Positions 1 through 64,000 of a DNA stretch of 64,000 nt are shown here, one piece after another. Below the pieces are notes generated by a model, which saw only the letters and a list, made by a program, of their open reading frames with translations, was not told where the DNA came from and ran no database searches. The number at the start of each line of letters is the position of its first letter. The first letter of the stretch is position 1. The translations under genes were made by a program, and so were the position numbers. Origin of the DNA: Tetracentron sinense (lineage: Eukaryota; Streptophyta; Magnoliopsida; Trochodendrales; Trochodendraceae); the NCBI GenBank assembly GCA_015143295.1, contig CM026570.1, positions 11,556,047 through 11,620,046 of the forward strand. The letters run 5' to 3'.

Positions 1-1840
1 TCCTTTATCTCCTTTGCTCTTTATTATTGTAACTAAAGCCCTCGGTAGGATGATTCGTTAGGCAGCAACGGTGGCTTGGGAGGGATTTTTGGTGGGTAGC
101 CCGTCAGTTACGATTTCGCATCTCTAGTTCACGAACGACATTTTGCTTTTTTGCGGGACTTCGGTTAGGCAACTCACTTATATTCGGTGTCTTTTCAGAT
201 GCTATGAAGCAGTTTCTAGTTTGAAGATTAATTTTCAGAAGAGTAAGATTTTTGTTGTTGGAGAGGTACCTAATTAGGAGGCCTTGGCTCTCTGCCTAGG
301 GTATAAGACCGGTGTGCTTCCAACCAGGTACTTAGGTCTCCCGGTTGGGGGCGACTTTCAACTCGAAGCGGATTTGGGACCCAATCATTGAGAGGTTTCA
401 TAAGCGTTTGTAAGGTTGGAAGTCCACTCTCCTTTCTAAAGCTGGTAGGCTCACTTTGTTGAAGAGTATCATTTGCAATCTTCCAACTTTTTTCCTATCG
501 TTGTTTAAAATTCCGACTGCCATTGCGGCCAAATTGGAGAGGTTACAGCGGGATTTTTTGTGGAACGAGAAGGTGGTGGTCAAAAAGATGCATCTTGTGA
601 GGTGGAAATGGGTTTGTCAACCTAAAGAGAAGAGGGGCTTAGCGTTTGGAAAATGCGGTTAGTTAACAAGGCTTTGTTGGGGAAATGGTTGTAGAGATTT
701 GAGATCGAGTGAGACAGTTTGTGGAGAGCAATTATCATGGCACGACATGGGAGTAGAGATGGTTGGGAGCCTAGGCCGCCTAGGGGTCCTCATGGGGTAG
801 GCCTTTGGAAAGTTATAGTGTCGGGTTGGGCTAAGTTTGTTAAGCATACGCGCATTGTGATTGGGAATGGGGTGGATGTCAAGTTCTGGATGGATTCCTA
901 GTGCGGTCCCTCTCCCCTGACGCAGGTCTTCCCCACTTTCTTCTCCTCAGCCACGGATAAGATGGCCTCAATTGCGGATATGATTGATAGGGGATCAGGT
1001 TTAGGGGTTTGGAGCCCTACTTTTAAGTGGTCGTTGAATGACTGGGAGGTTCAGGATTTTGCTACTTTCTTGGGTATGCTAGAATTGGTGTGTGTTGATG
1101 CGTCTTCAAAGGATCGTCATGTATGGGCCGGCAATTCCAAAGGGTTATTCTCCGTTAAATCTTTTTTGCAGGTGGCAAATCCAGGTCCCCCTTCGACTTT
1201 CCCCCACCTAATGGTTTGGTTCTCAGGAGTACCTTCAAAGGTTTCTTTTTTCCTGTGGTCGGCTTTTTTGGACAAGATTTCGACCCTCAACAATCTGAGA
1301 AAACGAGGTTCGAGTCTTCCTAATCAGTGTTTTTTGTGCTTGTTGGAGGAGGAAGCAGTTGACCACCTATTTTTGCATTGCCCTTTTGCGAGGAGGCTCT
1401 GGATGCATTATCTTCTTCAACTTGGGGTGGCTAGAGTCTTCCCTTCTTCTTTTTAGGGTCTTTTATCTAGTTGGCTTTGAATTTCGATAGAGAGCCCATT
1501 TGATCTCATTTAGGCCTCCCTTCCGGGAGTGGTTTCGCGGTCCTTGTGGAAGGAACGGAATAGGAGGGTGTTCGATAATTCTTCTATGCCCATTGAAAGA
1601 GTGTGCTCCCGCTCGCCGAGTTTATTGCGTGACTGGATCTCTACGAAAGCTGATGTGGTGGAGATAGGGTTCGATGGGCTGATTTCCTAGATGTAGCAGG
1701 GGGATTGTTGTGTTGGGCTGGTGTTGGTTTGTTGTTGGTAGCTAGTTTTCTATTTGCTCACTCTGTTGCTTTGTTGATTCACTATTGCTGAATCTGTTTT
1801 TGTTGTTTTTTAATAAATTGCATTTACCGATTTAAAAAAA
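1..1840 (+). mobile_element. LINE (L1-type) retrotransposon, 3' part, degenerate
   Basis: The left edge opens inside a reverse transcriptase: the first 250 bases read as the conserved RT stretch PLSPLLFIIV followed by a decayed catalytic box (FTND where FADD is usual). The RT thumb (YLGLPVG, about 325-350) follows, and then a zinc-finger RVT region at 962-1456 with the cysteine/histidine series CFLCLLEEEAVDHLFLHCPF. Several stops and frame changes show it is dead. The 3' end is marked by a short A-run after the motif CATTTACCGATTT near 1815-1840, the same kind of terminus seen in the other LINEs of this window. The 5' part lies outside the window. It lies downstream of the last visible exon of the ankyrin gene, probably in its next intron. 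Confidence 0.85.
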
Positions 1841-2388
1841 CGCTATAATTTAGTTTTAGCCATTCGAGCCAAATTTCAGCTTCCAAATTTTGAGGATTTT
1901 TTCGAATCTTAAGGGCTCATAGTACAGTTTTGCCTCAGTACCCACAATATCTACTGCTGAGAGTGTTGCTACATCTTGGACCAGATGACTACCAATGTTA
2001 TGAGTGTGAGTATACATAATGGTACAATTGTCAGCCTAGTCAGGATAGAGGTGACATCGAATGATGCAGCATCCAGCATCACAAACAGTTTCAAGTTTAT
2101 CAGAGGTGGAGAAAGAAGAATAAGGCTCACGTGTCACTTCGGGACTGATGATTTGGGGCATTGAAGACCTCATGTGCACATATGGCTCATTAGAAAGACC
2201 CTACATTGGGAATGTGTGCATATGGGCTGGTTTAGTATGATTTACATTTATTAGGAGAAACTCAGAAAGCCCAATGGGCTGAGTTTTTACAAGGGAATGG
2301 ATCCTTTCATTAATTTGGTTATTTTAGTTTTTTCATTAGTTTCGATAGTCTAGTCTCTTTATTAGTTTGGTTATTTTAGTCTTTCAAC
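1841..2388. other. Non-coding stretch between LINE and MITE, nothing recognised
   Basis: No splice-flanked coding exon, RNA gene or repeat structure was recognised. It is probably intron sequence of the ankyrin gene whose later exons lie left of the window. Confidence 0.4.
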
Positions 2389-2817
2389 CATAGTTCGAAA
2401 ACTCAGCCAAGTTCCTCGACTGAATTTCGAGTCGAGTCGCCTAAAAACTCGAAGGAGACGCTATTTGCCAAGTTACTTCTGTGACTCGGTCGAGTTTAGC
2501 CGAGTTTTTCCACTCGCCAGACTAGGTCAAGTTACAAAATGATATTTTCATCATACGTTAAAACCTAAACTCGAACGTCGCATTGTTTTTACATCATATT
2601 TTTTCCTCGCATTGTTTTTGCATCATATTTTTTTGGGTCTACAAAGACAACCAACTACGAGTTCTATTAAACATAGTTTTAGGTTTGAGGTTATAAAACC
2701 AATGTACTTTAAGTTCTTTTAACCTTTCAAGTAATAACATATATATTCCGAGTTGGACCGAGTCGAGTTTTTTTCGAGTATTCCGAGTTACTCGACCCGA
2801 CAGGTTTTTGAACCATG
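2389..2817. repeat. hAT-like MITE with imperfect 8-bp target duplication
   Basis: The 429-bp element starts CATAGTTCGAAAACTC and ends GGTTTTTGAACCATG, which are imperfect terminal inverted repeats. It is flanked by CTTTCAAC (2381-2388) and CTTTTAAC (2818-2825), 7 of 8 matching, the target size of the hAT superfamily. The interior is rich in CTCGAGTCGAG-like words. There is no coding capacity. Confidence 0.6.
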
Positions 2818-2825
2818 CTTTTAAC

Positions 2826-3838
2826 AATTAGTATGTCATGGGAGTGATTCCTTAACAGTTCTAAGGTATGTTCTTGATCTTTTATTTCTTCTTCTCCTTT
2901 ATTTCTGTTTTTTCTTCTTGAAACCCTAATCTTCCAAACCCTAGCCCTCTCATTAGTGCCGCAGCCCTCCTTGAAGCATTCCTATTGCTACCATCCCACT
3001 GTACACCACCATAGCTACTGCCACAGCTCCAGATAACAGCCTGAGCCACTGCTGTAGCCCTCCTTGTGCCTATTCCATAGCCCTTACAGACAATTCCCTT
3101 GACTGCCGCAAGTCCCATACCGCCTTCCCTTGCTGCCCCTCTATCCTGACCCTTCGACTGCTCCTATCCACAGCCTTGCTGTCTCAGCCATACAGCCCTG
3201 GTTTCCTATTGCAGAATTCTTAACCCCATTCTTGATACCACATCATCCTATAACCCTGAAAAAACAGCAACCCTCCTCCAATTTTAAAACCCTAATCCTA
3301 TACAGCCCCTTGAAATCCTAGAAACGATTAGAAAATCTTCATTTAATTAAGAGCTAATCCCTAAGCTTGTGGAAGCATACACTTCCATATAACCCTCAAA
3401 TATAATTGAGGGTCGTATTGTAGGTTTGTGACGTGACCTCGAATCTTTATAAAATTGCTCTCTTGAATAATTATTTGTGATAGGAATATTATTTTATGAT
3501 TTTTCTTATTATTGTTAATCCAATCTTGATCTCAGCAGTCAGCACACTAGATTTTAGGCCATTTGTCATACATCATCGAGCCTCTGGATAACTCTATGTG
3601 GCTCTCATCCATCGAGAGAGTGAGCTAGGTAACCTTGACCAAGACATTTTTACCCTTGTTTTAATTATCAAATTTACCAAAGCTAAGGGTAATTTAGTCT
3701 TTGTGTAGGGGATCAATCATTAAATGTGGGAGATAAGAAGTATAATTAACCCTTATATTAAATAAAATGGTATTCAATACATTGGGTTAAAAAAGACTAG
3801 TGAATGTTACCAAGTTCACTAGTCTTGGTGAACACTAA

Positions 3839-3878
<40 letters not shown>

Positions 3879-3928
3879 AGGATTTTAGGAAACAACACTG
3901 AACAGTGAATAGCAAAATGCGTTCTTAC
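2826..3928. other. Intron-like sequence without recognised genes
   Basis: This stretch lies directly 3' of the last visible ankyrin exon (minus strand). I searched for the next conserved ankyrin exon and did not see it. The short open frames at 2882-3118 and 3130-3321 are unconserved and lack convincing splice context. The only feature is the AT microsatellite listed separately. Confidence 0.4.
3841..3876. repeat. (AT)18 microsatellite
   Basis: A perfect AT dinucleotide run of 36 bases lies in the intron just downstream of ankyrin exon 5 (minus strand). It is a likely polymorphic marker. Confidence 0.95.
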
Positions 3929-4985
3929 ATCAGCATTGTGTTCTAACAAAATCTTCACAGCATCTTGTTGACCATGACCAGCAGCCCAAAGCAGAGGGGT
4001 ACCAGCATCACTTTGTGAATCCACATCAACCCCTTTAGAAAGTAAGAACCACAGCAACTCAATATGTCCTGCAAGCATTCACTTATCTAAAACAGTGAGC
4101 ATGGATTATGAATGTGGGAATTGAAAAAAAAAAAAGAGCATGAAATACAATGTAGTAAGGTTAGCTTCTCCCATGATCAAGTTTGCAAATCACTTTGGTT
4201 ACCCATGTAACAAAGTATGGTTCTTTGAACCAGGTATATCGTGCAAACAATTGAGTTCCAGTTTCCCAATGTTCAGTACAAAAAAAAATCCAACAAATTG
4301 TGGATATAATCATAAGCATTTGACACACTATGAGCAGTACTTACAATAGTATAGCATCTACTGTAGTTAGAAATAGCCTACATAAGTGAATGCACATGCA
4401 ATGTGGAGGAGCTCCTGGACCCAAGAGAGGAGGGCTGCGCTGCAGCCGCTATTGCAAAACTAAGGCTCTAGCAGTCATCAGTGTTTCTTGAGCCCCTCGA
4501 GGCTAGGCATTTCAAACGCTCTTAGGCACATAAAAAAATGTGCATACACATGAGGCAGTGCCTCATATTTTAGTGAATAAAAAGGCATCAACCTCATGCA
4601 TATCACATTCTTTTAAAATAGAAAGTCAGAGGTGTGTCATGTGAGCAATAATATGATATGAGTAGATACAACCTGAACTCATTTTTTTCCCATTTTAAAA
4701 TTTTCTCTCAAACAAGAGGTCCAAATAATTAAACCTAACTGTAAGCACCCAATTTTGCATCCATGTAGAGCCTACATGACCTTCTGTGACCCCTATCAGA
4801 TAGTCACCCTAACTTATTGTGAAAATACTAAAATTCCATTATTCTTTTTTATAAATTCACCAAAATGTCTCGATAAAGTGACCAAAATATCCCTGCCACG
4901 AGGTACAAAAATCTTTGAAAATAATATTTAATCTTGTATCAAAAAAGGCTTTTAAAAAAAATTCTGGAAAATGAATTATTTTGTA

Positions 4986-5019
<34 letters not shown>

Positions 5020-5745
5020 GTGCAAATAAGTTAAAGGGGAGCATTTTTTGTAATTTGTAAAAGGGGGTTTTTTTCGCAAAAGACCATCATCTTCATCTTC
5101 ATCTTCAAAACGTAAGAGCCATTCAGGCCTTTTTTTTGGGAGGGAGGTCTTTTCCATTCTTTTAATGGGTAATTAACCTCTAGGTTTTAGAGAATCCTAT
5201 AAGGACTCTCTTTCGCCCCTCTAAATCTATATACATGGAGTATGGGGAGTTCTCTAGGGACGGTTTTGTTTGCAAAAAAAGTTCTCTCAAACACACAAAC
5301 ATGGAAATTGGAACGAGCAACTCTGTTTTCGAAAAAATTCTCTCAAGACACACTTACGGAACCAGCAACACACAGCCTGCACCCTTTATCCATCTCATCT
5401 CCCTCATGCATGCTCAACTCTCTTACTCTCACGGACTCTCCTTCATGATCTCTCAAGACCTCTCTCTCATAGCTTAATATCATCTCTCATTCTCTCTCAA
5501 GGCCACTCTTTCAGCATAACCTTGATGAATTCTGATCTTGGAAGGTAATAGTCGTAGCAGGATTTTTGCCAAAAAAACAGCTAGGGAAAGTTTTGTTTTT
5601 AGGAGAAAGATTATGGTCTTTCTGAAAAAGTACCCCCCATTTTACAAATTACAAAAATGAACCCCTCCATAATAGTGCTGTTTTCAATAACATTTAAAAA
5701 AAAGACATTTGTGGAGGCTTACCAATCAATATTTATATATATATT

Positions 5746-5779
<34 letters not shown>

Positions 5780-8700
5780 TATAGGAAAATGAAACAAATT
5801 CTCTCCACATATGGAAGACAGGTCATCTTGTCAACCAAACCTATGCAGTGGATAATTGTAACCAAGAAAAGGCAGCAGACCTATTCCAGCGGCATGATGC
5901 AGAGCAGTGGCCCCTAAGTCACTGGAAGCAGTGGGATTGGCACCACACTCAACAAGATATCTGGCAGTGTCAGCATGCCCTTGCCGAGCAGCATGAAGAA
6001 GAGGAGTCTCGCCTGTAAAGCAATAATGATTTTCATAAGATAAGTAAAGATCACCTCATACTAGTACAATTGAGCTTCACCCAGAAATGTCTTGTGCTGC
6101 ATGCCATCTTAAGCTTGGCATGCTATTAAACTGGGGTAAACATATTAGTAGGCCTTGTTGTCTCTTCTAGAGTCTAAATAATGATAAAGTCATAAAGATG
6201 AGGCAAGCCAATTTTAAAATCAATTTCCCAAATCGAACAAGAAGCCGTCCATGATAATAATAATAAAAATATTCCCTTCATAAAGAATATGAGTGCTGCT
6301 AGAAGTTCATATATTTGATGAAATTGGCATTGGCCATGAAGAAGAAAAAGAGAACAAAAACAGAAAGAGGAAACGAAACCATAAGTGATCATTAATGTTC
6401 CTGCCTTCTTATCTTTTATTTTTCACTTTTTATTTTTGATCGGAAAATCAGAAATTGGAACAATAAGTGATCATTAATGTTCTCACTTCATTTTTTTTTT
6501 TATCAGTAAATAATAAATCATATTAAAAGAAAGAGAGAATTTTGATCACCTCATATCTTTTATTACGGGGTCGCCAAACTAAAACAATACAAGGGAAAAA
6601 GACAACATTGTTATTAAGGGCTAGCTAAAACATATACAATTAACGAAGTTAGAAGAATCAGTCACCACTTTGCAGTTAGATGAGACGTTAGACAACATTC
6701 TGATCACCGTCGGAGCAAAGGTTTTTAGACATAAACCATAGGAAACCTCCTACAAGTCGCTTTTCAGCAACAAAATCTAGCTGAAAGCACTAGATTCAAG
6801 AAAATCTGTCAAGTACTCTTGTTATTGTTACATTTCATAGCCCCTTACACCCTTAGGCCTTAATATAGACCTCTTAACAACCATCCTAATAATAACATGC
6901 ATTGGAAACAAAAGTTTTTTTACTCCAGTCAGCCTAAAAGACCCAAATATTCAATTCCCTATGCAACTAACTTAAAACATATACTATAGTCAACGTGGAA
7001 GACTGCAACACTTACTTTTTCCTGTGTAACTAATTTACCTTGAACTTACTCATCTAGAACTCATAAGAAACTTTGGAAATTGAAAGTCAACGCACTATCA
7101 TTGTTTGACCAAAATCAGTAACCTTTCAGTTGCTTAATGATGGCCTTCTGCTGATCTTGATCAAACTAAAACACTTCCAATAAATTCTCCAAGCTTCTAT
7201 ATATTCAAAAATCAGTCTAATCCAACAGTCAAATATTTAAAAAAAACAGCGTAGCTGTCACATTTGTATTCCTCTTCTTAGATTTAGGAATAGCATTATG
7301 TAATGTGTTTACATCAACAATTCATAATCACACTCCCCCTCAAGCTGGTGCATAAATGATATCTATACTATATGGTAATAGTATATACTATGCAAATAGG
7401 GTACCTACTTGGCATATCCCATTGCTCTCCATTCTCATTCGGTTGATGTCAAGTCATTTGTTTACTAAGACAAATAAAATACATCATTCGCTTACTTGGA
7501 CCAATAAAAAAACAAGCCCTACAAAGTGGGTCCCACTAAATAGAGTTGTCATAATTAATTATGTAAGGGATAAAATTCGTAAAAATGAGTAAAAAGAAGG
7601 GGTAAAATAGGAATTTCTCATGCTAACAAATTCTAACAATTTAGCCGACATAAGCCCACTTGGGCTATGTGCTGGCTCTCTTGAGTGTTGTCTGACAGGT
7701 GACCTCATCATGACTACACAAGTCATGATGACTCCGAATGCCTATAAATAAGCAAGAATCACCAGAAAGAATAGAAAGATGGTGTGGAAGGCAAGAGAGG
7801 AAATAAAGGGCAGAAGAAGAAGAGGAAGAAGGAGATCTGAGAAGCTTGAGTCATTCACACCCCTACCCCGAAGGGCTATGCAGGCGGCCACTCACCTGAT
7901 TCTCTCATTTTCTTTTGGTGTTATCCGGCTACTTGATGCTCTTTATGGCCTCACAATCTATTATGGTCACCGGGTTCTCTCAAATAGGCCATGAATAGTG
8001 CCAAATCCGTTGTCGCATTGTCTGTTATGAATAGTGCTGAGCTCGTTGTCCGTTGTGAGTTGCACAAGGTACCCGTTGTCTGATGCACAACGTATATGTT
8101 GTCTGAGCTACGTTGTCTGTGCCTTATCCGAGCTACGTTGTCAGAGCTACGTTGCCCGAGCTACGTTGTATGTGCCTTATCCGAGTTATGTTGTCTGAGC
8201 TACGTTGTCTGTGCCTTATCCGAGCTATGTTGTCTGAGCTACGTTGTATGTGCCTTATCCGAGCTATGTTGTCTGAGCTATGTTGTCTGAGCTACGTTGT
8301 ATGTGCCTTATCCGAGCTATGTTGTCTGAGCTACGTTGTCTGAGCCATATTCTTTGTGCCTCCTGAGTTACAATCTCCAGAGCATAACACCAGAGCTCGT
8401 CCTCAAGCGCATATACCTAGTGACCTCACGATAAGTATCTCTATACTATTATGTTCATATGTTCATGTGCTTGTGCCTTATACTGACTTTATCATCGGAG
8501 CTTATTTCAGGGTGCACACCCGCCCCCTCAGACTCATTCACAGGTGGAGTTTTGCTATCATTCCTCTACCAGCAAAGCAGCTACAGACGTGTGGCATGTA
8601 CGAGATTTTTCCCTTTCAAATTATATTAAATGTAACCCTCTCTCTCCCCTATTCGTTTCCCCAATGAAACCTCTCTCTCCCCTCCCTTCACTCTCTCAAC

Positions 8701-11700
8701 CCTTTATCTCCGTACAAATCCTCTTCCAAAGAACCAACAAAGACAAGTCCTATCAAAGTGGGTCCCACTAAATAGATTTTCATAACTAATTATATTAAAT
8801 GTAACCCTCTCTCTCTCATATTCGTTTGTCCAAGGAAACCTCTCTCTCTCCTCCCTTTTACTCTCTCGAGTCTCCCTACACTTCCTCTTCCAAAGAACTT
8901 ATCCACCTCTTGCCATTCTCTCCAATTTTTTTACTAATAACCTAAACCCTAGAGAATGAAAGGTCATCACTTTCATTGGAGATGAGAGGATCAAGGAATC
9001 TCCTCCATCCATTGGACTTCCCAACCACCCATCTCTACATCACCTATACACCTCATTCAATTTCCTCTCACGTTCCACATTTTAATACTGGCACTTGCTT
9101 CCTCCCTTCTTCAACAAAGGTCTTACAGGGTTTCATTGTTTTAGCCTTTTAGGGATCTTTTCTAGAGATTCCTATGATTTCCCAAAAAGAGGCTCTAGTT
9201 TCTCTGAGCTCTTAGAAAGAGATGTATGGGTGATGTAGAGATGGATGGTTAGGAAGTTCAATGGATGAAGGAGATTCTTTGATCCTCTATCCAATTGAAG
9301 GAATGACCTTTCATTCTCTAGGGTTCTGGTTATTAATTTAAAAAATGGAGAAAATGCCAAGAGGTGGATAAATTCTTTGGAAGAGGAAGTGTAGGGAGAC
9401 AAAGGATCGAGAGAGCAAAAGGGAGGGAGAGAGGAGACATTTAATATAATTAATTAAGACAACTCTATTTAGTAGGACCCACTTTAATAGGGCTTGTCTT
9501 TATTGGTTCTTTGGAAGAAGAAGTGTAGGGAGAAAAAGGTCGAGAAAGTAAAAGGGAGGGGAGAGAAAGGTTTCCTTGGGGAAACAAATAGGGACGAGAG
9601 ATTGTTATATTTAAAATAATTAATTATAACAACTCTATTTATTGGGAACCCCCTTTAATAGGGCTTGTTTTTTATTGATTCAAGTAAGCGAATAATGTAT
9701 TTTAGTTGTTCAAGTAAGCAGATGAAGAATGGACTATGGAGAACAATGGGATATGACACATAAGCACCTCTTTTTTTTTTTGATCTGTAAAAGATGTATA
9801 TATTTAAAAACAGTTTACAGAGAAGTAAACTAATTACAATCAGATGCAAACAACAATAGAACAGGTAAGAAAAGAAGAAAAAAAGATCAAGCAAGACTAT
9901 AACAAACTAACAAACAGCGATATTGTCTCCTCAAAACAATATGGTTTCCCGCACATCCTGACCCAAGTGATTTATGGAGCTCTAGTCCACAATCAGCTGA
10001 CGCACCCGGATCAGGATCCGATGATCTGGGAAAATTGAGTTGTCGAAAATATGCCTATTCCTCTCTTTCCAAATAAACCACGAGATAACAACGGGCAAAA
10101 TAGACCAAATTAGCTCCTTAGCACCCCCCCAAAGCCATCAACCGCTAACCAGATAAGAAGTTTAGAAAGGAAAAGGGGAAGACGCACTCACACCCAACCT
10201 AGCCAACAAGAAAGTCCAGAGCCGAAAGACAATCGGGCAATGCAGGAGCAAATCATTCACAGACTCTTCCGTAGTCATGCACAAATAGCAGCAATTAGCT
10301 AAGCTCCACCCTCGCCTCTTCAAGTGGTCCAAAGTAAGAATTTTATCTAATGCAGTAGACCAGAGGAATAAAGATACCTTAGAGGGAACATGGTTAGCCC
10401 AAATAGCCTTATGAGGAAATGAGCGCAAAGGTGGAGGGTCAAAGGATTGTAAGAGTGATCGCACTGAAAATCGACTGTTGTTGCTTCGTGACCAAACCCT
10501 ACAATCTCTAACATGGGATCTTGGGAAGAAGGAACATAACCTGGCCAAAAGCCTTTGCATCTCCTTAATTTCCCAATCGTTTAAATCCATCCTAAGTTTA
10601 GGGCACCAAACTGGATCGCTGCCTAACCTCTTGACACACTCAGCAATAAAGGGCCCTTTATGGGAGGCCAGAAGAAAAATGGAACGAATATCATCTCTAA
10701 GTCTTGACGGACCACACCAAACATCATTCCAAAACTGGATGTCGACCCCATTTCTCAGCTTAAACCTAGTGAAAGGCTCTAGGGGCGAAGCTACTCTCAT
10801 GATACATTTCCAAAGGCCCACCCTGTGGGGGGCCTGGGGGCCACTGACCTCCTTAGACATCCAAGGTGATGCTAGCCCATACTTGGCTACTATCACCTTC
10901 CGCCAAAGACTCTCACGCTCCTCACTGAACCGCCACACCCATTTACCCAGAAGTGCCTTGTTCACTGCACTAAAAGGAACACTGTTTAGGCCCCCATCCA
11001 CTAGCGGTTTGCAGATTTGGTGTCAATCTACCAAATGATATTTCCTATGGTGGTCTCGCCCATGCTAGAGAAAATTACGCTGGAGACGATCGATGGTCCT
11101 AGCGATGGACCTAAGAAATTAAAAGGTGGAGAGATAATAAGTTGGGAGACTCCTAAGTGTACTCTTAATGAGGGTCAACTTACCGCCTTTGGAGAGGTAC
11201 CTGGACTTACAACCTACAAGTCTCGCGGAGAATCTATCAATGACTGGGGCCCAAACGGATTTGGACTTGAAAGAAGCCCTCACGGGGAGCCCAAGGTAAG
11301 TACACGGGAGAGACCCTTTGCATAGTATATAGTCTAGATTTCCTCCCACATTCCACATTTTACATGTCTCTTGAATTTAGACTTTTCTCCCATGTCCAAA
11401 CCCTAACTTACTTACTTACCTTGATCTGGAAGGAGAGAGAGAAGAAATAAGAAGCAACGCGAAAGGGGTCGTCAATCAAAAAAACTCATCCTCATCTTTC
11501 TCTACGATTGAGTTCTCCACTTCACTTTGCATTACCCAAGATAATAGTAATATTTGTGCAACTCTCAATTGTAACACATAGTGCATGTTCTTAACACCGG
11601 CACTTGCTTCCTCAATTCTTCAACAAAGGTCTTATAGGGTTTCCTTGCTTTAGGGATCTTTTCTAGAGATTCTTAACGATTGCCTAAAAAGAGGCTCCAA

Positions 11701-14700
11701 TTTCTCTAAGCTCTTAGAAAATTTTGAGTGTTTCTTGACATTTTTTGAAGTTATTTTTGCATGAAATAGTTGGTTTTCGTTCTTTTTATAAAAGTTGGAT
11801 TGAGTACCTAAAGTTATGAATGGATTGGCAAAGTTTATCTACAATTTGGGTAAGGACACCATCTAGCGCCTTTCCAAGTGCAAAGAAGATTTAGTATTAG
11901 AAATAAACAAAGGTACAAAAGATTGTTCACCGATTGGTGAACTAAAAAGAAAACAAAATAGCGACAAGCAATAGAGCCACTATATAGCAGCTACAAGCAA
12001 CAGATCTGATTGTTGGATGTTTGCTTTTTAATACTACCATTAGATCGGATGATTGGCACACGACGATCGGACTTGCAAACCCACACAGTCACACAACACC
12101 CCAACAAGAGCAATGAAGATAGGACCTCTAAGTTCACCGACTGCACATTTTCAGAAGAAAAAATGAACATATATTATGTGCCTTGTCATTTTTCCTGCGT
12201 AGACCTTTTATTTTATCGGTAATCATGAGATAATATATCATAAAACAGCAGTTACAATAGACAGACATAGCTTAGAGCTTACTGAGAAGTCAACTCAAAA
12301 AGTACTAAAGCCACCTACAATCTAAATAGTAACAACAAAAACAAGTGCAAAACACAGTATCACGGATACAAAATATTGATGATGATAAATTACTCAAATC
12401 AACACTCCCAGATTCGCATTCATACAACAAATTGACAACCATTCCACCTATCAAAAAAAAATTTGACAACCATTCCAAAATTGATTGTCTAATTTGTGCA
12501 CAAATGTAAGGTATAGAAGAAGGGGAGTTCTCTAATATTTTAAAATTCCTCTCTTTCCATAATGCCCAGGCTATGGCTCCAAGCAGAATTGACCAAATTG
12601 TTGCATGGTCTTTATCCGCACTTACTCGAGACCAGCAAGATAAAAAGTTTCGAAAGGAGACAGGGAAATAGCCCAAAATCTCAAAAGCAACGGGATAATG
12701 TAATAACAAATGATCCACCGACTCTTCCGCGAGCAAGCACAAATAACCTTGGTTAGCTATCCTCCACTCTCTTTTTGTCAAATTATTACAAGTGAGAATC
12801 TTATCCAGTGCTCTAGTCCAAAGAAAGAATGTTACTTTTATGGGATTTTGGGATTCTACACAATCTTATGAGGAAAAGAGCGTCGTGAAACTAGCTCAAA
12901 TGACTGTAGCAATGATCTCATTGAGAACCGACCATTGTTATCCCTAGCTCAAAACCTTATATCTCTATTATGTGGCCGAGGAATAGAGGATCCTAAGGTT
13001 TGCAAGAGGTGAAGGAAATCTTCGATTTCCCAATCGTTCAGGTCATGCCTCATTGTCAGACACCAAACAACTTCATCATTTCTCATTTCGAAGCAATCAT
13101 CTACTGAAGCATCTTTATCTAGTGACAGAAGAAAAATATTTTCAAACCTATCCCGGAACTGACTCCCCCCGCATCACTTCCTGCCAAAAACAAACCTCTG
13201 TCCCATTACCGACGCTAAATGAAATGAACGGGCTCAGCAAATGAGCCACCGCAAATGATTCCTTTCCACAACCCCACCCCATGAAATCCCCTAAACTCTC
13301 AGGGATTCCAACATGAAGATTGACGCAACTATCATTTTTTCTCCATAAACTCTCCCTTTCCTTCCTGAACCTCCATACCCATTCTAACGGTTTAAGATTC
13401 AAGCCACCTCCTTGCAGAGAACGGCACACTTGATCCCAAGCCACCAGGTGATACCTAGATTTCTCCCCTTTGCTATTCCGTAGACCGTAGGAATTCCTTT
13501 TGAGATGAGAGATATATTACAATGTTAACTTAGAGCTATCATTATTGTCCAAATATGTGGATCCTTGTTGTTGGTTTTCCTCAATCATCTTTTCTTAAGT
13601 AAATAGGAAGGAAACTAGAGAACTCCCATGTACTTATATCATGGCTACAAACATGATTGTTTTGTTGATTTTGTTATCCTCATAATTGTCTGCCTTCCTA
13701 TCCAGGGGCAGAGCCGAGGGGAGGGGCATGCCCCCCCCCCCCCTCAATTTTTTCAAAATCCTTTGTCAGGTAGTAGTATGTAGTGGGTCCTCCAAATTTT
13801 TTTGTTAAATTTATATGTATTCCCCCCCCCCAACTTTTTGGTTTAGATTATATAGTGGCCCCCACAATATTTTAGTTTCGTTACATGATATCATTTCATA
13901 CAGTGGGACTCCAATTTTTTGTTTTGTTTATATAGTAGGCCCCCCATACTGTTGTGAATCTATCATATTAGAGAAACTTGGGCTACCGTAGAAGAGTAGA
14001 TTTAAGAAGGGAAATACCTAACTTACTGCCGCAATAGACTACCTATTCTAATGTACAGTCCTCATTGGTCAATGCCTCCTTTTTGCCACACATCAACTGT
14101 AGTTAAAGATTCACTCACTCCTATAGTTAAGCAATCTAAGCTTGACTTTTAAAAAGCAAAAAAACCAAAATATTTACTTTAATTTTCTTAAGCTTAACCA
14201 TAGTTAAAGGAGTGTTAAAAGGGACACGTGGCCATGGCATTAGATTACCTATTCTAATGCGGGGTGTGCTAATCACTGCCCATTTAAGAAATAAAGTAGG
14301 AGTAGCCGAGTAGAAAACCAACTCCACAACTCCCATAAGGCAACGGTGACTCAGTGAGCCTCCATTTCTTGATGTTTTCTCACAGCACAAACTATAAATT
14401 TACAGGGATAACTTCCTAATAGTTGCAGGTAACTCTTCATCCTAATCTCTTTTTTATTTTTGTTTATTCTTTTTTTCCTTTTATTACATCAATTACAATT
14501 AGGGTTTTTGAATATTAGTTATTTTTTTCCTGAATTAATTAAGTTGCGAATGAAATTTAATCATTTAAAACCTTAGCTCTCTGCAATTCTAGTTCATTAC
14601 CTTTGATTTCTCTCCCATGTTCTTCTTTTTCCTAAAAAAAATCTTAAATTTTTTTTGGGCTCATTCAAAGAGGAGGGCCCTTGTTTTTCTTGTTCCTGGA

Positions 14701-16419
14701 CCTTTATTGGAATGCAAAATTTACAAATTTTATGACCGGGATGGACCCAGTACTAAAAAAAAACCCTTGTTTTTCTTCTTACTGGACCTTTATTGAAATG
14801 CAAAATTTACAAATTTTATGACCGGGATGGACCCAGTACTCAAAAAAAAAGGGGGGCTATGCCCCCGAACCTCCAAGGCCCCATGCCTTAACCCTATTAA
14901 TTTTCTTGATATATATACTTCGGCCCCCCCAAGGAAAAATTCCTAGCTCCGCCCCTATTCCTATCCCGTGCATCACATAGGGTCTCGGCAAGATATTCAA
15001 TCTTAGGGCCATATCTCGAATATGCTGATGATATGAGATAATCTCCAAGACCCCTCTTTTTACCCGAAGCCCAATTAAAAATATTGCTCGAGACTCCTAC
15101 CGCAACAAACCGAAATTCAACTCTTATGCTAGTTTTAGACCATGAAGGAAAGCCCAAGCTTCAGTCTTATTTGAGTCGCACTCCATAAAGGACCTGGATA
15201 CACCCAAAAAAATCTCACATCTCTATCTCCAAAAAAGAGGATTCCAATCCCTGATGTACCCAGGGCAGTCTTTCGGGCACCTGACAATTTTCAATTTAAT
15301 TACATTTTCTATCTGATGGATCCAAACTGCATGCATCTCTTTGATTAAATTGGAGGACCAAGATACCAACCTCCAATCCCTTGGAATGTTAACAATAAAC
15401 CCCTCTAACATAACTAGGCATAACCCAGTGGGATACCATAACATGAATCCTCCTGGTAATACAAGTGATGCTTTAGAACTTGTTATTAAAACAAAAATTG
15501 AGGCACGCATGATTCTGTAGTCATGATCAAGAGAATAAGAAACACAACTGCTAAATCCAAACAAGAAAAGGGCACACATGCACATGAGCGCGGATGCACA
15601 CACACTACTAAATCCAAACATAAACATGATTCTATAATCATAATCAAGAGAATGAGAAACACAACTGCTAAATCCAAACAAGAAAAGGGACTCCAACAAA
15701 AATCAGTGTGAGTCAACATACTTAATTTGCAAAGTCACCAGCTCAAATTAAGAATGTTGAGAAGTAATATTGTGTCTTCCCATATTTAAAGCCCCTAATT
15801 TTCAGAAGTTCCTCATTACAAACAAAAGGAATTCCTCCTTCTTAATCTAAATCAACAAAGTGATACACACAGAAAGGAAAAACATGAACTGCAATGAAAA
15901 ACAGATACAGACTGTATACCATCTTCGTCTTTTGTATCAACGTCGAGCTTCAGTTCCTCCAACAAGTACTTGCAAATCTCAGTCTGCCCCGCTCTAGCAG
16001 CAAAGTGAAGAGCCCCTCTTTTGTTCGCGTCCTTAACATCTGCTACAGTTTTCGCCAATCCCCTCCCCTCGTCGAGCTGTGCCGCCATTTCTGATGCAGA
16101 AAATTCAACAAAAATCTCAGCTCGAACAACACAAAGAACGATAAACATGCTAACAATCAGACTCAGAATACAAAATCATGAATAGAACTAAAAAAAAAAA
16201 TCCAACTTACTCTTTAAGAGATCGAGATTTCCAGTCCGAGCAGCATTCAAAAACTGTTGAACTTTCTGCCTTACTGAAATCGGGAAAATAAAATTTTAAA
16301 AAAAAAATTAAAACGATTCGGAAATCAAAATTGATGGAAAAAGAAACTAGCGAAACTGGAAAATCCAAATAAAAGAAAATAACTGAACCTGCGAGAGCTG
16401 CCGAAGCTTCAGTTGCCAT
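3929..16419 (-). CDS. Ankyrin-repeat protein, ankyrin/TPR family (5' exons; partial)
   Basis: Five consecutive exons join in frame with GT-AG borders: 16419-16389, 16273-16211, 16090-15920, 6012-5881 and 4068-3929, together 179 codons. The protein starts MATEASAALA, then VRQKVQQFLNAARTGNLDLL, then ankyrin repeats from about residue 47: ALHFAARAGQTEICKYLLEE, ETPLLHAARQGHADTARYLV, a third around ATALHHAAGIGHIELL, and GTPLLWAAGHGQQDAVKILL. This matches the N-terminal half of the plant family exemplified by Arabidopsis At3g04710 (TPR10), in which ankyrin repeats precede a C-terminal TPR domain that binds chaperone tails; the TPR exons are not in the window and their presence is inferred. The start is the first ATG after a GA-rich leader. 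Introns are extreme: intron 3 is about 9.9 kb and holds a foldback element, a solo LTR, two LINEs and a hAT element. Nothing visible in the exons is broken. It is divergent from the CFM3-type gene. Confidence 0.85.
4069..5880. other. Ankyrin gene intron 4
   Basis: This is non-coding sequence between exons 4 and 5. It includes TA/GA microsatellite runs near 4987-5019, a GT run near 5746-5780, and CT-rich sequence at 5280-5500 that creates spurious open frames. No exon or gene was seen. Confidence 0.6.
5746..5780. repeat. (GT)n microsatellite
   Basis: A GT repeat with one interruption lies in intron 4 of the ankyrin gene. Confidence 0.9.
6381..6482 (-). mobile_element. 62-bp retroposon stub between 20-bp direct repeats
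   Basis: The 20-mer ATAAGTGATCATTAATGTTC occurs at 6381-6400 and 6463-6482. The 62 bp between them read on the minus strand as a CCGATCAAAA-type, A-rich tail like the 3' ends of the LINEs here. A target duplication around a severely 5'-truncated LINE copy explains this best; a simple tandem slip is the alternative. Confidence 0.5.
6489..6660 (-). mobile_element. Possible LINE 3' end fragment
   Basis: A T-run followed by ATCAGTAAATAATAAATCAT resembles, on the minus strand, the 3' terminus of the LINEs at 9771 and 12208. No protein homology was recognised, so the assignment rests on the tail only. Confidence 0.3.
6661..7399. other. Ankyrin intron 3, no gene seen
   Basis: No exon or RNA gene was recognised. 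The words CACTCCCCCTCAAGCTGGTG near 7331-7350 resemble the sequence often found just before copia-type LTRs in plants, so a retroelement remnant is possible. Confidence 0.35.
7562..8618 (+). mobile_element. Solo LTR (1057 bp) related to the Tat element at 17165
   Basis: The sequence starts TGTAAGGGATAAAATTCGTA and ends TTTTTCCCTTTCA, closely matching the LTR ends of the full Tat element (start TGTAACGGGTAAAATTCGTA, end TTTTTCCCCTCACA). It is flanked on both sides by the 5-bp duplication AATTA (7557-7561, 8619-8623). A TATA-like CCTATAAATAAGC lies near 7741. The downstream block CTGACTTTATCATCGGAG also has its counterpart in the full LTR. No internal region remains, so it arose by LTR-LTR recombination. 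Confidence 0.85.
8096..8345 (+). repeat. CGTTGT-based minisatellite inside the solo LTR
   Basis: About 250 bp consists of shuffled units such as GAGCTACGTTGTCTG and TGCCTTATCC, repeated with few changes. The shared core (A)CGTTGT is the word that is scattered through the LTRs of the related full-length element. The tandem array is open in several frames but is not a gene. Confidence 0.9.
9771..11350 (-). mobile_element. LINE, 5'-truncated (RT thumb and zf-RVT)
   Basis: On the minus strand the RT C-terminus (TYLGLPVRASFKSKSVWAPV, about 11119-11345) is followed after a frame change by a 10162-11001 frame with GLNSVPFSAVNKALLGKWVW and the zf-RVT cysteine/histidine series CYLCMTTEESVNDLLLHCP. 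The 3' end is the T-run at 9771-9781 on the plus strand followed by the complement of TTTACAGATC. The 5' truncation point near 11340-11358 is uncertain because the sequence there also matches the foldback loop. It lies in ankyrin intron 3. Confidence 0.85.
11351..12207. other. Ankyrin intron 3, partial copy of the foldback loop
   Basis: Positions 11339-11372 and 11595-11730 repeat the loop sequence of the foldback element (9057-9200), including CTTCAACAAAGGTCTTA and TTAGGGATCTTTTCTAGAGA, but here about 220 bp of extra sequence separate the two halves. No coding exon was seen. Confidence 0.5.
12208..13490 (-). mobile_element. LINE, 5'-truncated, degenerate
   Basis: Minus-strand frames carry the same domain series as the neighbouring LINE: AWDQVCRSLQGGGLNLKPLE then WVWRFRKERESLWRK (13148-13444), and a zf-RVT remnant with CLLAEESVDHLLLHYPVAF (12305-12781). 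The 3' terminus on the minus strand is TTACCGATAAAATAAAA at about 12208. Frameshifts and stops interrupt it. Confidence 0.8.
13703..14957. mobile_element. hAT-type non-autonomous element, 1255 bp, perfect 8-bp TSD
   Basis: The terminal inverted repeats are CAGGGGCAGAGCC at the left and TAGCTCCGCCCCTA at the right. Both sides carry the identical 8-bp duplication TTCCTATC (13695-13702 and 14958-14965), typical of hAT transposition. The ends are followed inward by G/C homopolymer runs. There is no transposase. A second MITE (14010-14282) is nested inside. It belongs to the same family as the elements at 31205, 33925 and 52401. Confidence 0.8.
14010..14282. repeat. MITE, copy 1 of a family with the CATCAACTGTRGTTAA core
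   Basis: The copy shares with 52750-52998 and 62155-62432 the order: terminal palindrome-like block around GACTA, CATCAACTG, GATTCACTCAC, TTAAGCTTAACCATAGTTAAA, GTGTTAAA, GACACGTGG and a GC-rich end (GTGCTAATCACTGCCC). It is nested inside the hAT element at 13703. Confidence 0.65.
14966..15480 (-). pseudogene. LINE-type RNase H (RVT_3-like) fragment, broken
   Basis: Minus-strand pieces read FMECDSNKTEAWAFLHGLKL, then in another frame SSNIFNWASGKKRGLG, then IRDMALRLNIL, in the order expected for the RNase H domain found at the C-terminus of many plant LINE polyproteins. Stops and frameshifts are frequent. The hAT insertion at 13703-14957 landed immediately beside it. Assignment rests on motif memory rather than an alignment. 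Confidence 0.45.
15481..15919. other. Ankyrin intron 3, short direct duplication
   Basis: The block around ATCAAGAGAATRAGAAACAC and CTAAATCCAAACAAGAAAAG occurs at about 15526-15575 and again at 15645-15690. There is no gene. Confidence 0.5.
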
Positions 16420-16440
16420 TGTTAGGTTAAGTGAAGAAGA

Positions 16441-16466
16441 AATCTCTCTCTGTCTCTCTCTCTAAA
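16441..16466 (-). promoter_or_regulatory. GA-rich 5' leader of the ankyrin gene
   Basis: The minus strand just upstream of the start codon is a GAGAGA tract (CT repeat on the plus strand), a common feature of plant 5' UTRs and core promoters. A functional role is inferred only. Confidence 0.35.
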
Positions 16467-16921
16467 GCAGAAAAAACTTCTGGGGATCAAAGCGTTAGCG
16501 AAGTTTTATAGCAAAAAATTACGGGCGAAAAGGGAAAACTAAGAAAAGGACGGAACTCGGGCGAGTTGGTACTAATGAGTGACCCGGGCGAGTTGGGTAG
16601 TGTTTTGACGAGTCGGATTGAACCCTACAATACAAACAAACGATGTGGTGTGCCCGGTAGGGCTGGTAAACGAACAGAGCTGTCCGCAAACAGCTAAGCT
16701 GGGCTAGGGTTTTGGTTTTTGTTTTTGGGTGAAGTATTAGAGGGCGTTTGGTAATACTATTATTAATTACTTATTTGCTTATTCATAAAAATAATAAGTA
16801 CATATTTAGAAATAAGTTTATTTCGTAAAATTAAATAAGCAATAAGTAAAAATAGTTTTTTTTTGGTACAGTTTGAAATAAGTTTATTCCGTAAAATTAA
16901 ATAAGCAATAAGTAAAAATAG

Positions 16922-17106
16922 TTTTTTTTTTTTTTTTGTGCAGTTTATACGGTTAGGCCACAATCCCAGTTTGAGTGTTAGTATTTGCTCAATTAAGTTG
17001 GATGGATAGAGAGTAAACCGACTCTCACCCTCACGGGAATGGATCCCAAAACCACTTCCTTACGGAAGGGATACACTTACCATTGGGACAAAGCCCTGGT
17101 GTGTGT
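16922..17106 (-). mobile_element. tRNA-derived SINE with 12-bp target duplication
   Basis: On the minus strand the element begins with a tRNA-like head (box A-like TTTGTCCCAATGGTAAG; box B-like GGTTTTGGGATCC) and ends in a long A tail (T-run at 16922-16937 on the plus strand). Both flanks carry AAGTAAAAATAG (16910-16921 and 17107-17118), a clean target duplication. A relative lies at 45432-45561. Confidence 0.7.
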
Positions 17107-17164
17107 AAGTAAAAATAGCTAGGAGTCCAAAAAAATACTTATAAATAAATAGCTTTATACCTAC

Positions 17165-18062
17165 TGTAACGGGTAAAATTCGTAAAACCAACTCAGCGTT
17201 GTAGGACGAGCTCGTTTTTGTCGTTTTGTTCACGAAAGTGACACGTGGATACGAGCTGGGGTCACGTGCTTAAAATATAAGGGTCACACGTTGTCTGATA
17301 CACAACGGTCTCGTTGTGCGCATTACGACGTCTTTGTTCTCATGCAGTACTACGTTTCCGTTGTGACTTTGACAACGTGCTCGTTGTCTAAAGCACAACG
17401 TAAACGTTGTGCTCGTGACAACGTCGATATCGTTACGCGAACAACGAGTCCGTTGTCTCACCGACAACGATGTCGTGCTGTATTTTAAGGCATCTACGCC
17501 GTAACCGAGCTTGAGTCAACAACGAGACCGACTCGTAGGAGGAAGTGATCAGGAGGCGATCCATAATTCCGACAAGCGCGCCGAACCTGCCGTTTCGTGC
17601 CGAAAGCACTGTCTTGGCATTTAATGCTGGTCATTTATGCGTACCGTTCGATCCCGTCCGATTGGACTTATAGGAGGCTCTCACGTGTAATGCAACCAGC
17701 GGCAAATATGTCTAAGATATTTGGCAATGAGTGCAAAGACACGTGGTATGGACACCTATGGCCATCCATGGTCATCGATGGCCATACCAACCCTTGCCAT
17801 ATAAAAACCCCGTGATTTTTAATGCACGGGACACTTGTTCATTGACTCAGATCCGAGAATACGTGTTCAGTGCCTCCAGTGCCTTGCGTATTTTTCAGTG
17901 ACTGTTTTAGCGTTTACTGTTCATCATCTTCTACACTTACTGACTTTACCATCGGAGTACAGGTCAGGGTGCCACACCCTCCGTTCCAACCTTCTACCGG
18001 TAAACCAGAGCGTGGAAGGAACTGCTGCTGACGCGTGTCCGTCCGGTATTTTTCCCCTCACA
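17165..18062 (+). repeat. 5' LTR of the Tat element
   Basis: The 898-bp repeat is directly repeated at 27989-28886. It holds a TATA-like CCATATAAAAA near 17798, ABRE/G-box words (GACACGTGG near 17239 and 17739, TCACGTGC near 17262) and a dense run of CGTTGT/ACAACG words between about 17285 and 17470. The regulatory reading is inference. Confidence 0.95.
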
Positions 18063-18066
18063 AAAT

Positions 18067-18084
18067 TGGCGCCGTCTGTGGGAA
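18067..18084 (+). other. Primer-binding site of the Tat element
   Basis: TGGCGCCGTCTGTGGGAA starts four bases inside the 5' LTR end. The TGG start is complementary to a tRNA CCA 3' end. I do not assign the tRNA species. Confidence 0.75.
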
Positions 18085-18118
18085 ATAATAAACGGACCTC
18101 CCTTTGCTCTCTGTGATC

Positions 18119-20538
18119 ATGACTAATCAATCAGTAGTGTTCGGGCATGAGGATCAAACCCCTCACGCTACTTCTTTCCTACCTTCTGTCGTGCATATTC
18201 CTGGAGTCAGTCCTTCGTCTGGGCAACCAGAGAGGACCGTGCCTCCCCCTGCTGAGCTCTCTGTTTCAGATCGCATCTTGGCGATGCTGCAAGTGCAGCA
18301 GTCTGCTCTGGATCAAATCACCAGGCAGCAGCAAATGATGCAAGCGAGGCTGGAAGCGTTCGAGCATAGCAGGCTCGAAGTGGATGAAGTGCTACTGCAG
18401 AGGCCTTCCTTGAGACGTCAGTTTGACTTCTCTTCTTCTCCTTCTGCCCCGGAGAACCGTGAAACCAGGTTTGTGCTTCTTCCTACTGAATGGGATGTAA
18501 GGCAGCCTCCGGTTCGGGCAGAGCAGAGTATTCCTTCTGATCGTGTGGATTTCAGAGAAGGGACAGGAAGAGAAGACCTGAGAGTGGGTACTGGAGGTGC
18601 GGACACCCAGAAACTTGGGTAACAGCCAAGGAGGTGGAAGCTTTAATCGGTGCTCATGTTAAGAGCATGAAGGGAGGGATTCCTGACCACTTTGCTCAGT
18701 CAGCAAAGGATAACGTTGAGAACTCTCCTTTTACGGATGCCATCAACCAGTCCTATACTTCTTCCAAGTTCATAACTCCGATCTTCCCCATGTACACCGG
18801 AAAGACGGACCCGGAGGAGCATCTGTTTGACTTCAAGCACGCGATGGCTGTTTGCAATCCGGATGATGACCTGTATTGCAAGGCTTTCCCCAACAGCCTG
18901 TCGGGGGCAGCATCGAAATGGTTTCGGAACTTGCCTCCTGGTTCCATCAGCAACTTCTCGGAGCTCAGGTCGGCCTTCATTGATCGCTTCATCATCAATA
19001 AGAAGAAGAAGGCAGGTGCAGATACTCTCTTCTCTTTGAGAATGAAGCCGGCCGAATCCTTGAAGGACTTCATTTCGCGTTTCACCGATGAAGTCCACAA
19101 CATTGATAAGGTTGACGAAGCGAGCTGCATCGCTACTTTCAAGAATGCTATCCCCAAGCATTCCGAGCTCTACAAGTCCTTAGCTCTTGACTATCTTGTC
19201 AAGATGGACGAGTTGATGGTACGTGCCACTAAGTACGGGAGGTACGAGGAGGACGTATCCGTTGTGTCAGCACCGAAGCCCAGAGCGAGAGTGGTGGATG
19301 TCGTGGAGAGGACACACCGATCATCGAAGAGGAAGGAGAAGAAGCAGAGGTACGAGTCTTCGTCATCTGAGGGCTCGCCACCAAGGAAGCAGAGGGAAAG
19401 AGTTGTGTATGTGACTCAACGGGATCAGCCGGATCGGCGCCCGTTAGAAAGAAATTTTAATCAGCACCAGAGCAGGACAGAGAGACGTCCTAATGACCAG
19501 CAGGCGAGGCAGCAGTATCAGCCACGCCAAGTGCAGCCTCAAGCACAGCACGAGAGAGGCGTGCAGTCTAATGAGAGGCGATCTTTTGTAGATCGAGCCC
19601 CGCCCGTCAATTTCACGGTCAGCCCGGCGACCATCATGAGGTCAATGGAGGATCAACCATACTTCGAGTGGCCGGCGAGGGCAGTGCCAGATATTACATC
19701 GGGGCCACGGGTGCATGAGTACTGTCATTATCACAAGTGCCGTGGTCATCTCACCAACCGATGCCGTATTCTGAGAGAATACTTGGAGAGGCTTGTTCAG
19801 GAGGGGTACTTGGGAGAGTATCTTGCTTCTGACAACAGCGGTGGGGAGCGCACCAGAGAGCCGGTGTCTCAATCTCGCGGAGGGGAACCCGCCAATAATC
19901 CCAGTACCAGTGGAGGAGCCTCCTTGGGCACGATCAATGTCATTTGTCGCGTGCAAACGCCTGAAGCTGATGTGGGGAAGAACTTCAGGGCGAAGGCCAG
20001 GAAGCTGTCTCACAAGGCTGCAGTGTGCCAGGTACAAGTGCCTAGCAGAAGCGTTGAGCAGGCACTCACCTTCACTAATCTTGATCTGGCAGGGGTGATC
20101 CGGCCTCACTATGATGCTCTTGTTCTCACCATGAGAATAGGAGACTTCGACATCAAGAGAGTGCTCCTGGATTCAGGGAGCGGAGCAGACATCTTGTACC
20201 TTCATGCTTTCACTCAGATGAAGCTGGATCCTTCCGTCCTCATCCCTGCCCAGACTCCCCTGTTCGGGTTTGATGGCAGCTCGATGAAGCCTGTAGGCGA
20301 CGTTGTCTTGCCCGTTGTGGCTGGATCCGTTGTCCTCCAGACCAGGTTTTCCCTCCTGGACGCGCCGTCACCGTACAATGCCATTTTGGGTCGTTGGTGG
20401 ACCCATGAGATGAAGGCTGTCCCGTCCTCGTACTACCAGGTGTTGAAGTACCCAACGCAGGACGGACCTCAGGAGATCCGAGGTGATCAGTTGGCATCAC
20501 AAAAGTGCGATTTTCCTGCTTCCGTTGTGCCTTCGTAG
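18119..20538 (+). CDS. Retrotransposon gag-protease (Tat), frameshifted
   Basis: The reading starts at the ATG at 18119 just inside the primer site, runs to a stop at 18620, and the homologous reading continues in another frame from about 18601 (ETWVTAKEVEALIGAHVKSM), so one small indel near 18595-18605 breaks gag. The capsid-type retrotransposon gag domain spans about 18770-19160 (motif FPNSLSGAASKWFRNLPPGS). Next come a basic, glutamine-rich linker, a short cysteine/histidine cluster (CHYHKCRGHLTNRC, about 19721-19762), and the aspartic protease active site DSGSGAD at 20170-20190. A TAG at 20536-20538 ends this part; pol follows in the same frame. Gag would package element RNA and the protease would cut the polyprotein. 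Confidence 0.9.
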
Positions 20539-23500
20539 CAGTTACAGGCCGCTCCCGTTGTGGAAGAGAGCTCGGAGACATCGTTGTGCAGACCTTCCAT
20601 TAAGCCCACGAAAGCTGTCAATTTGGGAACGGAAGAAGAGCCAAAGGTGCTGCAGGTCGAGACAAGCTTGACAACGGAGGAGGAGCTCGAGCTGCTGAGT
20701 TTTCTTAGGCAGAATCTTGATATCTTTGCATGGTCTCACAAAGACATGACTGGCATCGATCCGAGTGTTATCTGTCATCACCTCAATGCTGACCCTACCA
20801 TCCCTCCAGTGAAGCAGAAACCTCGGAGGCTTGCTCCAGCTTATCATGATGCAGTGAATGAGGAGATCGACAAGCTGATCCAGTTCGGGTTCATTCAGGA
20901 GGTGCAGTACCCTGATTGGATAGCCAATGTTGTGGCTGTGCCTAAGAAGAACGGGAAGGTGAGAGTTTGCATTGACTTCACTGGTGTCAATAAGGCGTGC
21001 CCCAAGGACTTTTTTCCCATGCCAAGGATAGACAGACTCATCAACGCCACCGCTGGCCACGAGATGTTATCCTTCATGGATGGTTATTCGGGCTATAATC
21101 AGATCCTCCTGGCGGAAGCAGATCGAGAGAAGACCACCTTCATAACAGAGCGAGGTTTGTTCTGTTATCGGGTGATGCCTTTTGGCTTGAAGAATGCAGG
21201 TGCCACCTATCAGCGTCTGATGAATCTCATGTTCGGGACACTCCTTGGCAAGACGGTTGAAGTGTACATCGATGACATCGTTGTGAAGAGTCGAGTACGA
21301 GGTGCTCTAGTGGCGGACCTTGCTGAGCCTTTCTCCGTGCTGCGATCTTTCAATCTAAAGATCAACCTGGAGAAGTGCACCTTCGGAGTCACTTCAGGGA
21401 AATTTTTGGGTTACCTTGTGAGCCAGCGGAGAATTGAGGCTAATCCAACTCAAATCCGTGCTTTGCTGGATATGCCAGAGCCCAGATCGAAGAAGGAGAT
21501 CCAGAAACTGACAGGCCGGATTGCTGCGCTCAACCGGTTTATCTCCAAGTCATCCGATCGTTGCAAGCCTCTGTTCGAGCTGCTGAGGAAGGACTCCATT
21601 TTCACGTGGACTCCGGAGTGTTCCCGAGCTTTCCTTACCTTGAAGGAGTATTTAGGGTCAGCTCCTATCCTTTCGGTGCCAGAGCCAGGTGAAATCTTAT
21701 ATCTCTATTTGTCTGTTTCAGAGCAAGCCCTTTGATCCGTCCTGGTGAGGAGCTGTGATGGCGTGGAGAAGCCTGTCTACTTCATCAACAAAACCTTTCT
21801 CAAGGCGGAGTGCAATTATAGTAAGCTCGAGAAGGTGTGTCTGACTCTTGTCTTTTCTACGGAGAAGCTTCGTCCGTACTTTCATGCTCATCCTATCGTT
21901 GTCGTCACAACGTATCCTTTGAAAGTCGTGCTGGGACGACCCGAGCTGGCGGGGAGGATGTCAAAGTGGGCAGTAGCTCTGAGTGAGTTCGATATCCAGT
22001 ACCAGGCCAGGAGTTCGGAGAAGGGGCAAGCGATGACGGGTTTTCTTTCTGATTTCCCTGTGGAGGAGGAGGCAGGGAACATGGTTGTTGATCTTCGAGA
22101 GCTCCCAATCGAAGTCAACAACGGAGATGCCGCTGTGAAGGGGGCCAAGTCGTCAGAGTGGAGCGGTTGGCTGTTGTACGTGGACGGATCTTCCAATTTC
22201 AGTGGTTCAGGACTGGGCGTTGTGCTTATAAGTCCGGACAACATCAAAGTGCAGAAGATGTCACGTCTTGGGTTCACTGCCTCCAACAACGAAGCTGAGT
22301 ACGAAGCCTTACTCCTTGGGTTGGAGAGTGCACGAGAGCTGCAGATCTCCACGTTGAGAGTATTTTGTGATTCACAGCTCGTGGTGAATCAGGTGAATGG
22401 TGTTTATGAATGCAAGGACGACCGGATGAAGCAGTATGCTACTCTGGTTCGTTCTTTGTGTGAGACATTCACCGTTGTGGAGATCAGGCACACCCGGAGG
22501 GATGAGAACAGGCATGCTGACGCCTTGGCATATCTAGCTTCCATGGTGCAGGCTGACGAGTCTAAGGCTATTCTGATGGAGTTCCAGGAGTATCCTTCGA
22601 TAACTCTTCAGGCACAGCGAGAAGTGTTCTTTGTCAATCCGGTTCCGAGCTGGATGACAGGGTTGGTGGCTTATCTAAAGGATGGAGTTCTCCCTATCAG
22701 TGTGAAGGAGTCAAGGCGCATTCAGTCCAAGGCATCTCGCTATACTTTGGTACAAGGAGAATTGTTCAGAAAATCTTTTGGTGGGCCTTTGCTGAAATGC
22801 GTTCATCCAGTAGACGTGGAGAGAATACTTGCTGAGCTGCATGAAGGTATATGTGGTATTCATTCGGGCGGGAGAACCATTGCCCATCGAGCTCTGGGGC
22901 AAGGTTACTTCTGGCCTTACATGCAGGCTGATGCTCAGAAGTATGTGAAGAGGTGCAGCCAGTGTCAGCGGTTTGCTCGCTTAATTCATGCTCCAGCTCA
23001 AGAGCTCAGCACTGTATCTCAGCCTTGGCCATTTGCGCGGTGGAGACTTGACATTGTGGGACCTTTCCCGAGGGCTCCAGGGAATCTGATCTTCCTGCTA
23101 GTGGCAACTGACTACTTCTCACGGTGGATTGAAGCTGTTCCCCTTGCACGTATCAGAGAACAAGAGGTGAAGAAGTTCTTGTGGGAGCATATCATCTGCA
23201 GATTTGGCATACCGCAGTCCATCATTACTGACAACGGGAAGCAGTTCTCAGGACGTTTGATTGCCGACTTTTGTAGCGAGCTGAAGATCAAACATGTCTT
23301 CTCTTCCCCGTATTATCCTCAGGGAAATGGACTGGCCAAGGCAGCCAACAAGAATATTCTCAACGCCTTGAAGAGGAGACTGGAAGATTCGAAGGGGAAG
23401 TGGACCGCCGAGCTGCACAACGTTTTGTGGGGGTACAGAACTACTCCAAGGAGCCCTACCAATGAAACTCCTTTCTCTCTAGCGTATGGCATGGAGGCAG

Positions 23501-23889
23501 TCATTCCTACTGAGGTCAGTTTACCTACAGTGCGTTCTTGGCACAGCAAGAAGAAGGATGGAGAGAAAGACCAGAACGCAAAGCTCATGGCTATTCATCT
23601 TGATCTGCTAGAAGAGAAGCGAGAAGATGCCAGCATTCAGATGAGGAGATATCAGCAGCGATTGAGGAAGGCCTACACAAAGAAAGTACAACGGAGAGTG
23701 CTGCAAGTCGGTGATCTCGTCCTCCGAAGAGTGTTTCAGAACACAAGAGAGCTTAACAATGGCAAGTTGGGACCAAACTGGGAAGGGCCTTATATCGTAG
23801 AACGATTGGGAAGTCCTGGAGTCTGCTACTTGAAAGACTTGCAAGGTAACCTCATCTCGAAATCTTGGAACATCATGAATCTGAGGTAA
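20539..23889 (+). CDS. Retrotransposon pol: RT, two RNase H domains, integrase; defective
   Basis: In the gag frame, RT covers about 20700-21420 with FMDGYSGYNQ and the catalytic YIDD (about 21265-21276). The first RNase H (about 21750-22070) is degenerate; a TGA at 21733-21735 cuts just ahead of it, and VTTYPL stands where an Asp-containing word is usual. The second, archaeal-type RNase H (22170-22550) keeps its acidic set: YVDGSS, NNEAEYEALL, FCDSQLV and RHADALA. Integrase follows with its HHCC zinc finger (about 22840-22980), DIVGPFP and TDNGKQF, but the third catalytic position reads GNGLAKAANK (codon AAG at 23338), Lys instead of Glu. There is no chromodomain; the end is SKSWNIMNLR, as usual for Tat. 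As written it cannot make active integrase. Confidence 0.92.
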
Positions 23890-24264
23890 TTCTTTCAATA
23901 GAATCTGTGATATACTATTTACGTGCATCGATGTGCTTACAAGTTTTCGGTGATTTTACATAATCATAGTGTTCATATTTCAACATGTGATTTGCAATAT
24001 TATGTGCCTGCTCGTTATCTCTATTATTCTCCGTCTGGTTCATCAGTGTAGTATTGTGAATGTTCTGCAAGTAATTCAAATAAAATTTTGACTGAACAAG
24101 GTGCTCACAACGAACACGAGTGAATTATATAAGGATGTCATCTGAGCAAATCTAGTGGCTTATCCTAATGACATCCTCTGAGCATGTGCTTCAGAACTGA
24201 GTTACATTGCGTTCGTCTTATGAATTTTATTTGTCAGATTGCATTCACAGTGAACTACGCGAAT

Positions 24265-24580
24265 GATGTATCTGGATCAGTGCTTGCTCGTAGTGCTTGT
24301 TCATAAGTGATTGATCATAGTGTTTGCTCGCGGTGCTTGCTCGGAGTGTTAGCTCATGGTGCCCTGATCGTAGTGCTTTGCTCATAGTGAACGCTCGTAG
24401 TGCTTTGATCGTAGTGCTTGTTCATAAGTGATTGATCGTAGTGTTTGCTCGTGGTGCTTGCTCGTAGTGTTAGCTCGTAGTGCTCTATTCGTAGTACTCT
24501 ACTTACTGCTTGTTCGTTGTGCTTTGATCATAGCGTTCTATTCATAGTGTTTTGCTCGTAGTGCTTTGATCAAAATAGTT
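24265..24580 (+). repeat. Imperfect tandem repeats (GCTCGTAGTGCTT-type) 3' of pol
   Basis: About 25 variants of a 10-14 bp word around TCGTAGTG follow one another, with a longer-period copy (GTGCTTGTTCATAAGTGATTGATC twice, at about 24294 and 24416). Such arrays between pol and the 3' LTR are known in Tat/Ogre elements and can seed satellites. Confidence 0.85.
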
Positions 24581-24905
24581 TATTTAGTGTACAACAGTTA
24601 TAATTTCATAAACATTCAAACATTCACATAGCGAAGCACCGCATTAACATCAGTACGGTGAATTGTGAAAAATCATTCAACTACTTATGTTGTGTTCTTT
24701 CTTATTCTGTGTGCATGCGTTGTACTATGCTACGAGGTGAAAAGAAGAGCAAACATAAGAAAGAGGAGCGATCTATTCATTTCAAAGACCCATTTCTGGG
24801 CCATTACAGTGATAAACTCCCATAAGAGGGGAAAAGAAGAATTTACATCGTCAACAGAGAGAAGCAGGAACATAAGGAAGAGCAGGGGATCAGAGGAGTA
24901 GCAGA

Positions 24906-27383
24906 TCAGACGAGCTCAAGGTCAGCATCTGTCGTCATTGCAGCAGGGGCAGAGATAGGGGCTTCAGCAGTTGGGGCTTCAACCGGAGTGACTTCATCGG
25001 TAGCAGGAGGAAGTTCTGGGGCAGCTGGCTCGGAGGATGGCTCGGTAGGGAGGGGTGCAGGACCTTCAAGAAAGTGAGGCTGCTCATCGCCTTGCACCTC
25101 GGGCTCGTTGTCGAGCTCGATCAGTTCTTTGCTTTGAAGCTCGGAGAACGTGGTGGCGTCCTCTTCATTGTCTTCCTTCAGGCGGCCTTGTTGGCGGAGT
25201 GATTCGAGAACCTCCTTCTCGGTCTCAGCCCTATCTTCGTCTAAGAGCGTGTCCAGCTGAGACTGATAATGTTGCTGTAGTCTCAGGGTCACGGACCTCT
25301 CAGTGTCCTCTTGAGTTTTCTTGGCCTCCTCGAGCTCCTCTGCCAGTGCTAACCTGGCTACCTCGGTTTCCTCCAGCTGTCTGCCCAAAACTTGGGAGAC
25401 ATGCTCAAATTCGCTGATGCGTACAACAGCGTTCTCTACCTCCTGCTTGGCCTTCTTTTCGGCCTCCTTTGCTGATCGTGCCTCAGCCTCAGCCTTTTCC
25501 CGTACCTTGGTGGCCGTGTTTAGCCTTACCTCAGCACGAACGGTGTCAGCCTTGGCTTGAGACAGATCAAAGTCTGCCTTGAGTCTCTCTTCAGCAAGAG
25601 CCTGCTCCAACGTCCCCGTCCTGTCTCTCCAGTAATTGATCCCGTCTCGCAGCTGAGTGTACTTATCCTGGCTGCGATCACAGAGCTCTTGCACGAGCGT
25701 GTTCATCTGCAAGGAAATGTCTGGGCGTTAGCACAACGAGAAGTAATATTTCAACAGTTGAGGTAGGAGACGAGGGAGGAGAAGCTTACTGTCGCCACAG
25801 TTTGGCAGGTGGCGTAGGACAGTTCGGACAGATGGAGTTGGCTGACTTCAGCGATGTCTCGCGGCAGCCTCATCGCGTAAGTTAGAGCTCGGGCTGCCGT
25901 CTCCGAGCTCTTCACCGATTCGTTCACGGTCGGTACCCCGAACCGAGAGAAATCGGGTGACCAGTCCTGAGCGGAGGATGGTAGCATACAAGCAGGGAGA
26001 CTCGTTGCGCCAGCTTCTGTTGCGGCCAAGGCAACGACAGCGGAGCTCGTGCTGGCTGGGGCAGTTACAGCTCGAGAAGGGCCAGGCGCCGAGCTGACCT
26101 AGGGCACTGCCGTTGTCACCTCTGCTCTTGGAATTAATGGAGGAACGACAGAGGTGGAGGGGGGAGCAGCAATGGCTGCGGTCTATTTCTCCAGGCGTTT
26201 GTCCGCCTTGGCCTTCTTTCTGGCCTCGAACTCGGTCTGGGTAGGCATCTTTCTCTTCGGGTCAGCAGGCGCTGTACCCTTGGAAGAATGGTTCCTCTTC
26301 TTCTTCGGCGGCGGTGGCGGTGGAGGTGGCTGAACCGCAGGGCGAGCAGACCTCGGCTTCCTGCTTAGTGGAGGTGGGTTTGTGTCGGCCATGTCTTCTT
26401 CTTCTTCTTCTTCGGTTAGATGAAGTGCTGGTGAAGGTGCGGAAGTGGAGGCGCCCTGTTGCTGTTGCTGTTGCTGTGGTTGTTGTTGAGTAGTCGCTGG
26501 GGTGCTGGAGGAGACCCGCGTGCCGAGCTCGAGTGGTTTCCACCTGATGTATTCTCCACCTCGAGCACGGCGGATACCGGTAAGGAGGCCTTCTTCTTCT
26601 GGGGCCAACTTCTTGTACGAGAACTTCTTCGGGTCGACTGCACACAGGAAAACAAAGTGAGTACAACGAGAGAATTAGCAGGACGAGAGCATACAACGTA
26701 CAACGAGAAAGGAGTCAGGACAATGGTGCACAACGGACAACGGATGACTATAGTGGTATACCTGCTTCCGCTCGGAAAACGTTGGGGACCGTGGAATTCT
26801 CTGCTCTCCAGCCGCCAGAGATAACGAAAGGAGTGGCTTTCCATTTTCTTTCTCTATCGAGAATGCCTGAGACGAGCTCTGGGTATCGGGGTTTCTTATT
26901 CCACGAATAGTAGGAGTACAAACCATCGTCATTGCCTCGGCATCTGACGGCATGGAAGAAGTGGAATAGGTGCCTGGCCTCTATCGGGTATCCGTCCTTG
27001 ATGAATTTGATCATCATGGACATGTATTTGTGAAAGCCTGGGTGCATTTGTCCCGGTGCGAGTTGCAGGGTGGACAGAACTTCATCCAAGACAGGATGAA
27101 GAGGGAAGCGTAGGCCAGCCTCAAGCTGGGAGAGATAGACAACGGTACAGGCAGAGCGCCTGTCTACGACAGCATCATCTCGCTTGAAATGGAGATTGAC
27201 GTTGGGAGGGAAGTCGAAACGTTCCCTGTAACGGTTCAGATGTGCCAACTGGTGCTGGCGCAGAGCTGAGGATTTTTCAATATAGGCACCATGAGGTGCA
27301 CTACCCGTGCAACTGGCCTCATCATCGGAAGAGCCTCTAACTTCTTCTAACCTAGCGGGTTCTACGGGAACGATGGTAGCCAT
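24906..27383 (-). CDS. Antisense extra gene of the Tat element (three exons, two stops)
   Basis: Exons 27383-26762, 26637-25790 and 25706-24906 join in frame through GT-AG introns of 124 and 83 bp, giving about 756 codons. Exon 1 (MATIVPVEPARLEEVRGSSD onward) resembles the plant retroelement domain that Pfam calls putative gypsy-type transposon (Transposase_28; recognition from memory). Exon 2 holds a polyglutamine run, an acidic run, a polyproline run followed by KKKR, and basic tracts. Exon 3 is a long heptad-like coiled coil (about 25700-25150), then a Pro/Ala/Glu-rich tail ending DADLELV. Two in-frame TAG codons (26183-26185, 26099-26101) break exon 2. A TATA-like box lies about 260 bp upstream on the same strand. 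Function is unknown; related extra ORFs are documented in the Tat lineage. Confidence 0.75.
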
Positions 27384-27640
27384 GGTGATTGGAAGAAACA
27401 GAGAAGAGGGACAAGAACAACAGAGTATGCGCAGAGCAGAACCACTCTGGGAATCAGAGAAGAGAGAAAGGGAAAAACAGTAAGAAATAACAAGGGAAAG
27501 GGTGAAGAACGTACCGAACCGAAGAGAACTCAGAGAGATTGTTGAAGAGCTTGAGGAAGATGAACTTTCGGTTGAGAAGAGAATTCGGCAGAGTAACAGT
27601 GCTTAATGAAACAGGGTGAGAGAGAAGGAGGATTCGATGG

Positions 27641-27651
27641 GATTTTATAAG
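27641..27651 (-). promoter_or_regulatory. TATA-like box for the antisense gene
   Basis: The minus strand reads GCTTATAAAATC about 260 bp upstream of the antisense start codon, inside the internal region and not in the LTR. This would make the antisense gene independent of LTR transcription. Inference from position and sequence only. Confidence 0.5.
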
Positions 27652-27975
27652 CATCTCAGGTTTGTGAAAGTACACCACTACCCTTCATCTGAGCCGTACA
27701 CCTGTATCAACGAAAATAAGAGCAGTGGCAAGATCGTCTTTTCACCAAGTAGAGTAACCGTCAGGGTCATTAAAGCGTTTTCGAAATTCAAATCGGCGAT
27801 GATGACAGCCTGTCCGCATTAAAGAGACGTGACGGTTCGCACGCGTAACCAGCTGGCGTGAACGGTCGACCTTTTCAATAAGCGTTTAAAGCACGCAACG
27901 TTTCGTCTTCCGGGGTGGTGCCAGGTATGATCTTTTGTCCGTTTATGACGCTTCGAACTACGTTCCAAAGCATCA

Positions 27976-27988
27976 TAAAGGGGCAAAT
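27976..27988 (+). other. Polypurine tract of the Tat element
   Basis: The purine-rich word AAAGGGGCAAAT ends directly at the TG of the 3' LTR, the position needed for plus-strand priming. Confidence 0.7.
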
Positions 27989-28886
27989 TGTAACGGGTAA
28001 AATTCGTAAAACCAACTCAGCGTTGTAGGACGAGCTCGTTTTTGTCGTTTTGTTCACGAAAGTGACATGTGGATACGAGCTGGGGTCACGTGCTTAAAAT
28101 ATAAGGGTCACACGTTGTCTGATACACAACGGTCTCGTTGTGCGCATTACGACGTCTTTGTTCTCATGCAGTACTACGTTTCCGTTGTGGCTTTGATAAC
28201 GTGCTCGTTGTCTAAAGCACAACGTAAACGTTGTGCTCGTGACAACGTCGATATCGTTACGCGAACAACGAGTCCGTTGTCTCACCGACAACGATGTCGT
28301 GCTGTATTTTAAGGCATCTACGCCGTAACCGAGCTTGAGTCAACAACGAGACCGACTCGTAGGAGGAAGTGATCAGGAGGCGATCCATAATTCCGACAAG
28401 CGCGCCGAACCTGCCGTTTCGTGCCGAAAGCACTGTCTTGACATTTAATGCTGGTCATTTCTGCGTACCGTTCGATCCCGTCCGATTGGACTTATAGGAG
28501 GCTCTCACGTGTAATGCAACCGGCGGCAAATATGTCTAAGATATTTGGCAATGAGTGCAAAGACACGTGGTATGGACACCTATGGCCATCCATGGTCATC
28601 GATGGCCATACCAACCCTTGCCCTATAAAAACCCCGTGATTTTTAGTGCACGGGACACTTGTTCATTGACTCAGATCCGAGAATACGTGTTCAGTGCCTC
28701 CAGTGCCTTGCGTATTTTTCAGTGACTGTTTTAGCGTTTACTGTTCATCATCTTCTACACTTACTGACTTTACCATCGGAGTACAGGTCAGGGTGCCACA
28801 CCCTCCGCTCCAACCTTCTACCGGTAAACCAGAGCGTGGAAGGAACTGCCGCTGACGCGTGTCCGTCCGGTATTTTTCCCCTCACA
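27989..28886 (+). repeat. 3' LTR of the Tat element
   Basis: The same length as the 5' LTR (898 bp), with about 10 base differences counted by eye and no gaps. One change turns the ABRE-like ACACGTGG of the 5' copy into ACATGTGG. It is followed by the CCTAC target duplication. Confidence 0.95.
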
Positions 28887-28891
28887 CCTAC

Positions 28892-29890
28892 TTATTAAAT
28901 AAGTGTCTATTTACAAAAAAAAAAAAAAAGTGCTTATTTATGGATTTTGTTAGTCCGAATCCCGAATCTTCCAAAGACACAACCGGGACACTATAAATAT
29001 ATTATGATTTTTTCTTTTTAAATTATTAAAATAATGAAACATCTCCACATGTTAGCCCATATTGGGTCTATGAAAATTTTTGTAGTAAATGCAACCGGGC
29101 TAGCACTCTTTTTGTTTATTTAAGAGTTCTAATTAGAGAACCACAAGGTCTTCTTCCAAACTAACCTGACCAAACCAATCAAATTTTAACATACTAGGAA
29201 AGAGAATAAAGTTTGGAATAAAATAATAATTTCATTACCACATGTCAATTTGCAATTGGATGATCCGTTTGGTAGAAAACCCTATGGTCCATTTTCTATT
29301 TTTCTTTATTTAGTATGGAAAGTGATTACAAACTCTTGATAGTAGTACTATCGAGCCGGACTGTTCGATTCAACTTGGATTCAACATTCAATCGTGCCAT
29401 GTTCGCGTATATACCAACACTACTAACTTCGGTTTGTGGCCTAAGCATATTTACGGTATTAAAAAAAATAAAAAAATAATCAAATGTTGGGGTGACTACT
29501 AACTTTGGGTTGTGGCCTAAGCATATTTACGATATTAAAAAACATAAAAAAATCATCAAATGTTGGGGTGCTATTGCGCTAACACCACCCGAAAAATTCC
29601 CACTCATAAGAAGTGACACCATGTAGCTTATGCGCAACTTAGAAACATTCTTTCACAAATCAGATATAATGCGCACGTTTGATTAATACTTCACACCATA
29701 CAAGCGGATGGATAAACGAGAGACTGAGAGGAATGAAGATCATATTTTTGGGTATAGTCGTTAAACCCCAAAACCTTCAAGAACCTGCAACCTCTACTTC
29801 CTTAACAAAGACCCTTTGTGGTTCTCTGCTATTTTTCAGTTCAGTTGCTTAGATTTCAAATTATTTCTCAAGTTTTGATTGGATTCTGTG
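28892..29890. other. Upstream region of the CFM3-type gene
   Basis: The proximal promoter and 5' leader of the plus-strand gene should lie here. The first bases (TTATTAAATAAG...) are the original continuation of the sequence left of the retrotransposon. It contains a 76-bp tandem duplication (29419-29494 and 29495-29570). No clear TATA box was singled out. Confidence 0.5.
29419..29570. repeat. 76-bp tandem duplication upstream of CFM3
   Basis: Two adjacent copies of ACTACTAACTTYGG...AAATGTTGGGGTG differ at a few bases. They lie about 320 bp upstream of the start codon. Confidence 0.85.
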
Positions 29891-32800
29891 ATGGCTCTTC
29901 TACCCAGTTATCAAATCTATCCAACAAGTTTCTTAGATTCATTTCAGAGCTCTTTCTCAAGATTTCATGCATCTCGCCTGCAAATTTTCAGGTATGGTTC
30001 ATCAATTCCCTCCAAAAAACAGAATTTTTCTGCAACCCAGAATACCATCAACTCAAATTCAATCCCAGAAAAGAACCCACAAAGGAAATCCAGTTTTGTG
30101 TTGAAAAACAAGAATGATAGGTGGCCTTTTGCTGGAGAAACACCCATATCTAAATCTACATCTAATACTGGTTCACCGAGCCATACTTGGATCGTCAAAT
30201 GGAGCGAAACCCCTCAACAAAATCATCCAAAACGGCCGCAGGCCGTGTTGGATTATCAAAATGCTGAGGGTGTTTCGAGCGAAGATGACGAGAAGAGTAG
30301 TATTAGTAGTAGTAATAGTAGTAGCACAATGGAGAAGATTGTGGAGAAGTTAAAGCGATTCGGGTATGTTGATGATGTGAATGAGAGGAAGGAGAGAATA
30401 CCCGAGAGAGGATCAGTGGAAGATATTTTCTATGTTGAAGAAGGCATGTTGCCAAATTCGCGAGGTGGGTTTTCGGTAGAGTCTCCATTGGGAGTAGAAA
30501 CTGGTTTTGGAGGTCATGGGAAGGGTCAAAATGGTTTGGGGGGTAATGGGGAGGTTCGATTTCCGTGGGAGAAGCCATCTGTGAAAGAAGAGGAGGGAAG
30601 GAATTCAGTTAGGCAAAAAAGTAGGACTTCATTGGCTGAATTGACTCTTCCAGAGTCAGAGCTGCGGAGGCTGAGGGATTTGGCAGTTCGGATGAAGCAG
30701 AGAACGAAGATTGGAGGTGCTGGTGTTACTCAGGCAATGGTGGAATTGATTCACGAGAAGTGGAAGACGGCAGAGGTAGTGAGGCTCAAATGCGAGGGCG
30801 CTCCTGCACTTAATATGAAGAGAATGCATGAGATATTGGAGGTTAGCTCCTTCAATTCCCTTCATTTTTTTTTCTCTCTCAAGAAACTGGTGAATTTGTA
30901 GATGATAAGGGGTTCATTTTGTATTATCTGTGTGGATTTTTTATATGAATGCTTACTTACTTCTGAATTAGAGAATGCAGATAACTGTATTTCACCTTGT
31001 TAAATGGCCATATTCTGTTTCCTTTGTGTGTGACTGAAAGATATTCTCAGCATCCTATTTTCTTAATGGTCAAGTTGTTAGCGATTAGATTCTTTGAGAT
31101 TCACTGGTTGGTTTTGTTCGTGTACACTATTTATTATGCCTGACTGATTTTTAGAGCTGCGTGTTGAGATATTCTCAATCCCAAAAATAAGTCTCTGGTA
31201 GTTCCAGGGGCAGAGCCAGGAAATTTTCCTTGGGGGGGGGAGGACTACATATATTATGGGGGCGTAGCCCCTGAGTTTTTTTTTTGAGTAATGGGTCCCT
31301 CATGGTCATAAAATTCGCTAATGTTGCATTTCAAAAAGGGGTTCAGTAACAAGAAAAAGTGAAAAACATGGGCTGGTCTCCATTGGTTCCTACCAACTTT
31401 TTTAATACACTCTAACTGTGGTTGAGATTCACTCACCCTTAGGATTCATCCATTTAACCTTGGCTTTTAGAAATGATAATTATAATAACAACTTTAAGTT
31501 GGTTAAGCTTAGCCACGGTTAAAGAAAATGAAATGGGAAGGCATCTGACACATGTCCCTTTTGACACTCATTAACTTTGGTTAAGATTCAGTCACCCCTA
31601 AGGTTTATACATCTACCCTTGGTTTTTATTTAAAAAAAATTAACTCCTAAGATAACAAATCTTAACTAGGGTTAAGAGAGACACATAAGGAATCAATCCC
31701 TTTATATTATACATATAAAAAAATCTACAAATTTTTTTTTTTTTTGGGGGGGGGGGCACTATATACAAAATTTATATATTAGGAATTAAAAAAAAAATAA
31801 TTTATCCATGCATTATTTTAAAATTTCAAAAAATTTGGGGGGACCATGGCCCCCCCTTGCCCCCCTGGCTCCGCCTATGGGTAGTTCCATAAGTTTTATC
31901 TCTTAGAGTGTGTAAGATTTTTCATTTGTTTTTACTGTTTGCAGTTTTCACTTGTTACCAGTCCCATTTGCTTATATAGATTCTTCTATTCTGTTCAGAG
32001 AAAAACTGGTGGATTAGTGATTTGGAGATCTGGCACTTCTGTTTCTTTATATAGAGGTGTGAGCTATGAGCTTCCTTCAATGAGACAAGCGAAGAAACAA
32101 ATTCAGAACACAAATGAGATGTCCTGTAACTCAATACCTACTCATAAAGCTAGTAGGGATCGTATAGAACGTGGTTCTTATGATGTGCAGGCATCTCAAG
32201 CAAGCTTGGCAACTACTGTCAAGGAGAAAAAGGATACAAAATCGTTGCCAGAAATGAAGTATGAACATGAAGTGGACAAGCTGTTAGATGGTCTTGGCCC
32301 AAGGTATACAGATTGGCCGGGGTGTGATCCATTACCTATAGACGCTGATTTACTCCCGGGTGTCATTCCTGATTACAAACCTCCCTTCAGAATCCTTCCT
32401 TATGGAATGAGATCTACTGTTGGAATCAAGGAAACAACAGCTTTACGAAGACTAGCCAGAGTTCTACCTCCACATTTTGCTTTAGGTATGCCCGTGTTCC
32501 TTTATTTCTTCTGTTGATAGTCAAGCTGTTCTTGGATTGTGATTTAAACTTCCCCATCTCTAGGTAGAAGCAGGCAGCACCAAGGGTTAGCTATGGCCAT
32601 GGCTAAGTTGTGGGAAAGAAGTTCAATTGTGAAGATTGCACTGAAGCGTGGTGTACAACTAACTACCAGTGAGAGAATGGCTGAGGATATCAAGGTATTT
32701 TAATATACTTGACAAATGATGCCACTTTAGGGTGTTATTCTTCTTCAATATGCACATATAAGCTGGCTTATATTATTGTCTCTAATCTCTTCACTGAGTT

Positions 32801-35800
32801 CCAGACTCGACATGCCCAATTTTCTGACTAATTTGGTTACTCATATATTTCTGCGCAACCTCTATATGCTTTTTGCAAGATCTCGCCTTTGATGTCTCTC
32901 AATTTCTCATCTTGATTAGAAATGTATATCCATTTTTTAGCTTCTTTATATGTTAATTACAATTGTCTTCAGACACTTAGGCAACAGGGTTACAGGAATT
33001 AAAAAACCATACATTTGTAGAGCTTTTCCATGTGATAGACCTCAACCAGTAATAAGATGACTATTATTCTAATACGAAAAACCACATTTCCAATATCTAC
33101 TTTCTGTTTGTGGACTACTAATTTTATTTTTACTTGCAACTAATGTGAGTCTCAGGTTCCTGGTTTCGTATTATAATTTTTCTTCCAAAATCATTCAGGT
33201 AACATTTGTGTTGTTTTGAGAATATGCAACCACCAGGACTTACACATGGTTCTTGCTGTTCGTCAAGGACCTTTAGTCTATCACAATTCTACTCCTGGAA
33301 AATCTTTATGTTTTAGGAATACAAGTACTCGAATACACTTGCAAACTAAATGATCGCTATGGTAAATATTTAGCATTGCGGTTGGATTTGGTACTTGGTA
33401 GTGAGTATAGCTGCACTAACACTTGCAAATTGAATCTCATCTTAGTTCTAAAATATATCTGGATTTTACCAATCCAAAAAAAAATATTGGGTCCTGGATT
33501 GTCGACTCTGTTGTCCTACCAGTTAATTAAACTTCAATTATTAGCACTATGTGGAGAGTTACGAAATTGCATTTGTTGAGAGTTGAGACATCTGTGATTT
33601 CCACTAGAGTGATTTCCATTTTACAACCGTCAACCATCGTGATGATTTGGGTAGCTAGTTCCATGTGTGTTACTTAGGGTTTTAACCTTACCAGAGAGTA
33701 AGTGGAGAAAACAGAAGAAGAGAGAGGGACAATTAAGGAAAACATTATGCCCCTACTAACAAAAGACAAATGTCTTTGGTCTCCTTCTCTAGCTGCATTA
33801 TTTTCCCTGGCTGAGATAAATCTTGACCTTGAGTTTTGGGACGTGCCATCTTCCTTGGCAGTTGACAGTGGAGGCCCGTTACAAACCTAGGATCAACCAA
33901 TGAATCTTATTGTTCAGCTGAAACTAGGGGCGAAGCCAGGATTCTCTGATCAAATGTTTGGTGTGACCAGTCGAGGCTTTCAGAGGAGTTTAGAACCATT
34001 TTCCCATTAGCCCTTGATAAAAAATCCTTAGTGGTCGATTGTTTTGAATAGTTGGGTAGGGAGTTTGTCTGGTGTCCTAGGCTTCGGAGGAATCTTAATG
34101 ATTGGGAGGTTGAGTATATGCATCGCCTTTTGACGCGATTGATCTCCTCCCCCCTCGTCCCCAGTTTCGTGATGGTACAGTCTAAAAACAACTTCAGTCG
34201 ATTTTCAGTGAGATCACTATACAGTCATTTGCCCCTGAATCTTGGCTAACCAGGTTGACTCAAAGGTATCTTTCTTTCTTTGGTGTGCTGGCCTAAATAA
34301 AATTCTTACTTTGTATCATCTAAAGAGTAGGGGGTGGAAGTTGGCAAACCGATGTTATATGTGCCAAAAAGAGGAAGAGTCAGTGAATCACCTATTTTTG
34401 TACTGCCCGGTTGCATGTGGGCTTTGGTTTTTGTTCCTATCTCGATTAGGAGTAGAGTGGGTTTTCCCCCTCTCCAGTCTGAGCTTCTTATTGGGTTGGA
34501 AATTGGTGCCGTTGGTGGGGCTGTAGAAGTGATACGGACTCTCTTGCCCGGAGCAATTTCTTGGACGATTTGGAAAGAGAGGAATAGTCGTGTGTTGGAC
34601 GACTCTCCCTCTCCTTTCTCCCGGATCCTCAACCGTGTGAATCGTTTGCTTGTGGATTAGAGCTCCGTATCTCAGATGGGTTCGGAAGTGAGGGATTTGT
34701 TATTGTTGTGAGGAGTTTGCATCCATTTGTGTCTGCGCCAGTTTCCGTTTGTTGCTTGCTAGTAGTTTATTTACTTTACATCTTTGTAAACTACTGAATT
34801 TCCTGTTGGTTTATAATATATTTGCTTATTACCGATAAAAAAAAAACAACGGTGGTTCGAGGACATAGGCCTTGGGAAAAAAAAATTGAGGGCCAAGTTC
34901 ATGGAGCATCGCATCTGTTTGTGTCCGTTTGTAATTTCTCGGATGTTTGGGGGGAGATAGAGTCCCCCATCCCCCCAGTTTGCCCCTCTTCCATGGCTAC
35001 ACCCCTATTAATGCTATAGTTTTTTTCCAAAATTTCAGGGGAGGCTTTTGCCCCCGGGCCCATGTGGCTCTACCCCTGGTTGAAACTTGAACCTACTACC
35101 CATGGTAGTAAATTTCACCTACACTATTAAGTACCCACCTTTACATAATGGTTTTGATAGGTAACGAACCAAAACAAGTCATGTAAAAAATAGGGGTTTT
35201 TATATACGTCTGTTATGGCATTACGTATCCAAAGTATTATTACGTATTGTCCATTATGTAACGTGTAACAATAATGGTGCCTAAGGAAATTTAAAGAAAC
35301 CCGTCTTAATTAGGCCTGTCAATTTGGCCCTCGTGTGAGGGTAGCCGGCCTAACCCTTAAAAGCCAACAAAATTGTTTTTTATTCACACATAAAGCCCGC
35401 AGGCTCAAGTGGGCCCCAAAAACTAGGCCCGCTTTGTAACAACCCAGAATTTTAATATAATAAAATTATGCGTTTATGGGTCCTTAATGGAAGTTAATTA
35501 GTTAATTATTTGTTAAATTGGTAAAAAATGGGTTTTGTTCGGGATTAGATTGTACTGGTAAAACTTCAGTGTTTTTCCTCAAAAATCGTACACAATATGC
35601 GTGTCGACTATTTGGACAATCACCTATCGTTCGAGTTTCGTAGCATATCGATTCGCGAGACCGCGAGAGTCTTAAATGTAAGAAAATTGAGAAAACCAGG
35701 AAATTTCAGATTTTTTCGGAATTTAGTGGGACTCCATAATTATTGGGGATTCTAATAGAAATCCGTGCGGCTGATACCACAGCGTGCAGGTCGGTCGTGA

Positions 35801-38800
35801 GGACGACCGTCTGTCGTTTCAGTAGTTAATTATCTCATATGAAGAAACGACAACATGTTTTGTGTCCGTAATAAGAAAATTAGTGGGTTTTGCAATTTTC
35901 TTCCGGACTAAAGTGTAGCTATAAAAACTCAGTATTTTTCTCCGAAATTTTTACAGTAAGTGTCGGACTGCCCCAAGTCCGGTCACCTAAAGTTTCGTCA
36001 AAATCGGACTCTATGTAGTATGGTTTCGGATACCGTAAATGCAAAAAAATTCAAAGATTGGTCAAACAGTCAACCGGTCAAACGAGTTGACCGGTCAACT
36101 CTCCACATCTTATTGGTCATGTGCTTTTGCACATGATCCCATCTCATTACTTATATAAAGAGGGTTAAAACCCTCATTCTCTCACAAATTCTGCAGAGCC
36201 AAATTGCTGCCCGAACCATTTTAGAGAGAAAGTGAGTTGAGAGAAAGGAAGAGAGAGAAAGAGGAGAGAGAAGGAAGAGAGAGAAAGGGAAAGGGTGATC
36301 CCCTTGGGGTTTTTCGACGTTCCCGACGCGCTGGTGACGTCAGTTTCTTTTCCCGATGTCTCGATTTGCATGTAGAGAGAGAGAAAAAGGTAGAGAGAGA
36401 AAGTGGAGAGAAAAAGTTACATGCGCTCTACCCCGGGGTTGATCGTCGTAGGGAACGCGTTGGCGACATCCGTTTTTGCATTAGCTACCTCGAAAAGCGT
36501 GAAGCAGGTAAAACCCCTCTTTTCTTCTCTTTTTCCTCTTATTTTGGTATATTCTTTTATCTGAAGTATATGCATGTCTTTTGGCGTGAATGAAAAAGGG
36601 TCGGAGACCCCTATGTGATGTTGTGATTATATGTGATCCATTGGGGAGCCTAGATCGGGTCCTGAGTAAATTGTATCGCCACTCTAGGGTGACGAAAAGT
36701 TGTTTTGCATGTCATGTAAGGCTATGGAGACATCCATTAACCTGGAAACGTTCCCTAACAGGACGGTGTGTTACCGGAGTTGGTTCACGGGCGCGAGACC
36801 CAAGTATTTTAGTTAATCAAGCGAGGCTTGGGTTAACTAGGGTTAACCTGTGGTTAGAAAATCTAACTAGGGTTAAATATAGTATGTGGTTCTTCTTTGA
36901 CTAGGTTAGGAGAGACGGTGTCCAGTAAGGCCCGGGGTTCCTCCGTGACTGATAGTCGGGAGATGTCGGTCTGCTTGTCTAGGTCGTCCGTGGTGCCTCT
37001 TGGACTAGGTCAAGAGTGGCGGTGTCCTGCATGGCCCGTGGTTCTTCTGTGAGTGATAGTCAGGAGATATCGGAGTCCTAGGGAGTTTAAAGTGGCTGAA
37101 CATCAGATAGTGTATAGTCCGGGGTTCATCTCTGGGTGGGTCAGAAGATGTCGGCACTGTGTCTATCGGGGTCCCTTTTTGGTAGAACGTCAGGAGATGG
37201 CGGCATTGGTATAGATGTCGGGGTTCTAGCCAGAAGATGACTGTAGGCAAGTTGGTCAGGATTCCTTCATGACTGGTACCCAGGACGATGGCGGCGAATA
37301 CACGGTCGATGTGGCCAGTCAATTGAATGGAAAGTATGTTCTTATTGGGCGAATGCCCATGTTGTGAGTGTAAGCTTCGGATACGAAGTGGTCTAAGTCG
37401 GTATACTCAGGGTTGGTGTATTTTTCTGAGTTGGTGGACTTATGGTTCGATATGGAATCATCGGATTCCAGGTGAGTTGGGTTGGTATATCCAAGGTTTG
37501 GTCATGTTCGAGTGAAAGCCGGAACAACGTGTGTGAGTCTAAATGACTCAATGTATTATGGTTATGATTTAGAGACTTTAAGCTGAACATTTGTGGGCTG
37601 TGGCCAATTAATAGAGTCTCAGGATTCGAAATGAAACATGATTGATGATTGAAATGATAACTTGGTAATATGAATACATTCATAACTGAACCCCATAATT
37701 GGAAAGTAATGTGAGGTCAGGAACCTCGGTTAGGGTGACGTAACCCTAAGTGACCTTGGGTCACAGTTTATTATATACTGTTCTATTTTATTGTAACATG
37801 CAAATTGAACTGTATATTATATCATTATTGATGCGTGTTATTATGTGGAAAATAGTTTAGAAGGATTGTGGTTTTATTGGGCTTCATAGCTCACTGACTT
37901 TTTATGTCAATAGATCTCGGAGCTGCTAACCAGTAAGTGAAAAGTCCAATTGGACATTTTGGAAGCTTGTACAAACTGTACCCGGCGTGATAGAGGCGCC
38001 TACTTTTGTAAAACAAACTTGATGTAAATAATACAGGTATATGGTTTGTATGATGGCTATTGTGATGACAGGTGTTATTTGCTTTTTGGAAGCATCTGAT
38101 AAATGTTTAAATTTGCCGTATTTTCGCGGATAAAGTTTTCCGCTTGCGTGATTTGACGAACGGGCGCGTGTCTCGGAACTTGATTCCCTAGGCGCGGGTT
38201 TGGGGCGACACACGCTGATATGAGGGTCGGGCTTAGGTAATACCCCTAAAGCCCAACCTAGCCCAGCCCAAACCTCATTATATATATATATATAAAATTT
38301 TCTAAGTACATGTTAGAATTTTTCTCTATGATCACCATTGCCTGTGGGAAAAACCTTTTTTGCATAAAATACAACAAAAGTACACGAACAAAATTGAAAA
38401 TAGCACAAAGATAAATTGTACAATAAGAGCTTCGAGAGATGGTACAATTTGCTCTGCCACCGCATTGCTCCAAGTGTGCATAACAAAAGCTCAACCGTTA
38501 AAAATAGATTCCTTTGAACTCACATGGTTAGGCTTTTAGATAAACTGTTAAGTGTTGAATTCTTATACCTACTGTAAGCAAAACAAAGAATTGCATATCC
38601 AACATCATACCTACTGTAAGCAAAACAAAGAATTGCATATCCAACATCATATTCCGGATGAGATTGTCCCTTACTCTTTGGCTAAACATCTCCAAATGGA
38701 CTCCCAGAGACCCCAACAATACATTTATAATTATACATTATATATTTGCACTTCATATACATGAATATGTGTATTTTCCATCACAAACATCTTTAGGGCT

Positions 38801-41800
38801 ATTATCCCTTATAATAGAAGTCCCTTTTTCTTTTTCCTTAACATATCCAAACTTCTTCAGAGACCAAAAGGCTATACGAACAACATGTACTAAGAAAAGG
38901 ACAGCACTCAGTGGTAGTTTAGAAGAAAAAATATAATAAATATCATGAAAAAAAGTTTTTCTTTATCTTCTTTTCAAGCCCAAGCCCAGCCCTGACCTTG
39001 AGGGTTGGTCTTAGCCAGTTTAGGCTTGGGATGGACCCTTATGGGAACAAAGAAGAGGCCTAGAACATAAAGCAAACATTAACCCCAATATATGTATATA
39101 ATATATATATATATATACTAGCAGAGACCCTGTGCGATGCAGGATGTGAGTAAAAAATATTTTTAAAAAAGTAGAATATGTTAGAACTAATCACTCATGT
39201 GACAAGCATTATGCATTCACGACTTAATGGAGAACTTTGTTACTATGATTAGGAGTGCTATTAGCATCCTCTAAGGTATGGCAGGTCTTCCTCTTCTGGC
39301 ATTAGTCCTAATTTGGTTGCACATATCAGGTTCATCCACACATATGAAGTTAGATTTCACATTTAGTATTGCCTGATTTATTTTCATGATTTTGAATGAT
39401 ATGATAGTGCTTTATTTCACTACCAGATGAGTTGGGTGTTAACCAAGAAATGATGCAGAAGTGTGTCAAGTAATGATTATTCACTATTGATGACAAACTT
39501 CGTTCTCAGGATTCTATTATATTTACTATTCAACTTAGAATCATTGTCTGAGGAGAGTTCCATAATGGTATTTTGATGTTCCATAATGAACAAGTGAGGC
39601 TAAATTCAGGAAATATAAAAACTTATTTAGTGATTTCTTCAGAAGCATTGGGAGTTTCTACGAACTATAAAGATCGGTACTCGTGGTTAAGCTTTTAGAT
39701 AAATTGTGAAGTATTGAATTCTTACACCTACTGTAAGCAAAACAAAGAATTGCATATCCAACATCATATTCCGGATGAGCTTGTCCCTTACTCTGCAGCT
39801 AAACATGTCCGAATGGACTCCAAGAGACCCCAAGTGTCCCCAGCAATACATTTATAATTATACATTTTTTAATTGGAATATCCAACATCATATTCCAGAT
39901 GAGATTGTCCCTTACTCTGCAGCTAAATATGTCCAAATGGACTCCAAGAGACCCCAACAATTCATTTATAATTATACATTATACATTTGAAGTTCATATA
40001 CATGAATATGTGAATTATGACTATTTTCCATCACAAACATCTTTAAGGCTACCATCCCTTATAATAGAAGTCCCTTTTTCTTTTTCCTTAACATATCCAA
40101 ACTTTTTCAGAGAATAGAAGGCTATACGTACAACATGTACTAAGAAAAGGACAGTTCCCGATGGTAGTTTAGAAGAAAAAAATATAATAAATATCATGAA
40201 AAAAGTTTTTCTTTATCTTCTTTTCAAGCCCAAGCTCAACCCTGACCTTGAGGGTTGGTCTTAGCCAGTTTAGGATTGGGCTGGACCCTTAACACCAACT
40301 GTGGGTCCCACTACCACAAGATTTATGAAAATCAATGCTTAAAAAGCCTCTATAGCAGTAATTACCTAAAAAGACACTTATACGGCAGCAAAACCAAAGG
40401 CCAAAAGTTAATTGGCCAAAAAAATAAATAAATTCAGAAGCCAGAATTGCAATCCCATCAAAAGATTGTCCTTATACAAAAACAAGTTTCAGGATTTTTT
40501 TTTACTGAAGGGAAAGCGGTACGCCATTTTTAAGATATTAAATACTCTACAATCTATCCTCTTTATGTTTTGCTTATGGCTTGTATTCGAATATCTTTAC
40601 AAACTAGTTGTATTATTTTTGGAGCTTGGACTGTAATTGTATTCATTCATTTATGTTTTGCTTTGTAAGGTGGACTTCAACCATGAGTTCATGGTTGCAT
40701 GCAGTACGTCATATTATATGTCATCAATTGAGTGCTTCTTATAAGTATCATATACATAAATGTAAAAAGGAATATGCTAAAGTCTTCCAGAATACTAAGC
40801 AGTAATCAAGAGCTTTAATATTCAGGAATGAATTGGGTCTTCCCTTCTTCCTTCCTAAATTTCCTATCCTGCTGTTCCTTGGTCGGCGCGGATAGTGCGT
40901 AGATGGCAATATGGTCATTTTTTCCTGGTGCTATATTATGGTCGATTTGGAAAGAGAGAAATAAGAGAGTATTCGAAGACTCTCCCTCTCCCATCTCCTG
41001 TATTTGCTCACGAATCCGTCTCCTGCTTTTAGAATGGGTGTCCATTCGGTGTGATGGGGTGGACCTAGGAGCCATATTTGGCTAGCTCCGCCTTCTGTTT
41101 CTTCCAACTTTTCATGCTTTTGCTCATCTCCTTCTGTTTCGAGTTTACACACTTGTGAACTCTTTTATTCTGATTTCTTTTGTAGCTCTCTCCTTTTTAT
41201 TAATTTATCGTTTTGATCACCAATCAAAAAAAAAATATTCAGGAGTGACCTGTTACTACATATTAATTTCCTGAAATAACGCATGTCTAATAATTTGATG
41301 GTGTCGAATCAATCAGAACTGACCTTGGTACCTATAAACTAAGTTTCCATCTATCACTCTAATAACGCATTCATGACCTGCTCCTGCAAAGGCTTACTTG
41401 TTAGTTTTATCAGCATATGTGTTTGTAAATGTTGTTTGTTTATAATGTGCTACATGGAACTATATTGGACATTTGATTAGATCTTTTGATGTTTGGATGC
41501 AGAAACTGACAGGAGGTACACTTCTCTCTAGAAACAAGGACTACTTGGTCTTCTATAGGGGAAATAATTTTTTGTCACCAGATGTCACTGAAGCTTTACT
41601 AGAAAGGGAGAGGCTGGCGAAGGCCCTGCAAGATGATGAGGAGCAAGCAAGGTTGAGAGCCTCAGCCTCGGTAATTCCGAGCGTTGAAACAATCGAGCAA
41701 TCTGGTACTGCTGGTACACTTGGAGAAACCCTGGAAGCAGATGCCCGATGGGGAAAGACGCTGGATGATGGTCATAGGGATAAGATGATGAGAGCAGCAG

Positions 41801-44350
41801 AAGTAGCAAGGCATGCAGACCTTGTCAGAAAGCTTGAGCGGAAGCTTGATCTTGTAAGTTCCTTAAATTTGTAAAGTATGACTTATGACTGAGACTGAAT
41901 GTGTAGCTTGCTATTAACCTTTTTGGAAACTTTCAACATGCTTTGGGTTTCTGTAAGAAGTTCTTCGTTTTCCTCTTCATTTTTGGATCGACGAGAAAAT
42001 CTTTCAAGTATCATAGGAATCTTAAGAGTTTAATTCTGTTTTCCTTCAATTGCAAAGATACTGTGGACAGTGGACACTCTTGAATATGCAAGTTCTAAAG
42101 CTATATCTCTTCACTCCAAACAGTCTTATGAGGGCATAGCTGTAAATATGGTGCACATATAGAGGAGCATGCCTCCTATTTGATGGGACCCATCTAGTAG
42201 ATCTCTTTACTCAATAATTGATCTGATCTGATGGCTGTGAGCAGGCCCTCTATTTGTGACCCATCGCCCATCTATGAGATCTCCTTGGTCAGTAATTGGC
42301 CTGATCTGATGGCTGTGACCATCTCTCCATCACATTCTTGTAGACACTTCAAAAAGTTGGTGAACCTAAGAACAAAGAGAGAAAAGAACCATGTGCTTTG
42401 AAGGGTTATTATTATCGGTTTGGGTTGATCTTTGACTTGGGATCTCCTAGGTGGGCACCATCAAATGTTGGGTGCCCTACCACTGTACATGTGCACCAGG
42501 TGTATTGATGTCTCATGCATAAACTCCCGATGGTTTATGATTCGAATATAACATATAACGTGATACAATTTCTTCCTCATACAGTTTGTGTTGATTATTA
42601 TCTATATTAAAGAGTTTATACTTTTAAATGCCCAAGGTATTGCAATCTTTTCTCATGCTATTCTTTCTTTCTTTAAATCTTAGAATTTACTTGTGTTGTA
42701 TGTTTGAGACTTAAAGCATTAAATAGCATATTGGTTCACATTCTAGAAAATTATCACCTTATTTTTTGAAATGTTGGTGCAACAGGCTGAACGTAAGTTA
42801 ATGAAAGCAGAACGAGCTTTAGCTAAAGTGGAGGAGTTTTTAAAACCATTGGCATCAACGGCAGACCCAGACAGCATAAGTGACGAGGAGAGGTTTATGT
42901 TTCGCAAACTTGGTCTGAAGATGAAAGCTTTCTTACTTCTTGGTAAGCTAATAGCCGTTCAGTCTGCTTGTCTTGTTTTTTTTTTGAAATATGAGGAATT
43001 ACCTGTGCATGGTTTCTTGTTTTAGGGAGGCGTGGAGTCTTTGATGGTACAGTGGAGAACATGCACTTGCATTGGAAGTATAGAGAACTTGTTAAGGTCA
43101 TTGTGAAGGCTAAAACCTTTGACCAGGTCAGAAAAATTGCGTTATCGCTGGAAGCCGAGAGCGGGGGTATCTTAGTTTCCGTAGACAAAATCTCCAAAGG
43201 GTTTGCAATAGTTGTATTCCGGGGAAACCAATATCAACGGCCTCCCACATTGAGGCCCAAGAATCTTTTGACGAAGAGGAAGGCATTGGCACGCTCAATT
43301 GAGCTTCAAAGGCGTGAGGTATCTCCATAACATTTGAGAAAAAAAAAATGAAAGTGTTGCATGATGGACCTGATTTTTCCATAACCCTCAGTCTAACATC
43401 CTACGATATAGTACACATGGCTTATCAACTCATGGCTCCAGTCCATCAGTCCATTCAATTGATAGGCCACCTCTTAGATGTGCATGGCCCAAAATTTAAA
43501 TAAACCCAATATTCTTACTCTTCCAATATCGACCTCAAACTTGGTCTACTAGTGAAAAATTAGGTTAATGTTGGACAAAAGTTAATGCATCTGGCCAAAT
43601 GCAGTGTGTAGAGTAGAACTGTTGGGTACAATAGATGTCAGGTCCATCATGAATTTTTCTATAAAATAAACAGGAAAACTTGATTCAAAGTTTTACCAGA
43701 TAGAATAAATCCCCCCACCATGAAGGTGAGGTTTCAAGAGTAATATTACAGGAATTTGTTGCATGAACTATTTTTTTCTTTACTGATTGTTCGCTTCCTT
43801 TTGACAAACAGGCGTTCTATAATCATATTGCAGCTCTGCAGAGAAGAGTGGAGACACTAAGATCTGATATTGTATGACCTCATGCTAATTTTTACTTTTT
43901 TTACTATTCTTTTGCAGACTGATTTTCATATAGCAGTCAGGTATTAAATACTGTCTCTTTCTTTTCTTTTTCCTCAAAATTGTAAATCCCTCTCATTTCT
44001 CATTTATAGGATCAAATGGAAATTGTAAAGGACCAAGGTCATGAGGAGTTGTATTCCAAACTAGATTCTGCATATTCTACTGAAGATGAGGATACCGAGG
44101 TCTATATTTTTTCTGATACCTGGATCTTCTATTTTACTGTGCAAGAGTAGTAGGTTAGTTTTCTTATTTCTCTATCTGTTTTCTATAATAGGATGAAGGT
44201 GATGAGGCATATCTTGAGACCTATGATAGTGATAATGACAATGAAAGCAACAGTGATGAGGCAACTCACAACCTCCTCTCGGAAACAAATTTCCCTTACG
44301 ATGACCAAAATCAGGTGTTGTCGCAAATGGATCCCAGCTGTGGAGCCTAA
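29891..44350 (+). CDS. CFM3: CRM-domain group II intron splicing factor, CFM3 type
   Basis: Nine exons join in frame with GT-AG borders: 29891-30841, 31999-32485, 32564-32694, 41503-41853, 42786-42942, 43026-43318, 43812-43871, 44010-44099, 44192-44350; 892 aa, close to the family length. The N-terminus [18 protein letters not shown], serine-rich and nearly free of acids, looks like an organellar transit peptide. Three CRM (YhbY-like RNA-binding) domains follow: about 253-342 ([10 protein letters not shown]; crosses exon 1/2), 470-550 (split by intron 3) and 675-770 ([20 protein letters not shown]). A coiled, Lys/Glu-rich segment and an acidic tail (STEDEDTE...[13 protein letters not shown]) end it. 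Family knowledge: CFM3 proteins act in chloroplast and mitochondrial group II intron splicing. The ATG at 29891 starts the conserved N-terminus. Intron 3 is 8.8 kb and full of transposons. No break was seen in coding exons. Confidence 0.92.
31205..31879. mobile_element. hAT-type element in CFM3 intron 1, perfect 8-bp TSD
   Basis: The left end CAGGGGCAGAGCCAGG and the right end CCTGGCTCCGCCTATG are inverted repeats. The 8-bp duplication GGTAGTTC lies at 31197-31204 and 31880-31887. The 675-bp interior has words shared with the MITE family (GATTCACTCACCC, TTAAGCTTAGCCACGGTTAA) but no coding capacity. Confidence 0.85.
32695..33924. other. CFM3 intron 3, first part
   Basis: Non-coding; no repeat structure or exon recognised. 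The small open frames at 33376-33579 and 33702-33890 have no recognisable similarity. Confidence 0.5.
33925..35078. mobile_element. hAT-type element in CFM3 intron 3 with nested LINE
   Basis: The ends TAGGGGCGAAGCCAGG and GTGGCTCTACCCCTG are inverted repeats of the same family as 13703 and 31205. The flanks carry GCTGAAAC (33917-33924) and GTTGAAAC (35079-35086), 7 of 8 matching. Most of the interior is a LINE that inserted later. Confidence 0.75.
33945..34846 (+). mobile_element. LINE, 5'-truncated, nested in the hAT element
   Basis: Plus-strand frames read [20 protein letters not shown], then [20 protein letters not shown] and the zf-RVT series [20 protein letters not shown], the same domains as the LINEs at 962, 10162 and 12305. 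It ends with CTTATTACCGAT and an A-run at about 34837-34846. Frames are interrupted. Confidence 0.8.
35435..38212 (+). mobile_element. Solo LTR of about 2.8 kb in CFM3 intron 3
   Basis: It starts TGTAACAACCCAGAATTTTA and ends TTTGGGGCGACACA, the usual outline of long Ty3/gypsy LTRs of the Tekay/Del kind (inference). Flanks are CGCTT (35430-35434) and CGCTG (38213-38217), 4 of 5 matching. A TATA-like CTTATATAAAG lies near 36150, followed by a GA-rich leader. Internal sub-repeats with GTCAGGAGAT-like words lie at 36900-37310. Open frames within are not genes. Confidence 0.65.
38279..38294. repeat. (TA)n microsatellite
   Basis: A short TA run just right of the solo LTR. Confidence 0.8.
38526..39040. 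repeat. Direct duplication in CFM3 intron 3, copy 1
   Basis: This block recurs at 39685-40290 with high similarity (for example CTACTGTAAGCAAAACAAAG, CATCACAAACATCTTTA, CTTGAGGGTTGGTCTTAGCC). Copy 1 carries its own tandem duplication of a 42-bp unit (38567-38608 and 38609-38650). No coding function. Confidence 0.85.
39118..39160 (-). mobile_element. Possible Helitron 3' end
   Basis: On the minus strand a short GC-rich hairpin-like block (GCATCGCACAGGGTCTCTG) is followed by CTAG and then an AT tract. Helitron 3' ends carry a hairpin shortly before CTRR and insert into AT. The matching 5' end was not found, so only the terminus is claimed. Confidence 0.4.
39685..40290. repeat. Direct duplication in CFM3 intron 3, copy 2
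   Basis: Second copy of 38526-39040. It contains an extra internal repeat of the CATATTCCRGATGAG segment (about 39766-39845 and 39888-39960). Confidence 0.85.
40291..40816. other. CFM3 intron 3, unassigned
   Basis: Non-coding, AT-rich; no repeat or exon recognised. Confidence 0.4.
40828..41233 (+). mobile_element. Short 5'-truncated LINE with clear target duplication
   Basis: The insert carries the C-terminal LINE words [20 protein letters not shown] (near 40915-40980), also seen in the copy at 34540-34600, and ends in an A-run. The sequence AATATTCAGGA occurs at 40817-40827 and 41234-41244, defining the insertion. It lies 270 bp before CFM3 exon 4. Confidence 0.85.
42171..42319. repeat. 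Imperfect direct duplication in CFM3 intron 4
   Basis: Two neighbouring blocks of about 70 bp share CCTCTATTTG, GACCCATC, AGATCTC and CTGATCTGATGGCTGTGA in the same order. Confidence 0.6.
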
Positions 44351-44901
44351 TACACCGTGTACCAGAACCATTGAAACCACGACAGAAGACAGCAGTTTCC
44401 ATGTCTTACTGGTAGCAAGGGGAAGACTCTGTAAATTTATTTTCTGGAACATTGAAAGAGGGCCAAAGGGTGTACGGCGACAAGATCCCGAACTCTCCAT
44501 CTCTATGTAGAATTCACATTTGAGTTGACCATGTATAGATAAATTGCGCAATTGGTCATCGACTATGTAAATTAGTGTCTTGATGTCTCGACTTGATATA
44601 ATTATCTTGAACTATGTATTTCCTATTGAGGAAATGATTCAATTTAATTTGCAGAGAAGTTAAGCAAATCTCAAATGCCTGTCAATCTGCAACGCAACAA
44701 AGAAAATTGAGAATCAGTTGTTGTACGTGATCATTTTTAACAAGGTTTTTGAGAGGAAATAAACTATTTATTGGATCTCTATACACACTATTGATAAATA
44801 GATTTATGATACAGTAACTTGTTCATTAATTATGTTTTTCACATTGGCCGAAAATCACTGGTTCTATGAAGTGATGCTAGTAGGTTTTCAGAATACTCAG
44901 T

Positions 44902-45107
44902 CACTGTTATCAAAACTGGATCGGCCGGTCGAACCAGAACCAGTCCCCTCACAGGTTCCCAAAACCCCCAAAACTGGAACTCTTTAAGAATCAGTCAAAA
45001 CTGGGGGAAAATGAAAAAAAAAAAGTTTTTTCACAAATAAGTACACGGTCGAACCGGGAATCGGCTACTCTGCCAGTTCGATGCCCGATCCGGTTATGGA
45101 AACAGTG
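44902..45107. repeat. MITE with CACTGTT...AACAGTG ends
   Basis: The left end CACTGTTATCAAAACTGGATCGG is inverted at the right end as CCGATCCGGTTATGGAAACAGTG. The 206-bp interior has no coding capacity. A clean target duplication was not seen, so the superfamily (hAT is likeliest) is uncertain. Confidence 0.65.
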
Positions 45108-45431
45108 CTCATAGTTCCTCTCTCTTCATCTGGATTATATTCTCTATAGCGATTCTTCTATTTTTTTGTAGTTTTCACTACTTCACTTCAGAAAACTAGA
45201 TCAATACGGCTAGGATATAGGATTTATGGTTTAAGTTGATTTAGATTATAGATTTATTGTCCAGATCATTTTTTTGAACTCAGATACAAGAAAAAAGTAA
45301 ATCTGTTATCTTACAGCATTGCATCTCAGAATCCACGCCATGGAAGCCAGCTTGATAATTGCTCAAATATCAACAAAAAGTGGGATAATTATTGTTGCCA
45401 ACAAGGGCACAATAACATGATCCTTTCAAAG

Positions 45432-45561
45432 TTTTTTTTTTTTGCACAGTCTGGTTAATGGGTTATTATATGGTCTGCGAAAGGTTGGGGAAATGGACTC
45501 AAGCCTGGAACCACCCTCCTAGCGAGGGGACACACTACCACTGGGCTATTCTCATGGTGTG
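45432..45561 (-). mobile_element. tRNA-derived SINE
   Basis: On the minus strand box A-like TAGCCCAGTGGTAG and box B-like GGTTCCAGGCTTGAGTCC are spaced as in tRNA promoters, and the element ends in an A tail (T-run at 45432-45443 on the plus strand). Flanks CCTTTCAAAG and CCCTTGAAAG are imperfect target repeats. It is related to the SINE at 16922. Confidence 0.7.
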
Positions 45562-45881
45562 TCCCTTGAAAGTTTTAGGGTTCATTATTTTGCTGAGACT
45601 TGTAAAGTTTGGCACTTTGCACTTTGTTCTAGTAATTGTTAAGAATTTTGAGTACTTCTAACAAAACTAATTAGTACTATAATGAGATTTCACTTATAAG
45701 ATTTGAAATCATTCATTTTGTTGCATTTGAAGTCTTACATGAATTGCAACCCAAGAGATGATCCATGATACACTCTAGTTCTCAAAAGAAAATGCATCAA
45801 ATGACAAAACTTACAAATTGCCAGACTTTATAAGTCTCCAAAGGAACGAACCCTTAAAAGAAAGAAGAATCATGAAAGTAC

Positions 45882-46794
45882 TGTTGGAATATTTGTATGC
45901 AATTTAAATATATAATGATGAAGGTATTACTGATCACCGTAGCGCAGCAAGTAGAGAACTAGTTAGACTGTAAGAGCATATCTGAAAATAAGAATTTCAC
46001 GAACAGAAACTTGTCAGTAAACCGGAATCGAGGCTGTGTTAGACACACTGTCCTTAAGATGAAAATCGCCCCTATTGGATCCTCTTTGGCCCTGATGCTC
46101 GTAGGATAAATTGGCAGACACCCTCAGGATTTAACGATCAATATCAAAAGAAAAGGAGCACCCTCTCTCTAATGATCTCTACGAACTCGACTGATTCAAA
46201 ATGGAAAAAGAAAACTAGAAGAGAAACCAATTTCGTAGGAAGCCAAAAGAGATAATTTTTTCTGTGTCTGACAAAAGAATAAACCCCATTTAAATAGAGA
46301 AATAAAAGACCATTCTTATTCTAACAGAAAGAAAAATATTTAAGACTCAATAAAGGAAAATAAATCTCTCTAAAACTGAAAGATTAATTTGCTAATTAAT
46401 TACTCTCAAACAGTAATAAAACTTATTAGGAATATTAAAAGAAAGAGGAAATAAAAAAACCATCAAGAGACCACGCGCGCGACCCGACCCGGCCCGGCCC
46501 AGCTCGGCTGGTCGCGCGCGTGTGTGTGTGTCTTTGATATATCACGCAGGACGCGACCTGCAACGCGCGCACATGAAGGGTTTTTGGCCCAGCTCGCCAA
46601 ATTCCCATTGGAAGCCTTTGGTCCACTCCTTGGGCCCCCACATGCGCGAGGGCTAAGCTCATCTCCTTTTAACACACTCATACTAGTTAAGAAAACATAT
46701 ATAACCCATTCTACTCTCTTGTAACATTCCGATGTGGGACTAAAGCTTTACACAAAACTTTTGTTTTAAACTCAATATACACAAAACTACAATA
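45882..46794 (-). repeat. 3' LTR of the copia element (left copy)
   Basis: The 913-bp repeat corresponds to 50168-51017. It is about 62 bp longer because it keeps a segment between GCGCGCG tracts near 46515-46570 that the other copy lacks. Its element-start end reads TA in place of TG (one base change). A purine tract (ATGTGGGGGAT on the minus strand) adjoins it inside the element. Confidence 0.85.
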
Positions 46795-47308
46795 ATCCCC
46801 CACATAAAACAAAATTTGAAGTGTAAAAATAATTTAAAAGCCAAAGCTACTGTGTAAGGGCCAAGGTGTCTTTTGGACTTGAACCTTGACTTGGTGTAAA
46901 CATGTCGAACTCATAAAGAGATTAGTGAACTATGTCTTGAATCAAGCTCTTGTGTTTATGAATTAAGCAACATATCACACGCACAGTAACCAAAACAAAT
47001 CAGTCGAGTTCTAACGGTTGTGCACATTTCGGTCATGTGCTATATCCCAGTATTCATGAGCGCTCTAGAGAATCAGCCAAAATTCTCATAGGAAGCGGGC
47101 CCACTTCCACACTCATATAGGTGTCTCTATTAAGGATGCCTTGTAACTATACATCCCACTGAAAATCAGCTATAGAAGACATTAAGAGTCAAAGACTCAT
47201 CCTTCTCTCGTTACAAGTAGCACTACTACACCATAGGGACGAGCAAGGAATATTCTTCATATTAGTGCTCTCACAAAGTCACTCAACAACTTGTTTTTCC
47301 CATTGAAC

Positions 47309-47562
47309 CTAGTTCTTGGGATCTCCAGTCATATAGGTTGGGTTCCCATTGTAGGTGACTTTATTTTCAATAGGCTTTAGACCCATCTCCCTCGATGTAC
47401 TATAAATTAGTTCTCTAGCTAATCCTTTGGTCAACGGATCCGCAAAATTATCTTTTGACCTCACAAAATCCAATGCAATAATTCCATTATTGAGTAATTC
47501 TTTAATAGAATTATGCCTTCGACGTATATGTCGGGATTTCCCATTATATGAGACATTTTTAG
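47309..47562 (-). pseudogene. Copia RNase H C-terminal remnant
   Basis: The minus strand reads YNGKSRHIRRRHNSIKELL, then FVRSKDNFADPLTKGLAREL, the conserved end of copia RNase H. It is joined directly to the RT start at the deletion breakpoint near 47556-47566, in a different frame. It ends at a TAG at 47309-47311. Confidence 0.8.
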
Positions 47563-48062
47563 CCTATTGTTTTACTTCCAGGAGGAAGATCTACTAACTC
47601 CCATGTTTTATTTGCCATGATTGACTCAATTTCACTGTTAATAGCTTCTTTCCAATATGGTGCTGCAAAAGAAGACATGGCTTCTCTAAAAGAATTAGGA
47701 TCATTTTCTATTAGATATGATATAAAATCAGGTCCAAAGTTAGTATCCTTCCTAGCTCTCTTACTCTTTCTAGGTTCTATTTCTTCTAAAAGTTGTTTCG
47801 AAACTCTAGAAGATTCAAAATGATGTTCTAAAGGTACTAACTCACCTTTAGAGGATGGATCAAATAGAACCAAAGAATTTCTTCCTTTAGAGTTGTCTTT
47901 AAAAGGGAAACAGTTCTCAAAGAACTCTGCATCTCTAGATTCAATTATGGTATTTGAATTTACTTTAGAATTTTCTGATTTAATTACTAGAAATCTGTAT
48001 GCACTACTATTTTGAGAATAGCCAATGAAAACACAATCAACAGTTTTAGAACCTATTCTAGT
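47559..48062 (-). pseudogene. Copia pol middle part (post-integrase, start of RT)
   Basis: This continues the frame of the upstream pol reading after a TGA near 48048-48062. It includes VDCVFIGYSQNSSAYRF and the spacer, then the RT opening SFAAPYWKEAINSEIESIMA and NKTWELVDLPPGSKTIG, where the homology stops at the deletion point. No catalytic RT motif is present. Confidence 0.8.
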
Positions 48063-49457
48063 TCACTTTAGGGTAGGTAAAGCTACCTTTGCTAAACACC
48101 CCCACACTTTAAGATATTTAAAAGATGGACGCCTATTTTTCCATAATTCATAAGGAGTTTTTTCTAGACTTTTATGAGGTAATTTATTTAAAATATAGCA
48201 TGCAGAGAGTATTGCCTCCCCCAACAAATTATAAGACAAACCAGAGCTTATAATCATAGCGTTCATCATATCTTTTAAAACTCTATTTTTTCTCTCAGCT
48301 ACTCCATTAGACTGAGGAGAATAAGGTACGGTTGTTTGATGTATTATGCCATTATTTTCACAAAATTCAGAAAAAGTGTGTGAATCATATTCACCACCTC
48401 TATCTGATCTTAAAATTTTTACAGACTTTCCAGTTTGATTTTCTACTTCAATTTTCCATAACTTAAATTTTTTCAAGGCTTCATCTTTGTTTTTTAGTAA
48501 ATAAACATAACAAAATCTACTAAAATCATCTATAAAGGTAATAAAATATTTTTTTCCTCCTCTAGTAATTGTGGATTTTAAGTCACATAAGTCACTATGG
48601 ACTAAACCTAAAATTTCTGTATTTCTTTCTACTGATTTGAAAGGTTTTTTAGAAAACTTTGATTCTACACAAATCTCACATTTGTGTTCTTTATTTATAT
48701 TGGTTTTAGGAATTAATCCTAAACTCATAAGTTTTCGTAAAGAATTGACATTTACATGTCCTAATCTTTCATGCCACATGTTAATAGAATCAACCATATA
48801 AACAGAAGAAGAGGATGTTTTATTGATATTCTCAACTATTATATTCAGTTTAAACAATCCTTCATATGCATAACCCTTCCCCACAAAAGTTCTATTTTTA
48901 GAAAGTACAAATTTGTCTGCTTCAAACACTAGCTTGAACCCTTCTTTGCTTAGAAGCGACCCGGAGACCAAGTTGTTTCTTATATTCGGAACATGAAGAA
49001 CATCCTTCAAATTGAGGATTTTTCCAGAAGTGAATTTTAAGTTCACATTTCCGTTTCCTGCAATTATAGAAGTGGAAGAATTTCCCATGAAGAGTTGTTC
49101 AGTCTTATCCACTATCTCGTAGGAAGAAAAAACATTTCTGTCACTACAGATATGCTTGGTGGCCCCTGTGTCCACCCACCAGTCATTCATGTTACTCACA
49201 AGGTGGACTTCGGATATAACTGCAGAAAAACTTTCTGTTTCTGCTACATGAACTTGAGCAGGTCCATGAGATTTTTTGTCTTGGGTTCCAAACTTACGGA
49301 GTCTGCAATTCCTGACAATATGTCCAGGCTTCCCACAAATAAAGCAGTCACCAAAAGCCTTCTTAAAAGTCGGCTTCTGAAATTTTGTTTTCTCACTTCG
49401 CTTCTTATGAGAATCCCCCTTAGCCTTTGACCTGTTATTATGCCTCTTTTTAGACAT
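48063..49457 (-). CDS. Copia gag end, protease and integrase (partial polyprotein)
   Basis: A 464-codon frame with the CCHC zinc knuckle [14 protein letters not shown], the protease active site [14 protein letters not shown], the pre-integrase zinc-binding block ([10 protein letters not shown] ... CEICVESK) and the integrase core: [38 protein letters not shown] and [18 protein letters not shown], so the D-D-E catalytic residues all look present. It ends at a TGA after [12 protein letters not shown], inside what is normally a continuous polyprotein. Confidence 0.9.
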
Positions 49458-49465
49458 CCCTTCAA

Positions 49466-50089
49466 TTAAATTCGCTTGGAATTTAATTCTGCAACCTTTT
49501 CTTTACTTTCTAAAATCCTGCTATTCTCCTCTATTCGGAGGCAAATAATTAGATCTTCGAGTGTCATTTCTTTTCTTTTGTGTTTTAACAGGTTCTTGAA
49601 TTCTTTCCAAGAATGAGGTAATTTTTCTATTATAGCAGCCACTTGAAATCCCTCACTAATAGTCATACCCTCTTCTAGTATTTCATGAACAATAATTTGT
49701 AAGTCATGCACTTGAGAAATGACAGATTTTTCATCTGACATCTTATAATCAAAATATCTCCCAACTACGAATTTCTTAGTTCCCGCATCTTCAGTCGTAT
49801 ACTTTTTCTCTAACATGTCCCATAATTTCTTAGAAGTTTTTACTTTACAGTAAACATTATATATTGAATGAATCAGACCATTCAAAATATAATTCCTACA
49901 TAAGTAATCAGCATGTTCCCATTTTTCTTTGACTAATGATCTAGCAGGTTCAAGATCATTCTCATATCCTCTATCATCATATAGAACATGTTCTAATTTC
50001 AGAGTATTCAAATAAAAGAACATTTTTTGTTGCCACCTCTTGAAATTATTTCCATCAAAAGGAACAGGTTTCTCAGAGTTGTTCATCAT
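49466..50089 (-). CDS. Copia gag (UBN2-type)
   Basis: The frame opens [20 protein letters not shown] and continues with typical copia gag words ([39 protein letters not shown]). It stops at 49466 because of a one-base frame change just before the zinc-knuckle reading, so gag and pol no longer form one product. Confidence 0.9.
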
Positions 50090-50167
50090 AATTTAAAAAT
50101 GCGAACACAGTAATCCCAACGAAAAATTCGTGAAGAGTAGAAACATAATAGATTTTCACCTTAAGAT

Positions 50168-51017
50168 TGTTAGAATATTTGTATGCAATTTAAATATATA
50201 ATGATGAAGGTATTACCGATCATCGTAGCGCAGCAAGTAGAGAACTAGTTAGATTGTAAGAGCAGATCTGAAAATAATAATTCCACGAACAGAAACTTCT
50301 CAGTAAACCGGAATCGAGGCATGTGTTAGACACACTGTCCTTAAGGTGAAAATCGCCCCTATTGGATCCTCTTTGACCCTGATGCTCGTAGGATAAATTG
50401 GCGGACACCCCTAGGATTCAACGATCAATATCAAAAGAAAAGGAGCACCTTCTCTCTAATGATCTCTACGAACTCGACTGATTCAAAAAGGAAAAAGAAA
50501 ACTAGAAGAGAAACCAATTTCGTAGAAAGCCAAAAGAAATAATTTTTTTTGTGTCTGACAAAAGAATAAACCCCATTTAAATAGAGAAATAAAAGACCAT
50601 TCCTATTCTAACAGAAAGAAAAATATTTAAGACTCAATAAAGGAAAATAAATCTCTCTAAAACTGAAAGATTAATTTGCTAATTAATTACTCTCAAACGG
50701 TAATAAAACGTATTAGGAATATTAAAAGAAAGAGAAAATAAAAAAACCATCAAGAGACCACGCGCACGACCCGATCCGGCTCGGCCGGCCGCGCGCGCAC
50801 ATGAAGGGTTTTTGGCCCGGCTCGCAAAATTCCCATTGGAAGCCTTTGGTCCACTCTTTGGGCCCCCACATGCGTGAGGGCCCATCTCTTTTTAACACAC
50901 CCATATTAGATAAGAAAACATATATAACCCATTCTACTTTCTTGTAATATTCCGATGTGGGACTAAAGCTTTACACAAAACTTTTGTTTTAAACTCAATA
51001 TACACAAAACTACAACA
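50168..51017 (-). repeat. 5' LTR of the copia element (right copy)
   Basis: The 850-bp repeat corresponds to 45882-46794. Element-sense ends are TGTTGTAGTTTTGTG and AATATTCTAACA. No canonical initiator-tRNA primer site was recognised next to it. Confidence 0.85.
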
Positions 51018-51022
51018 AGTAC

Positions 51023-52400
51023 TTCATCCCTTCTACTACTGGATTTGTAGGCAATCACAGCTACCACTGTCGAAAATGTAACTTTTTTTTGTGTGGAAAT
51101 ATTATCATGTGACTAACACATTGCTCTTTTGAAAATGTTAACCCCGGATAATAAAGAACTAAGGCGCAACATTAGCCTTTTACCAAGCATTCTCCTATAC
51201 CTCAGGAAAACAAGGAGAAATCGACAAACACACTCATACACTCCAAATTTGACTGTTGCCTCACATTTAAGTAACAAAATTCTACGATTTTTTTTTCTCA
51301 AGTTAAGAATAATTTGTGACTTTTCTGTCAAACATGAATTTACGACTTATTGGGTACCTTTTGAAAAAATTGCATCTTCTTTTAAAAGTCCTAAAATTTC
51401 AATTTGTCTCCCATCTCACGGCAGAATGTCTAGATTGGATGCTTAATGGAATAGGAATTAAAGTTTGCTATAGATAAGAAGAATAAAATGCTTGGAAAAG
51501 GATAATGGATTGATTGGACTGGAATTTTTTATTTTTTTTTGGACCGGAAATCTTGAAGGAAGCCTTAGGCAAGAATGTGTGAGAGTGCCTTGATTTCCAA
51601 AGGAGGAATCAGAATCAGAATGAGACGAGACATTGTTTCACCATCAACCATTCTAAGTTGGACCGGAGAGACAGGAGTGTTGTCATGGTTAGGAGAGAGG
51701 AGTTGTCTGAATTAGAGATATAGGAAGAAATAGATTGCGACATTAATATTATTTTATATTTTTTTGGGGCATATGTAAAACGGACACCGGAGTCAGTTTA
51801 GAAGCTGACCCAATGACCTAATTGGTCCAAGCCTCCTTTTCACTATACATCAACTGTGATTAACCCCCTAGGGTTAAGCAATCTAATCATGATTTTTAGA
51901 AAAACAAAATTACTAATTTTAATTTAGTTAAGCTTAACCACCCTAAATTAAATATTTGTTTTCTTTTAATACTCTACTCTCTTATCAGTGGCATTAGTAT
52001 TTATGATTAGATGCATAACATTGGAAGCTGCGCTTATAGGTGGTATCTCAACATAGAACACTTTGGGAGTGAAACCCGGATCACCCAACTGTCACAACCT
52101 ATTCTCACTTTTTTAGATTAAAAAATTTAATGATTTTGTGTCAATTACTTCTGAACCCCAATAAAGTCATTTGTTTTTAGGGACATGTTAATCCAATTCT
52201 CAGGCATTCCCTACTTTCATCCATAATTAAGACCTGCCTTGTTTTTAGTGAAAAACAAGCGTACCATGAATTCTGTGGTGACCATTTAAGCATGGGGCAT
52301 CCACCAATAGGTTGATGCCTTAGGTTTAGAAATGGAATTCATGGGTATGTTAACTATTTCCCAAAAACAAAAAAAAAAGTAACATGTTCTTCCTTTTAAC
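51023..52400. other. Intergenic; contains a MITE fragment
   Basis: No gene was recognised. About 51800-51960 carries words of the MITE family (CATCAACTGTGATTAA, TTAAGCTTAACCACC) without complete ends. Confidence 0.5.
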
Positions 52401-53457
52401 TATGGGTGGAGCTAAGATTTTCTAGTAATGAGACATCATTGATTGAAAATAGTAGTAATTGTTAATGAATTTTATGAAGGAAGATTAGGCTAGTACGAAA
52501 TATTCTGGTTCTAGGAGTACGAGGGTTCGGGGGCATAGTCTCTGAAAAAAAAAATTTGACCACTAAGTTCTTGGGTCATTTCGTCCATATCTTATGAGAA
52601 TTATTTCTCCTTGTTTACGAGACAACTGTCCCTTTACCTCATGGCTATACCTAGTTAAATAATTAAATAAAATTATATAAAAGATAAATTTTGTTTTCAA
52701 AAGTTCGGAGACAGATGCTCTCTTGCACCACATGTTTGCCACATTAAGTAATGGAAAATGTTTAACTTGTCGCCGTATTTGACTATGCAGTCAAATATGT
52801 GGTCTTTATTGGTCCATACCCTCCTTTTTAACACCCATCAACTGTGGCTCATTCCTAGGGTTAAGAAATAACCTTAGTTTTTTTTAAAATTAATTATTAT
52901 TGTTTCAAGCTTAACCATAGTTAAAGGGTGTTAAATTGGACACGTGGACACAACATAAGACTACGTAGTCAAATGCGTAGTGGGCTAATCGCTGCCCTTA
53001 AATTTATATAGTATAATATTTTTAGGGGACAACTGCCCCTTTTCCCATAATTATGCCTAATTAAATACTTAAACAATTTAACATAAAAAATGCGAGTCCG
53101 GATACTGTCCAATTGCAATTGAAATCATTCATTTCAATCACTCACATAACCCTTTTTAATTTTGGTTAAGAACTTTTAACTCTTAAAGGTTAATTTTTTG
53201 TTAAAACAAATGTTAGATTATTGAACCCTAAGGGCTAGTGATTCTAGCTATTGGAAATTGACATGTGTTGACGTGTGGGTGCGATTGAACCTAGGGAGAG
53301 TTCAATCATGATTGAATATGATTCCAACTCTAAAGAAAATCCAAAGTTTATGGGGGGGGGGGGGGTGCCGCCCCATTCCCATAGCTATACCTTTAAAAAA
53401 AACTAATCTTTCAAAAGTTCAGTGTGCCCTCACAAGCCCCCACCTGGCTCCGCCCTG
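52401..53457. mobile_element. hAT-type element, 1057 bp, perfect 8-bp TSD
   Basis: The ends TATGGGTGGAGC and GGCTCCGCCCTG belong to the GGGGCGGAGCC family. The target duplication CTTTTAAC lies at 52393-52400 and 53458-53465. It contains a nested MITE (52750-52998), G-runs and no transposase. Confidence 0.75.
52750..52998. repeat. MITE, copy 2 of the CATCAACTG family
   Basis: Left block GTATTTGACTATGCAGTCAAAT and right block GTAGTCAAATGCGTAGTGGGC are inverted and partly palindromic. The core has CATCAACTGTGG, AAGCTTAACCATAGTTAAAG and GACACGTGGACA, as in the copies at 14010 and 62155. It is nested in the hAT element. Confidence 0.75.
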
Positions 53458-53465
53458 CTTTTAAC

Positions 53466-54642
53466 ATATGTTAGTTTTTGGTTGTGAGTAGCTTTTGTCT
53501 AAGAAGGTATCAGATTTGGTTTAGATTCAGGTCTTTGCCATATGAAAATCGTCTTTCCTGCTCATAGATTTTAACCCTTGTTAATTTTTTTTTAACTATC
53601 ATGGTTTTCCCTTCCTTCCATTACCTGTAGTTTTACCTGTAGCTTTGCTTTGTGGTATTGTTACCTTGACCAAAAAAACCAAAGTGTTTTAGTCCCATCT
53701 CAATAGTTTACTACCACCCACTATAGCTCATAAAGTTCCATAGCCCTCAAACGGTTGGTACCCGTTTGAGGTTCTGTGGATTGATTCTTCATGGTCTTAG
53801 TGGTTGCATGCGTGAGTAGTGTGTGTGTTTTCCCTTCTATTACCTTTAGCTTTGCCTTGTGGTATTGTTACCATGACCCAAAAAAAAAAACTATCATGAT
53901 TAATTTTTTTTAATTTTTTTGTCTAAGTTACATGATTGAACTTTAAGATTTCATGAATTTTAATCATAATTAAAGGATGAGACACGTGTTGACATGTGGA
54001 TGATGGTAGCTAAAATGGGGGATTATGAGAGAATGAAGCTTTCTTTCCGGATAGTACTGTCAGCTCAGACAAAAAGTGTGTGTGCGCGCGTGCGATATTA
54101 TTGTGGTGCCTATCTAAATCTTGGACCTCACCAAAAACAGGTATCCATTCAGTTTTGGTTAGGATTGTCCCATGCACATCACTTCAGTATAGAAAAACTC
54201 TACGCATGGTGCTAGGTGACCCTAAATTGTGGGACCAAACTTTCTTTCTAATTTATCGTACTATAAGAGTACGGGATTTTAGGTTAGGTTGGGTCCATTT
54301 CACATTAGTAGGTATCACATGAAATCTCGTGCTCTTAGAGCACGGATTCGTCAATTTCACATTATGGGTCTCACCGGAAATCTCGTAATCTTAGAGAATG
54401 GTTTCGATGGTCTCGACAGTAAGACGGTCTCAAAAACGACGTGTAAGAAGCTTCTTTCATTTTAATATCTCTTAGAGAGCTTTCAATAAAAGATTAATGA
54501 ATCTGGCCATATTTAACTTAGCCATCTTGAATGAACTGACCATCTAATCCACCTAATTTACTATATTTGACCGTTGAATTAGAAGAACTTATTTGGCTCA
54601 GACCTCCTCTTTTTTTTTTGTTGGTGAAGTAATACTAACACA
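53466..54642. other. Intergenic; repeated A-tailed block
   Basis: The words AGCTTTGCTTTGTGGTATTGTTACCTTGACC plus an A-run (about 53640-53690) recur at about 53845-53890, suggesting two retroposon tails. No gene was recognised; the open frame at 53994-54322 has no recognisable similarity. Confidence 0.4.
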
Positions 54643-55110
54643 TAGGATTCTAAACCGTGCGGATTCTGAACCGATATTGGTATATCTAAATTCGTATCCG
54701 ATTATATATCTGGATATCTGAATCTGAATAAATATCCGACGGATAGTAAAATATGAAATCCGAATTCGACTCCGATTAAAATATCTGGATTTGGATAGTA
54801 TCCGAATTATCCAATTAATTTTTAAAAAAATTGAAAAACATAATTTAATATTTAAAAAATGTAAAAATATATTTATTTTTATTAAAAATATATATTTTAA
54901 AGGTTTTATTAAATTTATAATATATTATTTATATATATATATTATATAATCAGACGGATATTTATCAGATTAGATATAACAGTATCCGAATCTGATTATA
55001 AATGGATAATATTTTACTATCCGAATCCGCTCCGCCGGAAACCTATCCGAATAATTATCCGACTAAACGGATTCGGATACGAATAATATCTGCATCTGTT
55101 TACCGCCCTA
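54643..55110. repeat. hAT-like MITE with TCCGAATCCGA-type interior
   Basis: The ends TAGGATTCTAAACC and GGTTTACC-type GTTTACCGCCCTA are inverted repeats; flanks are CTAACACA (54635-54642) and GTAACACA (55111-55118), 7 of 8. The interior is made of TATCCGAAT/GGATAT words. This matches the widespread TAGGGGTGGCAAAC class of plant hAT MITEs. Confidence 0.7.
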
Positions 55111-55118
55111 GTAACACA

Positions 55119-56276
55119 CCCAGACCTCAACTCAAACCTCCTCCTTGTGAACAATCGAATGGGGGTAATGTTCACTAATAGGGTGAACTTGATAACTTTC
55201 ACAAAGATATTTTTTATTCCTCAAATGCACTCAAATTAAAAATAATTTAATTTTTTATTCTAATCATTAAATGCAAGAAAAAATATATAATTTTCTTGTA
55301 CTTCTTGTCTCACATTTAATGAATTCTCTTATGAAAATATCAAAATATATATGTAATAAAATGATATTCAATACATATAGAAAAAAAGATTAGTAAATGT
55401 TAACAAATTTAGTTTTAGCAAAGGTCAGCATTCCCATGTATATATGTCAATAGCCATGAAAAAATGACACTTAAGCTTTCATATAATACATTTTTTAAGC
55501 TCCCATTAATTTCTTGAAACTCTTTCTGATTGCATATTAGAGAACAACTTTTGATAGTAATTTTTTTAAGATAATAATGTTGTATGTATTATATTTATAA
55601 TTAAGTATTAAGAGAGAGTTTGATAGTAATATCCTTTCATATTATATTTTCTCATTTACTCCTTATTCCCAATTAAATATAATAATGTTCTTAAATTCCT
55701 TAGTGGATATATATAGTATTAAAACAAATTTTCAATTCAATATAATAAAAAGACATTTTGATTTTTGGAAATGGTTTTTTAAACTCTAATAATAGAGATT
55801 TAATAGTTTTCAAAACTATAGAGAAACTAAAAAAAAATCTTAAATTATTAACTTAAATCTTTAATTATGCTTTTTGAAGAGACGAAAATAAGTGTAGATA
55901 TATATATATATCTCAAAAAGACCTTCCTATTGCAAGAGGAGGCTCTACCCTTCCCCTAGAATCACTTCGGCCAGGTTGGAGGAGCAGCTAGTCCAACTTC
56001 TTGAGCAGCTGAGATATTGAACAATGGTCCTTGCCTCACCCTAAGATGATAGGGAAGGTTGATTTGGAATCCTGGACATGATCTTTAATCTTACACCGGT
56101 TAATGCTGCGATTGATTCCTCAAACCAATTCGACATTGAGTCGGGCTGAGATTTTTTTAACCCAAGCTAAACCCAAAATTTAAAATATTCAACCCAAACC
56201 CATATGTTGATCGGGTTAGGTAACTTGGGTGAAGCCAACCCAACTCAAGTTTCACCCTTAATGACAACCTTGTTGA
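55119..56276. other. AT-rich intergenic DNA, nothing recognised
   Basis: No open frame of note, RNA gene or structured repeat was recognised. Confidence 0.5.
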
Positions 56277-56735
56277 TAGGGTTGTCAAAGGTTACGAATA
56301 TTATCTATATCCAATTCGTACCCGAATTCGTTGGTCGGATAATTACCCGAATAGGTATCCAGTGAAAATATATAATCGGATATGAATTCAGATATAGATA
56401 TATATGATATTCGACTAATTATATAATATATTACTCTATATGTATACATAATTCATTCTAAGTTTATATGACTAAAACAACCTTATTAATTTATATTTTT
56501 ACATAATTTAAAACAAAATAAAATATTATTTTTAATATAGGTGAAGATAAAATATTAATTTAGTATTTTAAAAATAAATTTATATTTTGAACATTCTCTC
56601 TCTCTCTCTCTTATTAAAATAATTGAACAATTCAGATATTATCCAAATTTATAATCCGAATTGGATATGAATACAAATATTTATTGGAATTTGAATACTC
56701 GGATATATGAATTCGAATACACCACTATCCGCTTT
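56277..56735. repeat. Diverged relative of the 54643 MITE
   Basis: It starts TAGGGTTGTCAAAGGTTACG and is filled with the same ATCCGAAT/CGGATAT words, here in opposite orientation. The right end and target duplication are unclear. Confidence 0.4.
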
Positions 56736-57501
56736 CCTCTTGGAATTCACTATGTTTATAGCTCTACTTGTTGAGAGCCAATCTATGCTTGTCTAGGTTT
56801 ACGACATTCCCATTCAAAGGGATGGTTGCCAGTTGACCACATTCGATGTGTCCCATGACTTCTTTGTTGATCCTTGATACGATAGAAAGATCTTAATGCT
56901 ATGTTTGGTTGCTAAGAAAATAGGTGAAAATATGGAAAAGAAAAAAAAAATATGGATTTCTAATACAATTTTTAGTTGTGTTTTGTCCAATTTTCTTTTC
57001 TTTTCCATGTTTTTACTTATTTTCTTCGTAACCAAACATAGGTTAAAGGTGTGTTCATTTGGCGAGAAAGTGGAGGAAAGTAAAAGAAAAGTGAGTTTTC
57101 TTACACTTTTCTTATGTTCGGTGCACAAGAAAACACACTTTCATTTTCTTGCATTTTTTTAATAGTGACAAATTTTCTTTCAAAAAATTTCTCCAACTTT
57201 TGATGATTATTTTGAAATAAATTTTAAGTTTATTTTCTTTCATTTTTCTTTTCCTTTCCTTTGTTTTCTTTTAATTTTCTTTTTTTTTTTCACCCACTTT
57301 CTTTTCAAACCAACACACCCTAAGTATTTGATCTAGATTAAAGGATTATTATGACACAATATACCAATGGAGGATACTTTGCCTACTTTCATGTGGGTGG
57401 TCCTAGTTTGAGTCTCTAGTAGTGTCTCTTTCGCGTGAATTGTCTTAGTCCGAGTGTGGAGAGAAACAATTGATATGCCCTCTCCATTACTTGTTTAACT
57501 A
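56736..57501. other. Intergenic, low-complexity A/T-rich tracts
   Basis: Runs such as TTTTCTTTTCTTTTC create spurious frames on both strands (56814-57162). No gene was recognised. Confidence 0.5.
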
Positions 57502-57781
57502 CACTACAAAATTCAAGGTTTTTAACAGTGGTTTAAAACTGCTGCAGTAAATACAAAAACTGCCGTTACACACAAATAACAACGATTCAACAAACCGTCG
57601 TAATATAGCTTGCTGCAAATGTCTCTTACGGCGGCTTTAATAACCACTTCTGTAGATAAATTTATAACGGCGGTTATTTATCCCTTTAACGACGATTAAA
57701 TAAGGATAATTCCGTCATTCTAAGTTTGCATTTAACGATGGTTAAAAAACCGCTACTACAGGTCTACAGAGTTTTGTAGTG
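57502..57781. repeat. CACTA-type MITE with 3-bp TSD
   Basis: It starts CACTACAAAATTC and ends GAGTTTTGTAGTG, with the 3-bp duplication CTA on both sides (57499-57501 and 57782-57784), the signature of CACTA (En/Spm) elements. The 280-bp interior has GGCGG/AACGGCGG-type inverted words and no gene. Confidence 0.85.
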
Positions 57782-57784
57782 CTA

Positions 57785-58385
57785 ACCCTACTAACCAAAT
57801 AACCTAACTAGTAAATGATTAGATACAATAAAAAATAAATAAACCCCTCCATGGCCGAGAAGGGGATTTACCATCTTGCCCTTTTTTTTTTTTTTGTGTG
57901 AGGTGACTTTTTTTACTTTCTTTAACTATGGTTAAGATTTGCTTACCTGTTAAAGCATCTAACCTTTATTTTTCAGAAATTTTAATTTTCTTTTAATCCA
58001 CAAGGGTTAAAAGTTGTCAACGATAGTTCAAATGTGCTTTGTGAGAGCAAGTAGGCCTTGACCCGGGACTATTGCTCAAAAGAAATTTAGCTAATGTCCT
58101 TAAATGGGTTAATGGATCTACCCACATGAGCCGGATATATGGATTTGAATCCGAAATTTTCGAAGAGCATATAATCTGACCGGGAAGGGAAAATTGACTG
58201 AGACCAAACAGTTGACCACGTTTTTATTGTGAATTGTGAGTTATGACCTCTTTCCTTCATTCAAGAACGCTATCAGGTCCTTTCATATATAAGTTCCAAC
58301 GATGATGACCGTTAATAGAGCCGTTGGAACCGAAATTTGAAAACCCTGGGAAGGCATCGAAAGGAAGAAAACAACAGTCAGAAAA
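57785..58385. other. Upstream region of the bHLH gene
   Basis: It contains fragments of the GGTTAAGATTTGC-type repeat (about 57900-58010) and then the presumed promoter and leader of the bHLH gene. Confidence 0.5.
58194..58217 (+). promoter_or_regulatory. W-box-like motifs upstream of the bHLH gene
   Basis: TTGACT at about 58194 and TTGACC at about 58212 match the WRKY-binding W-box core TTGAC, 170-190 bp before the start codon. Arabidopsis bHLH92 is a stress- and wound-responsive gene, so WRKY input is plausible but unproven. Confidence 0.35.
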
Positions 58386-59295
58386 ATGGTGGAAGAATTC
58401 TTCCCAGAAGAGATTTTCTGGGCTGAGGCTCTCCCAGTATATCAAAGTGCCTTTCATGGATACACGACCCCCATTGAAGGACTTGGGTTGGAGAATTCGG
58501 CTGCTGCATCTAATCGTCGAAACATGAACAAGAGAATGATTGAATTGTTGAGAGCGATTCCAACTGGAACGAGCGAAATTAAAGAAAAACCAGAGAAAGA
58601 TCGGTGTTACCGCCACATGATCAACGAGCGTTTCAGGAGAGAGAAGCAGAAGCAGAATTATGAAGCTTTACACTCCATGTTGCCCCCTGGAACTAAGGTT
58701 TGTCAAGAATTTAAAAATTTTATCTTGAATTATGCACCCAAAATGCTCTGTTAAATGGGAATTTTTGTAAACTGTAACGGGTATTTTTATGAATTTCCAT
58801 TGCAGAATGATAAGAACTCTATTATTCGAAAGGCAGCCATACATGTTCAAGAACTGCAGGTCCAAAAGGAAGAGCTGCAGAGACGAAACATGGAGATCGA
58901 GACGAACTTAGCAGCGAAGGAAGGCGAGAAAGCAGAGGTAGCTACGATTAGAGTACGGGTAGGTAATCCATCTTCGGCAATAGATTCCATAATTGAGGTT
59001 CTTGGATGCTTGAAGATCATGAAACTCAAAGCAAAAATGATCCAATCAGAATTTTCTGCTCTGGAATTTTCAGCAATACTAGAGATTGAAACCCAGGTAT
59101 GTAAATCAAAATTATTATTTTTTTTAATTTCTGAATTACTTGATTCTTTCAAAACCTGATTTTGTATTCTGGGTTTTGCTTGTTTTTTTTTGGGATTATT
59201 ATGAAAAGGTTGAGGTTGCGGAGGTGGAGAAGGTCGTACAGAGAGCTTTAATGGAAGTTGAGAGGAAGCTCGCATTTAATTTCCTGGAAGCATAA
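58386..59295 (+). CDS. bHLH transcription factor, bHLH92-like
   Basis: Three exons with GT-AG borders (58386-58697, 58806-59096, 59209-59295) give 229 aa, near the length of Arabidopsis bHLH92. The N-terminus MVEEFFPEEIFWAEALPVYQ is followed by KRMIELLRAIP and the basic region at about residues 72-86 (RHMINERFRREKQKQ). His, Glu and Arg stand at the spacing used for E-box contact. The helix-loop-helix (about 87-125) crosses exon 1/2, with NDKNSIIRKAAIHVQELQ as helix 2 and a leucine-rich coiled extension. A C-terminal ACT-like fold may follow (ATIRVRVGN ... FSAILEIETQ ... VEKVVQRALMEVERKL). It would act in the nucleus as a dimer; targets are unknown. The ATG at 58386 opens the conserved N-terminus. 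No damage was seen. Ortholog naming is from memory of the family. Confidence 0.88.
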
Positions 59296-59852
59296 GTGTA
59301 AGCGTAGCAGTTGGGGGATCTGAATCTACACACCAAAACTACACGTGGCATCTTTCTGTTCCAAGCTGCAGGATTTCCTTAGTCAATCGAATTATTATTA
59401 TTGTAATAATCAATCTATTATTGACTTAAACGTATCATTAGGTTTCAGGTCTCATTATTCATTCATTCTATTGTAGCACGAGGAACTTATGTTGAAATAT
59501 ACTTGAAATATACTTGGTGAGTGTGGGCTTTGAATTTTGAATTATTCCCATTCTAGAAAAAACAAGAAAGACGAGACAGTCAATGAGTTAATATGAGTAC
59601 TCCCTACTTTTCTTTGGTTTAATCTGTTTAAGGAAATTGGTTTAATACACTCCATAATACCTACTATGGAAAGGTCAGCCGTCAGATTAAAAATCAACGG
59701 TTGCAAAGTGCACTTGCATTGAAATAGTAGGCCCAATTGGTGTCTAGACTTTAGAAGTGCACTTGCATTGAAATGGTAGGCCGAATTGATGTTTAGTGTC
59801 TTCCGATTTTTGAGATCTCGATAATAGGTATTATGGAAAGTTTTTAAATCAC
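59296..59852. other. Downstream of bHLH gene; 65-bp near-duplicate
   Basis: AGTGCACTTGCATTGAAATRGTAGGC occurs at about 59705-59730 and 59756-59781 with the following CCAATTGGTGTCTAG-type sequence, a short tandem duplication. No gene was seen. Confidence 0.5.
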
Positions 59853-60175
59853 TTCCTAGCTTTTAATCCAATTATTGAGGGGTTAAGATTGGAGCTGTTT
59901 TGTTTTTTTCTAATGTTACATGATCTCTAATCTTGATGAATTAGTCTATGGGTACTCTCAAATCTTAACCGTTTATCTCAATTATTAAATGGTTATGATT
60001 AGTAAACGATTAGGATGGTTAGGATTAGAATTGCTGTAGCATTAAAAAAGATAAAATAAGTCAACTCCAATCCTCACCCTTATATACGGTTAGGATTGTG
60101 GAGTATATTTGAGAGTACTCATAGGGTTACCCAATCTTGATCTTTTAATAATTGAATTAAAATGCTAGGAAATTT
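59853..60175. repeat. Foldback MITE
   Basis: The left arm TTCCTAGCTTTTAATCCAATTATT is inverted at the right end as AATAATTGAATTAAAATGCTAGGAA, and inner words GGGTACTCTCAAAT and ATTTGAGAGTACTCA also pair. There is no coding capacity. Confidence 0.65.
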
Positions 60176-60269
60176 TTTTTTGGTTAAGAAAATGCTAGGA
60201 TTTGGGAGTACACTTTGTGAGTACATGTAGACTTACACTAGAAAGATTGAGATTTCACTAATTGGGGTT

Positions 60270-60545
60270 GTTACATAAAGGCATACTAGCACTTGGTGGT
60301 GTATTCAAGTTGAGCTCCAATCGAGACAAGCCTAGACTCGAGCTCGAAAAGCTTAGCTCGAATTGAATGACTTAGCTCGAGCTTGATTGATACAATAAAA
60401 ATTATTTCTTATTAATACAAATATTAATATTAAAAATAATACTTATTTATTAATATATTATAATATTTGAGTTGAGTCGAGCCGAGCGAAATCAAGCCTC
60501 AATCGAGCAAGCTTTGAGCCAAGTCAAATCGAGAATTTTTAAACC
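60270..60545. repeat. Possible MITE with CTCGAGCTCGA-type words
   Basis: The two ends carry related inverted word sets (TTGAGCTCCAATCGAG... and CTCAATCGAGCAAGCTTTGAG) around an AT-rich centre. Ends and target duplication are not resolved. Confidence 0.35.
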
Positions 60546-60640
60546 CCATCTGGGACTCTCTCCAGCGGAGAGTCTCCACACGTTCCAAGACACCACACCA
60601 AAAGCTTCCGTGAGTTTATATCTTCCCAAAAAAATTCTCT

Positions 60641-60750
60641 CTTACAACTTTTCATCTATTCATCTTCTTCAACCTATTTCCAAAGACCAGTGGATCTTAC
60701 AACTTTTCACCTATTCATCTTCTTCAACCTATTTCCAAAGACCAGTGGAT
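60641..60750. repeat. 55-bp tandem duplication
   Basis: Two adjacent copies of CTTACAACTTTTCATCTATT...CCAGTGGAT (60641-60695, 60696-60750) differ by one base as far as seen. Confidence 0.9.
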
Positions 60751-61294
60751 CTTAATTGAAACTAAAACTACTAATGCAACATTTATACCTGATAAGTAAT
60801 ATAAGACTACTTAAAAACCCATTTTAAGCCGAGCTACTCCATGCCCATTTAAACCTAATGCAGAGGTAGAGGGCACCACTTCGTTGAGCAGATGGTTGAG
60901 AGGAAGAACGTGCGAACAAGATCTTTTTCTGATGAAAAAGATCCATCAGAGCCGTTGGTTTAATTGAAACTAATCCTTTTATAGAAACAAGAAGAAAAAG
61001 CGAGCTATAGGTTGGTTTTTTTAATATGAAATCCAGTCATCTGGTTCATTTATATTTAATTTAATGCACTTGGGTTACTGTGTTGAATGAGTTCTTTAAA
61101 ATTTTCCTCAGTTTAATTTGATGTTGGGTTTTTCTTGCGAAATTTCGTTTTTTTTATTTAATTTACCTATTGGGTTTACTGGGTTTTTCAAAATTTTCAT
61201 TTTTCTCTAATTTGATAAACTTGGTTTTAATATTATTATTTTTTTCCTGGTTGTTCTTTGATTTGATCTGATGTGTTAAACTTGGGTTTTCGTG
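60751..61294. other. Intergenic, nothing recognised
   Basis: No gene or structured repeat was recognised; it could include upstream sequence of the former TBL gene. Confidence 0.4.
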
Positions 61295-61879
61295 TTTAGA
61301 GGGTATTGATAGATTCACAACATGTGAGTCCACTCGAAAATACAGTGGCCGGAAAATAGAGCGGGTTGACCGCACGCCGGACTCCGAACAACAGAGAGGA
61401 GGTCTAGAGGGTTGTGATGTTTTTTCTGGATGCTTCGTATCCGCTCTATAATGAGTCAGATTGCCCATACATGTCCGACCAATTGGCGTGTCGGAAGCAC
61501 GGGAGATCTAATTTGGGGTACCAGAACTAGAGATGGCAACCCCATAACTGCAACTTAAAGAGGTACTCTGTATATCCGTTTCAAAGTAAATTACTTTAGG
61601 ATTTTAATTATCCTATTTTCTTCATTTTTTAGAAGAATTTAATGTTTTTTAGAAGTTGTGATTAACCTTTGTTAATTCAGATTTATTTAGATTTTGGTGT
61701 TCTATAGGTGGATTGTGACTGAAATGTGGGAGAAATTGAGAGGGAAGAGACTGATCTTCGTAGGGGATTCATTGAGCAGAGGACAATGGATATCCATGGT
61801 GTGTTTGTTACAGTCGGTAATTCCAGCAGACAAGAGATCTATGTCGCCAAACGCCGCTCTCACCATTTTCAGAGCAGAG
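61295..61879 (+). pseudogene. Trichome birefringence-like (TBL) acetyltransferase pseudogene
   Basis: Two exon remnants are recognisable. The first (to 61562) carries EGCDVFSG, then after a frame change near 61430, YPLYNESDCPYMSDQLACRK, then LGYQN, an in-frame TAG at 61528-61530 where Trp is usual, and RWQPHNCNLKR. A GT donor at 61563 and an AG acceptor before 61708 lead in phase into the second exon: TEMWEKLRGKRLIFVGDSLS then RGQWISMVCLLQSVI and SMSPNAALTIFRAE, with the GDS esterase motif intact and a donor at 61880. The next conserved exon (expected to follow the IFRAE end) is not found. Intact TBL proteins are Golgi polysaccharide (often xylan) O-acetyltransferases. Similarity points to the TBL32/33 group, from memory. 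Confidence 0.8.
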
Positions 61880-62154
61880 GTAACCAATACTCCATCTACA
61901 AAAAGTGGGAATATGAACTTTAAAATCATTAAAAGTTACCTTGGGTATACTATGTAAGTTCCTTGAATTTGTTTCAGAAGTATTCTCCATGATACATTTC
62001 AAGTATGTAGATCTTGAAACTAATCAAAATACATATCGTATGAAGAGCAGGAAGATAATCAAATAATCGTGTTACTTTGAGTTAATGTATGTGTGTCTAT
62101 GTGCACTGTGTACGAATACAATGTTACGATTGAATTCTATATACAAGGAGCAAT

Positions 62155-62432
62155 TCAACTGTCGCATTTGACTATGTAGTCTAATGTACCTCTTCATCGG
62201 TCCATTGCCCCCTCTCCTCCCCTCCTTTTTTTTTTTAATCACATATCAACTAAGGTTAAGATTCACTCACTCCAAAGGTTAAGAAACTTAACTTGATTTT
62301 TTTTTCTAAAAAAGGCAAAAATATTAATCTTAATTTTTCTAATATTAACTATAGTTAAAAGGGTGTTAAAAGTGACACGTGGACATAGCATTTAATTACA
62401 TAGTCAAATGCGTGGTGGGCTAATTATTGCCC
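62155..62432. repeat. MITE, copy 3 of the CATCAACTG family
   Basis: Left block GCATTTGACTATGTAGTCTAATG and right block TACATAGTCAAATGCGTGGTGGGC are inverted. The core has CATATCAACTAAGGTTAAGA, ACTATAGTTAAAAGG, GTGTTAAA and GACACGTGGACA. Unlike copies 1 and 2 it is not inside a hAT element, which shows the family is a mobile unit of its own. Confidence 0.75.
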
Positions 62433-63420
62433 TATTACTAATATTTTAAAAATTCATATTATTTAATGAAACTACTTTTGCATTACACGATATTCTTTTA
62501 AATTAACTTAACCAAATATGTTATTATATTTCGATTGAAATTATTTTTAATTTCATGCGTTGTCTTCTTATCCCTTTGCTAGTATATACTAAAGAAATTA
62601 GAGTGTATATATAGCACACTTTAATGGTCTTTATCTATCTTCTATTTTATTAATTATTATATCTTTCACACGATGGGATCCACCACTAGAGCTGACAAGG
62701 CTTAGGTGTTACCGGGCACGACCCTCATTCATTGGGGTGAAGCCCTAGCCCAGTCCTAGCCTTTGAAGGACCTAAAATGCCTAGGCCCAAGCCCTACCAT
62801 CAAGGACAGGACTGGGTCAAAGTTGGGCTAGGGCCCAAAGAATAAAAAAAATTATATCATATTTTAATAATTTTTTCTATATTGATTGCCAACTTGATAT
62901 ACAATCATCTTCTTTTATTTGGACTTGGGATGGACAACACAAGTCAAAGAGCAAGAGCTTTTGTACCGTTAAATTGCTAGTATTAATACACCCCTAATTG
63001 TTACGTTTAAATTGTTAGTATTAATACATTTATATTAAAAAAGAAAAGAAAAACTTTACAACTTACAAGTGGTAACATTAGATTATTCCAAAAAAAGATT
63101 ACACTATTAAGTTGTTACACATACACACAACAAATTTTATCCCATGTTAGATTAAAAAAAATACATTATAAATTACTATAAAAAGATTTTAGAAATATAC
63201 TACACTAAATTGTTGTATATATAATATATATATTTATAAAAAAACTTAACTCCTTAAATTATTATAATCATTAAGTTATTATATTATATATGGTATAACA
63301 TATAGAATGAAAGGTCAGGTCGGGCTGGGCTGCGTGCTTACCAAACTCCGCCCTTAAGTAAGAGGGCTTTCTAAAAGTGGGCTTGGCTCGGCACTAGAGC
63401 CTTATTAAGAAAGAAAAAGC
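62433..63420. other. Intergenic; possible hAT-like repeat remnants
   Basis: GGGCTAGGGCCC/GGCCCAAGCCCTA-type words at about 62690-62845 and 63310-63410 resemble the ends of a plant hAT MITE class around an AT-rich centre. Ends were not resolved. No gene was seen. Confidence 0.35.
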
Positions 63421-63549
63421 CCCCTATGCACCACGTTCTCACTTTCCTTTCTCTGTCCTACAACGCCTTCCTACTTCTCTCTCTGTCACTCTCCCCCCTC
63501 ATGAGTTGTGCCATATCTCCCTTCTTCCCCGCCTCTCTCTCTAACTGCT

Positions 63550-63574
63550 CCCCCCCCCCCCCCCCCCCCCCCCC
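63550..63574. repeat. Poly-C run
   Basis: About 25 consecutive C bases lie in a CT-rich tract; the proline-coding frame through it (63426-63635) is an artefact. Confidence 0.9.
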
Positions 63575-63635
63575 AATTGCCTCACCGCCCTACTTCCCAT
63601 GTCTGCCTCTCTTTCTAATATTAGTTAGGCCCTAA

Positions 63636-64000
63636 ACTTAGGGAATATTTGGAAACTCTAAAAATTAGACTTTATTTACTTATTTTTTTCAAAATTAAAA
63701 CTTATTCTAAAATAGATTACTTGGTATATGTATAATTCAACTTCTCCATATTTTAGCACAAGTTTTACCTCTGAAATAATAATTAATCTTCTAAGTTAAT
63801 TTTTTTTAGAGCTTAATAAACTGGGTAGATGTTTATTTGCTCAGATGCACATTTGATTTACTTAGAACAAACTTTTATATCTTTAATAATTTTTAAATAT
63901 CATTAATGTCCCTAATATTTGTGGAATGCATATTCTTTCACTTCAATTACACATGCCCCTCAAATTAATGCTTATCTATATGTTTTACTAAACAAGATAT
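63636..64000. other. AT-rich right edge, nothing recognised
   Basis: No gene or structured repeat was recognised. Confidence 0.4.

Follow-up and report, generated by a model that had tools for sequence, protein, structure and literature searches.

A 64,000-nucleotide stretch of the Tetracentron sinense genome (the window) contains an LTR retrotransposon of the Retand type (Tat lineage) that carries a protein-coding antisense accessory gene of three exons, and the codons of this gene are under constraint throughout the family. Judging from the conserved sequence signals, there is good support for transcription of this gene from a TATA promoter of its own, situated in the internal region next to the 3' LTR, and for splicing of the transcript. 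The antisense protein may regulate or assist the element, and arrays of the motif CGTTGT/ACAACG in the LTRs make this proposal more specific. With odds that we place close to even, the best explanation of the whole is a coding, spliced antisense gene with its own promoter, the product of which would be a trans regulator most likely acting at the CGTTGT/ACAACG array. The coordinates of all features are listed in Table 1.

Table 1. Features of the retrotransposon and its antisense gene (positions are those of the window)
Feature	Coordinates	Strand	Remarks
5' LTR	17165..18062	+	898 bp, TG...CA; CCTAC directly outside
Inverted CGTTGT/ACAACG array, 5' LTR	17289..17469	.	Spacers of 4 and 7 bp; 14 sites in whole LTR
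gag-pol region	18092..23889	+	gag, RT, RNase H, RVT_3-type RNase H, integrase; broken in window copy
Degenerate 13/27-bp tandem array	24279..24568	.	
Possible poly(A) signal AATAAA	24579..24584	-	Downstream of exon 3; sequence match only
Exon 3	24906..25706	-	Probable coiled coil, then Pro/Ala/Glu-rich tail; stop TGA
Intron 2	25707..25789	-	83 nt, GT-AG; one CGTTGT immediately before a CTAAC branch-like site (by eye)
Exon 2	25790..26637	-	848 nt; Q/E/P-rich linker, basic KKKR cluster
Intron 1	26638..26761	-	124 nt, GT-AG; five CGTTGT, all in antisense-RNA orientation
Exon 1	26762..27383	-	622 nt, phase 1; ATG at 27383; Transposase_28 (TRP28) domain
TATAAAA box of antisense gene	27643..27649	-	266 bp before ATG
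3' LTR	27989..28886	+	CCTAC flank same as on 5' side
Inverted CGTTGT/ACAACG array, 3' LTR	28113..28293	.	13 sites in whole LTR; 464-644 bp upstream of antisense TATA box

The two LTRs of the window copy are identical at 888 of 898 positions. Using Pfam profiles, we found the domain order gag, RT_RNaseH, RVT_3 (residues 150-266), and integrase domains. The same order is given for Ogre and Retand in the accessible part of PMC6317226, according to which a second RNase H (aRH) between RH and integrase marks both groups, and we infer that the RVT_3-type domain is this aRH. The stretch from pol to the 3' LTR spans 4,099 bp (23890-27988) in the window copy, within the range of 2,933-6,566 bp stated for Retand elements in the portion of PMC11963269 available, where antisense TRP28 ORFs are described as marking these elements. 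Because this 4.1-kb region, the antisense TRP28 region, and the tandem array all match that partial description, the element fits Retand; a second RNase H, an antisense TRP28 region between pol and the 3' LTR, and a long pol-3' LTR region are each present, as in Retand elements of the Tat lineage of Ty3/gypsy. The window copy itself is decayed. Its pol is interrupted by in-frame stops at 20536-20538 and 21733-21735, and the reading frame of gag shifts near 18541-18622.

The original prediction for this locus, that three minus-strand exons are joined in phase through GT-AG introns, was confirmed: the joined exons comprise 756 codons in exact phase, and the splice dinucleotides at each of the four sites are kept in 20 of 20 near copies in the same genome. 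The TATA-like box placed about 260 bp upstream, in the internal region, is likewise present. By contrast, the joined frame is not open in the window copy, as exon 2 contains two in-frame TAG codons (26185-26183 and 26101-26099) that had been overlooked, and this copy cannot make the full antisense protein. We considered an extra intron that would remove both TAG codons, and prefer decay because the window-frame codon columns are free of in-frame stops in 9 of the 20 near copies; the other 11 have at least one, with frameshifting gaps not counted.

Further copies of the gene were sought in the host plant genome (1.16 Gb). For exon 1, we scored 150 matches (window included) of 2,692 candidates, with 90-100% identity over nearly the full length, and for exon 3, 144 matches of 2,711 candidates, with 87-100% identity. 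By our own count, stops are present in 19 of the 150 exon-1 and 27 of the 144 exon-3 matches, both lists favoring intact copies. The 20 near copies were drawn from the top 30 of the 150 exon-1 matches. Since these were ranked by similarity to the exon-1 protein, the figures for exon 1 lean toward intact copies, while the choice made no use of exons 2 and 3. The TATA box and the ATG are each kept in 19 of the 20 near copies, and the copy lacking the TATA box (L049, the same copy as L024) has a match to the window that begins at base 385 of the reference.

The codon-substitution test across the 20 copies supports constraint in the antisense frame, with dN/dS point estimates of 0.13, 0.37, and 0.21 for exons 1, 2, and 3 versus noncoding pseudo-dN/dS values of 0.48-0.81 and, in one frame, 1.16. 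Integrase of the near copies has a dN/dS of 0.16. The mirrored sense frame of exons 1 to 3 echoes the antisense values (0.19, 0.48, and 0.30). Gaps were counted per copy relative to the window, and those that are not a multiple of three make up 0/0 in exon 1, 7/41 in exon 2, and 9/17 in exon 3, with 12/12 in intron 1, 37/39 in intron 2, and 48/53 in the 3' flank; the corresponding counts are 30/50 for the 5' UTR, 46/50 for the upstream stretch, 124/140 for the tandem array, 13/16 for the spacer, and 10/16 for integrase. Thus, the keeping of frame by gaps is clear for exon 2 (34/41) and not for exon 3 (8/17). Pooling exons 2 and 3 (16/58 frame-breaking gaps) against the introns and the 3' flank (97/104) gives a Fisher p of 2e-18, a value that is overstated because shared gaps are counted repeatedly, and that leaves out the 5' UTR, upstream stretch, tandem array, spacer, and integrase.

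We also compared replacement/silent counts between variants shared among copies and singletons. The proportion of replacements is lower among shared variants in exon 1 (8/27 versus 44/44, p 0.008) and exon 3 (36/58 versus 90/53, p 3e-4), while the difference is not significant in exon 2 (56/57 versus 136/102, p 0.21). Pooled noncoding sequence leans the same way as the exons (62/35 versus 205/80, p 0.16). In our reading, selection acts as long as lineages transpose, and copies decay neutrally once inserted. Altogether, the expectation that exon borders and frames would be conserved family-wide withstood the comparison of copies within this genome, in which the borders, the TATA box, and codon constraint are kept.

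Exon 1 of the window copy matches PF04195 (Transposase_28) with an E value of 4.3e-5 and 24.1 bits, below the curated cut-off of 26.2. This is the best match of the exon pieces of the window gene, none of which scores above the cut-off of any Pfam family; the profile search listed 23 matches elsewhere in the genome that pass the PF04195 cut-off. The TRP28 domain is predicted to bind DNA, as stated in the part of PMC11963269 available. Exon 2 encodes a Q/E/P-rich linker with basic clusters. The long coiled coil that had been predicted in exon 3 is probable, with modest support: based on a home-made heptad score, the value for exon 3 residues 1-185 was reached in 8 of 300 shuffles and that for the tail in 47 of 300. 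AlphaFold2 applied to exon 1 alone gave a model too poor for use (pLDDT 37.7). Among PDB sequences, none matched at E values up to 10, and no relatives were found among viral contigs.

The layout extends to more distant relatives. Eight divergent loci of ~3.2 kb each, the best of the 23 listed matches to the Pfam model, are 51-74% identical to the window in exon 1. Exon 1 is found in all eight, piece 2a in seven, piece 2b in five, and exon 3 in five, with the order kept and with stops within several of the exon pieces. By eye, exon 1 is followed by CCAG|GTAA in L002, L003, L005, L006, and L008, and all five loci that have exon 3 show an AG directly before it. In six of the eight loci (L002, L003, L004, L005, L007, and L008; counted without a chance control), a TATA box precedes the ATG by 219-282 bp, while L006 has none within 600 bp of the ATG and L001 is ambiguous. 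No intronless copies were detected with a joined-exon query, which was split at the intron 1 junction in 40 of 40 scored places of 616 candidates. The RNA that a retroelement reverse-transcribes is the sense RNA, in which antisense introns are not substrates for splicing. Because the introns read CT-AC in this intermediate, they are inherited rather than lost, and the gene is an example of introns being retained by a retroelement through their antisense orientation. Antisense-intron reporters rest on the same principle, as described in the accessible portion of PMC12786077.

The second conserved feature of the element is the array in its LTRs. The 5' LTR contains 14 CGTTGT/ACAACG sites, compared with 1.3 expected and a maximum of 6 in 300 simulations. 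Sites at LTR positions 125-305 alternate in orientation, and the 4- and 7-bp spacers between them differ in letters. Using an alignment of LTRs from 28 of 29 copies (L024 yielded no LTR and was excluded), we counted differences from the window at 22/1822 positions in motif columns, 360/3158 in spacers, and 1043/19369 in the remaining LTR, where motif divergence is somewhat lowered as the window copy itself served to define the motif columns. Sets of random 6-bp blocks were equally conserved in 10 of 5000 draws, and a gap falls inside the array in 3 of the 28 LTRs. Inverted pairs within 30 bp are spaced 10 or 13 bp apart in the 3' LTR of the window and in L002, L003, L004, L005, and L007; a few different distances occur in L006, and the only pair of L008 is at 28. 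In L006, a direct ACAACG array with a 26-bp period (2968-3129) lies beside the inverted one. The array is absent nearby in two of the eight divergent gene copies. In the stretch examined for L001, no CGTTGT occurs outside the exon-1 match and none upstream, and L008 has three scattered CGTTGT and no clear array of another motif in 2.6 kb upstream, although the LTR start falls there. In the window, no CGTTGT is present in the antisense promoter region (27384-27988).

Genome-wide, the spaced pattern ACAACG-N4-CGTTGT-N7-ACAACG has 20,945 matches (10,419 + 10,526, overlapping placements included), whereas the reversed control pattern has 0 and the pattern with N5 instead of N4 has 79, many with one spacer type. 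From 100 listed places, we grouped 30 arrays by eye, of which 12 form six pairs separated by 10-11 kb and 2 form a closer pair (L071). All six pairs, 10.2-10.9 kb apart and picked for this element-like distance, which favors full-length elements of this kind, carry the antisense gene. In the five pairs that were fetched, the gene is inside on one side, with exon 1 being 51-90% identical and exon 2 pieces present; the sixth contains an exon-1 match from the genome search. The L071 pair (G000:C1:401900-406300) is 3.1 kb apart and belongs to a compact LTR-type element that has kept the array. It has a direct repeat of at least 1.3 kb that is 95.7% identical and open frames of up to 298 codons; tblastn gave no match to gag, RT, RNase H/integrase, or the antisense exons of the window. 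Possibly, L071 is a non-autonomous partner. A remnant in the left flank of the window (7561-8623) matches L071, and 12 of the 14 CGTTGT in this flank are at 8008-8334 within the remnant, 11 of them in one orientation.

The motif is also present in the antisense gene and the coding region. All CGTTGT in the window introns have one orientation, and intron motif columns differ less among copies than other columns (5/596 versus 127/1678 and 0/120 versus 124/1344). Given this uniform orientation in introns and the branch-like site that can directly adjoin the motif, a role in splicing is possible. The gag-pol region (18092-23889) contains 18 CGTTGT/ACAACG versus 1.6 expected under a first-order model, and motif columns in the integrase part are mildly more conserved (10/360 versus 799/16831 differences).

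With its TRP28 domain, basic cluster, and coiled coil, the antisense protein could be a nuclear, self-associating regulator, and its target in trans may be DNA of the element itself, with the CGTTGT/ACAACG array as the most likely site. The mechanism that we prefer would be binding of the array by a regulator. As a TATA box follows the array in the 5' LTR and the array of the 3' LTR is upstream of the antisense TATA box, a single protein bound there could activate both promoters or release them from silencing. The array resembles a docking strip for a trans-acting protein, perhaps read in a dimeric or cooperative fashion, with the element's TRP28/coiled-coil protein and a host factor as candidate readers. 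Genomic linkage, the intron sites (as for VANC), the predicted DNA binding of TRP28, and the nuclear location of the gene23 product argue for the element's protein, and the logic would resemble that of VANC anti-silencing proteins or retroviral accessory trans-regulators. We propose only tentatively, and regard as rather doubtful in all its parts, a full circuit in which the spliced antisense gene yields a self-associating TRP28 protein that reads ACAACG-N4-CGTTGT palindromes on a 23-bp LTR grid together with intronic CGTTGT, and activates or unsilences the element and, in trans, compact partners that have retained the array but lack its genes. If true, a VANC-like system would have arisen independently in LTR retrotransposons.

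A quite plausible rival, to which we give somewhat less than an even chance, accepts the antisense gene as coding and regards the array as an enhancer bound by a host transcription factor, with TRP28 doing another job, e.g., bringing the integration complex into the nucleus. In plant elements, the enhancers of LTRs commonly serve as sites for host factors, and the array is missing near L001 and L008 even though these copies have the gene. Nuclear transport of the integration complex is named as a possible role in PMC7264820. The rival is opposed by the finding that the six array pairs 10-11 kb apart all carry the gene, although their choice favored such elements, and by the conservation of the motif in the gene's own introns, as for VANC targets in the accessible part of PMC5735166.

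The two remaining explanations concern whether the protein matters at all. The antisense RNA itself might be the agent, by way of dsRNA, siRNA, or transcriptional interference, with the protein being incidental; sense and antisense transcripts would overlap by ~3 kb, and PMC7264820 names this possibility, but the constraint falls on codons of the antisense frame, and we consider this reading improbable. Even less credible, to the point of being nearly negligible, is that the exons represent open frames arisen by chance or a functionless, decayed capture of a host gene. The two exon 2 stops of the window copy and the in-frame stops in 11 of the 20 other copies are compatible with it, whereas near and divergent copies alike keep the exon borders and show codon constraint, and matches to exons 1 and 3 were scored in large numbers (150 and 144) genome-wide. 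Chance ORFs are further opposed by splice-site conservation, the dN/dS values, and the shared/singleton comparison. Our preferred reading is still that of a coding antisense gene with a regulatory product.

In the parts available, PMC11963269 and PMC7264820 already report TRP28 genes on the antisense strand, a promoter dedicated to antisense transcription, and a product located in the nucleus. There, the role of Retand antisense genes is posed as an open question, and PMC7264820 calls for a search for antisense spliced transcripts. In a literature search that reached little of the subscription literature, we found no description of a single gene that joins TRP28 and coiled-coil exons through conserved introns and no recognizable account of a spaced CGTTGT array in LTRs. 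The three-exon layout, together with a candidate DNA target that has a strict spacing rule, makes the role of Retand antisense genes testable.

Among retroviruses, HBZ of HTLV-1 is a spliced, antisense, nuclear retroelement product with a coiled-coil-type domain, a bZIP protein made from the 3' LTR. Unlike HBZ, the window gene has its TATA box in the internal region and encodes a TRP28 domain. HBZ is also named in the accessible text of PMC11963269 (Vicient 2025). As far as that text goes, the Retand antisense TRP28 ORFs described in it resemble the window gene in lying antisense between pol and the 3' LTR, in having the PF04195 domain and tandem arrays, and, in some clusters, in Smc-like antisense coding. 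The study works by ORFs, and the word "intron" is absent from its text, whereas in the window a single gene with conserved introns encodes TRP28, linker, and coiled coil in its exons; the available portion mentions no LTR array. The maize element Grande offers a precedent in gene23 (Gomez-Orte 2013, as told in parts of PMC7264820 and PMC11963269), an accessory gene in antisense that has a promoter of its own and encodes a nuclear product, and this precedent, as told in PMC7264820, together with the conserved TATA box, is why we describe the window gene as probably separately promoted. VANC proteins of VANDAL DNA transposons, as presented in the accessible part of PMC5735166, are associated with a short motif that is dense in noncoding DNA of the transposon, including introns of the transposon's genes, as is the case in the window element. 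VANC acts in trans with proven binding, while both are proposals for the window element, and VANDAL is a DNA transposon in which the VANC21 sites have the same orientation, whereas the sites in the window LTRs are inverted and have fixed spacing.
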